Source of the DNA: Bacillota bacterium | GTDB taxonomy: Bacteria > Bacillota > Clostridia > SK-Y3 | NCBI GenBank assembly: GCA_022360955.1 | Contig: JAKSBV010000282.1 | Location: 1-64,000 of the forward strand | Length of the DNA stretch: 64,000 bases | Direction of reading: 5' to 3' | In this document: piece after piece, positions 1 through 64,000 of the stretch | How positions within the stretch are numbered: position 1 is the first letter of the stretch | Layout of the letters: every line of letters starts with the position of its first letter | Position numbers and translations under genes: made by a program | The notes under the pieces: generated by a model | The model's database searches: none | What the model was told of the DNA's origin: nothing | What the model saw: the letters and a program-made list of their open reading frames with translations, nothing else

Positions 1-189
1 AACTGTCCACTGTCAACTGTCCACTGTCCACTGTCCACTATCCACTGTCCACTATCCACTATCCACTGTCCACTATCCACTATCCACTGTCCACTGTCAA
101 CTATCCACTATCCACTGTCAACTGTCAACTGTCCACTGTCAACTGTCCACTGTCCACTGTCAACTGTCCACTGTCCACTGTCAACTATC
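1..189. repeat. Perfect 7-bp tandem array (27 units)
   Basis: The first 189 bases read as 27 consecutive 7-mers of the form [A/C]ACT[A/G]TC with no insertion or deletion. All variation is at unit positions 1 and 5, giving four unit types (AACTGTC, CACTGTC, CACTATC, AACTATC). The array probably continues left of the window. Its right end runs through the stop codon of the neighbouring minus-strand gene. A shorter array of the same unit lies at 59814-59855. Confidence 0.95.
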
Positions 190-2310
190 TTCCTCCCGCA
201 TCAATATGAAATACAACAAACTGAATATTAAAAAAATATTAGCCGTTGCAGCCACTACAACCCCTGAATCGTTCACCAGCATGCCTATTATACTGGCAAC
301 CACAATCGCATACCATCCCACCGAAAAACTGCTGTATTTGCTCAAGAATTGATGCAATAAGCCTTTAGGTTTCAGCAGCAGTACGATAATGACAAGAACA
401 GATACCAATAATACCCTGCTCCATATTGTCCATCTTAACAATTTCAAGTTCATGGCCATCTTTCGCCCAATAATATCTAAAATGACCTGAAAACCTTGCT
501 GCTCAAACGTGATAATGGCTTTGGCCAGATGAGATTTTTGAGCAGAAAAATAAATATCATAGACAGCAAAAGCACTCACAACCAAAATCATTACACCTAT
601 AATGCCTAAGACATTTTTTACACTAAGTTTTTTACGGTATATATTCAGAACTGCAAACCCAAAAGCAACGGTTGCCGTAATGGTTCCACCGACATTGGCA
701 CCAAATGCCGATAACCCGATGATGGGAATAACGCATATAAAGATAAGCATACCGATCCATTTGGGAAGTATTTTTTTATAAACCAACGGTACAACAGCCA
801 GCAAAACAGCCGCTATTAATATCCCCATATATTCGTTGCCCAATCCGTAGTATCGTGCTCCAATCACCGCATCGTAGCCTAGCAAGGAAGACTTATTTAA
901 CGGACCCTGCATTATCAAATCCACCAAAATGACAACGGCAGTTATCACCGATATACATATCATTCTTGTATGATGGTGTCTGCAAAGCTTGTAAATACCG
1001 TAAGCGGCAGCACTGTTGAACACTATTAACAAGACAACGTAAACCGCAAGACTGTCGATATGCAGCAGCGGCATCATAAACAATGAAAAAGGACATATGA
1101 GTATAAATAGTATGAATGCTCGCAATATCTTAGGAATATGGCGTGAAACAGGGAGTGAGGCGCGGGGAGAAAAAATGGCATACTTTTTGGGCAGAAGAAA
1201 TAAGATTAACGTCAGCAGCAGCAGGACGATTTGTAATGTTATGTAACCTTGCAGCACAACGCCTCTATTTTTGGCGTTGAAGGCGGTCAGATTATGTAAA
1301 GCCGTCACTTTATCTATGTTCCGGTTACTTGCTTTTACTTGTACAGGTTCCCCGGTTACCTGTTCCAGCCTTCCGTCAAAAAAACGGGCAATGGCAGGCG
1401 CAATGTCAATATTGCCGACAATCCCCGGTCTGCGAGTGGTATCAGATATCAGCAAGCCTTTTTCAATGCCTTTTCCCCAAAAAACAACCGGTGTAAGCCT
1501 CCTGCCTTGTTTGGCGTCATGGGCATTATAATGGGGCGATAACACAATCAACAAGGTAGGGTCCTCTCCTATCACATTGACTATCTTTCTTATCAGTACG
1601 TTGACATTTCTCAACACAAACCCTTTATCAACGTCAAAAGGGTCCGGGCTGCCGGACGCCCATTTTGAAATATTGCCCGTGTCCAGTACAAGCAAATGGT
1701 TTTGACGATATTTTTCCTCAAATGCGTCAAAAAGGACATCAAAATCCGTTATGGCCTGTCCTATTTCTCCGTCATCGATCACACCATTGCTGTCCATTGC
1801 AGTCAAAGCCCCCGGCGCATAGTGCCTGTCCTCAAACACCTGACTGCCTATGACTGCCGTTTTTAACCCTTTTCCGCGAAAAAAGTCTCCTAATGCCCCA
1901 ATACGCACATTATAGGAATTGTCATTGTTAAATTGCACAATATCATCTATATTTTGAACAAATAAAAACGGGGCATTTTTGACAACCGTACAATGCTCCC
2001 ATAAGGCATCTGCCCTAGTCCCCCATCCTAATGTGGCATGGGCCCGGATCGTATCCGATTTGCCGAAGCCTCTTGTATTCATAAGGCCTATCGCACCATT
2101 TTCCATCAGATCCCTGATATGATGCGTATTCTTAAATTCTTCAAAATTCGTAAAATTCACAATAACAACAACAGCTTTTCTATGTTCCTGCTGTTCGGCA
2201 TGAACGATAGAAAAGCTAAAAAAAACAACGAAAACGGCAATCAACCCTCTTAGGACATTATACTTGCTTATTTTTAAGATAATTTTTAACAAGCTCCTCC
2301 AACAACTCAT
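181..2310 (-). CDS. Alkaline-phosphatase-like multi-spanning membrane protein
   Basis: A 709-residue protein with an N-terminal hydrophobic signal or anchor (about 18-38), an extracytoplasmic domain (about 45-335) and about nine to ten membrane segments (about 355-705). The outer domain resembles the alkaline phosphatase superfamily: [30 protein letters not shown] and [14 protein letters not shown] are in the order expected of its metal-site region, but I cannot confirm every ligand. The ATG at 2310 has AGAAGGA nine bases upstream and overlaps the end of ireB by 53 bases, suggesting coupled translation. The last two codons and the TGA stop are made of the 7-bp repeat. The substrate is unknown. 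Confidence 0.75.
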
Positions 2311-2521
2311 CTCTCTCTATCCTTCTAATCATACTCCGTGCATTTTTGTGACTGGTTATGTAAGTAGGGTCTCCCGAAAGAATATAGCCTACAATCTGAT
2401 TGATAGGGTTATAACCTTTCTCGTTAAGCGCTTCGTAAACATTGAATATTATCCGGTTTACTTCCTTTTCTCTTTCATTATCCACATTGAATTTTACCGT
2501 TTCATTTTGATTCATTTCCAT
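2258..2521 (-). CDS. ireB: IreB family regulatory phosphoprotein (UPF0297, YrzL)
   Basis: An 87-residue protein matching the IreB/YrzL family: the signature [17 protein letters not shown] and [18 protein letters not shown] are plain. In Enterococcus IreB is a target of the PASTA kinase IreK and affects cephalosporin resistance; the N-terminal ETVKF contains a threonine equivalent, as I recall, to a mapped phosphosite. The ATG at 2521 is chosen because AGGAAGGTGA lies at good spacing; the upstream GTG at 2530 sits inside that site. Usual neighbours alaS and ruvX are absent. The kinase and phosphatase that would act on it are at 51919-54641. Confidence 0.92.
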
Positions 2522-2581
2522 CCTACTCACCTTCCTATCATAGTTATATTATTATAATATAACATATAAAATATTTATGCA

Positions 2582-2823
2582 ATATCAACGTATCTAATAT
2601 TTTCCATTTTAATCCGATCGCATAGAGGTAACCTTATGAACCTGAGGTCGGAGGTCAGAGGGCGGAAGGCGGAATATGACCCAACAGGAACACAAGGTGT
2701 CATAAACGGTGGGCGGTTCATTCTCAACTCTCAACCCCCATCTCTCAACGCTCAACTACTTTCCCCTTGGAATGTCGGTTGCTGCAATATATTATACTTC
2801 TAATTTTACAGTGCGATATCTAT
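2582..2823 (-). mobile_element. Dispersed non-coding element, family A, reverse copy
   Basis: Read on the minus strand this stretch starts ATAGATATCGCACTGTAAAA, continues with GTTGAGAGTTGAGAAT, then TTCCGCCTTCCGCCC and GACCTCCGACCTCAG, and ends with a degenerate inverted copy of its start. The order of blocks matches 43576-43813 and 63066-63298. It fills the ireB-pheT gap and holds no plausible gene. It looks like a miniature inverted-repeat element; the far end is decayed. Confidence 0.7.
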
Positions 2824-2880
2824 ATAGTACCGTACTCCAAGCCTTAAGGCGCTTTATCATATCTTCCCAAAACCGGTATC

Positions 2881-5268
2881 CTATTTCCTTAATTGTGCAT
2901 CTAAATTTGTCTCTAATGCATTCAGAATTTTTTCAAATACTTTGTTGACCTCTTCGTCGGTCAGTGTCCTGTCAGCTGCTCTAAACGTAATCGAATAGGC
3001 CACACTCTTCATGCCTGCAGGAATTTGCTCCCCTTTATAGACGTCAAATAGATTCACATCTTCCAGAAGCTTTCCGGAACATCCCTTAATGATATCTTCA
3101 ACCTGTTTTACCAATATTTCATCCTTAATCAGCATTGCAATATCCCTTGTTACAGCGGGATATTTCGGCAGGGGCGTATATTTAGATATCCTGTCGGCAC
3201 AGGCCAGCAGAACACCAAAATCCAGCATGGCAACATAGGAACGCGCCGATATTTCATAGTTTTCCAGTACACTAGGATGTACTTCCCCCATCACCCCCAG
3301 CAGCTTGTCATTTAAAACAATCTTAGCGGTTCTGCCGGGGTGAAACGACGGATCGTCCTGACAGGGCACTACATCATAGTCCCGTATGCCCAACACATGC
3401 AATAATTCTTCTATCGTGCCTTTCAGGTCATAAAAATCAGCATCTCCATACATGCCTATCGTAACCACAAGCTTTTCGTCGGGAAGTTCCTCAACAGGAA
3501 GGGATTTGGGTCTATAGACGGACCCTATTTCAAACAAGCGGACTTGTTTTGCCCTATGGTTATAATTTCTTGCCAATACCTCAAGCATGCTTGACAAGGT
3601 CGTCGTTCTCATAATGCTGTTTTCCTCACCCAGCGGATTCGAAATAGTTACCGCTTTTCTTAAAGCACTGTCTTCGGGTATATTCAAATCGTCAAAGATT
3701 TTAGGACTTGTAAAAGAATAGGTCAAAATTTCCGAAAACCCTTGTGCAATCAAACAATCTTCAATTTTGTCTTCGACAAGCTGCTTATCATTTTTCCCCC
3801 CCAGGGTTGCTTCTCCCGACAAAAGGGTGGACTCAATGTTGTCATAGCCATATATTCTGGCAATCTCTTCTGCGAGATCGGCTTCTCCCTCAATATCTCC
3901 TCTAAAGGAAGGCACCGTCACCTGCATATTTTTTTCATCCACTTCAAAGGCAAGGTTTTGAAGAATTTTAATCATCAATGCCTGGCTGATCTGTGTGCCT
4001 AAGAAGGCGTTGAGTTTTTCGGGGCGCAAGGACAGCCGCACCGGTGCTTTATGGCTATAATCCACATCAATCATCTCGCTTACAACTTCTCCCGCTCCCA
4101 GTTCGGCAATCAGCTGACAAGCTCTGTTCAGTGCTTTCCCGACATTCTGAACATCCAGCCCTTTTTCGAATCGTGCCGAAGACTCCGTTCTCAGACCCAG
4201 TTTTTTGGCTGTCAATCTCACGGAACTGCCCAAAAAATTCGCCGATTCAAACAGAATTGTGTTTGTATCCTCCGTTACTTCAGAGTTTTCTCCGCCCATT
4301 ACACCGGCAACGGCAACAGGCTTTTGGCCGTCGGCAATCACAAGCATACTGCTGTCCAAGGCCCGTTCCTGTCCGTCCAAGGTGCATATGGTTTCACCTT
4401 CGGCGGCCCTCCGCACAATAATCTTATGTCCGGCTAAGTTATTCAAGTCGAACGCATGCATAGGCTGACCGTATTCCAACATCACATAATTGGTGATATC
4501 TACAATGTTATTAATTGCCCTCACGCCACAGGCCCTCAACTTGTTCTGCATCCATCGCGGCGAAGGCTCAATTTTAACATTTTTGATTATTCTCGCAGCA
4601 TAGCGCGGGCATAGTTCTTGGTCCAACACTTCTACCGTCGCATGGTCATGTGCATTTCCTCCGATTTCCCGAACCGCTATATCCGGTTCACTAAAGGTCT
4701 GGTCGAAGGTAACCGCAGTTTCCCTCGCCAACCCTAACACACTCAAGCAATCGGGACGATTGGAGGTAATCTCGAATTCTACAATATTCTCATTGAGTCC
4801 TAATATTTCTCTAGCATCTTTTCCAACAGGATACTCCCCATCCAAAATCAAGATACCATCTTCCGGAGCACCGGGATAATCCTCTTTTGTTAATCCCAGT
4901 TCTCCGATCGAACACATCATACCGTTGGATTCGACACCACGCAGTTTTGTTTTTTTTATTTTGAAACCACCGGGCAATGTGGCACCGCTTAGGGCTACGG
5001 GGATATAATCTCCTGCATTGACATTTGTCGCACCGGTCACAATTTGCACCTGTCCGTCCCCCGCGTCCACCTGACAGACCACCAACTTGTCTGCGTCGGG
5101 ATGCCGATCTATCGATATAATCTTGCCCACCACTACATTCTGAATATCTTCTCCGACATTTTCGATTCCTTCCACTTTTGAACCGGACATGGTCAATGCA
5201 GAAGCATACTCTTCCGGCGAACATTCTATCTCAACATACTCTTTCAACCAACTCATCGGAACTTTCAC
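2881..5268 (-). CDS. pheT: Phenylalanyl-tRNA synthetase beta subunit
   Basis: This 795-residue protein has the normal length and order of PheT: a tRNA-binding OB fold near residues 40-150, the B3/4 editing region, the B5 domain, the core domain and a C-terminal FDX-ACB anticodon-binding domain (KYPAVTRDIAMLI). With PheS it forms the (alpha-beta)2 enzyme charging tRNA-Phe and clearing mischarged tyrosine. The start is GTG with AAAGGAG nine bases upstream. It follows pheS by about 200 bases and should share the T-box-controlled transcript. Confidence 0.97.
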   Translation of the reverse strand: MKVPMSWLKEYVEIECSPEEYASALTMSGSKVEGIENVGEDIQNVVVGKIISIDRHPDADKLVVCQVDAGDGQVQIVTGATNVNAGDYIPVALSGATLPGGFKIKKTKLRGVESNGMMCSIGELGLTKEDYPGAPEDGILILDGEYPVGKDAREILGLNENIVEFEITSNRPDCLSVLGLARETAVTFDQTFSEPDIAVREIGGNAHDHATVEVLDQELCPRYAARIIKNVKIEPSPRWMQNKLRACGVRAINNIVDITNYVMLEYGQPMHAFDLNNLAGHKIIVRRAAEGETICTLDGQERALDSSMLVIADGQKPVAVAGVMGGENSEVTEDTNTILFESANFLGSSVRLTAKKLGLRTESSARFEKGLDVQNVGKALNRACQLIAELGAGEVVSEMIDVDYSHKAPVRLSLRPEKLNAFLGTQISQALMIKILQNLAFEVDEKNMQVTVPSFRGDIEGEADLAEEIARIYGYDNIESTLLSGEATLGGKNDKQLVEDKIEDCLIAQGFSEILTYSFTSPKIFDDLNIPEDSALRKAVTISNPLGEENSIMRTTTLSSMLEVLARNYNHRAKQVRLFEIGSVYRPKSLPVEELPDEKLVVTIGMYGDADFYDLKGTIEELLHVLGIRDYDVVPCQDDPSFHPGRTAKIVLNDKLLGVMGEVHPSVLENYEISARSYVAMLDFGVLLACADRISKYTPLPKYPAVTRDIAMLIKDEILVKQVEDIIKGCSGKLLEDVNLFDVYKGEQIPAGMKSVAYSITFRAADRTLTDEEVNKVFEKILNALETNLDAQLRK

Positions 5269-5469
5269 GATTATTAACTCCTTTCACACATTAGTAGTTC
5301 GGCGTAGAAGCTTTCATCCAAACTATAACCAAATATTAATAGTATTATGTCATTTTCCGGAATATGAGATCCAACAGCTCAGTCCAAAGCTTGAAATCCG
5401 GCAGCAAAAGATGATACTACCGCTCGGCACTAACATCTCCGAACTCCCAACTCCAAACCCCAGACTAAT

Positions 5470-6489
5470 CTAAAATTGTCTCAAGAACCGAATATCATTT
5501 TCATAGAACAGCCGAATATCCTTGATACCGTATTTCATCATGACCATTCTTTCCAATCCCATCCCGAAAGCAAATCCGCTATACACTTCCGGATCGATTC
5601 CGCCGTATTGCAATACTTTCGGATGTACCAGACCCGAACCGAGGATTTCTATCCATCCTTCTCCTTTGCATATTCTGCACCCTGAACCTCCACAGGCAAA
5701 GCAGGACACATCCATTTCCGCACTGGGTTCGGTGAATGGAAAATAATGGGGCCTGAAGCGCACCTTTGATTGGCTGCCAAACAACCTCTTTGCAAAGATT
5801 TCTAACGTTCCCTTCAAATCTCCCATTGTTACATTTTTATCCACGACTAAGCCTTCCAGCTGATGAAATACCGGCGAATGTGTAGCATCTACCGCATCGG
5901 AACGGTAAACCCTTCCAGGAGAGATAATGCGGATAGGAGGCTTGCTTTTTTCCATGACCCTGATTTGGACCGGTGAAGTTGCTGTCCTCAATACAATGTT
6001 CTCATTAATATAAAAAGTATCCTGGTCATCTCTGGCCGGATGATTCTCAGGGATATTCAGCGCTTCAAAGTTATAATAATCCAGTTCCAATTCCGGGCCT
6101 TCCGCAATTTCAAAACCCATTCCGATAAAAATATCTTCCAATTCGTTGAGTACCAGGCTAAGGGGATGCTTTTTCCCTAAGCTTTTTCTTTTACCCGGCA
6201 TCGTCACATCAATAACTTCCTGCTTCAATTTTTCTTCTTTTTGCTTTTGGTGCAGCATGGATTTGGCTGCTTCCAATTTGTCTTCTAAATAACACCTGAT
6301 CTCATTGGCCATCTGTCCGATAATCGGTCTCTCTTCTTTGGATAAAGAACCCATTCCTCTAAGAACGGAGGTCAATGCCCCTTTTTTCCCAAGATATTTT
6401 ATTCTTATGTTTTCCAATTCCTGCATGGAGGAAAGGTTAGCCAATGCTTGTTCCGCTTCACCTTTAATGCTTTCAAGTTGCTGTTTCAC
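5470..6489 (-). CDS. pheS: Phenylalanyl-tRNA synthetase alpha subunit
   Basis: A 339-residue class II synthetase catalytic subunit. The N-terminal coiled coil (about 1-90) is followed by the catalytic core with [20 protein letters not shown] (motif 2 region) and [18 protein letters not shown] (motif 3). It forms phenylalanyl-adenylate and transfers it to tRNA-Phe together with PheT. GTG start with GAGGAG upstream. Directly behind a Phe T-box leader and terminator, so expression should rise when tRNA-Phe is uncharged. Confidence 0.97.
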
Positions 6490-6560
6490 GCTTCAAAACT
6501 CCTCTCATATATTTAGTGGGGGTGGGCAGTGAGGAGGGTGCCTGCTCCTCGTTTTACGTA

Positions 6561-6885
6561 TAAAAAACCTTCATCCCCATAGGGACGAAGGCATATTTTC
6601 CGTGGTACCACCCTGATTTTTGAGTACAACAATAAAGCGTTCTACTCAAACACTTAACATCAGATAACGGTTATGACCGGTATTGCCTACTAATCGTCAA
6701 CCTCAAAGAGATGGAGCGGTTTCAAATATTTCTCCCCACTCCCGGCTCCCCACGCCTCACTATTTCAACAATACAACTCCGGAGCGAACTTCGGTTGCAC
6801 TTTTTCCAAAAGTGCTTTCAGCCGGCGGCACTTTCTCTCTGAGGACCAGTTACAACCTACTCTTCTCTTTCATCGTCTTTATCAT
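6561..6885 (-). promoter_or_regulatory. T-box riboswitch, Phe-type, controlling pheST
   Basis: On the minus strand the canonical T-box AGGGTGGTACCACGG lies at 6600-6614, followed by a terminator hairpin (6568-6591, CCTTCGTCCC/GGGGATGAAGG) and a T6 run at 6561-6567. Upstream, Stem I carries the AGAGAAGAGTAGG element near 6857. A candidate specifier UUC (Phe) is at 6786-6788 in GAAGTTCGC. Uncharged tRNA-Phe would pair with the specifier and T-box bulge and favour antitermination. A G-rich intergenic repeat (about 6733-6762) is embedded between Stem I and the antiterminator. Confidence 0.93.
6568..6591 (-). terminator. T-box terminator hairpin of pheST leader
   Basis: A stem of CCTTCGTCCC with GGGGATGAAGG and a short loop, followed on the minus strand by TTTTTTA. 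It overlaps the T-box so that antiterminator and terminator are mutually exclusive. Confidence 0.9.
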
Positions 6886-6901
6886 TTCCAATTTGTGTTG
6901 T

Positions 6902-6930
6902 ATTATAACATACTACGAACGATACGGCAA
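6902..6930 (-). promoter_or_regulatory. Sigma-A promoter for pheST
   Basis: On the minus strand: -35 TTGCCG (6925-6930), 17-bp spacer, -10 TATAAT (6902-6907). It is placed just upstream of Stem I of the T-box, as expected. Confidence 0.85.
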
Positions 6931-6944
6931 GGGGTGCGGCAAAA

Positions 6945-9026
6945 TCATTTTACACTTTTATTTAACGCCTTTATGATTCCTGCGTATAAAGACTCCGCAG
7001 ATTTTTGACGGAATGAATCTTTTTTCAGGTTTTGCATATCCCCATGATTGCTCATAAAAGCTATTTCTGCAATGACTGCCGGCATCTTGGTTTTATTTAA
7101 TACGGCAAGATTCGGTCTCTTTCTTAACCCTTTGTTTGCTGTTCCAAGATATCTTACCATCTCATCCTGTATGATCCTGGCCAGCTCCGCACCCGAAATG
7201 CCATAGGCCGGATTGAAGGATGATGGATAATATAAGGTCATAGAGCCGTCATAATTCGGGTCATGCATTGCGTTATTGTGTATGCTCACAAACAACGAAG
7301 CATTCAGATTATTTGCGTACTTCGCTCTATCTCCCAATTCCACAAATGTATCATTCATTCGTGTCATGTATACCCTAATGCCTGCATCTTTCAGCATCCT
7401 GTATAACCTCAACGAAATATCCAAGTTTAAGTCTTTCTCGTTAACACCTTGATAAATAGCACCAGGATCACGGCCGCCGTGACCGGCATCTATAACCACA
7501 ATCTTATTCTTTGCTTTCGGATCGATCGTCAGGTCAATTTCCGGTTCGTCATCCTTTGAAGGATCATCCGGTTTCATATCTTCCGGATTTGCCGCCTGTA
7601 CTTGTATGGTTGTTTTATCACTATTTTTTTCCGGCTGAACGACATAGCTGTAAGGATTTTTCGAACGAAAGACAAGATCTGTTGTTTCCGTTGCCCCGTC
7701 CTGAATAATATCGATATAGTAAAAATGATTGTCGTTAATATACAATCTTCCCGTGCCCAAATCCACATCGGACATAGGAACGGAAATGGTATATCTATTA
7801 TCGTTCATTTCAATGCTTTCCTTGTAATCGGAATCGGCCATGTTATCATAAATCATAAGCTTTGGCCCCTCCGAATTGCTGTAATACAGATTTTTATACG
7901 GCGCATCGGTCAATTCCAACCGAATACCGTCCGACATTTCCTGAAGCTCAAATTGCGGCTGTCCTCCGACATCAACGACCACTCTGGTCATATTTTCGTC
8001 AAACTGACTGTAACGAATGGACTTTACGATATTCTCTTTAATGTTAACTTTTTTCTCCCGCATATCCAATTGGCTGGACGGAATATCTACCACAATCCTG
8101 TCAGGATTACTCAGCCTGAAAATATTGGGTTCTTGCACAAAATCCGTCTTGATATCCACGATATTGCAGTCTTTTGTTTTAGAAAATTCTATGTCGGTAA
8201 CACTGCCGGGCTCACTGCTAAAATTGATATATAGTCGTGTTTTATCCTCGGATAAATCTATGTGGTATCCCGTCCATTCTTTTAAATCTACAACAAATCG
8301 CGTAATATGAGGATTCTTTTCAAATTGAGCGGCCCTTACCTTTGATACTTGGTCGTGCTTAATATCAAAGCTTTTGTCTTCTACGTTTAGAATGGCATTT
8401 TCAATATCGACAACCAATCTTGAAGGTTCCTCCAATTCAAAGGAAGAATACTCCTCTATTGCGCCGTCCGATTCAATCACGATTCTTACCCCGGATTTGC
8501 CAGCCTTGTATTCAATAGCATTAATACGAATATCTTCCTGCGCCTCATCATCTTTTGCAGCATAATCGATCGTAATCAGGCTCTGATCTCCTTGCCATCC
8601 TACCTCCATCCCCAATGTCTCCCCTACAAAACGCGTGGGAATCATCGTCCTGTCATTGATAATCTTTGCAGGTATCTCCATCGCGTACTGCTGTCCGTTT
8701 ACGACAGCAGTTGTACTTTCGATAGCCAGCAAAATCTCCGTATCGTCCATAGAAACCCCTACCTGCGCCTTTTCACCGTTCCATGCTACTGCTGCACCCA
8801 GTTTTTCAAACACAGCTCTGGCAGGTACAACCGAACGATCTTTAAATATCATCGGGGGCACATCTGTCTCTATTCTCTCACCGTTGACCTGAAGAAATGT
8901 AGGACCTGAATGATATGCATGCCATTGCCCGTTATAGTAGTATTCTGTCAAACCTTCTGCAAGCGCCGATGTATTCGTCAATAAAACAATTATACATATT
9001 ACAAAACCCAGCAATTGTTTCGCCAT
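6945..9026 (-). CDS. N-acetylmuramoyl-L-alanine amidase, AMIN and Amidase_3 domains (copy 1)
   Basis: A 693-residue exported wall hydrolase. It has a signal peptide ending near ALAEG, a copper-amine-oxidase-like N domain (about 50-155, MIFKDRSVVPARAVFEKLGA, IINDRTMIPTRFVGETLGM), AMIN-type beta domains (about 165-480), a linker, and a C-terminal Amidase_3 domain. Zinc and catalytic residues are present: DAGHGGRDPG, NEKDLNLD, SIHNNA and AEIAFMSN. It should cut the amide bond between MurNAc and the stem peptide. The ATG at 9026 is preferred over the GTG at 9038 because AGTGAGGTG sits upstream. It is a tandem paralogue of 9545-11623. Confidence 0.93.
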   Translation of the reverse strand: MAKQLLGFVICIIVLLTNTSALAEGLTEYYYNGQWHAYHSGPTFLQVNGERIETDVPPMIFKDRSVVPARAVFEKLGAAVAWNGEKAQVGVSMDDTEILLAIESTTAVVNGQQYAMEIPAKIINDRTMIPTRFVGETLGMEVGWQGDQSLITIDYAAKDDEAQEDIRINAIEYKAGKSGVRIVIESDGAIEEYSSFELEEPSRLVVDIENAILNVEDKSFDIKHDQVSKVRAAQFEKNPHITRFVVDLKEWTGYHIDLSEDKTRLYINFSSEPGSVTDIEFSKTKDCNIVDIKTDFVQEPNIFRLSNPDRIVVDIPSSQLDMREKKVNIKENIVKSIRYSQFDENMTRVVVDVGGQPQFELQEMSDGIRLELTDAPYKNLYYSNSEGPKLMIYDNMADSDYKESIEMNDNRYTISVPMSDVDLGTGRLYINDNHFYYIDIIQDGATETTDLVFRSKNPYSYVVQPEKNSDKTTIQVQAANPEDMKPDDPSKDDEPEIDLTIDPKAKNKIVVIDAGHGGRDPGAIYQGVNEKDLNLDISLRLYRMLKDAGIRVYMTRMNDTFVELGDRAKYANNLNASLFVSIHNNAMHDPNYDGSMTLYYPSSFNPAYGISGAELARIIQDEMVRYLGTANKGLRKRPNLAVLNKTKMPAVIAEIAFMSNHGDMQNLKKDSFRQKSAESLYAGIIKALNKSVK

Positions 9027-9267
9027 ATTGCACCTCACTTCAATTCACCTTTACCCTGGACCACTCTCTAACCTAACATTGCATTTATATACATTTTAGA
9101 AACAATCTCTTGTTGTCACATTCACATAACTAATGTCTAAAGTGTTCTCTAGAAATGTTAAGCATACACGTTCTCTCTTTTTAGCCATTTGATACGGCAT
9201 TTCCAAAAGCTTATCAAACGCACAGGTCCCATTGTTTTGAGTGTAAAATATGTACCGTGTCCGATAT

Positions 9268-9365
9268 ATAGATACCCAACTTTAAAATGGCATTTACATC
9301 TACACAAAAATCGTAGAACTATCGTTGTTTGCGTAAACGTATTTTTAGGTTGCAGTTGGTTATCC
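9268..9365. mobile_element. Dispersed non-coding element, family B (copy 1)
   Basis: Contains GCATTTACATCTACACAAAA and, further on, GTATTTTTAGGTTGCAG, both closely matched at 34213-34293. Its ends ATAGATACCCAACTTTAAA and GGTTGCAGTTGGTTATCC are imperfect inverted copies. Confidence 0.55.
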
Positions 9366-9498
9366 TAACCGGGTGCGTCTGATATCTCTTATCCGACATT
9401 ATATCATTTTTTTCGCCGCCAATAGGCCTAATAACACGATTTGTAAAAAAATCGTAAAACATCTGTAATAAAAAAGGCTTTGCTGTTTGATGGCATAA

Positions 9499-9537
9499 AA
9501 AAACACCCTGCCAAATGGGCTAAGGTGTTTTTTATGC
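9499..9537 (-). terminator. Rho-independent terminator after amidase copy 2
   Basis: AAAAAACACC paired with GGTGTTTTTT around a CTGCCAAATGGGCTAA loop region that can itself extend the stem. On the minus strand it ends in a T run, just behind the stop of the gene at 9545. Confidence 0.8.
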
Positions 9538-9544
9538 TATGGAA

Positions 9545-11623
9545 TCATTTCACACTTTCATTCAATGCTTTAATAATGCCTACGTATAAAGCCTCTGCTG
9601 CCTTTTGACGGAATGATTCCTGCTTTAATTTTTCAAGCTCCTGGGGATTTGACATAAAACCTACTTCCACCAACACTGAAGGCATCTTCGTTCTTGTCAA
9701 GACCGCATAATTGTTTTTTCTGACCCTTTTATCCTGCGTACCCAAATACCGTACGAGTTCCGTCTGGATGATTTGAGCCAGTTTTTGTCTTGAAATACCA
9801 TAATCGGCATCGTTTTCAGAAGGATACCAGTATGTTATCGTACCGTTAATCTCCGGATTATTTGTCATAGCATTATTATGTACACTGACAAAGAGTGAGG
9901 CATTGAGGCTGTTGGCATATTCCGGTCTATCTGTCAAGCCCACAAACGTATCTTTCACCCTTGTCATATATACCTTAATCCCTGCGCCTTTCAGCATTTT
10001 ATACAATCTCAAAGAAATATCCAAGTTTAAATCCCTCTCGTAAATCCCTCCGTAAACAGCACCGGGCTCGTTGCCGCCATGACCGGGATCCACTACCACT
10101 ATTTGATTTTTGGCCTTAGGATCGATATCCAGGTCAATTTCCGGCAGGGTGTCCTGCGAAGGCTCTTCTGTTTCAATATCTTCCGGTTTTGCTGCTTTCA
10201 CTTCTATCCTTGTTCTATCACTGTTTTTTTCCGGCTTAACCTTATAAGTATAAGGGTTCTTTGCATTAAAAACGATATCTGTCATTTCGGTTTGCTCATT
10301 TTCAACAATCTCAATATCATAAAAATGATTGTCATTAATATATAGTCTGCCTGTACCCAAGTCCTCATCAGAGGTGGGAACGGACAGAATGTACCGATTG
10401 TTCTTGGTATCTATTTGTTCTTCGTAATCGACATTGTTCAAATTGCGATAGAGGGTTAATTGCGGCCCTTCCTTATTGCTGTAGTATAGATTTTCATAAG
10501 AAGCATGGGTCAATGCCAGCCGGATACCGTCCGACCTTTCCTGAAGCTCAAATTGCGGCTGTCCTCCGACATCAATCACCACCCTGGCCGTATGGCTGTC
10601 CAATTGGCCATACCGAATGGATTGTATAATATCTTCTTCAATGTCATCCTTCTTCTCCCTTATATCCAATTGGCTGAACGGAATATCTATCACAATCCTG
10701 TCGGGATGACTCAGTCTGAAAATATTGGGCTTCTGCACAGCATCCATTTTAATATCCACTCTATTGCTATCTTCCGTTTTGGAAAATACTACACCTGTTA
10801 CCTTGTTGGATTTGCTGCCGAAATCGACGTATAGTTCTTTTTTATCATCAGATAAACCGATATCATAATTTGTCCATGTTTTTAAATCCAGAACAAACCG
10901 GGTAATATTCGGGGAAATTTCAAATTGCGCTGCCCTTATATCTGACAACGAACCATGGTCAACCTCAATATGATTATCCGGGGCATTTAAAATGGCATTT
11001 TCAATATCGAGAACCAATCTTGAAGGTTCCTCCAATTCAAATGAAGAATACTCTTCTATTGCCGCATCGGCCCGGATCACTACTCTTACGGAGGATGCAT
11101 CAACGATATGTTCGATATGATTAATACCGATATCTTCTTGTGTTGCATCCTCTTCAGCAATACAATCAATTGTAATAAGTCTTTCCTCCCCTTGCCATCC
11201 TACTTCCATACCAAGGGTTTCTCCTACAAAACGTGCAGGGATCATGGTTCTGTCGTTAATAATTTTTGCAGCTATCTCCATCACATGGGGCTGCCCGTTT
11301 ACGATAGCAGTTGTACTATCGATATCCAGCAAAATCTCCGTATCGTCCATAGAAATCCCTACCTGCGCCTTGCCACCGTCCCACGTCACTTCTGCACCAA
11401 GCTTTTCAAATACGGCCCTGGCAGGCACAACCGACCGATCATTAAAGATAATCGGCGGCATATCCGCCTCCACTCTCTCACCGTTAACTTGAAGTGATGT
11501 AGGTGCAGCCGCATATGTATGCCACTGACCGTCATAATAATATTTTGTCACTTCTTCTGCTAACACCGGTATATGTATGCATAGTATCATCATAACTATT
11601 ATAAACTTCACAAACCGTTTCAC
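9545..11623 (-). CDS. N-acetylmuramoyl-L-alanine amidase, AMIN and Amidase_3 domains (copy 2)
   Basis: A 692-residue paralogue of the preceding gene with the same architecture: signal peptide (to about LAEE), copper-amine-oxidase-like N domain, AMIN-type region and C-terminal Amidase_3 domain. The active-site pattern is complete: DPGHGGNEPG, YERDLNLD, SVHNNA, VEVGFMSN. Long stretches are identical between the copies in the N domain and the AMIN region (QPQFELQE.SDGIRL); the catalytic domains differ more. GTG start with AAAGGGGAA upstream. Tandem duplication is the simplest origin; different timing, for example growth versus sporulation, is possible but not shown. Confidence 0.93.
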   Translation of the reverse strand: MKRFVKFIIVMMILCIHIPVLAEEVTKYYYDGQWHTYAAAPTSLQVNGERVEADMPPIIFNDRSVVPARAVFEKLGAEVTWDGGKAQVGISMDDTEILLDIDSTTAIVNGQPHVMEIAAKIINDRTMIPARFVGETLGMEVGWQGEERLITIDCIAEEDATQEDIGINHIEHIVDASSVRVVIRADAAIEEYSSFELEEPSRLVLDIENAILNAPDNHIEVDHGSLSDIRAAQFEISPNITRFVLDLKTWTNYDIGLSDDKKELYVDFGSKSNKVTGVVFSKTEDSNRVDIKMDAVQKPNIFRLSHPDRIVIDIPFSQLDIREKKDDIEEDIIQSIRYGQLDSHTARVVIDVGGQPQFELQERSDGIRLALTHASYENLYYSNKEGPQLTLYRNLNNVDYEEQIDTKNNRYILSVPTSDEDLGTGRLYINDNHFYDIEIVENEQTEMTDIVFNAKNPYTYKVKPEKNSDRTRIEVKAAKPEDIETEEPSQDTLPEIDLDIDPKAKNQIVVVDPGHGGNEPGAVYGGIYERDLNLDISLRLYKMLKGAGIKVYMTRVKDTFVGLTDRPEYANSLNASLFVSVHNNAMTNNPEINGTITYWYPSENDADYGISRQKLAQIIQTELVRYLGTQDKRVRKNNYAVLTRTKMPSVLVEVGFMSNPQELEKLKQESFRQKAAEALYVGIIKALNESVK

Positions 11624-11750
11624 TGTTATTCCCCTTTATCCCATTATCTTCTGATGCTTGTTTTCAATGTGATTATTCGACATAATATTTTTTTTTCCTC
11701 CATTTACTCATAAATTGTAAAGCATTTGTAATGTTTTTTATGCTCATATA

Positions 11751-11788
11751 AAAAATGACCTTACACTTTTAAGAAAAAGTATAAGGCC
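11751..11788 (-). terminator. Terminator after the 105-aa hypothetical gene
   Basis: On the minus strand GGCCTTATACTTTT pairs with AAAAGTGTAAGGTC around TCTT, followed by ATTTTTTAT. It lies just behind the stop at 11811. Confidence 0.8.
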
Positions 11789-11810
11789 TTTATAACATGC
11801 TATATAGAAT

Positions 11811-12128
11811 TTAGGATTGTCTATTATCATCATCTTTAAGGTTCCGAAAAAAAGTGCCATAATGCCTGCTGTAAGAAGTATGTTCATTCTCTTGATAATG
11901 AAGATTTGCCATGATCCTTACAATATGGGCATTGTTATCATGCTGAATTTGGATGTTGCCGGGTTTTGCGTCATCACCTCTGTTTTCAAGATAATAGGTG
12001 ATAAACTCAGAGGCTACCTCATCGGTATACCGGTCATATACCGCTTCAAATTCCTTTTCCGGTATTTCAAGGGTTATTGCATACAGTCCGTTGTGAACGC
12101 TTCTTGTTTCCAAAACACTGTTTAACAT
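11811..12128 (-). CDS. Hypothetical protein, 105 aa
   Basis: A soluble acidic and His/Asn-rich protein with no membrane segment or motif I recognise. It begins MLNSVLETRSVHNG and contains KEFEAVYDRYTDEVASEF and RHYGTFFRNL. The ATG at 12128 has AAGGAG about 12 bases upstream; the longer reading from 12164 lacks a ribosome site. It has its own terminator and lies between amidase copy 2 and the ruv cluster. Confidence 0.6.
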   Translation of the reverse strand: MLNSVLETRSVHNGLYAITLEIPEKEFEAVYDRYTDEVASEFITYYLENRGDDAKPGNIQIQHDNNAHIVRIMANLHYQENEHTSYSRHYGTFFRNLKDDDNRQS

Positions 12129-12257
12129 AGGGCCATGCCACTCCTTTTTATTTGAAATGCACATTCTTAGGTTGTAGTACGCTGTTTTTATTGTGCACTA
12201 AAAAGGGTTAAAATATAATAGGCATATACACCGCTTAACTAGCATAACAGCTTCCCA

Positions 12258-12479
12258 TTAGAAAAGTTTCTTGAAAAGATTTGCTAAAATGCTTAACACA
12301 ACACTGATAACAATACAAGTAACAATGGGAAAGTAAAATGAAAAAGAGCCTTTTTTAACGGCAATATCCCCGGGCAGCTTGCCCAGCCCTATCTTGTCGG
12401 CAAAACTGATAGCAAGTCCAATGATGATCAGCACAACACCAACCGTTATAATCATTCTGCCGATAGATGAAAAATCCAT
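12258..12479 (-). CDS. DUF2905 family small membrane protein
   Basis: A 73-residue protein with two hydrophobic segments (about 7-27 and 47-67) and the family-typical GLGKLPGDIAVKKGSFSFYFP between them. DUF2905 members often lie beside ruvB, as here; function is unknown. The ATG at 12479 has AGGAGGG eight bases upstream. The GTG at 12488 would sit on the ribosome site itself. Confidence 0.88.
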   Translation of the reverse strand: MDFSSIGRMIITVGVVLIIIGLAISFADKIGLGKLPGDIAVKKGSFSFYFPIVTCIVISVVLSILANLFKKLF

Positions 12480-12642
12480 TTTGTACACCCTCCTTCTTGT
12501 ATGGATAGCTCCTTCACACAGCCTCTATCATCGCTTCTAAGCCACAAAACCCTTAATCCTCAGCCCTAAACAATCACAATCTCTATCCCTTGTACATTGG
12601 CACCTTCCCCGCTGCTCCTCACACCCCACTCCAAACCCCCAA

Positions 12643-13674
12643 CTACTTCTTATCAAAAGTCAACTGATTCCTCTCCTCACGCTGAATCCCAAAATGTCTA
12701 AAAGCCAGCTCGGTCACCGTTCTGCCCCGTGGCGTCCTATTGATAAACCCCAGTTGCAAAAGGTACGGCTCATATACATCTTCTATGGTATTGCTCTCCT
12801 CACCGATAGAAGCGGCAAGCGTATCCAGTCCTACAGGACCGCCTCCGAACTTCTCGATAATGGACAATATCATTCTTCTATCCAAAGAATCCAACCCGAT
12901 TTTGTCGACCTCCAGCATTTTCAATGCTTTATCCGCAACTTCCGTTGTAATAACCCCATCTGCCTTGACCTGTGCATAATCCCGCACTCGTTTTAGCAAA
13001 CGGTTTGCAATTCTAGGTGTTCCCCTGGAACGCCGGGCAATCTCTTCCGCACCTTTGGGGTCAACGGCTACCCCTAATATACCGGCTGAGCGTATTACAA
13101 TACGCTGCAATTCTTCTGTACTATATAGTTCCAGCCTGCTCATAACACCAAATCGATCTCTAAGAGGTGAAGTCAACAACCCTGCCCGTGTAGTCGCACC
13201 AATCAACGTAAACTTCGGCAAATCCAAACGGATCGAACGTGCACTCGGTCCTTTCCCAATAATGATATCCAGCGCATAATCTTCCATTGCAGGATAAAGA
13301 ATTTCCTCCACACTTCTGTTCAATCGATGAATTTCGTCGATAAACAGGACATCGTGCTGCCCCAGGTTAGTGAGAATAGCCGCCAGATCACCGGGCTTTT
13401 CGATCGCAGGACCGGACGTTATGCGAATACTGACCCCCATTTCGTTTGCAATAATGTTGGCCAGGGTGGTTTTGCCCAGCCCGGGAGGTCCGTATAACAA
13501 CACATGGTCCAACGCTTCTTTTCGTCTTTTCGAGGCCTCTATAAAAATCGTGAGATTTTCCTTCGCCTTGCTCTGTCCGATATATTCATCCAGCGTTCTG
13601 GGTCTCAAGCCGGTCTCCATGTCTACATCTTCTTCCGTTAACTGCGTTGTAATAATTCTTTCATCAAAATCCAT
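12643..13674 (-). CDS. ruvB: Holliday junction branch migration ATPase RuvB
   Basis: A 343-residue AAA+ motor of the RuvAB complex, which drives branch migration of Holliday junctions. Walker A GPPGLGKT is at residues 62-69, Walker B DEIH near 113-116, sensor 1 GATTRAG follows, and the winged-helix DNA-binding domain with RTPRGR is at the C terminus. ATG with GAAGGTGA upstream. Third in the order ruvC-ruvA-ruvB on the minus strand, followed by the DUF2905 gene. Confidence 0.98.
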
Positions 13675-13759
13675 TTATTTTCACCTTCTCCGCTTTCCAT
13701 AAGTACATTCAAACACTCATCTCATATGCTTCAAACATACGTATCATACCAGACGTCTA

Positions 13760-14353
13760 TTACAACATCTTTTTTAAAGCCTGTTTAATAATTTCTTCCA
13801 CTTCCAATCCTTCGGTTTGAACCGCTTGAACCGCCTTCGCGGCTTCTCCCGCCGAATACCCCAGAACCACTAACGCATGAACCGCTTCCGAGGAATCATT
13901 GGCAGGCACTGCAAAATCATTCTGAGTTTGCTGCATATCTATTAATTCCTGCGATTTGATTTTATCCTTTAATTCCAAAATAATACGTTCCGCAAGCTTT
14001 TTCCCGATACCCGGTGCCTTTGTGATGGTCTTAGCGTCCGAAGCAACCACCGCCAATGCAAACGCAGATGCAGATATGGTCGATAGTATGCCCAACGCCG
14101 CTTTTGGCCCTACACCTGAAACCGATATAAGCAGCTCAAACATTGACAGCTGCTCTTGGCTAATAAATCCGTACAAATCCATAATGTCTTCCCTTATATG
14201 CAAATAAGTAAACACCTTCACCTCTTGATGCAGCTGCGGTAATTTTTGCATGGTAGAGGTTGACGTATAAACCTTGTATCCTACTCCCGTTACATCTATG
14301 ATAATATGATTTTCACCAATAAACTCCAGCTTCCCCTTTAAATATGCAAACAA
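13760..14353 (-). CDS. ruvA: Holliday junction binding protein RuvA
   Basis: A 197-residue junction-recognition subunit. It has the N-terminal OB fold (FAYLKGKLEF, VTGVGYKVY), helix-hairpin-helix motifs (LLISVSGVGPKAAL, ITKAPGIGKKLAERI) and the C-terminal RuvB-binding three-helix domain (EAVHALVVLGYSAGEAAKAV). The start is a TTG at 14353, chosen because AAAGGAG lies eight bases upstream and it restores the family's usual N terminus; the longer reading from 14401 adds 16 unrelated residues. Confidence 0.96.
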   Translation of the reverse strand: MFAYLKGKLEFIGENHIIIDVTGVGYKVYTSTSTMQKLPQLHQEVKVFTYLHIREDIMDLYGFISQEQLSMFELLISVSGVGPKAALGILSTISASAFALAVVASDAKTITKAPGIGKKLAERIILELKDKIKSQELIDMQQTQNDFAVPANDSSEAVHALVVLGYSAGEAAKAVQAVQTEGLEVEEIIKQALKKML

Positions 14354-14442
14354 ATTGTCTCGCTCCTTTAATATGAAATCCCTATACCCACGTTTCACCA
14401 AAAACTTGCCGCCCTGCTGCCGGCTGCGAACCGCAAATCATT

Positions 14443-14474
14443 CTTAATTCTTCATTCTTAATTCTTCGTTAAAC
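14443..14474. repeat. Direct repeat over the 3' end of ruvC
   Basis: Two near-perfect copies of ATTCTTAATTCTTC (plus-strand view) cover the end of ruvC and its stop. Related ATTCATTATTCATTAA-type tracts occur at about 16709-16736, 46614-46626 and 63349-63378. Confidence 0.8.
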
Positions 14475-14941
14475 CGATGGGAGTGCGCATGGCATACCGC
14501 TACCGCCAACGCATCGGCAACATCATCCGGCTTAGGAATCTTATCCAGACATAAAATGGCCTTCACCATTTGCTGTATCTGTGCCTTTTGGGCCCGACCA
14601 TATCCCACCACCGCTTGCTTTACCTGCAAGGGGGTGTATTCAAAGACCTCCAGCCCTGCATTGGCTCCTGCAAGAACAGCTACCCCTCTGCCATGGCCTA
14701 CCGTAATCGCTGTCTTAACATTTGTATTAAAAAATAACTCTTCAATCGAAATAACGTCGGGCTTGTACATACCGATTAATCGACTCATGTCTTCGTATAA
14801 CATTTTTAACCGCTTCGGCAATGGCACACCGGCAGGTGTTGTAATGGCACCATAGTCAATAACACTAAATTTATTTCCCTCATAGTTTATTATACCATAA
14901 CCCACAATAGCAATCCCAGGGTCAATTCCCAATATAATCAT
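14444..14941 (-). CDS. ruvC: Crossover junction endodeoxyribonuclease RuvC
   Basis: A 165-residue resolvase that nicks Holliday junctions symmetrically. Acidic active-site residues are visible: D7 in LGIDPG, the glutamate in SIEELFF, and the aspartates in [15 protein letters not shown]. The second ATG of an ATGATG pair (14941) fits the TGGAGG site at six bases. The last residues after HAHSHRF (NEELRMKN) and the stop lie inside a tandem copy of GAAGAATTAAGAAT, an intergenic repeat, so the tail is repeat-derived. Confidence 0.96.
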
Positions 14942-14965
14942 CATATACCTCCAGTGTGTAATAGC

Positions 14966-15000
14966 GGGGGGGGATGGGGTGGGGAGTGGGGAGAGTAGAA
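14966..15000. repeat. G-rich intergenic repeat
   Basis: GGGGGGGATGGGGTGGGGAG followed by TGGGGAGAG, directly upstream of ruvC. The same GGAGTGGGGAG-type sequence (or its complement) recurs at about 5437-5468, 6508-6540, 6733-6762, 12605-12650, 15180-15220, 26829-26848, 29628-29735 and 62948-62992, nearly always at gene borders. Confidence 0.75.
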
Positions 15001-15056
15001 CACGCCTGGTAGGCGTCTCATTATACGGTATGGACATTGCATCACAAAAGTTTCTG

Positions 15057-15085
15057 CATATTTATTCAATATAATGAATAAATAT
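15057..15085. promoter_or_regulatory. Perfect A/T-rich palindrome between ruvC and argG
   Basis: ATATTTATTC and GAATAAATAT, ten-base perfect arms around AATATAAT (15058-15085). The GAATAAA half resembles ArgR/AhrC operator halves, but the position about 250 bases before argG and the low complexity make this uncertain. Confidence 0.35.
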
Positions 15086-15232
15086 ATGATTATCCGGTAT
15101 GTTTATAAACTAAAAAATACTCAAAGCTCATTTTTATAAAATATAAATTAGTCTCGAAATACCAAATATACCGCCGGCATAACAACTCCCCGCTCCTCAC
15201 ACCCCTCTCCCTGCTCTTTTTTAAATTCCCTA

Positions 15233-15261
15233 TTGCATATCTATGCATAATCATATATAAT
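15233..15261 (+). promoter_or_regulatory. argG(H) promoter with overlapping palindromic operator
   Basis: -35 TTGCAT (15233-15238), 17-bp spacer, -10 TATAAT (15256-15261). The palindrome TGCATATCTATGCA (15234-15247) overlaps the -35 element and spacer, where a repressor would block polymerase. ArgR/AhrC is the likely candidate given the genes, by inference only. Confidence 0.65.
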
Positions 15262-15338
15262 AAATAAAAAAATAGCTGAATATACACGCTGTATCTTTTC
15301 ACAAAATATATTGTAACATATTGAGGAGGTTTTTGCAT

Positions 15339-16550
15339 ATGAGTAAAAAAGAAAAAGTGATATTAGCCTATTCGGGAGGATTGGACACTTCTATTATCAT
15401 ACCTTGGCTGAAAGAAAATTACGATTATGAAGTAATCGCCGTAGCAGGAGACCTGGGACAAGGTGAAGAGTTGGAACCCCTAAAAGAAAAAGCGATTAAA
15501 ACCGGTGCAAGCAAGATATACATTGAGGATATCCGGGAAGAATTTGTAACCGACTTTATATTTCCTACATTGAAAGCCGGTGCTGTTTACGAAGGAAAAT
15601 ATTTGTTAGGCACCTCTTTTGCAAGACCCTGTATTGCAAAAAGATTGGTGGAAATCGCTGAAAAAGAAGGCGCCGTTGCCATTTGTCATGGGGCAACCGG
15701 AAAAGGAAACGATCAGGTCAGATTTGAACTAACGATCAAAGCCTTAGCACCGCATCTTAAAATTATCGCGCCTTGGAGAATATGGGATATCAAATCCAGA
15801 GACGATGCCATCGATTACGCCCAGGCGAGAAATATTCCCATACCTGTAACAAAAAAAGATAACTACAGTATGGATCGAAACTTATGGCATCTCAGCCATG
15901 AAGGTTCGGATTTGGAAGAACCGTGGAACGAACCCCAATATGATAAAATGCTCAAATTGATGGTTCCCCCTGAAAAAGCGCCGGATCAGCCGACCTATGT
16001 TGAAATTTGCTTTGAGCAGGGTATTCCTAAAAAAGTCAACGGCCAAGAATATGACCCTATCACGCTCATTGAAGTGTTGAACAAACTGGGCGGCGAAAAC
16101 GGAGTCGGTATTGCCGATATAGTGGAAAACAGATTGGTCGGCATGAAATCCAGGGGCGTATATGAAACGCCGGGCGGCACCATCCTTTATACGGCACACC
16201 GGGAATTGGAATATTTGACACTTGATAGACAAACACTTCATTATAAAGAAATGATTGCTACCAAGTTTGCAGAATTGGTTTATGACGGTAATTGGTATAC
16301 GCCTCTGCGCGAGGCCCTCTCCGCTTTCGTGGACAGTACCCAGCAGACCGTTACCGGTACGGTAAGACTTAAACTATATAAGGGAAATTGTATGCCTGCA
16401 GGAACCAAATCCGATTACTCATTATACAGCGAAGAGATAGCTACTTTCGGCAGAGATGAAGTATATAATCAAAAAGACGCCGAAGGCTTTATCAATCTTT
16501 TCGGATTACCGCTAAAGGTAAGGGCAATGGTAATGAAAAAGAATAAATAG
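15339..16550 (+). CDS. argG: Argininosuccinate synthase
   Basis: A 403-residue enzyme joining citrulline and aspartate with ATP to give argininosuccinate. The P-loop-like AYSGGLDTS (residues 10-18), [13 protein letters not shown] and the C-terminal YTPLREAL and LYKGN blocks are those of the family. ATG at 15339 with GAGGAGGT eight bases upstream. First gene of an arginine pair; argH follows after about 250 bases occupied by an inverted-repeat element. Confidence 0.98.
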
Positions 16551-16563
16551 CACATATTGTACT

Positions 16564-16766
16564 AGTTCAAATATTGTTACACTAGCCGATTCCAAGGTTA
16601 AAAAATAGTTGAGGGCTGAAAGCTGAGGGTTGATGTTTGAAAACCCAGGGCTAACAGCCCCTAAAACAGCTTATGAATGATTCTTTATGGGAATAATTCA
16701 TAAAGCCCCCAGAATTCATTATTCATTATTCATTAACCTTACGGTTATCTCCACAATATTTGAACT
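16564..16766. mobile_element. Inverted-repeat element between argG and argH
   Basis: Bounded by perfect 14-bp inverted ends AGTTCAAATATTGT (16564-16577) and ACAATATTTGAACT (16753-16766). The interior carries GATTCCAAGG, TTGAGGGCTGAAAGCTGAGG, a TTATGAAT/ATTCATAA hairpin and ATTCATTATTCATTAA. The TTGAGGGCTGA core is shared with the family A elements although the ends differ. It probably lies within the argGH transcript. Confidence 0.65.
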
Positions 16767-16802
16767 AATAACGGTGACCAAAATCAAAGGATGTGAAAAA
16801 GG

Positions 16803-18182
16803 ATGAAATTATGGGGTGGTCGCTTTCAAAAAGCTACAGACCTGATGGTAGACGACTTTCATTCGTCTATCCGATTTGACCGCCGGTTGTATCGCCAGGA
16901 TATTCACGGCAGCATTGCCCATGCAAATATGCTTGGCCAATGTAATGTTATTTCTACAGAAGAATCGGAATTGATTCAAAAAACACTTGCAGCCATCTTA
17001 AAAGATATTGAAGCAGGTGAAATCGAATTTGAAGTGGATGCCGAAGACATCCATATGAATATTGAAAAGATTCTTATTGACAGAATCGGCGAAACGGGTA
17101 AAAAATTACACACGGGCAGGAGTCGAAATGACCAGGTGGCCCTTGATATACGTATGTATTTGAAGGAAGAAATCCATACCATATATCACATGCTTATTCA
17201 GCTTCAAGAAGTACTGCTGACACTAAGTCAAAACCATACGGAAACCATTATGCCCGGCTATACGCACTTGCAAAAGGCACAGCCTGTCACCCTTGCCCAT
17301 CATCTGATGGCTTATTTTCAAATGTTCAGACGGGATATGGAAAGGCTGCAAGACTGCTATAAGAGGACAAATGTCATGCCGTTGGGCTCAGGGGCCCTTG
17401 CAGGTACCACCTATCCTTTTGACAGGAACTTGGTGGCTAAGGAACTGGGATTTGACGATATTACGCAGAACAGTCTTGATGGCGTAAGTGATAGAGATTT
17501 TGCCATTGAACTGCTTTCCGGTTTATCCATTGCAATGATGCATCTTAGTCGTTTTTGTGAAGAACTAATCCTCTGGTCTTCCCATGAATTTTCTTTTGTT
17601 GAAATGGATGACGCCTACAGCACCGGCAGCAGTATTATGCCTCAAAAAAAGAATCCGGACGTTGCAGAATTGATCCGGGGTAAAACCGGTAGAGTCTACG
17701 GCGCTATGATGGCCTTATTGACGACGATGAAAGCTCTTCCCCTCGCCTATAATAAAGATATGCAGGAAGATAAGGAAGCTATTTTCGATGCGGTTGACAC
17801 CGTCAAATTATGCCTTCCCGTATTTACTAAAATGATAGAAACAATCAAAGTAAACAAAGAAAAGATGTATCAAGGTACACAGGGCGGCTTTACCAATGCG
17901 ACCGATGTGGCGGATTACCTTGTAAAAAAAGGACTGCCTTTTAGGGAAGCCCATGAAGTTGTAGGGAAAATGGTATTATATTGCGTGAACCATCAAAAAA
18001 GCCTCGATGCGCTCACTTTGGAAGAGTATCGACGTTGTTCGCCGGTATTTGAAGATGATGTTTATACCGCCATTTCCTTGGAGCAATGCGTAGAAGACAG
18101 AGACCTGCCCGGCGGCCCTGCTAAAAAAGCGGTGCTGAATGCTATTGAAAAAGGAAAACAATATATTGAAGCCGTAAAATGA
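16803..18182 (+). CDS. argH: Argininosuccinate lyase
   Basis: A 459-residue fumarase/aspartase-superfamily lyase that splits argininosuccinate into arginine and fumarate, the last step of arginine synthesis. The signature loop GSSIMPQKKNPD is at residues 274-285; TGRSRNDQVALD and MPGYTHLQKAQPV are also present. ATG with AAAGGATG upstream. It ends at a strong terminator. Confidence 0.98.
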   Translation: MKLWGGRFQKATDLMVDDFHSSIRFDRRLYRQDIHGSIAHANMLGQCNVISTEESELIQKTLAAILKDIEAGEIEFEVDAEDIHMNIEKILIDRIGETGKKLHTGRSRNDQVALDIRMYLKEEIHTIYHMLIQLQEVLLTLSQNHTETIMPGYTHLQKAQPVTLAHHLMAYFQMFRRDMERLQDCYKRTNVMPLGSGALAGTTYPFDRNLVAKELGFDDITQNSLDGVSDRDFAIELLSGLSIAMMHLSRFCEELILWSSHEFSFVEMDDAYSTGSSIMPQKKNPDVAELIRGKTGRVYGAMMALLTTMKALPLAYNKDMQEDKEAIFDAVDTVKLCLPVFTKMIETIKVNKEKMYQGTQGGFTNATDVADYLVKKGLPFREAHEVVGKMVLYCVNHQKSLDALTLEEYRRCSPVFEDDVYTAISLEQCVEDRDLPGGPAKKAVLNAIEKGKQYIEAVK

Positions 18183-18232
18183 TTCAAACGCCGGAACTAC
18201 CCGGATTTTTGAAAGATCTTGATATATGAAAT

Positions 18233-18280
18233 AAGGCGAAAATGCATATGGTTGTGCATTTTCGCCTTGCTTTTTATTTA
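18233..18280 (+). terminator. argH terminator
   Basis: A 14-bp stem, AAGGCGAAAATGCA with TGCATTTTCGCCTT, loop TATGGTTG, then GCTTTTTATTTA. Confidence 0.93.
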
Positions 18281-18307
18281 GAGATATATGGAAAACACTT
18301 TATATAC

Positions 18308-18751
18308 TTATTTTTTGCTTTCATCCCAGATCATGATAGATAATTGCAATACAATCAATATTAATAAGATATTGGGCAATAAACCGGCTGGCCTTATTAA
18401 TGATGAACCTATTATCCTTTTTATCTCTTCATCGTCCAAATTATACCTTACTAATACTCTATATGCTTGTTGACCAAAATACACTATCTGTAAAATAAGG
18501 TAATACACTATTGTACAAATACAAAATTTATATTTTGCATTTGTAGATTTAATTTTATTTAATCCTAATAAGATTGCATATACGATTATATATACGTTAT
18601 ATGTTAAAAATAATATTTTTTCAATATTCGGATTGGTGATTAGATCCATAATATCTAAATCTAGTAAAATGATTGCATATATTAACCCTATGATATACAC
18701 TACTATACCGGCTAACAATATACCCTTTGTTTTTCTCGCCACTGAATTCAT
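18308..18751 (-). CDS. Hypothetical four-helix membrane protein
   Basis: A 147-residue protein with four hydrophobic segments (about 9-31, 43-63, 76-94 and 125-142) joined by short polar loops. I recognise no family. ATG start at 18751 is close to AAAGGGGC; a GTG three codons later would be better spaced. Noticeably A/T-rich compared with argH. It begins the accessory-looking stretch between argH and spoIVA. Confidence 0.65.
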   Translation of the reverse strand: MNSVARKTKGILLAGIVVYIIGLIYAIILLDLDIMDLITNPNIEKILFLTYNVYIIVYAILLGLNKIKSTNAKYKFCICTIVYYLILQIVYFGQQAYRVLVRYNLDDEEIKRIIGSSLIRPAGLLPNILLILIVLQLSIMIWDESKK

Positions 18752-18821
18752 GCCCCTTTATGTTAATTATTCTAATATCTTAATTACACGGTTATCCATA
18801 CTTTGAAATCTAAAACTATAT

Positions 18822-19604
18822 TTATTTGATTCCGCAAGTTATCTCTTCCTCATTTCTTTCTAAATATTTAATATCATCCAGATATTGTCGAAGATGACCT
18901 GCTTCTATATTTAATTGAAAATCTTTGTTACCGTTACCTGCTTCGTACACCATAAAATCTGTGAGACTTTTTAATCGCTTCATTAACACACTGACAAAGG
19001 AACTTTTACCCTCCCTATCTACGCCATAAGTATCCAGAAACAATTTCGCTTTTCTTATTTGTTCCTTTAAGTTACCATATGAATCAGGATTATTCGGACT
19101 TTTAAACGGTACCCACCTATAAATGGCATATGTAATATCCCACATCTTTGGTCCCGGGTGAAGCGTATCGAAATCAATGATACCGCTTGCTTCATTATTG
19201 ACTATGGTAACATTATAAGGCGCAAAATCTCCATGGCACATTACTTCAATAGGATAAGACGCAGGCAACATCCACTGCTCACAATTGGTAAGTCTCGATA
19301 CATATCTTTCACTATACGTATGAAACTTGAATAATAATTTTGAAGCGGAAACAATCATTGCATCACTCAGAAGCTTCTCAGGCAGTGGATAGTTAAAAAC
19401 ATCACCGGGCATAAAAGAAAGGATCTCCTCTTTGTTTTCATTGATCCCATATGGTTTTGGAACAAAATCCGCTCCTTCTTCATGAAGAAACTGCAAAAAA
19501 CAATGTATATCCTTTGTCCATTTATTGGACGGCCGGACAACAGTCTCTTTAACTCTATAAATTTTTCCGATTCTACCACCGATCAATTCTTCTTTGTTAT
19601 GCAT
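18822..19604 (-). CDS. Aminoglycoside phosphotransferase-like kinase
   Basis: A 260-residue protein of the APH/choline kinase fold. The catalytic loop HGDFAPYN and the metal-binding IDFDTLHPGPKMWDI region are intact, and PKPYGINENKEEILSFMPG fits the hinge region. The family phosphorylates small molecules (aminoglycosides, choline, sugars); the substrate here cannot be told. ATG at 19604 with AGAAGGTGG upstream. Divergent from the Xre operon at 19914. Confidence 0.82.
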   Translation of the reverse strand: MHNKEELIGGRIGKIYRVKETVVRPSNKWTKDIHCFLQFLHEEGADFVPKPYGINENKEEILSFMPGDVFNYPLPEKLLSDAMIVSASKLLFKFHTYSERYVSRLTNCEQWMLPASYPIEVMCHGDFAPYNVTIVNNEASGIIDFDTLHPGPKMWDITYAIYRWVPFKSPNNPDSYGNLKEQIRKAKLFLDTYGVDREGKSSFVSVLMKRLKSLTDFMVYEAGNGNKDFQLNIEAGHLRQYLDDIKYLERNEEEITCGIK

Positions 19605-19823
19605 GGATACCACCTTCTATCCCCATTAAATCTCTCTTAAACCATTAAAATATTGTTTTATAATGGTTTATTTTACCATAGAATTCAATAAAGCGTCAAT
19701 AATGTATGCACAAATCCAAACAGTCCAACTTCATTCTTAGTTAATGTTAATTCTTTTTCATGTTTAATATATTTAAATATAAGGATCTATTTGCACATTT
19801 TTTATAAAAGTTTAATTTTTTTC

Positions 19824-19871
19824 TTGCAATTAGACAACTTTTTATATATAATAAATACAAATAGTTGTCTA
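19824..19871 (+). promoter_or_regulatory. Promoter and palindromic operator of the Xre operon
   Basis: -35 TTGCAA (19824-19829), 17-bp spacer, -10 TATAAT (19847-19852). Perfect 9-bp inverted repeats TAGACAACT (19831-19839) and AGTTGTCTA (19863-19871) flank the -10 element. This is the arrangement expected for autorepression by the Xre protein encoded next. Confidence 0.72.
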
Positions 19872-19913
19872 TGAGTATAATTCAATATTGTTAACATGAA
19901 GGAAGGATACCCC

Positions 19914-20348
19914 ATGAATATAGGTGAACATATAAGAAAAATACGGCTTTCTAAAAAACTAACTTTAGAGCAGTTGGCAAAAATGATTAACAGTACCTCC
20001 GGAACTTTAAGTCATATAGAAAAAGGTACTCGTAAACCAAGTATTGATATGCTTGAAAAAATAGCAATTGCACTCCGTGTACCGGTAAATGAGTTCTTTA
20101 CTAAACAAGCAGATGCTCCTGATCATACAAACGCCTGCTTCTCTCTTCCTCACTCATTGAAAGAAGACGTCTTTTTGGCTGAAACTAAAGCAGAATACCG
20201 CTATCATGGCAAAAAACAAGCGAAAAAATTATCGGATGAAATAAAAGTATTATTCGATAGCGGGGAATTATCGGAAGAAGATAAGGATAAATTTTTTAAA
20301 ACAATGGCAGAAATATATTTTGACTCAAAAGAGAAAAATAAAAACTAG
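19914..20348 (+). CDS. Xre-family transcriptional regulator
   Basis: A 144-residue protein. The N-terminal HTH (about 4-60: IGEHIRKIRLSKKLTLEQLA, GTLSHIEKGTRKPSIDML) is typical of Cro/CI regulators; the C-terminal part is charged and may mediate dimerisation. ATG at 19914 with AAGGAAGGA upstream is preferred to the ATG at 19896, which lies before that site. Followed after 20 bases by a coiled-coil gene, with a palindrome around its promoter. Confidence 0.88.
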   Translation: MNIGEHIRKIRLSKKLTLEQLAKMINSTSGTLSHIEKGTRKPSIDMLEKIAIALRVPVNEFFTKQADAPDHTNACFSLPHSLKEDVFLAETKAEYRYHGKKQAKKLSDEIKVLFDSGELSEEDKDKFFKTMAEIYFDSKEKNKN

Positions 20349-20368
20349 GGAAGAAAGGATGAGCGAAA

Positions 20369-20755
20369 ATGACTGATAGAGAATTATTGGAATTATTAGT
20401 GAGTAAAGTTACAGGCATGGAAGGTGAGGTGTCTTCTTTAAAAGAGGGCCAAAAATCTAATAGAGAACTTTTAGAAATAACTACCGCGCAAGTTGGTGGA
20501 TTAACCGAAAAAGTGAATGGCTTAGACAAAAAGGTACACACTCTTACAACTGATATGATCGATGTAAAATCAGATTTAAGCAATCTAAAATCAGAAGTCA
20601 AAGATATAAAGAAAATGGTTATCAAGATAGAACATGAGCATGGTCAAAAAATTGAAGCACTTTTTGATGGGTACAAACAAAATACTGAAAAGTTGGATAG
20701 GATTGAACAAGAAGTCATGAAACATCAAGAACTCATTATCCGGCGTGTGAAATAA
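20369..20755 (+). CDS. Small coiled-coil protein in an operon with Xre
   Basis: A 128-residue, almost wholly helical protein with hydrophobic heptads throughout (LTEKVNGLDKKVHTL, VKSDLSNLKSEVKDIKKMV). No catalytic or membrane motif. GAAAGGATGA lies upstream of the ATG. Proteins of this look, with the same MTDRELLELLVSKV-like start, accompany Xre regulators in Clostridia; their role is not known to me. It could be a partner or antagonist of the regulator. Confidence 0.75.
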   Translation: MTDRELLELLVSKVTGMEGEVSSLKEGQKSNRELLEITTAQVGGLTEKVNGLDKKVHTLTTDMIDVKSDLSNLKSEVKDIKKMVIKIEHEHGQKIEALFDGYKQNTEKLDRIEQEVMKHQELIIRRVK

Positions 20756-20912
20756 AAATACCCATATATTACTATTTTTAGATATGCTGGGCTCCCCCCG
20801 CCCCGAGGGCTCCCGTTTTATGTAAACTAATTTAATCCAACCTAATTGGCTAAGAAGAACTATGACATTTCAAATACAAGGATTATTTATATAACAATAT
20901 TTATTAATACAT

Positions 20913-20953
20913 AAAAAACCGTTTATCCTTACAGACAAACGGTTTTATTTTTT
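20913..20953. terminator. Bidirectional terminator at 20.9 kb
   Basis: AAAACCGTTT (20915-20924) and AAACGGTTTT (20937-20946), with A runs before and T runs after, so it can serve both the plus-strand coiled-coil gene and the minus-strand gene at 20956. Confidence 0.88.
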
Positions 20954-20955
20954 TA

Positions 20956-22461
20956 CTATTTAAATGAACTTTGAACCTCATATAATAATACTATAGTGCT
21001 AAAATCATTTGGATATTCATCATATAATTCTTGCAATAGGTCTAACTTAGCACCTGATGCACTTGCTATTTTCCACATTTTGTCGTATGCATCAGATTGA
21101 TATTTATATATAAGTGAACCTAAGTAATTATCCAAAGAATAAACGCCGGATAGATCATTTTTTACTTTTTCCATGTAGAAATTCTTATCATAATTTTGTC
21201 CATATTGTCCTTTGCTAAAATCAATTCTTTCCTTAAGCCATTGCTCATGAATAGCCATTAACATTTCTTGATATTCTTTTTCAATTTGTTCTTTCTGTTC
21301 ACATAACGTTTCATATTCTTTTAAAACTTTATCCAAATACTCAAGTTCTTTTTGTTTTTTTAGTGCAGTTTTATATTCTTCAACTGAACTATAACCATTT
21401 TCTTGGGCTTCTCTTAATTCTTGATTTTCTATTTCGTCTACCTTTTCGGATACATTGTCTGCTATTGTATTTACTTTCAATCCAATAGCTTCAACATCTT
21501 GTTCTATAGCATCGATTTCAACCTTTAAATTTTTTGATGCCGAAATATACTTGCTATCGTCTCCCGAGCCTTCCGTCATAACATCTAATGAATAGCGTTC
21601 TAAATCTTTTTCTGCTTTTTTTAACAATTCAATTACACTATTGACTTTTATTATTGTTTCACTATTTTCTAAAGTTTTAACATTTAAAAAGCTTACATTT
21701 GAATAACTCTCTTTAGCTTTTTTAATAGATTCAAAGCCGTTTTTACCTTCCTTTATAAGTCCATGGGCCTCTTCTAGCATATTATAGGAGGATTTTATAA
21801 GATCAAAATTTGTTTTTAACTTATTATAAAAGGTATCTTCTGTTTGGTTAAGTGAGTCAGTAACAGTTCCTCCGCTTTGAGTTATTACATAGTAATTATA
21901 TGCTTTGCCGAAGACTTCCATAAATACATTTAACTCTTCTTCAATATCTTTTGCTATCTTATTCGCAGATTCTAAATCATTCGTAACTATGTATAAATCG
22001 TAGGTATCAAAGTAATTTACAACTTTTTTTAAACTTGAAAAACTATTCTTTAAGTATTTCTTACTATATGCATATTTACTTTCAGTAGTAAGGCTAGATA
22101 CCTTCGTTAACGTGGAATCAATTTTCGTCATAAGGGTATAGCATTTCCCCGAAATACTTTCTTTGTAAGAATCTGAAAGACTCTTATTTAAGACAACGGC
22201 TTCATTATAATAACCGATTAATTCTTCCATATAGTCTTTATACAATCTGTTGTATTTTTCTTCCTGGGATAAAAGCTCCCACCCTGCAAGTTCTTCTTGA
22301 CGTTCAGCAGCTTTAACATTCATAATAGCTTGATTCCATAGGGCCTCATCAATTTTAACTTCTTCATTACTGCTACTCTCTTGTGCATAGGAAATAGAAA
22401 ATACCATTAGCATACTCACAATTAAACTAAATGCCACTAACTTTTTTGATTTTACTGCCAT
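20956..22461 (-). CDS. Exported coiled-coil protein, unknown function
   Basis: A 501-residue protein with a signal peptide (LVAFSLIVSMLMVFSISYAQ, cleavage near AQES) and then a polar, Lys/Glu-rich helical body with coiled-coil stretches, strongest near residues 300-430. No enzymatic motif. ATG at 22461 has GGGGTGAT upstream; the GTG nine bases earlier is within that site. Tandem TGTCGAA sites lie about 160 bases upstream. It may be a cell-surface or spore-related structural protein, by inference only. Confidence 0.72.
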   Translation of the reverse strand: MAVKSKKLVAFSLIVSMLMVFSISYAQESSSNEEVKIDEALWNQAIMNVKAAERQEELAGWELLSQEEKYNRLYKDYMEELIGYYNEAVVLNKSLSDSYKESISGKCYTLMTKIDSTLTKVSSLTTESKYAYSKKYLKNSFSSLKKVVNYFDTYDLYIVTNDLESANKIAKDIEEELNVFMEVFGKAYNYYVITQSGGTVTDSLNQTEDTFYNKLKTNFDLIKSSYNMLEEAHGLIKEGKNGFESIKKAKESYSNVSFLNVKTLENSETIIKVNSVIELLKKAEKDLERYSLDVMTEGSGDDSKYISASKNLKVEIDAIEQDVEAIGLKVNTIADNVSEKVDEIENQELREAQENGYSSVEEYKTALKKQKELEYLDKVLKEYETLCEQKEQIEKEYQEMLMAIHEQWLKERIDFSKGQYGQNYDKNFYMEKVKNDLSGVYSLDNYLGSLIYKYQSDAYDKMWKIASASGAKLDLLQELYDEYPNDFSTIVLLYEVQSSFK

Positions 22462-22618
22462 TTTTATCACCCCAAATTTTAATTATAAAGTATTTATAAA
22501 GCTTTATACCATAGTATGCATTGTTACTTGTTGATACACCCCCTAAAATATATTATATTATCCTATTCTATCCTATCATGTCTTGTGCATGATTGAAGTT
22601 AGCATATCATAATTTAGA

Positions 22619-22645
22619 TGTCGAATTCTATAGAATTTTGTCGAA
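22619..22645. promoter_or_regulatory. Tandem candidate Spo0A boxes
   Basis: Two exact copies of TGTCGAA (22619-22625 and 22639-22645), 20 bp apart, i.e. about two helical turns. TGTCGAA is the consensus Spo0A-binding site. They lie upstream of the exported coiled-coil gene (minus strand). The sequence between them is itself palindromic (AATTCTATAGAATT). Confidence 0.5.
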
Positions 22646-22688
22646 TAAAAAAATATACAAACAAAGCCGTTAAAAATTTTAAATAGCA

Positions 22689-22722
22689 CAAGAAAACCGC
22701 TCATCCTTGACAAGCGGTTTTA
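22689..22722 (-). terminator. Terminator after tRNA-Pro
   Basis: AAAACCGCTTGTC... pairs with ...GAGCGGTTTT on the minus strand, directly after the tRNA CCA end, followed by CTTGTGCTATTT. Confidence 0.75.
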
Positions 22723-22725
22723 CTT

Positions 22726-22802
22726 TGGTCTGAGTGGGGAGACTTGAACTCCCGGCCTCTTGAACCCCATTCAAGCACGCTACCAAACTGCGCCACACCC
22801 AG
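22726..22802 (-). tRNA. tRNA-Pro (anticodon GGG)
   Basis: A 77-nt cloverleaf on the minus strand: acceptor CTGGGTG/CACTCAG with one G-U, D arm GCGCAGTTTGGTAGCGT, anticodon arm CTTGA-ATGGGGT-TCAAG with anticodon GGG, T arm CGGGAGTTCAAGTCTCCC, discriminator A and an encoded CCA (22726-22728). Confidence 0.95.
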
Positions 22803-22870
22803 ATATAACATATAAAATTTTCCTTGCTCGAATATACTAACATATACAGCGTGCTTTGTCAATAATATCG

Positions 22871-22915
22871 AAAAAAAAGCCGTAAATATTAGATACAATG
22901 TATCTAATATTTACG
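22871..22915 (-). terminator. spoIVA terminator
   Basis: A perfect 16-bp stem, CGTAAATATTAGATAC with GTATCTAATATTTACG, loop of three, followed on the minus strand by GC and a T8 run. Confidence 0.92.
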
Positions 22916-22918
22916 TTC

Positions 22919-24397
22919 TTAAAGTATAATACAAATCAAACCTCCGCTACCTTCGTTAATAATTTTTTGAAGAGTCTCCTGCAGTCTAATCTGCGCATCT
23001 TCGGGCATTCTGTATAATTTATTGTGAAGCCCTTCATTTACCAATTCATGAAGCGATTTGCCAAAAATATTGGACTCCCAAATCTTCACAGGGTCTGTTT
23101 CAAATTCATTCAGCAGATAATTAACCAAATCTTCACTTTGTTTTTCTGTCCCAACGAGAGGAGACACCTCTGTTTCAATATCTGCTCTAATCATATGAAT
23201 CGAAGGGGCACTCGCTTTCAATCTTACACCGAACCGGTTGCCCTGTTTGACAATTTCCGGCTCTTCAAGCTGTAATTCGTCCATCGTAGGAGAAACAATA
23301 CCGTACCCCTTTTGTTGTACCTCGTGCAGTGCAAACTGTATTTTATCGTACGCTTTTTTGATAGAACCTAATTCTTGCATGAGGGTAATCAATTTGTCTT
23401 CACCATCAATATCGAATCCGGAAGTCTCACCGAGTACTTTATAGAATAGGCTTTCCGGTGTAGTTACATCTATTAATACGGTACCTTCTCCCAGGTCAAT
23501 TTTATCAAAATATACTTTTTCAATGAAATCATATTCATTGATTTTTCCTGCTGCACCTTTCGCCTCCCGGATCTTATAGACGTTTTTAAGAGATTCTTTG
23601 ACCGAATCCATAATATCTTTTCTCAACCAATGGTCGGAGTCTAAGGTTTCCAACCAGGTCGGCACATTGATGCCTATCTCTTTTAATGGGAATTCGAATA
23701 AAACTTTTTCCATAATCCCGTTAATATCATCTATTTGCAATTGTGCGCAATTGACCGGCATTACGGGTACGCCATATTTTTCTTCCAACTCTTCTTTTAG
23801 CTTCTGCGTTTCAGCATCAAAAGGATGGGTTGAGTTCAGAAGCATCACAAACGGCTTATTTATTTCCTGTAATTCTTTAACAACCCTTGTTTCCGCTTCA
23901 ATATATTCTTCCCTCGGAATTTCCGTTATACTGCCGTCGGTAGTAATCACCAGACCAATTGTAGAATGCTCCGTAATTACTTTTCTTGTACCGATTTCCG
24001 CAGCTTGTTGAAAAGGGATGTCTTTATCAAACCATGGTGTATTTACCATTCTTGGGATATTATTTTCTATGTGTCCCAACGCTCCGTCTACAATATAACC
24101 TACACAATCTATCATCCGCACATTAAACGTTGCATTATCATCTAATACAATGCCGACCGCTTCATTTGGTACAAATTTGGGTTCTGTTGTCATAATTGTT
24201 CTGCCGCCGGCGCTTTGAGGCAACTCGTCACGTGCCCTTTCTTTTCGATGGACATTTTCAATATTCGGTAAAACCAAAAGATCCATAAACTTTTTGATAA
24301 AGGTGGACTTTCCTGTCCTTACAGGGCCGACAACGCCTATATATATATCCCCTTCCGTCCGTTCAGCTATATCCTGATATATGTTGTAATCGTCCAA
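22919..24397 (-). CDS. spoIVA: Stage IV sporulation protein A, coat morphogenetic ATPase
   Basis: A 492-residue protein of normal length. The Walker A motif GPVRTGKST is at residues 24-32 and the conserved tail GGLICIIL closes the protein. SpoIVA binds the outer forespore membrane through SpoVM and polymerises with ATP hydrolysis into the coat basement layer. Start is TTG with AAAGGGGGC upstream. Monocistronic by its terminator; in Bacillus it is sigma-E-dependent, but I could not assign a sigma-E promoter here. spoVM is at 49281-49352. Confidence 0.97.
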   Translation of the reverse strand: MDDYNIYQDIAERTEGDIYIGVVGPVRTGKSTFIKKFMDLLVLPNIENVHRKERARDELPQSAGGRTIMTTEPKFVPNEAVGIVLDDNATFNVRMIDCVGYIVDGALGHIENNIPRMVNTPWFDKDIPFQQAAEIGTRKVITEHSTIGLVITTDGSITEIPREEYIEAETRVVKELQEINKPFVMLLNSTHPFDAETQKLKEELEEKYGVPVMPVNCAQLQIDDINGIMEKVLFEFPLKEIGINVPTWLETLDSDHWLRKDIMDSVKESLKNVYKIREAKGAAGKINEYDFIEKVYFDKIDLGEGTVLIDVTTPESLFYKVLGETSGFDIDGEDKLITLMQELGSIKKAYDKIQFALHEVQQKGYGIVSPTMDELQLEEPEIVKQGNRFGVRLKASAPSIHMIRADIETEVSPLVGTEKQSEDLVNYLLNEFETDPVKIWESNIFGKSLHELVNEGLHNKLYRMPEDAQIRLQETLQKIINEGSGGLICIIL

Positions 24398-24460
24398 TTT
24401 CGATGCCCCCTTTTAAAATAATACTTTAAAATTTTGGTAGTGGAGTTATTCATTTGCACT

Positions 24461-24580
24461 ATAGATATCGCACTTTAATATTGATTTTGTATTTGAATAA
24501 CAGACGCAGCAGCATCGTTGTCTGTTCAAATGAATTATGAGGATTAAAGTGCGTTGTCTTTAGTACATGTTTATCAATAT
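24461..24580. repeat. Large imperfect palindrome upstream of spoIVA
   Basis: Two arms of about 50 bases: ATAGATATCGCACTTTAAT...TTTGAATAACAGAC, then CGTTGTCTGTTCAAA...ATTAAAGTGCGTTGTCTTTA. They would fold into one long hairpin with an AGCAGCAT tip. Its outer end resembles the end of the family A elements (ATAGATATCGCACTGTAAAA), so it may be a foldback relative. Confidence 0.65.
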
Positions 24581-24725
24581 ATATATATTGTACTAGGGGC
24601 ATGTTTATTACAAAATAATCATTCTTTTTTTAATTAGTCCAATATTATCAATTTTCACCCTTTTTCATTTTTTATCAAATGATGTAATAAGTATATAACC
24701 AAGCATAAAGCGGAAAAAAGATTCT

Positions 24726-24875
24726 CTAGCTGGGGCAAGAAGATATTGATGACATCATTCCCGTACCATGGCTAGGCCATACATTTAGAAATCTTACATA
24801 AATAATACTATATAACTGTACAGATGTTATCACAGCTAATAATAAAAACAAATATCTAATTTCTTTATTTTTCAT
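24726..24875 (-). CDS. Candidate 49-aa single-pass membrane peptide
   Basis: ATG at 24875 with GGGAGG four bases upstream. The product starts MKNKEIRYLFLLLAVITSV, has one hydrophobic span (about 8-27) and a short tail ending in SSISSCPS. It lies in the 700-bp gap between spoIVA and gpsA. The ribosome site and the basic-then-hydrophobic start support it; no family recognised. Confidence 0.5.
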   Translation of the reverse strand: MKNKEIRYLFLLLAVITSVQLYSIIYVRFLNVWPSHGTGMMSSISSCPS

Positions 24876-24978
24876 AATACCTCCCAATCTTTGAGTCACA
24901 TGGCATGTAACGGCAAATATGAATTATCTTTTCTTTAAATCTTTTAACCTCAGATTTCATCTTTTCTATCGTGCTCAT
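24865..24978 (-). CDS. Possible 37-aa peptide overlapping the 49-aa gene
   Basis: Begins MSTIEKMKSEVKRFKEKI, a basic amphipathic helix, and ends GRYYEK. Its stop overlaps the first codons of the 49-aa reading frame, in another frame, as in coupled pairs. No clear ribosome site is seen, so support is weak. Confidence 0.28.
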   Translation of the reverse strand: MSTIEKMKSEVKRFKEKIIHICRYMPCDSKIGRYYEK

Positions 24979-25070
24979 CTAAATTGGGTGTATTTAGTAT
25001 AGGTTAAGAAATTTATAGAAATGACCTTATGTACCCATCTAAATTCGATTTTAAAGTTGCGTATTATAAT

Positions 25071-25103
25071 AGCGGCAGCCGATGCTCGACTGCCGCTATT
25101 AAA
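25071..25103 (-). terminator. Hairpin after gpsA
   Basis: AATAGCGGCAG and CTGCCGCTATT, 11-bp arms, just behind the gpsA stop on the minus strand. The following ATAATA gives only a weak T tract. Confidence 0.6.
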
Positions 25104-25107
25104 TCAC

Positions 25108-26133
25108 TTACCATTCATACTTTTTCATCACTATTTCTTCCATCTCATGGGTTTTCGTACGCATCATCAAATCTACAACCGCATTTTTAGGATTTTTATT
25201 TTCAAACAAAACACGATACGCTTCATTTACAATAGGCATTTCAACATTGTTTTCAGCAGCAAGATGATACGCTGCTTTGGCTGTTGTTACACCCTCCACT
25301 ACCATATGTACTTCTTTTAACGCTTCTTCCAAAGATTTGCCCTGTCCGATCAGGATACCGGCCCTGCGGTTTCTGCTGTGCATGCTGGTACAGGTCACAA
25401 TCAGATCTCCGATACCCGATAGACCCGCAAAAGTCTCCACTTTAGCACCTACAGCGATACCCAGCCTGGCTATTTCCGCAATGCCTCTCGTCATTAATGC
25501 CGCTTTCGTATTATCACCAAATCCCAATCCGTCGGTAACGCCTGCACAAAGCGCAATGACGTTTTTTAAAGCACCGCCCAGTTCTACACCCACCATATCG
25601 GGATTGGTATATACCCGGTACTTGGGATTCATGAATACATCCTGTACCTTTTCTGCAATCTCTCTTTCCTCAGCCGCTGCAACACCGGTTGTAGGAATAT
25701 CTTTCGCAACTTCTTCCGCATGACTGGGACCGGACAATACGGCCGCTTTTGCCTGCGGAATCTCTTGACCGATAACAGCCGAGAGCCGTAATAGGCTTCC
25801 CTGCTCCAAACCCTTAGCAACATTTACAATAATCTGATCTTTACGAACAAAAGGCTTTATTTTTTTAGACATCTCTCTCACTGCATGAGAAGGAACCGCC
25901 ATGACAATAAATTCAGCCTTATCAATACATTTTTCAAGATCCCATATACATTCCACATTATTAGGAATAAGGACACCGGGAAGGAATGCTAAATTCTCTT
26001 TGGCTTTTGCCAATTTCTTTGACTCTTCTTCAAACCACGACCACAATGTAATCTCATAGCCTTTTTTACTGAGCATTACGGCAAGAGCCGTCCCCCAACT
26101 GCCGGAACCTAATACTGATATTTTTTTCCCCAT
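25108..26133 (-). CDS. gpsA: NAD(P)-dependent glycerol-3-phosphate dehydrogenase
   Basis: A 341-residue enzyme reducing dihydroxyacetone phosphate to sn-glycerol-3-phosphate for phospholipids. The nucleotide-binding GSGSWG is at residues 9-14; VNVAKGLE, LSGPSHAEEVA and the substrate-region GGALKNVIALCAGV follow. ATG at 26133 has AAAGGAGAT six bases upstream; the longer reading runs through an intergenic repeat. It lies after plsY, the next step's enzyme family, in the same direction. Confidence 0.97.
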   Translation of the reverse strand: MGKKISVLGSGSWGTALAVMLSKKGYEITLWSWFEEESKKLAKAKENLAFLPGVLIPNNVECIWDLEKCIDKAEFIVMAVPSHAVREMSKKIKPFVRKDQIIVNVAKGLEQGSLLRLSAVIGQEIPQAKAAVLSGPSHAEEVAKDIPTTGVAAAEEREIAEKVQDVFMNPKYRVYTNPDMVGVELGGALKNVIALCAGVTDGLGFGDNTKAALMTRGIAEIARLGIAVGAKVETFAGLSGIGDLIVTCTSMHSRNRRAGILIGQGKSLEEALKEVHMVVEGVTTAKAAYHLAAENNVEMPIVNEAYRVLFENKNPKNAVVDLMMRTKTHEMEEIVMKKYEW

Positions 26134-26219
26134 AACACTATCTCCTTTATATATTAGTTTGGAGTTCGGAGAAAATATGTTATCTCCTATCACCGCCCCT
26201 TAACGCTAAACCATTAACT

Positions 26220-26816
26220 TTAAACCTTTTTCTTTGAACCCAGCTTAGATTCCGTTCCGTTTAATAACCTCACGATATTAGCCTTATGCCTGTATATAGC
26301 AAGTAAACCAATGCAGCATGCAAAGATAATATATTCTATTCCCCTGCGGTCAAAAATCAAAACAACTGCCGGATATAAACCGGCCCCAACCATAGAACCA
26401 AGAGAAACGTACCGTGTAACGGCCATAATAGCAATCGCAATAACCAGTAGGATAAGCCCCATTTTCCAGTCAATCATGAAAATCACAGCGGTAGATGTCA
26501 GGATGCCTTTTCCTCCTTTAAATCCGAAGTAGAGCGGAAAGTTATGTCCCAGCACCGCACCCAAACCCGCAACCAAAGCGCCCAGATCTCCGGCAATATA
26601 TCCTCCTATGATAATACCTATGATCCCCTTTGAAATATCCACCACCAATACCACCACCGCAGCCCATTTACCCAATGTTCTCAGTACATTGGTAGCCCCT
26701 GCGTTTCCGCTGCCGTAATCTCTAATATCAATATTCTTCCACAACCTGCCAACTAAGATAGCACTATTGATACTCCCGATAAGATAAGCAGCAATGAATG
26801 CCAATACCATATTCAT
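26220..26816 (-). CDS. plsY: Acyl-phosphate glycerol-3-phosphate acyltransferase
   Basis: A 198-residue integral membrane enzyme with about five segments. It transfers an acyl group from acyl phosphate to glycerol-3-phosphate. The family motifs GSINSAILVGR, DYGSGNAGATNVLRTLG and GHNFPLYFGFKGGKGILTS are intact. ATG at 26816 with GGAAGGAG nine bases upstream; the ATG two codons on is an alternative. Placed between der and gpsA, which makes its acceptor substrate. Confidence 0.97.
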   Translation of the reverse strand: MNMVLAFIAAYLIGSINSAILVGRLWKNIDIRDYGSGNAGATNVLRTLGKWAAVVVLVVDISKGIIGIIIGGYIAGDLGALVAGLGAVLGHNFPLYFGFKGGKGILTSTAVIFMIDWKMGLILLVIAIAIMAVTRYVSLGSMVGAGLYPAVVLIFDRRGIEYIIFACCIGLLAIYRHKANIVRLLNGTESKLGSKKKV

Positions 26817-26843
26817 ATTTATTCGCTCCTTCCCCACTCCCCA

Positions 26844-28166
26844 CTATTTCTTTGTTCTTTCTCTAATAATAAATCTTAAAGGTGTTCCTTCAAGCGCAAA
26901 GGCTTTACGGATTTGATTTTCAATATACCTTTGATATGAAAAATGCATTAGCTCTTTATCATTTACAAAAATAACAAAGGTAGGCGGCTTTACGGATACT
27001 TGGGTTGCATATAATAATTTTAATCTTTTTCCTTTATCGGAAGGCGGCTGTACTTTTGCAACGGCTTCATTGACGATATCGTTCAACATACCGGTAGAAA
27101 TTCTCATGGCATGTTGGTTCGACACATATTGAATCAATTCAAAAATTTGATTTACTCTTTGTCCGGTCATAGCAGATATAAATACCGTAGGTGCATAAGT
27201 CATAAAACTTAATCGATTCATTATGTCTTCTCTAAAAAACTTCATTGTTTTATCGTTTTTCTCAATGGCATCCCATTTATTAATAACTACCACCGTGGCT
27301 TTTCCTTCCTCATGAGCATAGCCGGCGATTTTTGTATCCTGCTCCGTAATGCCTTCGACCGCATCAATGAGCATCAGACATACATCAGACCGTTCAACAG
27401 CCGTAAGGGAACGTATGACACTATATCTCTCTATATTTTCGGAAATTCTGCCTTTTTTCCGCATGCCGGCCGTATCAATAAACACATATTTCTGTTCATC
27501 CTTTTCAAAATATGTATCAATGGCATCCCGGGTAGTGCCCGGAACATTACTTACAATGACCCGGTCCTCTCCCAATACCTTATTGACCAGTGATGACTTG
27601 CCTACATTCGGCTTGCCTATTACTGCTACTTTAATCACTTCTTCATCATACTCACCGGCATCCGCATCGGGAAAATGTCCGGCAACTTCATCGAGCAAAT
27701 CTCCAATACCAAGACCATGAACCGATGAAACGGGGATAGGATCACCCAATCCCAAATTATAAAATTCATATAGTTCCAAAGGCGGCTGCCCCGGATTGTC
27801 CACTTTATTGCAAACCAGTACGATCGGTTTTCCGGATTTCATCAGTATATTGGCGACATCTTTATCCGATGCCGTCATGCCTTCCTTCATATCCACCAAA
27901 AAGATAATAATATGGGCCGTTTCAATGGCAATTTCCGCTTGACTGCGCATCTGTACCAAAATCTCATCCTTGCTGTCCGGCTCTATCCCCCCTGTATCGA
28001 TCAGCGTAAAATGACGCCCTAACCATTCACCTTCGGCATAAATCCTATCTCTGGTAACCCCGGGTGTATCTTCTACAATAGATATTCTCTGACCTACTAT
28101 CTTATTAAACAAAGTGGACTTTCCTACATTCGGTCTGCCCACAATTGCAACAATCGGTTTACCCAT
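26844..28166 (-). CDS. der: Ribosome biogenesis GTPase Der (EngA)
   Basis: A 440-residue GTPase with two G domains in tandem (first P-loop GRPNVGKST near residues 9-17, second GKPNVGKSS near 184), switch motifs DTPGVTRDR and NVPGTTRDAID, and a C-terminal KH-like domain. It acts in maturation of the 50S subunit. ATG at 28166 follows GGAGG at eight bases; the TTG five codons upstream overlaps that site. Confidence 0.98.
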   Translation of the reverse strand: MGKPIVAIVGRPNVGKSTLFNKIVGQRISIVEDTPGVTRDRIYAEGEWLGRHFTLIDTGGIEPDSKDEILVQMRSQAEIAIETAHIIIFLVDMKEGMTASDKDVANILMKSGKPIVLVCNKVDNPGQPPLELYEFYNLGLGDPIPVSSVHGLGIGDLLDEVAGHFPDADAGEYDEEVIKVAVIGKPNVGKSSLVNKVLGEDRVIVSNVPGTTRDAIDTYFEKDEQKYVFIDTAGMRKKGRISENIERYSVIRSLTAVERSDVCLMLIDAVEGITEQDTKIAGYAHEEGKATVVVINKWDAIEKNDKTMKFFREDIMNRLSFMTYAPTVFISAMTGQRVNQIFELIQYVSNQHAMRISTGMLNDIVNEAVAKVQPPSDKGKRLKLLYATQVSVKPPTFVIFVNDKELMHFSYQRYIENQIRKAFALEGTPLRFIIRERTKK

Positions 28167-28195
28167 TGTTAAATCCTCCAAACTTTTTACAATTC

Positions 28196-29536
28196 TTAAT
28201 GCTCAATGGCAGCTTGCCGTCCTAGCACCTTGTCAATAAAGTCTTGTCCGTCATTCTCTACAAGTATGACTCTTACTTTCAATGCCTCTTCTATTTCTTC
28301 CACCGTCACATCATCTAAAAATATATCTCTGTCACTTCTTAGCATGGCAGCAGGAATGAGCAGTTCACTGCCTAATTCCTTCTCCTTTAACTGCTTAATA
28401 AGATCGCCTCCTGTCACCAACCCTGCGACCGTTATTTTTTCGCCAAACAGCTCATTGGTGATTGCATAAACATGTATATTCAATCCCCTAACTTTATCGA
28501 TGAGCTTATCACATAAGGACCGAATAAAAGAATTTGCAGAGATACCGGTTGCAATGCTGATATTTCTCTCAACAGGTTCTTTACGTTTATATACCTTCTC
28601 TAAGCCTCTATTAAATTCCTCCTGCATGGAAGCAATTAATCCGACACCATTTTCTATTTGCGGAAAATCTTCATAGTGTTGATAGCAAGGAATCGGCCGA
28701 CCGGCTAGGAGATAAAATTCATCGGCCAAAAAAACAATCCTGGATTCATATCGATCGTACAGCTTGCTCTGCCATCCGGCCACTTGATGAATGACTTCCA
28801 AAGCACTATCTTTATCATAGGCTTTCAGCGGCAAAAGCTTCTCTCTATATCGGGTAAGTCCCACCGGAACAACGGAAATACTGTTAACATGGGGATATAA
28901 TGAAGTTAATTCGTCCAACGTCCTATCCAGCTCTTGTTTATCATTCACCTCTCTGCACAGCACTATCTGACAGTTCATGGTGATCTCCGAACGCGCTAAT
29001 TTTTTCATGATGTGCATAATCTTTGATGCATTCTCATTATTCAGCATTTTAACCCGCAATGCCGGATTCGCCGTATGTACCGAAATGTTGATAGGGCTTA
29101 ATCGAAACCTTATAATTCTCTCAATATCTTCGTCGGTCATATTTGTAAGCGTTACATAATTGCCTTGCAAAAATGATAATCGGGAATCATCATCTTTAAA
29201 ATACAGCGTCTTACGCAGATTTTCGGGGAGCTGATCAATAAAACAAAACATACATTGATTCGTACAAAATCTTGCCTTGTCAATTAACGGATTTTCAAAA
29301 ACAACCCCCAGATCCTCATATTCTTCATTATAGACAGAAACAATTTCGATTGAGTGGTCCGATTTTATAACTTGTAATTCTACCTCTTCACTGCCGGCTA
29401 AAAATTTATACTCCAAAATATCATGAATAGGTTGTCCGTTAATTTTATATATAATATCGCCTGTTTCAATACCTGCTTCTTCCGCAATACTCCCCCTGCA
29501 TACCTCTTTCACTCTTGCCTCCGGCAACTTCTCCAC
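28196..29536 (-). CDS. DUF512 family radical-SAM-like Fe-S protein with PDZ domain
   Basis: A 446-residue protein. The N-terminal PDZ-like domain (about 1-65, GSIAEEAGIETGDIIYKING) is followed by a radical-SAM-type cluster motif CTNQCMFC (Cys-x3-Cys-x2-Cys) and the DUF512 C-terminal domain (TGISANSFIRSLCDKLI, VAGLVTGGDLIKQL). Such genes sit beside der in Clostridia. The reaction is unknown. GTG start at 29536 with GGAG nine bases upstream; a TTG three codons later is a fair alternative. Confidence 0.9.
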   Translation of the reverse strand: MEKLPEARVKEVCRGSIAEEAGIETGDIIYKINGQPIHDILEYKFLAGSEEVELQVIKSDHSIEIVSVYNEEYEDLGVVFENPLIDKARFCTNQCMFCFIDQLPENLRKTLYFKDDDSRLSFLQGNYVTLTNMTDEDIERIIRFRLSPINISVHTANPALRVKMLNNENASKIMHIMKKLARSEITMNCQIVLCREVNDKQELDRTLDELTSLYPHVNSISVVPVGLTRYREKLLPLKAYDKDSALEVIHQVAGWQSKLYDRYESRIVFLADEFYLLAGRPIPCYQHYEDFPQIENGVGLIASMQEEFNRGLEKVYKRKEPVERNISIATGISANSFIRSLCDKLIDKVRGLNIHVYAITNELFGEKITVAGLVTGGDLIKQLKEKELGSELLIPAAMLRSDRDIFLDDVTVEEIEEALKVRVILVENDGQDFIDKVLGRQAAIEH

Positions 29537-29627
29537 CTCTTACAGCTCCTCACAACATATATACTTTTATTAATACAATATATAGTATTACTTAAATTAT
29601 TATATTAGTCAAGAAGAAAATTTAGAT

Positions 29628-29735
29628 AGTGAGGAGTGGGGAATGGGGAGTGGGGTGGACGGAGGAGGGCAACCTCAAACTCCTACACTCACTATCTCCT
29701 CCCCACCCCCAACTCCTCACACCACACCAATCTAG
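29628..29735. repeat. G-rich/C-rich repeat pair upstream of DUF512 gene
   Basis: GAGGAGTGGGGAATGGGGAG on the left and CTCCCCACCCCCAACTCCTC on the right form a long imperfect inverted pair within the 29537-29731 gap. No gene is seen in this gap. Confidence 0.6.
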
Positions 29736-29926
29736 TGTTTCACAATAACATAGACCCCATTTTCAAGGTTATGTACCATACCCATTGTAATTTTGGCCAG
29801 GATTAACGCTATCTTTTCACTTTCCGCTTTGTTTTCGGAATAGAAAACAGGGGCAAATCCGCTTTGTACTTTCTCTTTTTCCGTTGTAACGACTGCAACA
29901 ATAATATTACTGATCTCTACACCCAT
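29732..29926 (-). CDS. Capping subunit-like partner of YIEGIA protein
   Basis: A 64-residue soluble protein (MGVEISNIIVAVVTTEKEKV) encoded one base after the YIEGIA gene. Small proteins of this size and place accompany YIEGIA genes in spore formers and are annotated as a capping-complex subunit. Assignment rests on position and general resemblance; no function is demonstrated here. Confidence 0.65.
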   Translation of the reverse strand: MGVEISNIIVAVVTTEKEKVQSGFAPVFYSENKAESEKIALILAKITMGMVHNLENGVYVIVKH

Positions 29927-29927
29927 T

Positions 29928-30833
29928 TTATTTCATCCCTTCTTGATCGTTTTTATTGACTGCCCCGGATTCACTTGGCTTCCTTCTGGTACTTTCCAGA
30001 ACAGGTGCATATCCAACAGCCTTCACCAAGGCCTCCCTGTCTTGAATAGACGGGTAGAAAACGATTGCAACATTTCCCGTGTTCACATCTCTTCTGGCCA
30101 GAGGTGTAAAGTCCGGTTCGTCCAAGTCCTTTTTAATGCCAAGTTGAGAAACTACATCATGAACAATCGCCTGCCGCTGTCCGATATTGGAAAGGGTGAT
30201 ACTGGCATTTTCGTCCCTAGGCTCCAAGACAACCCCGATGCCTGTTTGTAGAATTCTTTCTCTTGACGCCTCCAGCCCTACATTCATAATGTTAATATTT
30301 CCTACATACAGCAAGGTGTTTTCGAACCGTATATCTGCTATTTTAACGTTGGCAATATCCGATATTTTTTGACTCTGCATAATATATTTTAAAAGTACCA
30401 ATGTCAGAAAGCCGGTTAGAACCGCCAGGTACCATTTAGGGATTAAATACAATGAAGCCGATGCAATCAGAGAAGCAAGCACCACGATATAATTTCTGGC
30501 TTCAAATATCTTAGCGATCTCTTCAATATAGGAAGCTCCCCTTCTAACCATTTCAAGCCCTTCTATATTCGCAAGATTTTCCCTCTCCATGGTTCTGACA
30601 TTTCGAAACTGCTCTGCTGCCAGTGCAAGAAAGGTGACTGCCGCATAGTCTTGTGCCAGCAATGCAGGAATGGCAACTGCTCCCAGTGCTGCCGCAATTA
30701 CACCAAAGGTTAGATGCATAATAATCCCTCTTGGATAACTGGGATATTGGCGATAATCAACCCTCAACAAATAGAGTCTTCCCAAAGTACCCACAGAAAT
30801 ACTAATCAAAAAATTTCGTAAAAAGATTTCCAC
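29928..30833 (-). CDS. YIEGIA-family membrane protein
   Basis: A roughly 301-residue protein with an N-terminal segment, a hydrophobic region about 44-82, two further segments about 115-150, and a soluble C-terminal domain. The defining motif appears as YIEEIA (about residues 102-107), with glutamate in place of the usual glycine. The GTG at 30833 follows AAGGTGG and gives the usual start near FLISISVGTLGRLYLLR; the longer reading to 30938 adds 35 basic residues without a ribosome site. The family is restricted to endospore formers and its role is unknown. Confidence 0.78.
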   Translation of the reverse strand: MEIFLRNFLISISVGTLGRLYLLRVDYRQYPSYPRGIIMHLTFGVIAAALGAVAIPALLAQDYAAVTFLALAAEQFRNVRTMERENLANIEGLEMVRRGASYIEEIAKIFEARNYIVVLASLIASASLYLIPKWYLAVLTGFLTLVLLKYIMQSQKISDIANVKIADIRFENTLLYVGNINIMNVGLEASRERILQTGIGVVLEPRDENASITLSNIGQRQAIVHDVVSQLGIKKDLDEPDFTPLARRDVNTGNVAIVFYPSIQDREALVKAVGYAPVLESTRRKPSESGAVNKNDQEGMK

Positions 30834-31012
30834 CGGAAGCACCACCTTGAACAAAGTTTTCAATTCACTATATTTTTTCCCACAAAAAAAATAAAGTATA
30901 CGGCGCAAATAGACCGTATACCTTATTCTAATCCTCACAACTAAATCAAAAGGGCATAGAACCCTCTGCTTTTTAGTCAGATTTCACAATATCAAATAAC
31001 CTAAATCTCTCA

Positions 31013-31186
31013 TTAAGCCTGAACAACTTCTTTGTCCTTATAATACCCACATGCTTTACAAACACGATGGGCAAGTTTATACTCACTGCATTTCGGACAC
31101 TTCACCATTCCCGGCACCGCTAATTTCCAGTGTGCTCTTCTTTTATCTCTTCTTGCTTTAGATGTTTTTCTTTTTGGTACAGCCAT
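31013..31186 (-). CDS. rpmF: 50S ribosomal protein L32, zinc-binding form
   Basis: A 57-residue protein starting [20 protein letters not shown], the L32 signature, with a CPKC...CKAC zinc ribbon. The second ATG of ATGATG is five bases after AAGGAGGTG. It follows yceD, the universal neighbour. Confidence 0.98.
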
Positions 31187-31226
31187 CATTACACCTCCTT
31201 GATATTGCTCCATACTCTATGATAAG

Positions 31227-31724
31227 CTATTCTTCCAATAACTTTTTCAACACTTCAAGTCTCGGATCAACGTCTTCATTTTTGCATCCGCAAACGCCTT
31301 CGTTGAGATCAGCGCCGCATGCAGAACACAAACCCTTACAATCTTCCGAACATAAGTACTTCATGGACGTATTTAACAGTATATGATTAATCACAATATC
31401 ATCTATCTCTATTCTATGACCTTCAAAACGAATGGCCTCTTCTGCCTCGGAAGCATCATCATTGGTTAAGGTTTCATCCATGGCAAAGGAAAAATCCCTT
31501 TGTATTTCCCGCATGCACCTATAACATTTAACATGAATACAACCGGAAACTGCTGCCTTCAATTCCAGAACATTCCCTGCATTAAAAACATTTCCACTGA
31601 CATTCACAGGTTCAGGAAAGCTATACCGATCACCATTAAATTCCAGTTCATCAACCTTCATCACGGAATCGAAACGGATTTTTGAGCCTTCCGCCTTTAA
31701 TAAATTAGATAAATCAACGATCAC
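31227..31724 (-). CDS. yceD: YceD/DUF177 family protein
   Basis: A 165-residue protein with two Cys pairs, VKCYRCMREI and CSEDCKGLCSACGADLNEGVC, as in the DUF177 family encoded before rpmF across bacteria (ylbN in B. subtilis). It is linked to ribosomal RNA or L32 biology by gene fusion and position; the mechanism is unclear. GTG at 31724 with GAGGTGG upstream gives the usual MIVDLSNLL-like start. Confidence 0.93.
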   Translation of the reverse strand: MIVDLSNLLKAEGSKIRFDSVMKVDELEFNGDRYSFPEPVNVSGNVFNAGNVLELKAAVSGCIHVKCYRCMREIQRDFSFAMDETLTNDDASEAEEAIRFEGHRIEIDDIVINHILLNTSMKYLCSEDCKGLCSACGADLNEGVCGCKNEDVDPRLEVLKKLLEE

Positions 31725-31832
31725 AGAACCACCTCGATAACCAACAAATGTTATTATACTAAGTTGTACAGCATTTGTCAATAAATTTATTTAGGTCATT
31801 TCAGATCGTGAAATCCTGGCAAAATCCAAAGG

Positions 31833-31867
31833 ACCTTATGTCCTTGAGATTTTATCGGATTCACAAA
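31833..31867 (-). terminator. Candidate terminator after ackA
   Basis: AAAATCTCAAGGAC pairs with GTCCTTTGGATTTT on the minus strand, about 65 bases beyond the ackA stop. The 3' T run is part of the stem. Confidence 0.5.
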
Positions 31868-31931
31868 AAACGGTACACCTTTCAATATAAACAAATACAA
31901 GTTTTGGCTATGATGAACCTTAAACCATGTA

Positions 31932-33128
31932 CTATTTGTTTACAATTCTCTTTGTATCCAGTGCAATCATAAATTCTTCGTTCGTAGGAATAACCAATGT
32001 ACTAACCGTTGCATCCGGCGTACTAATATCAAGCTCTTGACCCCTCACAGCATTCTTTTCGGCATCTATTTTTATTCCCAAAAACTCCAAACCTTTTACA
32101 ATATGTGCTCTCATTCTTGAATTGTTTTCTCCTATGCCCGCGGTAAATACCACTGCGTCTATTCCACCCATTGTTGTCATATATTTACCAATATATTGTC
32201 GGATGCTGTACGCAAATATATCTAACGCAAGCTGTGCTCTTTCATTGCCTTCGTCAGCTGCATCATCAATATCTCTAAAATCACTGCTTATCCCGGATAT
32301 ACCCAAGACACCCGATTTTTTATTTAAAAGATTGTTAATTTCTTTGATTGACATATTCTCAGTTTCCATCAGATAAGTAACAATAGCAGGATCAATCAGC
32401 CCGGTTCTTGTACCCATTACTACACCTGCCAAGGGTGTAAAACCCATGCTGGTATCAATGGAAATTCCGCTTTTCACAGCCGCCACACTCGACCCGTTGC
32501 CTAAATGACATGTAATAATTTTCAATTCTTCAATAGGCTTATTCATAAGCACCGCCGCTCTTTGTGTGACATATTTGTGAGAGGTGCCGTGAAAACCGTA
32601 TTTTCTTACCCTATGCTTTTCATACATTTCATAAGGCAGGGCATACAAGTAAGCTTGCGGGGGCATTGTTTGATGAAATGCGGTGTCAAATACCGCAACC
32701 ATCGGCACACCCGGCATAGCCTCTTCACATGCCTTAATACCGGTAAGATTGGGAGGATTATGTAAGGGTGCAAGGGAACTGCAGGCATCAATAGCTTCCT
32801 TTACCCTATGATCGATAAGCACCGACTCACTAAAGTATTCTCCGCCATGTACCACCCTATGTCCTACTGCCGAAATCTCACTCATATCTTTTATGACACC
32901 GTGGCGCTCATCACGCAAAGCATCAATAACCATTCTGATAGCTTCTGCATGGTCTTGCATGGATTTCTCAATCGTAACTCCTTCACTGTGATTGGGTTTA
33001 TGTTTGAGCCGCGAACCATTTATCCCAATTCTTTCACACAGACCTTTTGCCATCACTTCTTCTCTATTGATATCAATAAGCTGATATTTGAGAGACGAAC
33101 TCCCCGCATTAATAACCAATATTTTCAT
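31932..33128 (-). CDS. ackA: Acetate kinase
   Basis: A 398-residue enzyme converting acetyl phosphate and ADP to acetate and ATP. Family signatures: [11 protein letters not shown] (residues 6-16), [29 protein letters not shown] and [12 protein letters not shown]. It lies 15 bases after pta, giving the acetyl-CoA to acetate energy pathway of fermentation. Confidence 0.98.
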
Positions 33129-33143
33129 TTTATATCCTCCCCT

Positions 33144-34142
<999 letters not shown>

Positions 34143-34212
34143 TCAAACACTCCTTATATGTATACTAAAAAAGTCATTCGGTTTATTCACTATTTTAAAA
34201 TTACAAAACAAC

Positions 34213-34293
34213 CTTCGCACTGAATATCGCATTTATATTTACACAAAAAACGCAGAAGCATAAATAGTATTTTTAGGTTGCAGCCGATTATCT
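34213..34293. mobile_element. Dispersed non-coding element, family B (copy 2)
   Basis: GCATTTATATTTACACAAAA and AGTATTTTTAGGTTGCAG match 9268-9365 in order and spacing, except that a short internal stretch is missing. Confidence 0.55.
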
Positions 34294-34523
34294 TTATTCA
34301 ATAATTCCAAATGTTTGTAAAATTTAAAATAAAGAATGAACCCACACTTTATTATATAGGATTTGATTATTGTATACAATATGCTTATGCTAATTTTTTA
34401 TTTAATTTTCGATTTTCTCTTCGGAAACGTATCAATTTTTCCCCATTATCAAAACAACAATGCATAAAACCGCCTATAATATTATTTGTAATTACACAAA
34501 ATATTATGATACTATGTACGTAC

Positions 34524-34657
34524 ATAGACAACGTACTGTAAAGTCAGAAATATAATAGTACTCCATTAACTGGTATTCCGAATCTAAGAGGTTGTATTGC
34601 TTGGGTTAAGTTTACTTTCATACCATTATATTTCTAATTCTAGTATGTGTTATCTAT
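34524..34657 (+). mobile_element. Dispersed non-coding element, family A, short copy
   Basis: Starts ATAGACAACGTACTGTAAAG then GAAATATAATAGTACTCC and TGGTATTCC, and ends ATTATATTTCTAATTCTAG followed by TGTGTTATCTAT, the inverse of its start. It lacks the GAGGGTTGAG/CCTCCGCCC core of the longer copies. Confidence 0.7.
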
Positions 34658-34686
34658 AATACCTTTAGACTATAGGAGATTTGGAA

Positions 34687-35946
34687 ATGGGTAAAACAAT
34701 GCGAGTTGTCGGTTTAATTACGGAATATAATCCTTTTCATAACGGCCACAAATTTCATCTGGAGGCCTCTAAGCATTTAGCCAATGCCGATTATGCGGTT
34801 TGCGTGATGAGCGGGAATTTTATCCAGAGAGGCGAACCCGCTTTATTCAATAAATGGGCACGAACAAAAATGGCTTTAATGAACGGTGTGGATCTGGTGA
34901 TAGAACTTCCGGTGAGTTATGTTTTGCAATCGGCAGAACATTTTGCTTTTGGCGCTGTAAAGATTTTAAACAGCTTAAACATTGTAGATTATATATGTTT
35001 CGGGAGTGAGCAGGGAGAAATTGAGTTATTGAACCGCATTGCCGCTATATTGGCCGATGAACCGGAAGAGGTTTCTCACAGCATACAATGCTCATTAAAA
35101 AAAGGAAACAGTTTTCCAAAAGCACGTGAGAAAGCCATAGGGGCATATCTTAGCAGTGAGAACAAGCATTCGAATATCGATATCCTTCTGGCTTCACCCA
35201 ACAATATTTTAGGCATTGAATACATAAAAGCGCTGTACAAGCTCAATAGCAGCATCACGCCTTTAACAATTAAGCGCCATAAAACAGGCTACCATTCTTT
35301 AGAACAAAAGGACGAATTTGCAAGTGCCACGGCTATTAGAAACATGCTGCGGCAAGAAAAGCATTTAAAAACATTAGAACCATTGATGCCTTCCGCCAGT
35401 TATCATATACTATGCGGTGAAATGGATAAGGGACAAGGCCCCATCTTTTCACAACATTTTGATATGGCCATTATGACACTTTTGCGCAGATTCGATCACT
35501 TACAATTAGCTGCTTTCCCCGATGTAAACGAAGGACTGGAAAATCGGATTCGGAAAGCAGCGCATACATTCGGAACCTTGGAAGACACAATTGCTGCCGT
35601 TAAAACAAAGCGTTATACTCGTACACGTTTGCAGCGCATCATGTTTAATATTCTGCTGGGTATTACAAAGGATATATTCAATACTTTTCAAAAATACGGA
35701 GGTCCTCAATACATCAGAATATTAGGAATGAATCAGAAGGGCCAAAAACTATTAAAGCTTGTAAACAATGCAGCATCTCTGCCTGCTATTGTCAAACCGT
35801 CATCCTATCATCACTCATGCAACCCGTTGTTAAGACAGATGATAGAATTGGATTTTCTAGCCACCGATCTATATACATTGCACTATCCTTCAACGGATCA
35901 GCGTGCCGGTCGATCGGATTATTTAACCTCACCGGTCATCATGTGA
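34687..35946 (+). CDS. tmcAL: tRNA(Met) cytidine acetate ligase
   Basis: A 419-residue nucleotidyltransferase-fold enzyme (YlbM family) that uses ATP and free acetate to form N4-acetylcytidine at the wobble base of elongator tRNA-Met. The nucleotide-binding EYNPFHNGH is at residues 13-21, followed by VMSGNFIQRGEPALFNKWAR and the C-terminal domain with RTRLQRIMFNILLGI. ATG at 34687 is eight bases after AGGAG; a TTG at 34681 overlaps the site. It diverges from pta-ackA, which makes acetate. Confidence 0.95.
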   Translation: MGKTMRVVGLITEYNPFHNGHKFHLEASKHLANADYAVCVMSGNFIQRGEPALFNKWARTKMALMNGVDLVIELPVSYVLQSAEHFAFGAVKILNSLNIVDYICFGSEQGEIELLNRIAAILADEPEEVSHSIQCSLKKGNSFPKAREKAIGAYLSSENKHSNIDILLASPNNILGIEYIKALYKLNSSITPLTIKRHKTGYHSLEQKDEFASATAIRNMLRQEKHLKTLEPLMPSASYHILCGEMDKGQGPIFSQHFDMAIMTLLRRFDHLQLAAFPDVNEGLENRIRKAAHTFGTLEDTIAAVKTKRYTRTRLQRIMFNILLGITKDIFNTFQKYGGPQYIRILGMNQKGQKLLKLVNNAASLPAIVKPSSYHHSCNPLLRQMIELDFLATDLYTLHYPSTDQRAGRSDYLTSPVIM

Positions 35947-35977
35947 ACTCCGCCGACATACAGGCGGTTCAAACATA

Positions 35978-38740
35978 CTACAAAAGGATTTTGCCATTAC
36001 GAAGTATTTTTTCTACTTCTTCTGCGGGTAAAGGTTTACTCAATAAATATCCCTGCACTTTATCACAGTTTTGGCTGCTTAACAATGTCCACTGTTCTTT
36101 GGTCTCCACCCCTTCCGCAACCACATCCAATCTCATTTGATGAGCAAGGGCAATAATTGCACCGGTAATCGCTTCATCACTGTTATGTCCGTTAATATCA
36201 TTTACAAACGCCTTATCCATTTTTAACGTATCTATCGGCAGTTTTTTTAAATAGTGCAGCGATGAATATCCTGTGCCAAAATCATCAAGGGAAATATGAA
36301 TCCCCATATTTTTAATTTTTCGCAGAATCGTACTGGTGCTGTCGATAGACTTCATCAAAGCACTTTCGGTAATCTCCAACGTGAGATATTGAGGGGCAAG
36401 TCCCGTATTCTTTAAAACTTGTTCTACAGATTCCAAAAAATCTATTGATTGCAGCTGTATGGGAGAAATGTTCACGGCAATGTTAAAATGACGATAACCC
36501 TTCTGCTGCCATATGACATTTTGCCTGCAGGCTGCTTCCAGTATCCAATGCCCTAAAGGAACAATTAATCCCTTTTCTTCCGCCAAGGGAATAAATTCCA
36601 ATGGCGAAATCAAACCTTTTTGGGGATGAAGCCATCGCACCAGTGCTTCCAACTCTACAATATCACCGGTCTTAGCATCAATCAAAGGTTGATAATATAA
36701 AAGAAACTCATTTTTCTCTATTCCATATCTCAAGCTTTTTTCCATATCCGCTCTTTTGATTGCTTTTTCATACATGGATTTTTGAAAAAAACGATAGCTG
36801 TTTTTGCCAAGTTCTTTTGCGTTGTACAGCGCCGTATCTACATTTTTTAACAGCTCATCGGCATCTCTGCCGTCATTGGGATAAACGGTAATGCCCATAC
36901 TGGCTGTGAGATAAAATTCGTAATTTTCCACTTGCCATGGCGTTTTAAAAAATGCCATAAGTTTTTTGGCCGTCTCAATAATAGTTTCCCCAGTACCGGC
37001 CTCCCGTTGCAGAAGAATAAATTCATCTCCCCCAAACCTTGCTAATATCGTCGTATCATCAATCGCTTCGCTCAGCTTCTTTGCAATCTTTTTTAATACT
37101 TTGTCCCCCATCGCATGTCCCAGGGTATCGTTAATGGTCTTAAAATTATCCAGGTCAATAAACATAATTGCACCCGTCTCTCCGGTTGCTTCTACCTCTT
37201 TCAGCTCTGCCTTTAACTTCTGAATAAACCTTAGTTGATTGTACAATCCTGTCAGCTGATCATAATAAGCCAATTTATTAATTTTCCGCAATGCCTCTTT
37301 TCGTTCTGAAATATCCGTATAAGAGCCGGCCATCCGTACAGGTTTTCCGTCTGCATTCCTTTTGGCCTTTCCCCTGCTTACAATCCAAATATATACCCCA
37401 TCTCGATCTTTGATCCTATACTCACTTTTATAGTGCAGCGTCTTTCCTGCAAAATGTTCCTGTAAATTAGACCTAACCATTTTTCTATCCTCCGGATGAA
37501 TTCGTTCCAGCCACTTGGAATGATGAGGCTGGATCTCATTACATGCAAAACCGAGTTTTTTCTGCCACTCCGGAGAAATATAGGCTTTGTCGTTCAAGAT
37601 ATCCCAATCCCATAGTCCGTCGTTGGCCCCTTCAATGGCCAGTCTATATCTTTCTTCACTTTGTCTCAAGGCATTTCGGCTTTTTTGCAGCTCGTTAAAC
37701 TGATCTAGCAGTTCCCCTTGCATATAGGTTAAAGTTTTACAACTCTCCTTCAGCTTATTTTCAGTCTGATTGCGTTTTGTGATATCGGTACCCATGGATA
37801 CAATCATATAGGTATCCTCCGGTACCTTTATAAAACTGTGGTTCCACAAAATATCGATTGTACGTCCGTCTTTGCCAAGAAGCGGATGTTCAAAATTTTG
37901 CGGAAGTTTCATGTCCTGTATTTGAGATAATAGATCTATCATATGCTCTCCGGTACCATCCGGAATGATTGTATCAAACCACCGCTTTCCCAAAACTTCC
38001 GTCTCCGAAAATCCTGTTAATTGTTGAGCAAATTTATTAAATTGTACAATCGTTCCATCTAATTGCGTAACTATAATCAGCAGCCTTGCCGTATTTAAAA
38101 TGCTGTTGGCAAAGTCCCTTTCCTGCTTTAACATAGCGGTCAACTTCTTATGATCCGTAATCCCCTTATACAGCCCGATCATTTTTGTCGGTTCATTCCT
38201 ACTGTTTTTTTCAATCAGGCCTATTATGAGCAGCCACTGATAACTGCCTCCATAGCTTTTAAAACGGTATTCATTTTTATACATGCTGCCGTTGCCCAGC
38301 AGAAGGTGCGAAAAGTCATCTTTCAGCTTTTCCAAATCATCGGGATGTATAAACTTTTTCCACGCTTCACAATCTTCTTCAATATAACCGGAGGGATATC
38401 CAAGCAATACCTTCCATTCCGGTGAAATATTCACTTCATCCGTTTGGATATTCCAGCTCCATGTGCCGTCTCCCTTTCCGGATACTGTAAGTTCAACATA
38501 TTCTTTTTTTATTTTTAACTTCTCAAAGGTATCATCCAATGCCGTATTTGCATATTGTGTTTTAGCTTGATTTTTTTTTATATCATTTACATATTGACCA
38601 TATAACCCCAAAACAGTATCCAGTTCCTTACTAACTTCTAAAATATCGCTGCATTCCGCATCCGATTTATTTTTTTTGAGTAGACTTGAGAGCTTTTTGA
38701 TATAAGATCTTATATATTGAAAAGTTTTTTTGTCTTTCAT
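35978..38740 (-). CDS. PAS-PAS-PAS-GGDEF-EAL cyclic-di-GMP signalling protein
   Basis: A 920-residue cytoplasmic protein: an N-terminal helical region (1-75), three PAS/PAC modules (about 80-200, 205-330 and 360-480), a GGDEF domain with intact RFGGDEF near residue 570, and an EAL domain from about 660 with ELEALVRW, NISPIQL, ITESALM, DDFGTGYSSL and AEGVETKEQW. The EAL catalytic set looks complete, so phosphodiesterase activity is likely. The inhibitory RxxD site before GGDEF is absent. No membrane segment, so signals are probably intracellular. ATG with GAGGAGTG upstream. Confidence 0.94.
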   Translation of the reverse strand: MKDKKTFQYIRSYIKKLSSLLKKNKSDAECSDILEVSKELDTVLGLYGQYVNDIKKNQAKTQYANTALDDTFEKLKIKKEYVELTVSGKGDGTWSWNIQTDEVNISPEWKVLLGYPSGYIEEDCEAWKKFIHPDDLEKLKDDFSHLLLGNGSMYKNEYRFKSYGGSYQWLLIIGLIEKNSRNEPTKMIGLYKGITDHKKLTAMLKQERDFANSILNTARLLIIVTQLDGTIVQFNKFAQQLTGFSETEVLGKRWFDTIIPDGTGEHMIDLLSQIQDMKLPQNFEHPLLGKDGRTIDILWNHSFIKVPEDTYMIVSMGTDITKRNQTENKLKESCKTLTYMQGELLDQFNELQKSRNALRQSEERYRLAIEGANDGLWDWDILNDKAYISPEWQKKLGFACNEIQPHHSKWLERIHPEDRKMVRSNLQEHFAGKTLHYKSEYRIKDRDGVYIWIVSRGKAKRNADGKPVRMAGSYTDISERKEALRKINKLAYYDQLTGLYNQLRFIQKLKAELKEVEATGETGAIMFIDLDNFKTINDTLGHAMGDKVLKKIAKKLSEAIDDTTILARFGGDEFILLQREAGTGETIIETAKKLMAFFKTPWQVENYEFYLTASMGITVYPNDGRDADELLKNVDTALYNAKELGKNSYRFFQKSMYEKAIKRADMEKSLRYGIEKNEFLLYYQPLIDAKTGDIVELEALVRWLHPQKGLISPLEFIPLAEEKGLIVPLGHWILEAACRQNVIWQQKGYRHFNIAVNISPIQLQSIDFLESVEQVLKNTGLAPQYLTLEITESALMKSIDSTSTILRKIKNMGIHISLDDFGTGYSSLHYLKKLPIDTLKMDKAFVNDINGHNSDEAITGAIIALAHQMRLDVVAEGVETKEQWTLLSSQNCDKVQGYLLSKPLPAEEVEKILRNGKILL

Positions 38741-38957
38741 TTTTACACTCCTCAGCAGCTTAATCTAGGATGTCTAAACCATAGTATAATAATTCAACAA
38801 AAGCAAAAATTACTAAATTAGTGATTATAATAATGGATTTGGTGGTAAACATTTTATATGGGCTACCCTAAGAGTATTGTATCTTGATAACAGGCCATAT
38901 CAAGCTATTGATTTCTATAACACTCATGTAAGAACCATAAATCCCCATACCAAAATA

Positions 38958-39161
38958 TTATTTTTCTTTATCACACTCAATATCCAAAATGCTGATAATC
39001 GTGTTCAAATATTTTTTTCCCGAGCGTACTCCTCGAAGGATCATACTCAAATATACTTCTGAAGTTCCGACTTCTTTCGCCAACCTTCGCTGGGTCATAT
39101 TTAATTCAACTAACCGCTTATTGACCACTTCCCCAAAAGGTGTTAATTTTTTTTTTTGCAT
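38958..39161 (-). CDS. Small Xre-family HTH protein
   Basis: A 67-residue stand-alone helix-turn-helix (MTQRRLAKEVGTSEVYLSMILRG split over helices 2-3). It resembles small phage-type repressors. GGGAG lies about 11 bases before the ATG. Divergent from another Xre gene at 39357, with a TGTCAA/TTGACA palindrome between. Confidence 0.78.
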   Translation of the reverse strand: MQKKKLTPFGEVVNKRLVELNMTQRRLAKEVGTSEVYLSMILRGVRSGKKYLNTIISILDIECDKEK

Positions 39162-39279
39162 CTAATTGTCAACTCCCTTTTTCTCTCAATATACGTCCTC
39201 CTTTAGCTAAAAATCTATGATACAATAAATAATGAAAAATTAACCATATATAAAATATATTATATCTGATTTCAGAGAT

Positions 39280-39297
39280 TGTCAACATATTTTGACA
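39280..39297. promoter_or_regulatory. Palindrome and promoter between divergent Xre genes
   Basis: TGTCAACATATTTTGACA: perfect 6-bp arms. On the minus strand the left arm reads as a perfect -35 TTGACA, followed by a TATAAT 15 bp on (or TAATAT at 17 bp), serving the 38958 gene. An operator over this -35 would allow control by either Xre protein. Confidence 0.5.
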
Positions 39298-39356
39298 TTT
39301 TCCGATGATGTTTTTTGGAATTTTTTCTATTAATAGAGATAAGAGGAGGTAACTTT

Positions 39357-39809
39357 ATGAATTCGATTGGACAAAGAATTCGCTTCATACGCAAAAAGAA
39401 AAATTTAACTTTAACAGACATTAAAAAACTAACAGGCTTATCTACAGGTAATCTAAGTGAATTAGAGAATGATAAATTTATGCCTTCTGCCAGTGCACTC
39501 ATTGCTTTAAAAAATACTCTAAAAGTCTCTATTGATTGGATTTTAACAGGGGAAAAGCCAAGAACATACCGTTTACCGGCACAAAAAAATGTTCGCTATT
39601 ATAAGACAAACACCTCTATTAGTAAAACGGACAGGATAGACAATATAGCCTCACTCAGCGAAGATGAAAAAAGACTATTGCTTGGATACAGAAAGCTAGC
39701 TAAAGAGAGCCAAAGAGACATAGACGGTTTCATCTGCGTATGCTTACAACGGAAATATTCCCAGAATGAAGGCCCTACTCCAAAAGTTGACTACAAAAGC
39801 AACTTATAA
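39357..39809 (+). CDS. Xre-family transcriptional regulator
   Basis: A 150-residue protein with an N-terminal HTH (IGQRIRFIRKKKNLTLTDIK, STGNLSELENDKFMPSASAL) and a C-terminal region of about 85 residues containing SLSEDEKRLLLGYRKLAKE, a segment common in SinR/CI-like regulators of Clostridia. ATG at 39357 with AGGAGGT six bases upstream. Confidence 0.86.
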   Translation: MNSIGQRIRFIRKKKNLTLTDIKKLTGLSTGNLSELENDKFMPSASALIALKNTLKVSIDWILTGEKPRTYRLPAQKNVRYYKTNTSISKTDRIDNIASLSEDEKRLLLGYRKLAKESQRDIDGFICVCLQRKYSQNEGPTPKVDYKSNL

Positions 39810-40270
39810 CTTTTTATATGATTAATTTTTAATCATTATTGGCTGCTATAGATAGTACACAATCTATTTATATTGGAACAAAGGGAGACGATGCTGCATT
39901 GTTGATTTAAATATGCATTCGGTGCTAAAGGGCGAACTATCATTCTTTATATCATTTGACAGCAGACAAGAGGCATTGCCGTTGCCTGAAGACAACCATT
40001 TTGAAACATTTAAAATACCATGCACTTCTTATCATGAACACCTCTATATCAAACAATATCTGCCAATGCTGATGCCGTCACATCATTTGTTCGGAGTTTG
40101 GGAGGCAAAAATTTTTTGTGATCCTTCCAAGCTCCCAACTTCAAACTAATGATAAAATTATTTTCATATTAAAAGATACACCTCAATATATATATACAGA
40201 GCCTACGCCTCTTGCTTTATTATTTGTTAACGCTGCAAACCGTAAATCACACAGGAAAGGAATAACCATA
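39810..40270. other. 460-bp gap before ylbJ
   Basis: Nothing firm. A 78-codon open frame (39913-40149) has no ribosome site. Its end runs through an imperfect inverted repeat, GTTCGGAGTTTGGGAG...CTCCCAACTTCAAAC (40088-40147), of the intergenic repeat type. Confidence 0.5.
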
Positions 40271-41578
40271 ATGGGTAATATTTTTATTATCATGACAATC
40301 CTCCCCTTTATATATTATACCTTTAGATGGATCGTCAAAAAAAATTATTTCACCCATTTATATTTATCCTCGCTGGTCCTATCTTTCGGGGTTATTTTGT
40401 TTGTCTTGGCACTCTTATTCAATGCCGAACAAAGTTTTGAGGCCGCTTTGCAAGGCATACAATTATGCATCAATGTGGTATTCCCCTCTTTGTTTCCTTT
40501 TTTCGTAACAACGGACCTGCTGACAAGTCTGGGGCTTGTGCATGCTGTCAGCATTATACTTGAACCCATCATGCGCCCTGTTTTCAATGTTCCCGGCAGT
40601 GGTGCTTTCCCCTTTGCGATGGGCATTATCAGCGGATATCCTGTAGGCGCGAAAGCCACTGTAAACCTACGAGAAAATCATTTATGTACAAGGGCGGAAG
40701 GAGAACGTCTTTTAGCTTTTTGCAACAACGCAGGGCCATTGTTTATCCTCGGTGCCATTGCTGTGGGTATGTTTCACAATCCTCTCATCGGATCTTTACT
40801 TTATTTGACTCATTTTCTCGCATCTATAACCGTAGGATTGTTTTTTAGATTTTATAAATATGACAAAAAAATAGAACCTCAAGGATGTGTAAAGAAAAAT
40901 AGCTTCAGGGGTATTATAAAAGAAACGTTAAAACAAATGAAAAATTACAGAACCCAAGATCCAAGAAACTTCGGCGAAATGTTTGGTGACGCCATCCGAA
41001 ATGCGGTCAATCTTTTACTTTTGATAGCAGGCTTTATTATTTTCTTTTCCGTTTTAATTAAACTGTTAACCCATTTAGGGATTATTGCATCAATCTCTCA
41101 AATTTTAAGTATCTTCTGCAGACCGTTAGGTATATCGGAAGAACTTTTACCCGCAATCTCAAGCGGTTTTTTTGAAATTACAACCGGCATTAAGCTTGCC
41201 AGTTCCGATACAGCCATCCCGCTTGTACAGCGATTGACGGCCGCCAGTCTCATTTTGGGCTGGGCCGGTTTGTCTGTCCATTGCCAAGTCATCAGCATCA
41301 TCAGCAAGACCGATATTCGTGTCGGCCCTTATTTAGTAGGAAAAGCTATGCACGGCATACTGGCAGCAACCTATACCTTCCTGTTGTTTAACGTTGCACC
41401 ACTGACGATAAGCGTATCAAAAAACATATCGGAGCCGCTTGAAAAACTAACACAGCAACATTTTACCCGTACTTTTTCCGTATCATTAATTTATCTTGGA
41501 AATGTGTTGTTTTTTTTCACCTTGCTATGTATATTTGTAATGATCGCGAACACTAAAGGTCATAAGCAAAGGGACTGA
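40271..41578 (+). CDS. ylbJ: Sporulation integral membrane protein YlbJ
   Basis: A 435-residue multi-spanning membrane protein of the nucleoside-transporter/SpoVA-like gate family. Conserved blocks: VFPSLFPFFVTTDLL, MGIISGYPVGAKA, RLLAFCNNAGPLFILGA and the C-terminal GFFEITTGIKLAS. In B. subtilis YlbJ is a sigma-E product needed for resistant spores. ATG at 40271 with AAAGGA upstream removes 51 codons of upstream reading. The ylb order (rsmD, coaD, ylbJ, tmcAL, yceD, rpmF) is partly kept, with insertions and inversion. Confidence 0.93.
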   Translation: MGNIFIIMTILPFIYYTFRWIVKKNYFTHLYLSSLVLSFGVILFVLALLFNAEQSFEAALQGIQLCINVVFPSLFPFFVTTDLLTSLGLVHAVSIILEPIMRPVFNVPGSGAFPFAMGIISGYPVGAKATVNLRENHLCTRAEGERLLAFCNNAGPLFILGAIAVGMFHNPLIGSLLYLTHFLASITVGLFFRFYKYDKKIEPQGCVKKNSFRGIIKETLKQMKNYRTQDPRNFGEMFGDAIRNAVNLLLLIAGFIIFFSVLIKLLTHLGIIASISQILSIFCRPLGISEELLPAISSGFFEITTGIKLASSDTAIPLVQRLTAASLILGWAGLSVHCQVISIISKTDIRVGPYLVGKAMHGILAATYTFLLFNVAPLTISVSKNISEPLEKLTQQHFTRTFSVSLIYLGNVLFFFTLLCIFVMIANTKGHKQRD

Positions 41579-41651
41579 TATGCTTCACCATTCACAACAA
41601 CAGCATATCCGGCGGTTCCCTGGAAGACTTGGATGCCAACCGAACCGTCAA

Positions 41652-42092
41652 TCACTTTTTCAATTCTTCACGGTTATTATGCAAAACCTCCAGCGTGTTC
41701 TGGATCGTTTTCTCCAAATTTGCCAGGATATCATCGGCATATTCCTTTGTCCCTAACCGGATCTCTCTAGCATTTTTTTGCGCATTGGCAACAATTTCAT
41801 TTGCCTGTTCATAGGCTTTTTTCGTAATTTCATGCTCATCAATCAAGGAAATAATCTTGCTCTCCGCTTCTTTAATGATATGATTGGCTTCTTTCTGCGC
41901 CTCCAATAGAATTCTCTGTCTCTCTTCTTTCACCCATTTTGCTTGTTTAAGGTCATCGGGCATCTTAAGCCGGATTTCTTCTATCAAGTCCAGCATTTCT
42001 TGCCCGTCAATAATGCTTTTTCCGGAAAAGGGAACCGATACTCCGCTTTCCACAACATCTTCCAATGCATCTATTAACGCTAAAATCTCCAT
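41652..42092 (-). CDS. DivIVA/ATP-synthase-b-like coiled-coil protein
   Basis: A 146-residue, mostly helical protein. A short N-terminal part (MEILALIDALEDVVESG) is followed by long heptad stretches rich in Ala/Glu/Lys (AQKEANHIIKEAESKI). Similar genes follow coaD in Clostridia and are variously called ATPase or DivIVA-like; I see no ATPase motif. Its ATG directly abuts the coaD TAA, so translation is probably coupled. Confidence 0.75.
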   Translation of the reverse strand: MEILALIDALEDVVESGVSVPFSGKSIIDGQEMLDLIEEIRLKMPDDLKQAKWVKEERQRILLEAQKEANHIIKEAESKIISLIDEHEITKKAYEQANEIVANAQKNAREIRLGTKEYADDILANLEKTIQNTLEVLHNNREELKK

Positions 42093-42587
42093 TTACGCTC
42101 CCCCCCTGGCATGTCTAACCTTATTATGAATATCCGGTATAATTTCCTCCGGCACCAGTTCTTTCAAGCACCCGCCCAAGCTTGCAAGCTCTCTTACAAT
42201 ACTGGAACTCAAGTAGGAATATTTACTGCTTGTCATCATAAATAATGTTTCTATTTTAGGATTCAATTTATTGTTCATTAACGCCATTTGGAATTCATAC
42301 TCAAAATCTGAAACGGCTCTAAGACCTTTAATAATTACTTCTGCTTCCTTTTGTTTAAGATAATTCACCAGCAGCCCCGAAAAAGAGTCCACTTCTACAT
42401 TACTTAAATTCCTGGTAACTTTACGCAGCAATGTCAACCTCTCCTCAACAGAAAACATAGGTGCTTTACTGCTGTTTTTCAGAATACTTACAATGACTTT
42501 ATCGAAAATTCTGGAGGATCTCTCAATAATATCCAGATGTCCGTTGGTTACAGGGTCAAAACTTCCTGGGTAAACTGCAATTTTCAT
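42093..42587 (-). CDS. coaD: Pantetheine-phosphate adenylyltransferase
   Basis: A 164-residue hexameric enzyme making dephospho-CoA from phosphopantetheine and ATP. The nucleotidyltransferase motif [11 protein letters not shown] is at residues 7-17; [16 protein letters not shown] and [13 protein letters not shown] are family hallmarks. Twelve bases after rsmD, the usual pairing. Confidence 0.98.
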
Positions 42588-42599
42588 AGATGACTCATC

Positions 42600-43145
42600 C
42601 TAACTATATAATGTAATAATCGTTCTACCGTATTCTCGAATCCGTACATTTTGTAACGGGCCTACACTTTCAGGAAGATTATCACCCTTCTCCGCTTCAA
42701 CGACAATCATCCCATCTTTATGAATCAATTGCTTTGCGCCTAATTGACCTAAAACAGGAATAATCAAGTCCTTGCTGTAGGGAGGGTCCATCAAAATAAT
42801 ATCAAATGGCTTGTCCCTATCATAAACTCGATTGATATAATCACGCCAATCACATTTGACTACTTTTGCCAGGTGAACGAGCTTAGTATGCACAAGGTTT
42901 TCCGATATAATACCGACAGCCGCCGGATTGTTATCTACAAATTCGGCAAACGCAGCACCTCTGCTCAATGTCTCAATCCCAAGACTGCCGGTGCCTGCAA
43001 ATAAATCCAGCACATATGCGCCATTAATATACGGAGCAATCATATTAAACAACGATTCTTTCACTTTATCTGTAGTGGGACGTGTAGCCAAACCTTTTAA
43101 ACTTTTCAGCCTATGGCCTCTGGCAGAACCTGAAATCACCCTCAA
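42600..43145 (-). CDS. rsmD: 16S rRNA (guanine966-N2)-methyltransferase
   Basis: A 181-residue SAM-dependent methyltransferase. It starts MRVISGSARGHRL, has the SAM-binding VLDLFAGTGSLGIE and the catalytic DPPY (ILMDPPYSKD). TTG start with AAGGAG upstream. First gene of rsmD-coaD-coiled-coil. Confidence 0.96.
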   Translation of the reverse strand: MRVISGSARGHRLKSLKGLATRPTTDKVKESLFNMIAPYINGAYVLDLFAGTGSLGIETLSRGAAFAEFVDNNPAAVGIISENLVHTKLVHLAKVVKCDWRDYINRVYDRDKPFDIILMDPPYSKDLIIPVLGQLGAKQLIHKDGMIVVEAEKGDNLPESVGPLQNVRIREYGRTIITLYS

Positions 43146-43523
43146 CCGAATTCTCCTTCCAATTGTCTATTTCACGCGATCAATGTTTTACACAGTCAAA
43201 TCTAAGCACAAAGGAGAGGCTTTGAACCTCTTGCAATTTTAACAATTTCGTGAAATGTCTACCTTTTACAAATCGTCTCATAAGTCTATTTTATATAAAC
43301 TTGTATAAAAGTCAATGGATTTAGGTACAAAAGACCAAAAAAACAAATAAAACAATTTTTTTATCTTTTCATCCTATCATACAGTATAATTCATTATAAA
43401 GCTTTTGTAAATATTCTCTTAATACCTTTTGCTTTCGTACATAAAAGTCATCGCTTTTAGACATAATAATGAATGCTACATTAAAATTATTCCCTTAAAA
43501 CTTTTCTTCTTATTCTCCTCTTT

Positions 43524-43559
43524 TCCACTGGTACTACTGATACCGGTGGATGTTTTTTT
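43524..43559 (+). terminator. Orphan plus-strand terminator 1
   Basis: TCCACTGGTA and TACCGGTGGA around CTACTGA, followed by TGTTTTTTT. No plus-strand gene precedes it for 2 kb, so it may end a small RNA. Confidence 0.75.
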
Positions 43560-43575
43560 GCCTTATTGTGCACTT

Positions 43576-43813
43576 ATAGATAATAAACAGTAAAGTTGGA
43601 AATATAATCGTACTCCGGTAACAGGTATCCTAAGACTAAAAAGTAGGTGAGGGCTGAGAGATGAGGCTTGAGAATACCTGCCGTCTTACACGACGCCTGG
43701 CTGCTATTTTACTCTCCACCCCTGTTTAGTCATTTTCCGACCTCCGCCCTCTGACCTCCGATCTCCGGTTTATCCATAGGATTATATTTCTAGTTCTAAT
43801 GTTTATTATCTAT
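43576..43813 (+). mobile_element. Dispersed non-coding element, family A (full copy)
   Basis: Starts ATAGATAATAAACAGTAAAG and GAAATATAATCGTACTCCGG; core GGTGAGGGCTGAGAGATGAG, CCGACCTCCGCCC, TGACCTCCGATCTCC; ends ATTATATTTCTAGTTCTAAT then TTATCTAT. The ends are imperfect inverted repeats. Confidence 0.72.
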
Positions 43814-43887
43814 ATGTTTGAATATAGTACCAAAGTCCCAGCATTTTTCATACCCTTTGACTATATACAAAATAGCGAAATTTAGGC

Positions 43888-44003
43888 TATAATGAAGAAA
43901 AAAGGAAAAAGAAGTAGAAAAAAGTAACCGCATACCAACATCCCCTCTGGAACTGCAAGAAAATGGTTTGCGCTGTTTCTTGCAGTTCTAGGATGTTTTT
44001 TTT
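43888..44003 (+). ncRNA. Candidate small RNA ending in a strong terminator
   Basis: A TATAAT at 43888-43893 (weak -35) precedes about 100 bases ending in a two-level hairpin: AACATCC/GGATGTT outside, GAACTGCAAGAAA/TTTCTTGCAGTTC inside, then T8. It contains a possible 11-codon frame MKKKGKRSRKK (from 43892), without a ribosome site. All neighbouring genes are on the minus strand. Confidence 0.4.
43937..44003 (+). terminator. Orphan plus-strand terminator 2
   Basis: Inner 13-bp stem (43950-43962 with 43976-43988) and outer 7-bp stem (43937-43943 with 43991-43997), followed by a T8 run to 44003. Confidence 0.85.
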
Positions 44004-44014
44004 ATAAATACACA

Positions 44015-44070
44015 CTAAAATAAATAAAAAAGGAATAGCCCTAGGGCTATTCCTTTTTTATTTATTTTAG
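44015..44070. terminator. Perfect 56-bp palindrome, bidirectional terminator at the SASP stop
   Basis: Arms of 28 bases are perfect: the left ends GGAATAGCCC, the right begins GGGCTATTCC, with A6/T6 tracts on both sides. It overlaps the SASP stop codon (44067-44069) and can terminate in both directions. Confidence 0.9.
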
Positions 44071-44273
44071 TAGTTTTTACCAGCCATTCCCTGTTCAACT
44101 TGCTGGATCATCTTTTTAACCATATTTCCACCAACTTGGCCAGCTTCTCTAGATGTTAAATTGCCATTATAACCCTGCTTTAAATTAACACCTACTTCAT
44201 TTGCAACTTCATATTTGAATCGATCCAATGCTGCTCTTGCTTCAGGAACCAATTTAGAATTATTTCTAGCCAT
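44067..44273 (-). CDS. Alpha/beta-type small acid-soluble spore protein
   Basis: A 68-residue DNA-binding spore protein. The GPR cleavage region (FKYEVANEVGV) and the second conserved block (GNLTSREAGQVGGNMVKKMI) are clear. It coats and protects spore DNA. ATG with AGGAGGTGA upstream; CATATTA about 50 bases before the start resembles a sigma-G -10, without a convincing -35. Lies between recG and rsmD, as in many Clostridia. Confidence 0.97.
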   Translation of the reverse strand: MARNNSKLVPEARAALDRFKYEVANEVGVNLKQGYNGNLTSREAGQVGGNMVKKMIQQVEQGMAGKNY

Positions 44274-44502
44274 GCTTTTTCACCTCCTGTATCTTTATCC
44301 ATTATTAATATGTGTAGTTTACAGAATATTAGCCAAGTAAATTGTACACATACAGGTAAAGCATGGCATTACACTTTGTAATGATGTTTTTCACAATTAT
44401 AGGACACATGTAGTTGGTCAAACCATTATAAAAGTCTTCAGGCAAAAATATTCAAAAGGCTGATTCCGTTTTTTGTAAATTTTACAAACCATGCAAGATT
44501 GA

Positions 44503-46575
44503 CTAATTTAACATCAAATCCTTAATTCTGCTGTCAAAAACCTTCATCAATCGTTGCCTTAATAACCTATGTTCCTTGTGCAATAAGTCTGCATCTATTT
44601 CCAGTAAATGGTTTGCTGCTTCTTGGGCCAGTTTTAGTATATCCATATCCGAAAATAAATTTGCAATTTTCAAATCCGGCAATCCGTGCTGACGCGTACC
44701 GAAAAATTCTCCCGGTCCCCGAAGCTGCAAATCTTTTTCCGATATTCTAAATCCGTCATTTGTTTCCTGCATTATTTTCATTCTTTCCCGTGATACTTTC
44801 GATTTGCTGTCATTAAATAATATGCAATAAGATTGATATTGTCCTCTGCCCACTCTGCCCCTCAACTGGTGAAGCTGGGAAAGTCCGAATCTTTCCGCAT
44901 TTTCAATAACCATGATTGTGGCATTGGGGACGTCCACACCTACTTCTATCACAGTAGTAGATACCAAAATATCGATATCTCCATTCATAAAATTTCTCAT
45001 AATGCCTTCTTTTTCTTTTGCGCTGATTTTCCCGTGCAGCAACCCTATATTACACTCTGTAAGTGCCGATTCCTTTAGATTTTTCGCATATTGAACAGCG
45101 GATTTTACCTGCAGGGCTTCCGATTCTTCTATTAGAGGACAAACAATGTACCCCTGTCTCCCCTCTGCAATTTGTTTTCTCAAAAAATCATACAGCCTTT
45201 TTCGCTTACTGTCGTCAATACTATAGGTTTCGACTTTCTTCCTGCCCGGGGGCAGTTGATCAATAATGGAAATATCCAAATCACCATATAGTATTAACGC
45301 CAGCGTCCTCGGAATAGGTGTCGCCGTCATCACCAGCACATGGGGATTTTTCCCCTTTGAAGCCAATGTCGCCCGCTGCTTAACGCCGAAACGATGCTGT
45401 TCGTCGGTTACCACCAGACCCAAACCATGGAATTCTATCTGTTCTTGTATCAAAGCGTGGGTCCCTATAATGATATCCGCGCTGCCCTCTTGAATATCCT
45501 CCATAATCGCTTTTTTCTGCTTCTTCGTCATACTTCCCGTTAACAGGCAAATTTTCATATTTTCCTTTGCAAAAAAATCACTAAACCCTTTATAATGCTG
45601 CTCGGCAAGAATTTCGGTAGGTGCCATCAGGGCCGCTTGATAGCCATTCTTGACACTCATGTACATTGTCAGCATTGCAATAACCGTTTTACCCGATCCG
45701 ACATCTCCCTGTACCAGCCTATTCATAGGTTTACCGCTCTTTAAGTCCGGCTGTATCTCCATAAGCACCTTTTGCTGTGCCTCTGTTAAAGAAAAAGGCA
45801 GCCGATTGATGAAGCCTTGCAATTCAGGCACATCTTTAAAAGGGATGCCCTCTAACTGCTGACTTTTATGACGTATGCGAAAAAGACCTAATTGCAAAAG
45901 AAAGAGTTCTTCAAAAACAAATCTTCTTCTTGCTTTCATAAAGCTATGATAATCGTCGGGAAAGTGGATATTTTTTAATGCGTAATTGATTTCTGCAAGC
46001 ATGTATTTGCCTCTTACCCAGTGGGGTAAAAATTCCTGTACGCCCTGGTCAACAGCCTTCAAGCAATTTCCCACAATATTTTGAACAACCTTTTGGGTCA
46101 TAGACGCAGTCAGCGGATACACGGGCACGATTTTTTGCGTATATTGATTGCTGTCCGCTTCTTCGAATATCGGGTTCATTATTTCTTTTTTACCGAATTT
46201 AACGGATACCTTGCCATAAAAAACATAACGCTCCTCAAGCTTTATCCGGTTTGCGACATATTTTTGGTTATACCATGTTGCAGTAATTGCCTCCGTAGTA
46301 TCTCTAATCAAAATTTTATACAGTGTCAGACCTTTTCGGATTCTGCTTTCTGCCACTTTTGAAACTGCCATGCCTTTAATACATATTGTTTCCCCGTCAA
46401 CCAGTTCTATAATATTTTTTATTTTCGTACGGTCTTCATAATTCCTGGGAAAATAGTACAATATATCTTCTGCAACATAAACACCTATTTTATTAAATTG
46501 CTTCGCCCTGGCTTCTCCCACTCCTGTTACAAACCGTATATCCTTTTGTAAAAACTCCGATATTTTGATCACCAC
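44503..46575 (-). CDS. recG: ATP-dependent DNA helicase RecG
   Basis: A 690-residue helicase that remodels stalled forks and junctions. Order: N-terminal wedge/OB domain (about 1-240), helicase core with Walker A GDVGSGKTVIA, DEQH box (VVTDEQHRFG), MTATPIPRTLA, and C-terminal motifs VIEVGVDVPNATIMVIE and QLRGRVGRG. The GTG start at 46575 has only a weak ribosome site. Confidence 0.98.
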   Translation of the reverse strand: MVIKISEFLQKDIRFVTGVGEARAKQFNKIGVYVAEDILYYFPRNYEDRTKIKNIIELVDGETICIKGMAVSKVAESRIRKGLTLYKILIRDTTEAITATWYNQKYVANRIKLEERYVFYGKVSVKFGKKEIMNPIFEEADSNQYTQKIVPVYPLTASMTQKVVQNIVGNCLKAVDQGVQEFLPHWVRGKYMLAEINYALKNIHFPDDYHSFMKARRRFVFEELFLLQLGLFRIRHKSQQLEGIPFKDVPELQGFINRLPFSLTEAQQKVLMEIQPDLKSGKPMNRLVQGDVGSGKTVIAMLTMYMSVKNGYQAALMAPTEILAEQHYKGFSDFFAKENMKICLLTGSMTKKQKKAIMEDIQEGSADIIIGTHALIQEQIEFHGLGLVVTDEQHRFGVKQRATLASKGKNPHVLVMTATPIPRTLALILYGDLDISIIDQLPPGRKKVETYSIDDSKRKRLYDFLRKQIAEGRQGYIVCPLIEESEALQVKSAVQYAKNLKESALTECNIGLLHGKISAKEKEGIMRNFMNGDIDILVSTTVIEVGVDVPNATIMVIENAERFGLSQLHQLRGRVGRGQYQSYCILFNDSKSKVSRERMKIMQETNDGFRISEKDLQLRGPGEFFGTRQHGLPDLKIANLFSDMDILKLAQEAANHLLEIDADLLHKEHRLLRQRLMKVFDSRIKDLMLN

Positions 46576-46642
46576 CGTTTATTTAATTAAGAATTTATAT
46601 GCTTTTTCCCCTTTTCATTCTTAATTAACGTATAAACCTTCG

Positions 46643-48310
46643 TCATTCAACGGAAATAATATAATAGTAAAGGGGCTGTCCGCCATGATGAACTTCAATC
46701 TCACAATCGGGATAATGGTCTTGAATATAGTTGGAAAGCTCTTGGGCCGTCTGTTCGTCAATATCATGCCCATAAAAAATTGTGATCATCAAGCTGTCCT
46801 CGTCCAACAAGCCTTCAAGCAGTTGATGGCAGACCGTATTAACCGATTCTCCTGTCGTGAAGATTTCACCATTCCGAATCCCCAAAACGTCTCCTTTTGC
46901 AATCTCCTTATCCCCAACAGTACAATTTCTAACCGCATAGGTAACATCTCCGGTTTTCACACCGTCAATGGCTTGGGTCATATGATCATAGTTATCATCG
47001 GCTGCCGTATTTGCATCAAAGGCCAGCATTGCCGATATCCCTTGCGGAATACTCTTTGTAGGAATAACAGCTATATTTCTATCCGACATTTTTTTGGCTT
47101 GCTGTGCAGCAAGAATAATATTCTTATTATTCGGAAATATAAAAATGTTCTTGGCGTTTATGTTATTGATACACTTCAAAACATCATCCGTGCTTGGGTT
47201 CATCGTCTGCCCGCCCTCAATCACTTCATCGACACCTAAATCTTTAAATATGTTTACAATACCTTTGCCCGCCGCAACAGCAATAAAACCATATTCCGCC
47301 TCTTCCTCCGTCTCTGGGGCGGTCTCTTCCTTTATGTCTGTCTCTTCCCCTTGATCCTTGACATAAATGTGCTCGTGCTGTTCTTTCATATTTTCAATCT
47401 TAATATCGGTCAGTTCCCCAATTTTCAAGGCTTCCTGAATCACAATACCCGGGTTGTTCGTATGTATGTGTACCTTGACTATGTCGTCATCGTCAATCAC
47501 CAGCATACTATCTCCTTGGCCTGCTATCACATTTCTAAACTGATTGATTTCAATTGGATTTCTTGGCCGGGACTGTTTGATATCTATTATAAATTCGGTA
47601 CAATATGTAAAAGTAATATCGTGTTCAACCGGCTGCCTCCTTTTGTCCTGCTGTTGGTCTTCACCATGTTGCACCTCCAGCCGTACCCCTTCCCCGGACC
47701 GAATGGCCTGCAAAGCACCTTCCAAAATAAAGATCAGGCCTTTTCCACCGGCATCTACTACACCGGCCTGTTTAAGAATCGGCAGCATTTCCGGCGTCCT
47801 GTTCAGCACATATTTTGCATGGTCTATCGACCTTGCAAGCACTTCAACGATATCTTTTGTGGACCGACTAAGGGCCACGGCCTTTGCGGCTCCCTCTCTG
47901 GCCACCGTCAGAATAGTACCTTCCGTCGGTTTCATAACTGCCTTATATGCCGTATCCACTCCTGCTTTAAAAGCCTGTGCGAAAATTTTAGCATCCATAC
48001 GGTCATGGTTTTTAAGTCTTTTGGCAAAACCCCGAAAAAGCTGGGACAAAATTACCCCCGAATTCCCTCTGGCTCCTCTGAGTGAAGCGGACGCAAGCTC
48101 ATTTGCAATCGCCGAAACGGAATCATCGTTTTTTTGTTCCACTTCTCTGGAAGCCGCGAGGAGCGTAAGTGACATATTCGTACCCGTATCTCCGTCGGGA
48201 ACAGGAAAAACGTTTAGATCATCCACTATTTTTTTATTATTTTCCAAATGATTCGCTGCGGAAACAATCATTTTTTGCAGTAACTTACCGTCTATTTCTT
48301 TTATTATCAA
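46643..48310 (-). CDS. fakA: Fatty acid kinase catalytic subunit FakA/YloV (DAK2 domain)
   Basis: A 555-residue protein. The N-terminal DAK2 nucleotide-binding domain has NVFPVPDGDTGTNM (about 33-46) and SLRGARGNSGVILSQ; the C-terminal half is the FakB-binding DegV-like region. FakA phosphorylates fatty acids presented by FakB. TTG start with GAGGTG upstream. Follows yloU, as in B. subtilis. Confidence 0.93.
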   Translation of the reverse strand: MIIKEIDGKLLQKMIVSAANHLENNKKIVDDLNVFPVPDGDTGTNMSLTLLAASREVEQKNDDSVSAIANELASASLRGARGNSGVILSQLFRGFAKRLKNHDRMDAKIFAQAFKAGVDTAYKAVMKPTEGTILTVAREGAAKAVALSRSTKDIVEVLARSIDHAKYVLNRTPEMLPILKQAGVVDAGGKGLIFILEGALQAIRSGEGVRLEVQHGEDQQQDKRRQPVEHDITFTYCTEFIIDIKQSRPRNPIEINQFRNVIAGQGDSMLVIDDDDIVKVHIHTNNPGIVIQEALKIGELTDIKIENMKEQHEHIYVKDQGEETDIKEETAPETEEEAEYGFIAVAAGKGIVNIFKDLGVDEVIEGGQTMNPSTDDVLKCINNINAKNIFIFPNNKNIILAAQQAKKMSDRNIAVIPTKSIPQGISAMLAFDANTAADDNYDHMTQAIDGVKTGDVTYAVRNCTVGDKEIAKGDVLGIRNGEIFTTGESVNTVCHQLLEGLLDEDSLMITIFYGHDIDEQTAQELSNYIQDHYPDCEIEVHHGGQPLYYYIISVE

Positions 48311-48325
48311 ATCTGATGCACCTCA

Positions 48326-48682
48326 CTATTCGTCAACTCTAATACTTTCAACATATACATTGATTTCTTTTACTTTGAATCCGGTCATAGATTCTATCGA
48401 ATATCTTACGTTGCTTACTATATTTTCACATATCACCGATATGTTGGCACCATATTCAACAATAATATGCAGATCAATGGTAATTTGTCCTCCATTAATT
48501 ACTACCTTAATGCCTTTATTCAAGGCATCTTTTTTTAGCAAGCTCACCAGCCCGTCAGTCGTATTACGAGATGCCATTCCTACAACTCCATAGCATTGAG
48601 TAGCAGCTATTCCTGCCATATTCGCGATCACTTCTGCGGGTATTGTAATTTTTCCATATTCCGTTTCCAGTTTTCTCGTCAT
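48326..48682 (-). CDS. yloU: Asp23/Gls24 family envelope stress protein (YloU)
   Basis: A 118-residue protein with the family core: YGKITIPAEVIANMAGIAA and the C-terminal DLHIIVEYGANISVICENI. The family is membrane-associated and responds to cell-wall stress in other Firmicutes. ATG at 48682 with GGAGGTAA upstream. Divergent from rpmB, upstream of fakA. Confidence 0.94.
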   Translation of the reverse strand: MTRKLETEYGKITIPAEVIANMAGIAATQCYGVVGMASRNTTDGLVSLLKKDALNKGIKVVINGGQITIDLHIIVEYGANISVICENIVSNVRYSIESMTGFKVKEINVYVESIRVDE

Positions 48683-48832
48683 ACAGTTACCTCCATAAAC
48701 AAATTTTACAATTAAATAATCGGTCGTCATCGTTGGCTCAGTCTTTTATTGGTTCTGCCTTATATTTTATTATACTTTAAAATAATTTACAATTAAAACT
48801 TCCTTTAAACCTAAAGCTTTTTAAATTTTTCC

Positions 48833-48861
48833 TTGCAATCACAGCTAAGATTTGTTAAAAT
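48833..48861 (+). promoter_or_regulatory. rpmB promoter
   Basis: -35 TTGCAA (48833-48838), 17-bp spacer, -10 TAAAAT (48856-48861), leaving a leader of about 80 bases before rpmB. Confidence 0.65.
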
Positions 48862-48946
48862 ATTAGTGTTTTACTAATGACAATGCAGTCAAAGAGGCTT
48901 CGGATGGAAATTTCAAGTGCACATTATAATTAGGAGGTGTGTGTCG

Positions 48947-49135
48947 ATGGCACAGTGTGATGTTTGTAACAAAGGCGTCAGCTTCGGAATAAAGGTAAGC
49001 CATTCTAACAGAAGATCAAATAGAACTTGGAGACCGAATGTTAGAAAAGTAAAAGCTATTGTAAACGGTACACCGAAAAAAATCAACGTATGTACGCGTT
49101 GTCTGCGTTCCAATAAGGTAACCAGAGCAATATAG
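48947..49135 (+). CDS. rpmB: 50S ribosomal protein L28, zinc-binding form
   Basis: A 62-residue protein starting MAQCDVCNKG, with RRSNRTWRPNVRKV and a second CTRC pair, the four-Cys form of L28. ATG at 48947 with AGGAGGT upstream. The only plus-strand gene in this region, followed by its own terminator. Confidence 0.97.
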   Translation: MAQCDVCNKGVSFGIKVSHSNRRSNRTWRPNVRKVKAIVNGTPKKINVCTRCLRSNKVTRAI

Positions 49136-49140
49136 CAAAA

Positions 49141-49178
49141 AAAGATTCAAAAATCTGTGCATTTTTGAATCTTTTTTT
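49141..49178 (+). terminator. rpmB terminator
   Basis: AAAGATTCAAAAAT with ATTTTTGAATCTTT, loop CTGTGC, then a T run. The A run on the left lets it also end the minus-strand spoVM transcript. Confidence 0.92.
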
Positions 49179-49280
49179 ATTGCCTATCCTATGGTTCAAC
49201 CCTTTTTCTCTCAATGTATGTATTCTTTGCAATTCAATCCATTGTTTGATATAAAATAATAGTGCATTCAACATCACAGG

Positions 49281-49352
49281 TTAATGCATCCTGAATACGG
49301 TTCTAAGTATTTTTCCAATGAATTTCGGCATTTTTAGCACCACAATCTTCAT
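49281..49352 (-). CDS. spoVM: SpoVM, spore coat anchor peptide (23 aa)
   Basis: A 23-residue amphipathic peptide beginning MKIVVLKMPKF, with Pro at position 9 and a basic C-terminal half (GKILRTVFR), matching the pattern of the 26-residue B. subtilis SpoVM. It recognises the convex forespore membrane and anchors SpoIVA. GAGGTG lies five bases before the ATG. Its place between thiN and rpmB is exactly that of B. subtilis spoVM. Too short for normal gene callers. Confidence 0.9.
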   Translation of the reverse strand: MKIVVLKMPKFIGKILRTVFRMH

Positions 49353-49365
49353 AATCACACCTCAC

Positions 49366-49515
49366 TTATCCTTTCCTCAGCAAAAGCCACCCTATTACAA
49401 TCAGGAGCAAACCTTCCAATCCGACCAGGAACCCAGTAGGTATAATCCATGCAAATACGATGCCCGCTCCTATTGCTCCTATCAAAAGACCCGTAACCTT
49501 ACGTCTGCCGGCCAT
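49366..49515 (-). CDS. 49-aa small membrane protein upstream of spoVM
   Basis: Starts MAGRRKVTGLLIGAIGAGIV, has two hydrophobic stretches (about 9-25 and 28-46) and ends RKG. TAGGAGGTGA is ten bases before the ATG. Its stop is 13 bases from spoVM, so the two are co-transcribed. I recall similar small membrane proteins before spoVM in Clostridia, but no function. Confidence 0.8.
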   Translation of the reverse strand: MAGRRKVTGLLIGAIGAGIVFAWIIPTGFLVGLEGLLLIVIGWLLLRKG

Positions 49516-49665
49516 AATAAAAGGTTCACCTCCTATGCCGCCCCATTCTACTATTAGTATATTCAGCCAACCTATTTTGGTGACAAATTAGTTCGGAGTT
49601 TGGAACGAAAGCAAATACGCTAAAGATTAAGCTGCCCTTCGTCATGTACATTGTCTAATCGGAGA

Positions 49666-50301
49666 CTAGTCCCTTGCTTTTATTACCAGCAATAATCCTT
49701 GCTTAATGCTAATCTCCGCCTCTGTACGGGTCAATACATTGCTTATCCCATAGGGAAGGCCAAAGGTCATTTGTGCATCTTGCAAGGCATATTGAAGGCC
49801 TGTGGTCGTAATGCCGTCCACACATTCGGATACGGGAAGCAGTGAAAGGATATCGCCTGCTTTCCCTTTGATACGGATGCGATGATTGATTAAGTAAATT
49901 TCGTTGTGTTCATTTAAAATCATCCCATTGATGCCATGGTCTAATATTAATTTCAATAAAGAAATATTGGCAAAAGAATGGTCAAATCGGCTGCCCAAGC
50001 TGCCAATAAGTACAATTTCCTTACACCCTTTTCCGATCGCATATTCAACTGCAAGCTGGGTGTCGGTCTGGTCTTTCCCGGCAGGATATTGCAGCCGTTT
50101 TGTATGCTTCGATTGCATAGCATTGAGATTGCACTGTTCGATTGAATCCATATCGCCTATGAGAATATGAGGGATTATCCCCATTTTTTCAGCATGCATC
50201 GCACCGCCATCGGCACAAATGATCAAATCGGACGGTGAGAAAAGATTTGTATAAAAATTGTAGTCTGTGATACTTCCGTTTGAAATAATCCAGGCTTTCA
50301 T
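49666..50301 (-). CDS. thiN: Thiamine pyrophosphokinase
   Basis: A 211-residue enzyme making thiamine diphosphate from thiamine and ATP. Motifs: LIICADGGAMHAEKMG, HILIGDMDSIE, YPAGKDQTDTQLAVEYA and GSLGSRFDHSFANI. Same position as thiN (yloS) in B. subtilis, between rpe and spoVM. Confidence 0.95.
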   Translation of the reverse strand: MKAWIISNGSITDYNFYTNLFSPSDLIICADGGAMHAEKMGIIPHILIGDMDSIEQCNLNAMQSKHTKRLQYPAGKDQTDTQLAVEYAIGKGCKEIVLIGSLGSRFDHSFANISLLKLILDHGINGMILNEHNEIYLINHRIRIKGKAGDILSLLPVSECVDGITTTGLQYALQDAQMTFGLPYGISNVLTRTEAEISIKQGLLLVIKARD

Positions 50302-50324
50302 GCTGCTCCCCTTTTCTTAATTGA

Positions 50325-50386
50325 GTCAAGGGGACGGTTCCGGTGACACGCTTGATCAAGCGCGTCACCGGAGCCGTCCCCCTGAC
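50325..50386. repeat. 62-bp REP-like palindrome between rpe and thiN
   Basis: Near-perfect 31-bp arms: GTCAAGGGGACGGTTCCGG at one end and CCGGAGCCGTCCCCCTGAC at the other, centred on CTTGATCAAG. GGGGACGGTTC palindromes are a widespread interspersed repeat in Clostridia. It begins two bases after the rpe stop, inside the operon. Confidence 0.9.
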
Positions 50387-50387
50387 A

Positions 50388-51038
50388 CTATACTGATTTC
50401 TTCAACTTCGTAATCATCCCCGCCACATCGTCGGATTTATAAATGGCCGAACCGGCTACGATAACATTAGCACCGGCTTGTGTCACTTCATCTATGTTAT
50501 CTGCGCCGATACCTCCGTCAATCTCGATATCAATACTTTTATCCAGCCTGTCCAGCTTTTGCTTCAGCGAAGCTATCTTTTCGGTCATAGCCGGAATATA
50601 CTGCTGTCCGCCAAAGCCCGGATTAACCGTCATCAATAAAACCATGTCAACATCGTTCAAAACATAGTCCAGGGTATGTAATGGCGTCGCAGGATTTAAG
50701 GCCGCACACGCTTTGAGTCCCAAATCTTTAATCATCCGGAGACACCTTTGAAGATGCCGGGTCGCTTCCACATGCACGGTAATGATATCAGCCCCTGCTT
50801 GCGCAAAATTTTCAATGTATTTCTCCGGATTTTCGATCATCAGATGTACGTCAAAGGGCAGATTGCAATGCTTTTTAATACTTTCAACAACCACAGGCCC
50901 GATCGTAATATTCGGCACAAAATGCCCGTCCATTACATCTATATGAAGCAGATCGGCGCCTCCCTGTTCAACTAATCTAATTTGCTCCGCAAGCCTTGAA
51001 AAATCAGCCGCAAGAATAGATGGTGCTATTTTTATCAT
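50388..51038 (-). CDS. rpe: Ribulose-phosphate 3-epimerase
   Basis: A 216-residue TIM-barrel enzyme interconverting ribulose-5-phosphate and xylulose-5-phosphate. Signatures: HIDVMDGHFVPNITIGP, LMTVNPGFGGQQYIP and DGGIGADN. ATG at 51038 overlaps the rsgA stop (ATGA) and has AAGGAG eight bases upstream; the GTG at 51047 is too close to it. Confidence 0.97.
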   Translation of the reverse strand: MIKIAPSILAADFSRLAEQIRLVEQGGADLLHIDVMDGHFVPNITIGPVVVESIKKHCNLPFDVHLMIENPEKYIENFAQAGADIITVHVEATRHLQRCLRMIKDLGLKACAALNPATPLHTLDYVLNDVDMVLLMTVNPGFGGQQYIPAMTEKIASLKQKLDRLDKSIDIEIDGGIGADNIDEVTQAGANVIVAGSAIYKSDDVAGMITKLKKSV

Positions 51039-51919
51039 CGCTGCCACTCCTTTATGTCTTTTAGTTGGTTATAGAACTGGAGATAATTGTTGTATCTGGA
51101 GGCGGAAATTTTATTCTTATCCAGTGCTTCTAATACACTGCAACCGGGTTCCGAAGTATGGGCACAGCCCCTGAATCTACACAGGGGGATATGCTCCGTA
51201 AATTCTTTAAAAAGATACTGCAGCTCTTCCTTCCGAATATTCGTCAAATCCATAGAACTAAAGCCGGGCGTATCGACTACATAGCTTCCATCTTTTAATG
51301 CCAGAAGCTCAACATGTCTGGTGGTATGCCTGCCCCGTTTAATTTTTTGGCTTATTTCTCCTGTCTGCAGCGAAAATCTGGGATCAACGGCATTTAACAA
51401 ACTTGATTTTCCTACACCGGATGCCCCTGCAAACACCGTTATTTTTCCTTCCAGCATATTACGCAGCTCATTAATGCCGGCTCCCGTAACGGAACTGGTG
51501 CCCACAATGCCGTACCCCGAACCGGCATATATATTGAACAGGTCAACGTAGGCTTTGCTCTCATCCAAATCAATTTTATTAAAACATAGAATAATATCCA
51601 GCTTCTGATTCTCTGCGGCCACCAAGAATTTATCCACCAATACCAGATTTGGATTTGGTGAAGTAACGGATACGACAATGACGGCCTGATCCACGTTCGA
51701 AACAGGCGGACGAATGAGCTGTGTTCTTCTGGGATCTATGTGCTCTATACTGCCCTTTGTGGCGTCATGGGCAGCGATTGAAATATCCACCCGATCACCG
51801 ACCATCGGAATCATATCTCGCTTTCTAAACTTTCCTCTTGCCTTGCACTCAATAACACCCTCACTCGTTTTGACATAGTAAAATCCACCGATTCCTTTCA
51901 ATATGATCCCTTTCGGCAT
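51035..51919 (-). CDS. rsgA: Ribosome small subunit GTPase RsgA
   Basis: A 294-residue circularly permuted GTPase acting in 30S maturation: OB fold (1-70), G4 NKID, G1 GASGVGKSS, G3 DTPGF, then a C-terminal zinc site with CRFRGCAHTSEPGC. ATG overlaps the prkC stop by one base (TAATG), indicating coupling. Confidence 0.97.
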   Translation of the reverse strand: MPKGIILKGIGGFYYVKTSEGVIECKARGKFRKRDMIPMVGDRVDISIAAHDATKGSIEHIDPRRTQLIRPPVSNVDQAVIVVSVTSPNPNLVLVDKFLVAAENQKLDIILCFNKIDLDESKAYVDLFNIYAGSGYGIVGTSSVTGAGINELRNMLEGKITVFAGASGVGKSSLLNAVDPRFSLQTGEISQKIKRGRHTTRHVELLALKDGSYVVDTPGFSSMDLTNIRKEELQYLFKEFTEHIPLCRFRGCAHTSEPGCSVLEALDKNKISASRYNNYLQFYNQLKDIKEWQR

Positions 51920-53838
51920 TATTCAACACCGCCGAACTCAAGCGTGTCTTCATACACCGGCGTATCGCTATCGTCAAAATACAGCTGAACAGGCACGTTG
52001 CCCTTACCCGACATCTCAATCTCAAGCGGACTCTCCTCTTTTTGATGCACTTTTTCATAAACCACCTTTTTCCCTGAGCCGTCATCTGCAACAATCTTCA
52101 CTTTTACCTGTTCTTTATCCTGCGGAAGGTGAATTGAAATCGTCTGTGTCCTGCTTTCGTCGGCCTTTCCCTCACTGACCACCAGATCTACTTTCGTCTT
52201 TTCCTCCACTTCCTGACCGTCAGCGACGCTCTGCTCGATCACTTCATTCTTAGGCCGGTCACTGGGTCTGCTTTCGACTTCACCGGGTACCAATCCGAGC
52301 TGCTGAATGATTTGTTTGGCCTCCTCCGCCGTCTTGCCTGTCAAATCCTGCATTGTTACCATTGTAATTTTCGGCCCGGTACTGACATATAATTGAACGA
52401 ATTCTCCTTTTTTTACTTCTACCTGTGATTCCGGCACATGCCGAATAACACAGCCTTCCGGCACCCTGTCATGGGAGTCATATCTAACGTCAGGCTTCAG
52501 GCCCTTTGCTTCCAATTCAATCTCCGCTTCCCTATACTCCCAATTTTTTAATAGCGGAACCTTTACCATTTCCGCCCCCATGCTTACCGTCACTTCAATG
52601 TCGCTAGGTATCACGACCATCTTGTCCGCACCAGGTTCCTGGGAAACAATTTGTCCCTTTTCATGTTCATCATCATAAACCTGTTTGAACTCAACAATAT
52701 TGAATCCTTGCTCGCTGTATGCAGTCTTAACACTCTCCAGATCCTTTCCCAAAAGATTCGGAACAGGAGCTTCCTTCGGCGCCCTCTTTGCAGCATAATC
52801 CTTATAAACATGATAACTTGCATAAGAGATGCCGCCAATAATGATAAAAGACGTTATAATAGCTGCAATGACCGCAATCCTATCTTCCTTTTTCACCTTC
52901 TTTTTTCTGCCTGCTTTCTTTTTAACCATAATCTCACTTCCGTCGTCAATATTATTTATGATCGGGATCTTTTGTGTCGGCGAATCATCAATATTTTCCG
53001 TTTCCACAAAATCTTCATCGGGTGTCTTAAAAGCTTTATAGATATCTCCCAGCATTTCTCCCGCCGATGCATATCGATTGCCCTGTTCTTTGCTGATTGC
53101 TTTTAAGATGATGGATTGTATGACGCCGGGTACATCCGTATTAATATCTCCCGGTGGTATAGGGAGCTCTTGAATATGCTTCATAGCAATTGCCACAGGG
53201 CTTTCCCCGTCAAAAGGCACTTTGCCCGTAATCATCTCATACATTACGATGCCCAAAGAATAAATATCCGATCTTTCATCGGTATACCCGCCTCTGGCTT
53301 GTTCGGGAGAAAAATAATGCACCGAGCCTATCGTGTTTCCGCCCAAATTAACCGTTGATGAAGACACTGCTCTGGCAATACCAAAATCAGTCACTTTTGC
53401 GCGTTTATCCTCAGTAATCATAATATTATGAGGTTTGATATCCCTGTGTATCACACGGTTTTTATGGGCATGTTCCAAGGCGGAACAAATCTGCATGGCA
53501 ACATTCAAGGCATCCTTCCAAAACAAAGGACCGTTTCCGGTGATTATTTCTTTCAGTGTACTGCCGTTAATGTATTCCATGACAATATAATATATGCCGT
53601 GCTGATGACCCACATCATATACGGAAACAATATTGGGATGTGACAAGCTTGCCGCTGCTTGTGCTTCAACATTAAATCGGCCTACAAATTCCTCATCCTC
53701 TATCAATTCACTTCGCAAAATCTTCACAGCAACAAAACGGTTCAGAAGTCTGCATTTTGCCTTATAAACTAAGGCCATTCCACCTCCGCCGATTTTTTCT
53801 ATTATTTCATATCTATTCCCCAATAACTCTCCAATCAT
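51919..53838 (-). CDS. prkC: PASTA-domain Ser/Thr protein kinase PrkC
   Basis: A 639-residue membrane kinase. Cytoplasmic kinase domain: Gly loop GGGGMA (17-22), catalytic Lys39, HRDIKPHN (131-138), DFG (151-153). One membrane segment follows at about 321-345, then three PASTA repeats (about 357-425, 426-495, 496-565) and a C-terminal beta-rich tail. It senses muropeptides or lipid II and phosphorylates growth and germination targets. ATG at 53838 with GAGAGGTGA upstream. Confidence 0.96.
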   Translation of the reverse strand: MIGELLGNRYEIIEKIGGGGMALVYKAKCRLLNRFVAVKILRSELIEDEEFVGRFNVEAQAAASLSHPNIVSVYDVGHQHGIYYIVMEYINGSTLKEIITGNGPLFWKDALNVAMQICSALEHAHKNRVIHRDIKPHNIMITEDKRAKVTDFGIARAVSSSTVNLGGNTIGSVHYFSPEQARGGYTDERSDIYSLGIVMYEMITGKVPFDGESPVAIAMKHIQELPIPPGDINTDVPGVIQSIILKAISKEQGNRYASAGEMLGDIYKAFKTPDEDFVETENIDDSPTQKIPIINNIDDGSEIMVKKKAGRKKKVKKEDRIAVIAAIITSFIIIGGISYASYHVYKDYAAKRAPKEAPVPNLLGKDLESVKTAYSEQGFNIVEFKQVYDDEHEKGQIVSQEPGADKMVVIPSDIEVTVSMGAEMVKVPLLKNWEYREAEIELEAKGLKPDVRYDSHDRVPEGCVIRHVPESQVEVKKGEFVQLYVSTGPKITMVTMQDLTGKTAEEAKQIIQQLGLVPGEVESRPSDRPKNEVIEQSVADGQEVEEKTKVDLVVSEGKADESRTQTISIHLPQDKEQVKVKIVADDGSGKKVVYEKVHQKEESPLEIEMSGKGNVPVQLYFDDSDTPVYEDTLEFGGVE

Positions 53839-53903
53839 TTTTTCACCTCTCCCGGTGTTTTTTAACATATCTTTACTCTCCCATACTTTTTGCCGGCCCT
53901 ATT

Positions 53904-54641
53904 CTAAATCTTTACGGCCACAACAGTGATATTGTCCAAGCCGCCTTTGTCATTTGCAAGCCGGACCAGCTTTTCAACAGTAATTTGAAGATCATCCCAT
54001 TTCTTCATCTCCGACAGTATTTCCGTATCCCTTACCATATTGGTCAGCCCATCGGTACAGATCAATATGATATCCCCGGTCTCAAGCTGCTGAACATAAA
54101 TATCAACCTGCGTATCCTGTTCTCCTCCCAGCGCACGCGTAATAACATTCTTTTGAGGATGATGCTCTGCTTCTTCACGGGTAATGCTGCCGCTGTTGAC
54201 CAGTTCTGCAACAATAGAATGATCGACGGTAATCTGATGCATACCGTTATCTCTTATTAGATATACCCTGCTGTCTCCCACATGGGCAATATACATGGAG
54301 CTGTTATGCAACAAACAAAATATGGCTGTTGTTCCCATCCCCGCTTGGGTTTTATTCTGAAGAGACTGCCAATAAATACTCCTGTTGGCCTTTTGCATCA
54401 TTTCTTTCAATATCGCAATGATCTGAGACTTCTCCATGTCTTCCGAATATCTTTCCTGAATATGGTTTTTCATTTTTTCAATAGCTATTTTGCTTGCCAC
54501 TTCTCCCGCATTGTGGCCTCCCATGCCGTCGGCAATAATACAATATCCATTTCCGGATTCCAGGTTAAAATCCGATATGAAAAAATTGTCTTCATTGATT
54601 TTTCTTGTTTTCCCCCTATCGGTAAAAGCGCCTATTTTCAT
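53904..54641 (-). CDS. prpC: PP2C-family Ser/Thr phosphatase PrpC
   Basis: A 245-residue PPM phosphatase opposing PrkC. Metal and catalytic motifs: RKINEDNFF (13-21), ADGMGGHNAGEVA (37-49), AHVGDSRVYL, CTDGLTNMV and DNITVVAV. ATG at 54641 with AAGGGGGAC upstream. Between rlmN and prkC as in B. subtilis. Confidence 0.97.
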   Translation of the reverse strand: MKIGAFTDRGKTRKINEDNFFISDFNLESGNGYCIIADGMGGHNAGEVASKIAIEKMKNHIQERYSEDMEKSQIIAILKEMMQKANRSIYWQSLQNKTQAGMGTTAIFCLLHNSSMYIAHVGDSRVYLIRDNGMHQITVDHSIVAELVNSGSITREEAEHHPQKNVITRALGGEQDTQVDIYVQQLETGDIILICTDGLTNMVRDTEILSEMKKWDDLQITVEKLVRLANDKGGLDNITVVAVKI

Positions 54642-54654
54642 ACCTTTGTCCCCC

Positions 54655-55695
54655 TTAAAGTGATTGTCTCGAATAACCCCTCCTAAGTTGTCCGCATGAA
54701 GCATTTATATCACCACCAAGCTCGCGTCTTATCGTTGTCGAGATCCCCGCTCTTTCTATCTGTATTTTAAACCTGTGTATTTTATCCGTCTCACTTTTAA
54801 CATAACCTCTTTCCCCAATCTCGTTAACAGGAATAAGGTTTACATGACATAGCAGATGTTTAATTTTACTGCTCAATTCCCGTGCATTTTCTACGGTATC
54901 GTTAACACCCGATATCATTGCATATTCAAATGTTATTCTCCTTTTTGTCCTTTCAATATATACTTTACAGGCTTCTATCACTTTATCGAGCGGGAATAAT
55001 TGATTTACAGGCATGATTTTATTTCTAATTTCATCATTAGGGGCATGTAGTGAAACAGAAAGGGTAATAGGCATATTTTCTTCGGCCAGGGTTAACATTT
55101 GGGGCACCAATCCGCTGGTTGATAAGGAAATATGTCTATATCCGATCTTGAGTCCTGCCGGATGATTGACATTTTTTAAAAATGTCAGGACATGATCATA
55201 ATTATCCAGCGGCTCACCGATCCCCATTAAAACAATATTTGAAATCCTCTCCTGCAAATCCCTTTGCACAAATAGAACCTGGTCCAATATCTCTGCCGGG
55301 GTCAGATGCCTTACCAGTCCCCCTATGGTCGATGCACAAAACCTGCACCCCATTCTGCACCCCACCTGGGTGGAAATGCACAGGGTAATGCCATGTTTAT
55401 ACCTCATGGCAACACTTTCAATAAGGTGTCCGTCATCCAATGCCAACAAATATTTGACTGTACCGTCTAACTTAGACACATACTTTTCCGCAATCTCAGG
55501 ACAACTGATAAAGCATTTTTCTTGTAATATATCTCGCAAATCTTTTGACAAATTCGTCATCTCGTCAAAATCCGTAATACCACGTTGAAGCCATTCAAAT
55601 ACCTGCTTGGCCCTATACTTTTTTTGACTCAATTGTAAAATGAATTGTTCCAATTCTTCAAAGGTTAAATCTTTTAAATTTATTCGTTCTATCAA
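54655..55695 (-). CDS. rlmN: 23S rRNA (A2503-C2)/tRNA (A37-C2) methyltransferase RlmN
   Basis: A 346-residue radical-SAM methyltransferase. The cluster motif CRMGCRFC gives Cys at about 113, 117 and 120; LMGIGEPLDNYD, SLSTSGLVP and the C-terminal RRELGGDINASCGQLR (catalytic Cys) are present. TTG at 55695 is eight bases after AAAGGAG; the longer reading spans the ribosome site. Confidence 0.96.
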   Translation of the reverse strand: MIERINLKDLTFEELEQFILQLSQKKYRAKQVFEWLQRGITDFDEMTNLSKDLRDILQEKCFISCPEIAEKYVSKLDGTVKYLLALDDGHLIESVAMRYKHGITLCISTQVGCRMGCRFCASTIGGLVRHLTPAEILDQVLFVQRDLQERISNIVLMGIGEPLDNYDHVLTFLKNVNHPAGLKIGYRHISLSTSGLVPQMLTLAEENMPITLSVSLHAPNDEIRNKIMPVNQLFPLDKVIEACKVYIERTKRRITFEYAMISGVNDTVENARELSSKIKHLLCHVNLIPVNEIGERGYVKSETDKIHRFKIQIERAGISTTIRRELGGDINASCGQLRRGYSRQSL

Positions 55696-55709
55696 ACTGC
55701 TAACTCCTT

Positions 55710-57065
55710 TCAACCCAACCTTTGCATTTTACAAATAAAAAAACCGTCTGTTTTATCTATATTAGGAAATAACTGTATGTATCCCTGTTTTAAGGTGTCT
55801 TTCTTCAGGCTTTGCGGAAAATATTGTCCTATATCTTGAAGTACAAATGCCGGATTTTCTTTTGTAAACGCTTCTATGATTTCCATATTTTCTTCGTCCA
55901 GAAGGGTACACGTACTGTACACCAGCATCCCTCCCGGTTTTACATACTTCGATGATACACTTAAAATCCTTTTTTGTAAAGCCACTATATCTTCCAAATC
56001 ACCCGTTGTCTTATTCCATTTAATATCCGGTTTACGCCGGATAATGCCTAAACCGGAGCAAGGTGCATCAACCAATACTTTATCTGCCTGCTCTTGCAGC
56101 TCTTTTGCCTCAAGAGCGGCATCTCTTGCTTCCGCTTCAATGATGTCTATACCCAGCCTCTTGGCGGCTGACCGGACCAATCGGATTTTATGCGCATGGA
56201 TATCCCACCCTATAATCTTCCCTTTATTCTGCATCAATTGAGCCATATGCGTCGTTTTCCCTCCGGGCGCACAGCAGACATCAATCACCAAATCACCGGG
56301 GCACGGGTCCAGAACCTTCGATACCAGCATAGAGCTTTCGTCCTGTACCTGAAAAAGGCCTTCGCGAAAAGCACTTAACTCCTCCACATTGCCTACGGCT
56401 TCCAGGATAAGGGCTTCATCATTGTATTGGCCGATTCGGGCACTTCCTTTTTCCGCTTTCATATATTCCATTAATTCATCTCTTGTTAGCTTTAGCGTAT
56501 TAACCCTTACAACCAGTTCGGGGACTTCATTATTAGCGGCACACAAGGCCTCTGTGAATGCCGGTCCATATTTGTTCATCCAATATGCTACCATCCATTC
56601 CGGATGTGAAAACCTGATGCTTAAAAACCCTATGGGGTCTGTCTTTCGATCGGGCATCCGAAGGGCATTCTTATTTCTTGAAACATTACGCAGTATGCCG
56701 TTGACAAACCTCGACGAAGCGTAGTGCCCATATTTTTTGGCTAATTTCACACTTTCGTTGCAAGCTGCCGAATCGGGAATCCTATCCAGATACATGATCT
56801 GATAGACCCCCATCCTTAATATATTTAGAATCCATTCGGATATTTTTTTCATCCTTATATTTGAAAATTGCCTGATTGTATAATCAATGAGTAACTTGTT
56901 TTTCATAATGCCATACACCAATTCGGTTACAAATCCCCTATCTACCACCTTATAATCGCTATTCCCGAGATATTTTTTCAATGCAAGATTTGCATATGCC
57001 TTCTCGTGCTCTACCTTATATAATATCTTTAACACCATTTCCCTGGGTGATACATTTTTATCCAT
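55710..57065 (-). CDS. rsmB: 16S rRNA (cytosine967-C5)-methyltransferase RsmB
   Basis: A 451-residue protein with an N-terminal NusB-like domain (about 1-145) and a SAM methyltransferase domain: CCAPGGKTTHMAQ, DAPCSGLGIIRRKPD and YSTCTLLDEEN carry the two Cys of the m5C mechanism. ATG at 57065 with AAAGGAG five bases upstream; the 44 extra upstream codons are unlikely. Confidence 0.96.
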   Translation of the reverse strand: MDKNVSPREMVLKILYKVEHEKAYANLALKKYLGNSDYKVVDRGFVTELVYGIMKNKLLIDYTIRQFSNIRMKKISEWILNILRMGVYQIMYLDRIPDSAACNESVKLAKKYGHYASSRFVNGILRNVSRNKNALRMPDRKTDPIGFLSIRFSHPEWMVAYWMNKYGPAFTEALCAANNEVPELVVRVNTLKLTRDELMEYMKAEKGSARIGQYNDEALILEAVGNVEELSAFREGLFQVQDESSMLVSKVLDPCPGDLVIDVCCAPGGKTTHMAQLMQNKGKIIGWDIHAHKIRLVRSAAKRLGIDIIEAEARDAALEAKELQEQADKVLVDAPCSGLGIIRRKPDIKWNKTTGDLEDIVALQKRILSVSSKYVKPGGMLVYSTCTLLDEENMEIIEAFTKENPAFVLQDIGQYFPQSLKKDTLKQGYIQLFPNIDKTDGFFICKMQRLG

Positions 57066-57124
57066 CTTTTCTCCTTTTTTACCCTTTTGCATCCCTTTGT
57101 ACCCTTTCCGAAAACGCGACATGA

Positions 57125-57173
57125 GGACAGACCCGCAGATACATTTAAAATCATGTATCCGGCGGTTCAGTCC
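57125..57173. repeat. Stem-loop between yugP and rsmB
   Basis: GGACAGACCCGC and GCGGTTCAGTCC as outer arms, GATACAT and ATGTATC as inner arms. No T tract, so not a standard terminator; possibly a processing or attenuation structure in the transcript. Confidence 0.5.
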
Positions 57174-57234
57174 CCAGTCGATTTCCTCTCTTAGCAATCA
57201 ATCATATCTTTAAGCGATTTCACGTCCGCTCGTC

Positions 57235-57930
57235 TTAATTCCTTCTTCTGCCGGAAAGCAGGACAAGTCTCAACAGATTGGCAATGCCCACTGCTGCAGC
57301 TGCAACATATGTGAGGGCTGCCGCATTTAAAACCTTTTTAGTGGGCTGTAATTCCTCTCGCGTAAGAATCCTTTTGGTTTCCAGTATCTCCAGTGCCCTG
57401 CTGCTTGCATTAAATTCCACAGGCAGTGTAATAAGCTGGAACGCCACAACAGCACTGAAAAGAACAATGCCAAAATTAATCAGCGGCTCTATGCGCATAA
57501 TCAATCCTAGAATCGCCAGCGGAATAGCGGCCTGGGAACCAATATTTGCAACAGGCACAAGACTGTTCCTAAAAGCCAAAGGCGCATACGAGACTTGATG
57601 CTGAACAGCATGTCCCGTTTCATGAGCCGCCACACCGATTGCAGCAACCGAGGTGCTGCCGTATACGGATTGGGAAAGTCTTACCACCTTTGACTTTGGG
57701 TCATAATGATCTGTTAAATGACCGTCAACATTCTCAACTCTCACATCACTGAGACCCTGGCTATCCAAAATACTTCGTGCAATTTGAGCACCGGTATAAC
57801 CTTGCATATTCCTATATTGCGAATATTTATTAAAGGTACCTTTCACTCTGCTTTGTGCATATAAAGCAAACAATATGGCCGGCAGCACAAGCATGATATA
57901 ATATGAATCAAATCCGTACAATAATCCCAT
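57235..57930 (-). CDS. Zinc metallopeptidase of the YugP family
   Basis: A 231-residue membrane protein: N-terminal segment (about 8-24), a zinc site HETGHAVQH (HExxH-type, about 102-110) and two to three C-terminal segments. The function of YugP-family peptidases is not established. It sits with DUF116 between fmt and rsmB, an insertion relative to B. subtilis order. The ATG has AAAGGAGT upstream. Confidence 0.92.
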   Translation of the reverse strand: MGLLYGFDSYYIMLVLPAILFALYAQSRVKGTFNKYSQYRNMQGYTGAQIARSILDSQGLSDVRVENVDGHLTDHYDPKSKVVRLSQSVYGSTSVAAIGVAAHETGHAVQHQVSYAPLAFRNSLVPVANIGSQAAIPLAILGLIMRIEPLINFGIVLFSAVVAFQLITLPVEFNASSRALEILETKRILTREELQPTKKVLNAAALTYVAAAAVGIANLLRLVLLSGRRRN

Positions 57931-57972
57931 TATATGATTACTCCTTTCGTTGTTTGTCCGGCGTCCGAGTTT

Positions 57973-58755
57973 TTAACGCCGCACTCCCAGTTTCAGATCT
58001 CGAACGACCTGTTTGATTGCTTCTTCTACTTTGTTGCTATCCACTTGCGTATTAATACACGGCCCCTGGGGCGTACTATTTTCAATTGCGATAACAGGAA
58101 TGTCATCTACGTCTAATATACCACTAATGAGATCTCTATTGCAAGCAACCGAAATAATCACTTTCGGTTTATTTTCTTGAATGGCCTTTCGAGCCATTGT
58201 GCCCCCGGAAGCTATACAAAGCTTTATATGATAGCGATCGGCAAGCTCCAGCACTTTTGCAATATCACATTTGCCGCAGCTCTTGCAATTATAGGGGTTA
58301 TGTGTAACTTTATACCCGCATTCCGCCCATTGTAAACAATGGGGAACCAATATCAATGCCTGATCACATTCACATTTCGGACCGATTGAATTGACAACAA
58401 TATTGTTAATATCTACAAAAAATCCCCTTATAATGTTTTTATCCATCTTAAAAAGCTCTCCCAGTACAGTTGCAATCGGTATTACCAGTTTTATAAATCT
58501 ATTGACCAGCAGGGCCAATGTCTTATTGATTTTACCGGTCTTATACGCATTCGTAACGATATATACAAGCAACCCCGTGAGTAAAATAACGACAATTACC
58601 GCCGCCATCAACAAAAGTATGATCAGATTATAAGTTACCTCATCCATATATAAATATACCATAGAGGCTATAAACAGTACAGTAAACGATAGGATAACAA
58701 ATATCCTGGAAATCTTCAAAAATATCTCAAGTCTTTTTCTTTTGTCATATACCAT
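57973..58755 (-). CDS. DUF116 family protein
   Basis: A 260-residue protein with two N-terminal membrane segments (about 13-35 and 42-66) and a Cys-rich cytoplasmic domain: CECD, HCLQWAEC and CKSCGKCDIAKV, likely metal or Fe-S ligands. DUF116 genes accompany fmt/def clusters in Clostridia; the biochemistry is unknown. ATG overlaps the fmt stop by one base. Confidence 0.92.
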   Translation of the reverse strand: MVYDKRKRLEIFLKISRIFVILSFTVLFIASMVYLYMDEVTYNLIILLLMAAVIVVILLTGLLVYIVTNAYKTGKINKTLALLVNRFIKLVIPIATVLGELFKMDKNIIRGFFVDINNIVVNSIGPKCECDQALILVPHCLQWAECGYKVTHNPYNCKSCGKCDIAKVLELADRYHIKLCIASGGTMARKAIQENKPKVIISVACNRDLISGILDVDDIPVIAIENSTPQGPCINTQVDSNKVEEAIKQVVRDLKLGVRR

Positions 58756-59690
58756 TATGATAATATTTCTCCATACTCTATAGAATGCCCGCGTAAATAA
58801 TCATCAATATCCATACGCTTTCCACCTTTAAACTGCACCTCTTTGATCAATACACAACAATCATCACCGGCTTTTACTGCCAGACCTTTATGCTTGAGAT
58901 ATTTTACAATGGTCCCCGGTATTCCGTTTTTGCACTCTTCTCCTATCTCTGCGAACCATACTTTCATCATCTCATCTTTATAATAAGTATATGCAACAGG
59001 CCAAGGATTAACACCTCGTACCAGGTCTTTTATTTCTTTTGCCGACTTATGCCAGTCAATTTTGGCTGTGGATTTATCCAGCATAGGTGCATAGGTTGCT
59101 CCACTGTCTGACTGGGGGGTTCTAGGCGCTTTACCATCAACGACCATTTCGAGGGTCTCTTTTAAGACCTCACTGCCTAATGAAGCAAGCCTGTCATGCA
59201 ATTCCCCGGCTGTTTCATTCCGGCCGATTGCAATTTTTTTCTTTAGGATCATATCACCGGTATCAAGTCCTTCGTCCATATACATCGTTGTAATACCGGT
59301 TTCTTCTTCCCCATTGATCACGCACCATTGAATAGGTCCTGCCCCTCTGTATTTCGGCAGCAGCGATGCGTGTACATTAATACAGCCATAGGGGGGATAT
59401 TCCAATACATATTTAGGCAATATTTTGCCATAAGCCACAACAATAATCAAATCCGGTTGAATGGCCTTCAAGGTCTCCTCAAAATCGGCTTTTTTTAGCT
59501 TAGATGGCTGGTAGACAGCGATCTGGCGGTCTAATGCATACTCTTTCACCGGCGGCGGGGTCAATTTTTTTCCTCTGCCTTTCGGTTTATCCGTTTGCGT
59601 CACCACACCTACCACATCATAACCTTCCTTTACCATCCTATCAAGACAGGGTACTGCAAACTCCGGCGTACCCATAAAGAGTATTTTCAT
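58755..59690 (-). CDS. fmt: Methionyl-tRNA formyltransferase
   Basis: A 311-residue enzyme formylating Met-tRNA(fMet) with 10-formyl-THF. It starts MKILFMGTPEFAVP; the active-site INVHASLLPKYRGAGPIQW and ETGITTMYMDEGLDTGDM are present, followed by the C-terminal OB-like domain. It works with def, encoded just upstream. Confidence 0.97.
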   Translation of the reverse strand: MKILFMGTPEFAVPCLDRMVKEGYDVVGVVTQTDKPKGRGKKLTPPPVKEYALDRQIAVYQPSKLKKADFEETLKAIQPDLIIVVAYGKILPKYVLEYPPYGCINVHASLLPKYRGAGPIQWCVINGEEETGITTMYMDEGLDTGDMILKKKIAIGRNETAGELHDRLASLGSEVLKETLEMVVDGKAPRTPQSDSGATYAPMLDKSTAKIDWHKSAKEIKDLVRGVNPWPVAYTYYKDEMMKVWFAEIGEECKNGIPGTIVKYLKHKGLAVKAGDDCCVLIKEVQFKGGKRMDIDDYLRGHSIEYGEILS

Positions 59691-59813
59691 CTCATCACCC
59701 CATTGTATCGTTCATCATCCACCGTTCACTGTCAACAAATCAGTATCCGCTCAAACCAATGACTATAACCTGCCAACCGCAAACAATGAATGTTTTTAAT
59801 ACTTTTAATGCTC

Positions 59814-59855
59814 AACTATCCACTGTCAACTGTCAACTGTCAACTGTCCACTATC
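59814..59855. repeat. 7-bp tandem array, short copy (6 units)
   Basis: Six perfect units of [A/C]ACT[A/G]TC followed by degenerate ones, immediately downstream of the def stop. Same unit as at 1-189. Isolated related units lie at about 59720-59735. Confidence 0.9.
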
Positions 59856-59863
59856 AACTAACC

Positions 59864-60325
59864 CTACTCTTCCTCCGGATCGATAAATCTTATGACTTTA
59901 TCAACAAACAGCTCTCCATTCAAATGGTCAATCTCATGGCACAAGGCTATTGCCAACAGGCCTTCTCCTTCTATTTCAAATGCTTCCCCTTTCCTGTTCA
60001 AAGCTCTTACGGTGACCTTTGCCGGTCTCTCTACCTCACCCATTTTGCCCGGAACACTGAGACAACCTTCTGCTTTGACCTGTTTTCCTTCCGTACTCAT
60101 AATTTCAGGGTTAATCAGTTCGATTAAGCCATCACCCACATCAATGACGACCACCCGTTTTAATATGCCAACCTGTGGCGCGGCCAGACCGACACCATTT
60201 GCACTCTTCATTGTCTCCGCCATGTCCTCCAGCAATATCAAAATATTGCGATTGACCTTTTCAACTGTTCTGGCCTTCTTTCGCAAAATATCGTCATCCA
60301 TTGTTCTAATCATTCTAGTAGCCAT
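59864..60325 (-). CDS. def: Peptide deformylase
   Basis: A 153-residue metalloenzyme removing the formyl group from new proteins. The three motifs are intact: [18 protein letters not shown] and [11 protein letters not shown] at 60325 with AAGGAGG upstream. The 7-bp repeat starts only a few bases after its stop. Confidence 0.97.
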
Positions 60326-60448
60326 TGATAATACCTCCTTGATACCGATCAACAATTTAAATAAAGGGTTAACCGGAAAGCTTTATATATTAAATCTTAA
60401 ATTTTTCCCGTTGTATATGCTTTATATAGATAACAATGTTAAAAATCA

Positions 60449-63007
60449 CTAATACATATTAATAGGATTGATATCAATTGTCAGGTTTATGCCTGCATTT
60501 TGTCTATTGCCATAATGGGTATCCAGCAAATCTCTCATCACTTCTCTTATTTCAGCACAATCAACACATTTTAACAGGGCACGCCACCGAAATTTATTCT
60601 TGATTCTGGATATCGGCGCCGGCGTCGGCCCCAAGATACCGCTGCATAAATGCTCATATTGATTGATTTCTATTTTTTTCTTGAAATGAGCAATCACTTC
60701 ATTTATGCTGCATTTCACCGGCCCTTCTTTGGGGCCGCTTACAACGATTGCAATCACTTGACAGAAGGGAGGATAATTCATCTGCTTCCTTATTTGTATT
60801 TCACTGTCATAAAATCTCAAATAATCATGCCCTTTGGCCAGTTGTATAACACCGTGATCCGGTTGGTAAGTCTGTATAATGGCCCGCCCTTCGATCTCTC
60901 CTCTGCCGGCCCTTCCGCTGACCTGGGTGAGGAGTTGAAATGTCCTTTCCGCTGCCCGAAAATCGTCGATATTCAAAGACATATCCGCTGCCAGGACCCC
61001 TATTAGTGTCACATTAGGAAAGTCCAGCCCTTTGGAAACCATCTGCGTACCGATGAGAATATCTATTTTATCATTGCGAAAAGTATCCAATATTTTTTCA
61101 TGGGAAAATTTTTTTCCTGTGGTATCAACATCCATTCTAATCACCGAAGCCTCCGGAAACAGAACATTGATCTCCTGTTCTGCCTTCTGTGTACCTATTC
61201 CGAAATACCTGATATATTTACTGCTGCATTTCGGACAGCTTGTGGTGTTTTTTCTTTTGTATCCGCAATAATGACAACTCAACATGTCATGATGGATATG
61301 GTATGTCAATGATATATTGCAATTCGGACATGTTAAAACCAATCCGCAGCTTCTGCAGGATACAAAAGTAGAATATCCCCTTCTGTTCAGAAACAATATG
61401 GTCTGCTGCTTATTTTTTAAGTTGTCCTCTATCCCTTGCTTTAATTGACGGCTGAAAATTGATTTATTGCCGTTAACCAGCTCATCACGCATATCTACTA
61501 TGCTTACTTTAGGCAAGGAAGCATTATTGTATCTTCTGACCATATGGGCCAATTGATATTGCCCCGTTTTAGCTTTATAATAACTTTCAATCCCGGGAGT
61601 TGCCGAACTTAACAACACAACGGCATTTTCATTTGCACTTCGCTGCATTGCAACTTCCCGTGCATGATATCGTGGCGCCAATTCCGATTTATAGGAATTT
61701 TCATGTTCTTCATCCAATACGATTAATCCCAAATTTTGAAAAGGGGCAAAAATGGCAGACCGTGCACCTACTACTACATTCACCTCGGCATTTTTAATCT
61801 TTTTCCACTGATCATATCGTTCTCCCATCGAAAGTCCGCTGTGAAACACGGCAACACTATCCCCGAACCTCCCCCTAAAGCGTTCAACCATTTGAGGCGT
61901 TAACGAAATTTCCGGCACCAGTACAATGGCCTGTTTTTTTACGGCAAGAATGCGGTCAATAATTTGAAGAAAGACTTCCGTTTTTCCGCTTCCCGTCACG
62001 CCTCGCAATAATAAAGCAGCAGGTACGGATTTTTCTATGTTTTGCATCATTAATTCTATCACATTTTTCTGTTCGGCGGTAGGCTTATATGCTGTTGTCT
62101 TTTCAAAATCTTTTGTCACGCCGTTACGAACAACCACATGTTCTTTATACCGAATGAGTCCTTTGGCATACAATGCATTCAATGCGCTGTAGGAGCCCTG
62201 GGAAAATAATACAAGGTCGGCAGTACCGATAAATTCATTTTCCATTAACAATTCCAGCATTTTGGCCTGTACAGGCGCTCTTGCTTGTATTTGCTCCAAG
62301 TGATACTCGGCCTCCTCGTGGGAAATCGCTAAAGAGGCAATACGAACAGTCTTATCTTTTACCCTTGCAAAAGATTTATGTGCTATTGAAACCACATTTT
62401 TTTTACATAAGGCATGGATTGATTTTCTGATATTGGCGCTGCCAAGTAAAGACGATAATTGAGAGATTTCCAAACTCCCGTCATGTGCTTTCAAAAGGTG
62501 TACAAGCCCTTGCTGTATTTTTGAATTCTTAATTTTGCCCTCAATGACATGATCATCCAGCTCATTATTCAGGTTCACCCACTCTTGCAACTTTAATCCT
62601 ATTCCGGGCGGCAGAATTGCTTTGATCGCTTCATAATGGGTGCACAAGTATCTCTCCCGCATCCACTTGACAAGATATAACATCTTTTCGTCAAATAGCG
62701 GTGCTTCATCTACAACCTCGTATATAGCCTTCAATCTGGATAACGTACTGTGTGCTGTCAAGCGAACTACAAAAGCCTCTGTTTTTTTATTGCCATGCCC
62801 AAAAGGCACCAGAACCCTCACACCAATTTTAACCCGACCCATTTGCTCCTGAGCAATTTTATAGTGAAATACTTTGTCAACACTGCGTGAAGGATTATTA
62901 ACGATCACCTCCGCAATATTCTTCCGGGACACATCTTTCACCGGGGTAGAAGGTGTGGGGAGTGGGGAAATCGGAGTAGGGAGGGACATATTTCTTCCAT
63001 CCGACAC
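60449..63007 (-). CDS. priA: Primosomal replication helicase PriA with repeat-encoded N-terminal extension
   Basis: An 852-residue restart helicase: N-terminal DNA-binding domain, Walker A GVTGSGKTEVF, DEEH box (LIVLDEEHENSYK), a zinc region (CRSCGLVLTCPNC, CHYCGYK, CPKCSSKY) and helicase C motifs. The conserved start is near IAEVIVNNPSRSVDKVFHY. Before it lie about 30 residues with SLPTPISPLPTPSTP, encoded by the GGAGTGGGGA-type repeat. The GTG at 63007 has GGGAGGTG at seven bases, so the extension is probably translated; a GTG nearer the domain lacks a good site. Confidence 0.94.
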   Translation of the reverse strand: MSDGRNMSLPTPISPLPTPSTPVKDVSRKNIAEVIVNNPSRSVDKVFHYKIAQEQMGRVKIGVRVLVPFGHGNKKTEAFVVRLTAHSTLSRLKAIYEVVDEAPLFDEKMLYLVKWMRERYLCTHYEAIKAILPPGIGLKLQEWVNLNNELDDHVIEGKIKNSKIQQGLVHLLKAHDGSLEISQLSSLLGSANIRKSIHALCKKNVVSIAHKSFARVKDKTVRIASLAISHEEAEYHLEQIQARAPVQAKMLELLMENEFIGTADLVLFSQGSYSALNALYAKGLIRYKEHVVVRNGVTKDFEKTTAYKPTAEQKNVIELMMQNIEKSVPAALLLRGVTGSGKTEVFLQIIDRILAVKKQAIVLVPEISLTPQMVERFRGRFGDSVAVFHSGLSMGERYDQWKKIKNAEVNVVVGARSAIFAPFQNLGLIVLDEEHENSYKSELAPRYHAREVAMQRSANENAVVLLSSATPGIESYYKAKTGQYQLAHMVRRYNNASLPKVSIVDMRDELVNGNKSIFSRQLKQGIEDNLKNKQQTILFLNRRGYSTFVSCRSCGLVLTCPNCNISLTYHIHHDMLSCHYCGYKRKNTTSCPKCSSKYIRYFGIGTQKAEQEINVLFPEASVIRMDVDTTGKKFSHEKILDTFRNDKIDILIGTQMVSKGLDFPNVTLIGVLAADMSLNIDDFRAAERTFQLLTQVSGRAGRGEIEGRAIIQTYQPDHGVIQLAKGHDYLRFYDSEIQIRKQMNYPPFCQVIAIVVSGPKEGPVKCSINEVIAHFKKKIEINQYEHLCSGILGPTPAPISRIKNKFRWRALLKCVDCAEIREVMRDLLDTHYGNRQNAGINLTIDINPINMY

Positions 63008-63415
63008 TTCTTAACACCTCCCATCCTCTTCGTTGTTATATATCTCTCTACTTATTTTTATTTATATAGATAACACACTGTAAAATTTGAAATATAATCG
63101 TACTCCGGCAGCTGGTATTCCAAAACTGCAAATAACTGAGGGTTGAGGGTTGAGAATACCTCACCGTACACGACATTTTGTGCTGATTATTTTGCGTTCC
63201 TGTTTGGCTATTCCGACTTCCGCCCTATGATCTCCGGCCTCAGATACATACGGCTTCCTCTATATAATTATATTTCTAATTCTGTATGGGTTATCTATTC
63301 TCTATCGAAATTTATATAGAACCATCCATGAATCCCCAAAGACCTAATTCTTCATTATTCATTATTCATTATTAATTAACCAATCTCTCTCTCTACTAAT
63401 ACAACAGCCCACCTG
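63008..63415. other. priA-coaBC gap
   Basis: Filled by a family A element (63066-63298) and an ATTCATTATTCATTATTAAT tract (about 63349-63378). No gene seen. Confidence 0.7.
63066..63298 (+). mobile_element. Dispersed non-coding element, family A (full copy)
   Basis: Starts ATAGATAACACACTGTAAAA and GAAATATAATCGTACTCCGG; core CTGAGGGTTGAGGGTTGAG, CCGACTTCCGCCC, ATCTCCGGCCTCAG; ends ATTATATTTCTAATTCTG then GGGTTATCTAT. End inverted repeats of about 30 bases, imperfect. Confidence 0.72.
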
Positions 63416-63428
63416 TCACAGGTGAGCT
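63403..63428 (-). terminator. Possible coaBC terminator
   Basis: CTCACCTGTGACAGGTGGGC hairpin on the minus strand at the end of coaBC, followed by TGTTGTATT. The T tract is weak and the stem overlaps the last codons. Confidence 0.45.
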
Positions 63429-64000
63429 TGATGCTTCTCTTTATATATTTCCCGTACCCTATCCAGTATAATGTGTGCCAGCTCATCTTTTGCCATCATA
63501 GGAAAACTTTCAATATCGCCCTGTCTGTTGATCATTTTAACAATATTGGTATCTACACCGAACCCCGCCCCTTGCTGCAACAGGTTGTTTGCAACAATCA
63601 GATCAAGATTCTTTTTAAGCACTTTTTCCCTAGCGTATTTTTCCAGGTCTCTTGTCTCCATAGAAAAGCCTACCCGCACTTGATTTTCTGCCTTTTTACT
63701 CAACTCCAGAAGGATATCGGGATTCTTCACAAGCGGTATATTGAAATCATCTCGTTTTTTGATTTTATGCTCATGGACTGCGGCCGGACGATAATCGCTG
63801 ACTGCTGCAGACTTAATAACAACCGATGCATCCCCGGAGTGCTCCATAACAGCCTCATACATCTCTATCGCCGAGTTCACTTTAATCGTATCAACCCCTG
63901 CAATCGGTTCTAAGGCCGTAGGTCCTGTTACCAGCACAACATCCGCTCCCCGGTATTTTGCAGCCCTGGCTATCGCATATCCCATTTTCCCCGATGAATA
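63416..64000 (-). CDS. coaBC: CoaBC, phosphopantothenate-cysteine ligase domain (partial)
   Basis: The C-terminal CoaB part of the bifunctional enzyme that joins phosphopantothenate to cysteine and then decarboxylates the product. Visible: YSSGKMGYAIARAA, VVIKSAAVSDYRP, KIKKRD, LVKNPDILLEL, VGFSMET and LIVANNL. The frame is open to the window edge, so the N-terminal decarboxylase part lies outside. With priA-def-fmt this is the B. subtilis order (yloI-priA). Confidence 0.95.
   Translation of the reverse strand, partial: YSSGKMGYAIARAAKYRGADVVLVTGPTALEPIAGVDTIKVNSAIEMYEAVMEHSGDASVVIKSAAVSDYRPAAVHEHKIKKRDDFNIPLVKNPDILLELSKKAENQVRVGFSMETRDLEKYAREKVLKKNLDLIVANNLLQQGAGFGVDTNIVKMINRQGDIESFPMMAKDELAHIILDRVREIYKEKHQAHL

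Follow-up and report, generated by a model that had tools for sequence, protein, structure and literature searches.

The window, by which we mean the whole stretch of 64,000 nucleotides that was analysed, carries two short genes on the reverse strand between thiN and rpmB (Table 1). The first, here called p49, encodes a 49-aa membrane protein (MAGRRKVTGLLIGAIGAGIVFAWIIPTGFLVGLEGLLLIVIGWLLLRKG) and the second, 13 nt further on, a 23-aa SpoVM (MKIVVLKMPKFIGKILRTVFRMH), both being located 3' of thiN. An earlier note on this DNA had proposed two short genes with good ribosome sites at these positions, and inspection of the sequence and its open reading frames upheld that proposal. The note had also read the locus as having the gene order of B. 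subtilis. Using family models we found the order prpC-prkC-rsgA-rpe-thiN-(p49)-spoVM/rpmB-asp23-fakA-recG, which agrees with that reading, except that rpmB lies on the opposite strand and is convergent with spoVM, the gap between the two containing a perfect hairpin bordered by T/A runs, which forms an intrinsic terminator for both strands. The further idea that p49 would complete the B. subtilis order had to be abandoned, since B. subtilis-type loci have no p49 between thiN and spoVM. Elsewhere in the window, we noted a near-perfect palindrome in the gap between thiN and rpe (positions 50330-50381, GGGGACGGTTCCGGTGACACGC..., fold z=-9.8), with the related sequence GGGGACGGTTC-N3-TGAC occurring in 11 copies in the genome, several of them as inverted pairs, as well as a T-box leader at 6578-6882 (-) and a tRNA gene at 22729-22802 (-).

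Table 1. Genes and signals at the p49-spoVM locus, with neighbouring genes and spoIVA, in the numbering of the window.
Feature	Position	Strand	Basis or description
p49	49366..49515	-	49-aa membrane protein with basic N-terminus; predicted helical hairpin (helices 3-24 and 28-48, turn at Pro26)
spoVM	49281..49352	-	23 aa, clostridial type (K2, L6, P9, I15)
Ribosome-binding site of p49, AGGAGGTG	49527..49534	-	Sequence; same in relatives
Ribosome-binding site of spoVM, GAGGTG	49358..49363	-	Sequence
Promoter-like motif TCAC-N16-AATATACT, 5' of p49	49556..49583	-	Conserved; putative mother-cell sigma type
Bidirectional intrinsic terminator, convergent spoVM/rpmB gap	49137..49180	.	Fold of -16 and -18 kcal/mol on the two strands
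rpmB (ribosomal protein L28), convergent neighbour	48947..49135	+	Family models
thiN (thiamine diphosphokinase), upstream neighbour	49666..50301	-	Family model
rpe	50388..51047	-	Family model
rsgA	51035..51919	-	Family model
prkC (PASTA Ser/Thr kinase)	51919..53868	-	Family model
prpC (PP2C phosphatase)	53904..54704	-	Family model
spoIVA (known SpoVM partner)	22922..24403	-	Same window, ~25 kb from the pair

Binding to SpoIVA and a location on the convex forespore membrane are hallmarks of known SpoVM, and together these two proteins constitute a model, worked out in Bacillus, for the building of a coat on a curved membrane. The SpoVM of the window aligned end to end with the NCBIfam profile SpoVM_broad (profile positions 1-21 of 26, E=1.3e-5). 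It is a basic peptide within the 22-29 aa range that aligns over its whole length with known SpoVM, and it adjoins rpmB and thiN as expected of a SpoVM locus. The score of 25 bits is lower than the curated NCBIfam cut-off of 31 bits, which only 16 of 300 genomes of the phylum pass; because clostridial SpoVMs usually fall below this cut-off, the low score weighs neither for nor against the assignment. The earlier note had described a SpoVM that keeps Pro9 and is shorter than the 26-aa Bacillus form. The proline is indeed present, as in 113 of 134 unique SpoVMs, but the length is no oddity, 23 aa being the commonest in the class (60 of the 134 unique sequences). Compared with B. subtilis SpoVM (26 aa; NF033436), the peptide is likewise short, basic and amphipathic, with K2, P9 and I15 retained and a gene beside rpmB, and it differs in its length, in its score relative to the cut-off and in having p49 as a companion.

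Members of the p49 family have 43-60 aa and a common plan, consisting of a basic N-terminus, a helix, a short neutral turn, a second helix and a slightly basic C-terminus, with mean net charges of +2.9 at the N-terminus, 0 in the turn and +0.9 at the C-terminus. Proline was found in the turn of 91 of 94 members. For p49 itself, AlphaFold2 gave the hairpin described in Table 1 with moderate confidence (pLDDT 70.5, pTM 0.35), and the positive-inside rule predicts a cytoplasmic location for the two ends. Profile searches of Pfam, NCBIfam, PHROGs and the PDB gave no family covering p49, and Foldseek gave no match against the PDB. The weak Pfam matches of single members (TauE, YphA, CyanoTRADDas_TM and others) were scattered and not shared, and were set aside as generic two-helix similarity. 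One scan of viral contigs and a first scan of genome contigs using p49 as query yielded no matches, and a second genome-contig scan, seeded with an alignment of the family (A3), returned three named loci. Since identity among distant members is low, their homology leans on gene position.

Within the family of the window, which includes Petroclostridium sp. X23 (G004, matched through locus L202), p49 and spoVM occur together in genomes G001-G005, and also in the order relative G006. Differences at codon positions 1, 2 and 3 amounted to 0.31, 0.17 and 0.58 for p49 and to 0.11, 0.06 and 0.49 for spoVM, and both frames are therefore under purifying selection, with pairwise dN/dS, among pairs with estimable dS, of roughly 0.2-0.3 for p49 and in most cases no more than about 0.1 for spoVM. 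These analyses confirmed p49 and spoVM as real, conserved coding genes. By the terms of the earlier note, its proposal would fail if neither frame were conserved among relatives; the opposite was clearly found, with both frames conserved and p49 linked to spoVM within the class as well as outside it.

That tie was evident from profile searches of Clostridia genomes, in which a p49 profile (A1) gave matches in 92 of 291 genomes and a SpoVM profile (A2), run separately, in 157, with 149 of these among the matches listed. In 72 of the 92 p49-positive genomes, SpoVM was found 14-118 nt 3' of p49 on the same strand. Upstream of the remaining SpoVM genes we counted some 24 diverged hydrophobic hairpins of 47-63 aa, and including these forms about 96 of the 149 SpoVM genomes carry p49. 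Of 134 unique SpoVM loci analysed for their neighbours, 94 had p49 upstream, 65 had rpmB within 1 kb and 31 had thiN, where the count for p49 is biased upward because the loci were partly picked via p49. Starts of control genes gave a positive result in the same two-helix small-ORF test at 23 of 381 positions, as against the 94 of 134 SpoVM loci. Four picks of the two-helix filter (L142, L190, L151 and L176) were dropped by eye. In family f54 (L151, L163 and L177), the gene located 86-114 nt before spoVM encodes an 87-aa hydrophobic protein, which was excluded as a different protein; it takes the place of p49 there and looks GlsB/YeaQ-like by eye.

The pair is also kept where its usual surroundings are gone. 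At 45 of the 94 pair loci none of rpmB, thiN, rpe and rsgA was in reach, and the neighbours were varied and unrelated. Because the pair survives a change of its whole surroundings, this persistence is good evidence, at the level of gene order, for a functional linkage of p49 and spoVM. Using a broader profile (A4), we found that p49 also precedes SpoVM in other classes of the phylum, and that there is no p49 upstream at seven loci with SpoVM of the Bacillus/Paenibacillus type (MKFYT[IF]KLP[KR]FLGG...). The spoIVA gene was present in 66 of the 72 pair genomes, compared with 217 of all 291 genomes (Fisher P=7e-5, in a test that ignores phylogeny). At two further loci, both at the site between thiN and rpmB (L228 and L243), the frame that comes after p49 resembles SpoVM but is very diverged (PK[VI][FY]Y...PxFIKKFLSS), and is possibly a decaying or diverged SpoVM.

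With regard to expression, the motif [CA]ATA[CT]A[CT]T was present upstream of p49 in 29 of 93 regions, as compared with 4.6 in dinucleotide shuffles, and a T[CA]AC element was found 16 nt before it when the regions were aligned on the motif. A Bacillus-type sigma-E -35/-10 pair showed no enrichment in the same regions (0 of 93, against 0.65 in shuffles). We read the motif as a promoter for a mother-cell sigma factor, of either the E or the K type, which are inseparable by sequence because only the -10 and the T[CA]AC element are enriched. Genome-wide, the combined pattern was modestly above control, with 10 against 6 occurrences in G000 and 18 against 7 in G004, and the region upstream of spoIVA had no clear shared promoter within the family. 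In three family genomes (L298, L299 and L308), the same motif, as TCAC-N16-CATATACT, precedes an ORF for a Met/Pro-rich, coat-like protein (MEDK.KY.PEKPE...), of which the two copies scanned, L299 and L308, gave no Pfam match. The view of the earlier note that p49 and spoVM are co-transcribed gained support from their 13-nt spacing, the conserved promoter-like motif, the terminator after spoVM and the published CD25622-spoVM transcript of C. difficile (PMC5607322).

In that organism, Ribis et al. (2017) found spoVM, near rpmB, to share a sigma-E-dependent transcript with the gene preceding it, CD25622, whose 50-aa product has no known function and which they called unique to the Peptostreptococcaceae (PMC5607322). 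By our searches, such a restriction does not hold for the p49-type gene, which is widespread. A 50-aa homologue located upstream of SpoVM in genome G286 (L129) matched the p49 profile (E=7e-4), and on the basis of this match together with position and length CD25622 probably belongs to the p49 family. Both CD25622 and p49 encode about 50 aa and immediately precede spoVM in the same orientation; sigma-E dependence was measured for the CD25622-spoVM transcript, and p49 has a promoter-like motif that may be of this type. We found no other paper than PMC5607322 under the locus name CD25622.

The mutants described in that paper bear on whether p49 might be a passenger, i.e. a conserved but dispensable small membrane gene with negligible effect upon sporulation. 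Insertions in CD25622 and in spoVM gave near-identical mild defects, with heat resistance lowered 3-5-fold, and 3-4-fold for the CD25622 mutant, and about one-third of the mutant cells having detached coat, uneven cortex or abnormal shape, and the authors concluded that CD25622 had little impact (PMC5607322), which would suit a passenger. The CD25622 insertions were, however, likely polar on spoVM (PMC5607322), and a passenger would hardly be expected to stay with spoVM across several classes after all other synteny was lost, so that we consider this explanation highly improbable. In strain JIR8094, defects were seen in 42% of CD25622-VM cells and in 32% of VM cells (PMC5607322), a difference that is suggestive only.

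Each gene of the pair was also found apart from the other. Family f22 has p49 in 8 of 14 genomes, and no SpoVM-like frame was seen 3' of p49 in any f22 locus read; p49 stands alone there, in two cases (L011 and L012) between thiN and rpmB. The f22 p49 loci lacking a recognisable SpoVM were L011, L012, L087, L093, L107, L108, L124 and L132. A genome-wide search for SpoVM in all 14 genomes, several of which are incomplete, yielded no convincing candidate (best E=0.03, spanning 12 residues), with spoIVA present in 13 of them. SpoVM was likewise not found in some clostridial genera by Galperin et al. (2012) (PMC3533761). Conversely, p49 is missing from some lineages with spoVM, namely families f8, f13, f26 and f16 and also the Bacilli, and SpoVM can therefore work without p49.

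Since p49 is retained in some lineages where SpoVM cannot be recognised, it is probably also active apart from SpoVM, provided that no diverged SpoVM is hidden in f22. Taken further, p49 could have a spore-envelope function of its own, such as in the outer forespore membrane or the cortex, to which SpoVM makes no contribution, with the operon only timing its expression. The f22 genomes, having p49 and spoIVA but a recognisable SpoVM in none of the 14, speak for such independence, although a very short diverged SpoVM could have been missed in these partly incomplete genomes, and the adjacency kept through rearrangements in most lineages favours a joint role; we regard full independence as rather unlikely.

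The f22 genomes also bear on the notion that p49 is chiefly a cis-acting leader ORF, setting or coupling the translation of spoVM, with a protein product of little weight. The closeness of the genes (median gap 21 nt) and the low level of the C. difficile spoVM transcript, 50-100-fold below that of spoIVA (PMC5607322), would suit a leader. The range of the gap, from -4 to 105 nt, fits strict coupling poorly, though, and purifying selection on the protein, the conserved two-helix pattern with its turn proline and the persistence of p49 in f22 all argue for a product that matters, making a leader function very unlikely.

The reading that we favour is that p49 and spoVM form a two-gene sporulation operon, in which p49 rather likely serves as a membrane hairpin, made by the mother cell, that acts on the outer forespore membrane together with SpoVM or next to it. 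The spore-envelope role for which the earlier note had put p49 forward, exerted with or beside SpoVM, is to our judgement somewhat more probable than its absence. A mother-cell sigma factor, sigma-E as for CD25622-spoVM of C. difficile, would direct synthesis of p49 and SpoVM in the mother cell, where p49 would enter the membrane as a hairpin whose two ends lie in the mother-cell cytosol. Placed beside SpoVM on the outer forespore membrane with its ends facing SpoIVA, it would provide the SpoIVA basement platform with a second small membrane element and might stabilise or position SpoVM and SpoIVA, or SipL, or the membrane at that site. That p49 is a true second component of this platform is a tentative suggestion.

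Among other small or lineage-restricted proteins of this pathway, CmpA, which works with SpoVM, is known only from the Bacillales and is not known to be encoded with spoVM. Its likeness to p49 lies in being a very small sporulation protein tied to the SpoVM pathway (PMC5607322). SipL, in turn, is a Clostridia-side component that partners SpoIVA and is absent from Bacilli (PMC5607322), but is a LysM-domain protein and not a small membrane hairpin like p49.

New in this analysis are the breadth of the p49 family, the continued association of p49 with SpoVM where synteny has been lost, the lack of p49 at Bacilli loci and, in one family, the occurrence of p49 where no SpoVM can be recognised. The p49-spoVM pair also provides a landmark for very short, diverged SpoVM genes missed by standard searches, a shortcoming that Galperin et al. 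(2012) had pointed out (PMC3533761). Judging from its distribution, p49 is probably a contributor to spore formation in anaerobes that has been overlooked. SpoVM is nearly dispensable in C. difficile, and p49, a conserved membrane protein encoded together with SpoVM in most SpoVM-bearing clostridial lineages and absent from family databases, would be a direct candidate for the missing part. As a speculative extension, p49 could be an unrecognised second membrane component of the basement layer in Clostridia and related classes, an ancestral partner of SpoVM missing from the Bacilli, whose presence may partly explain why SpoVM is essential in B. subtilis and largely dispensable in C. difficile.
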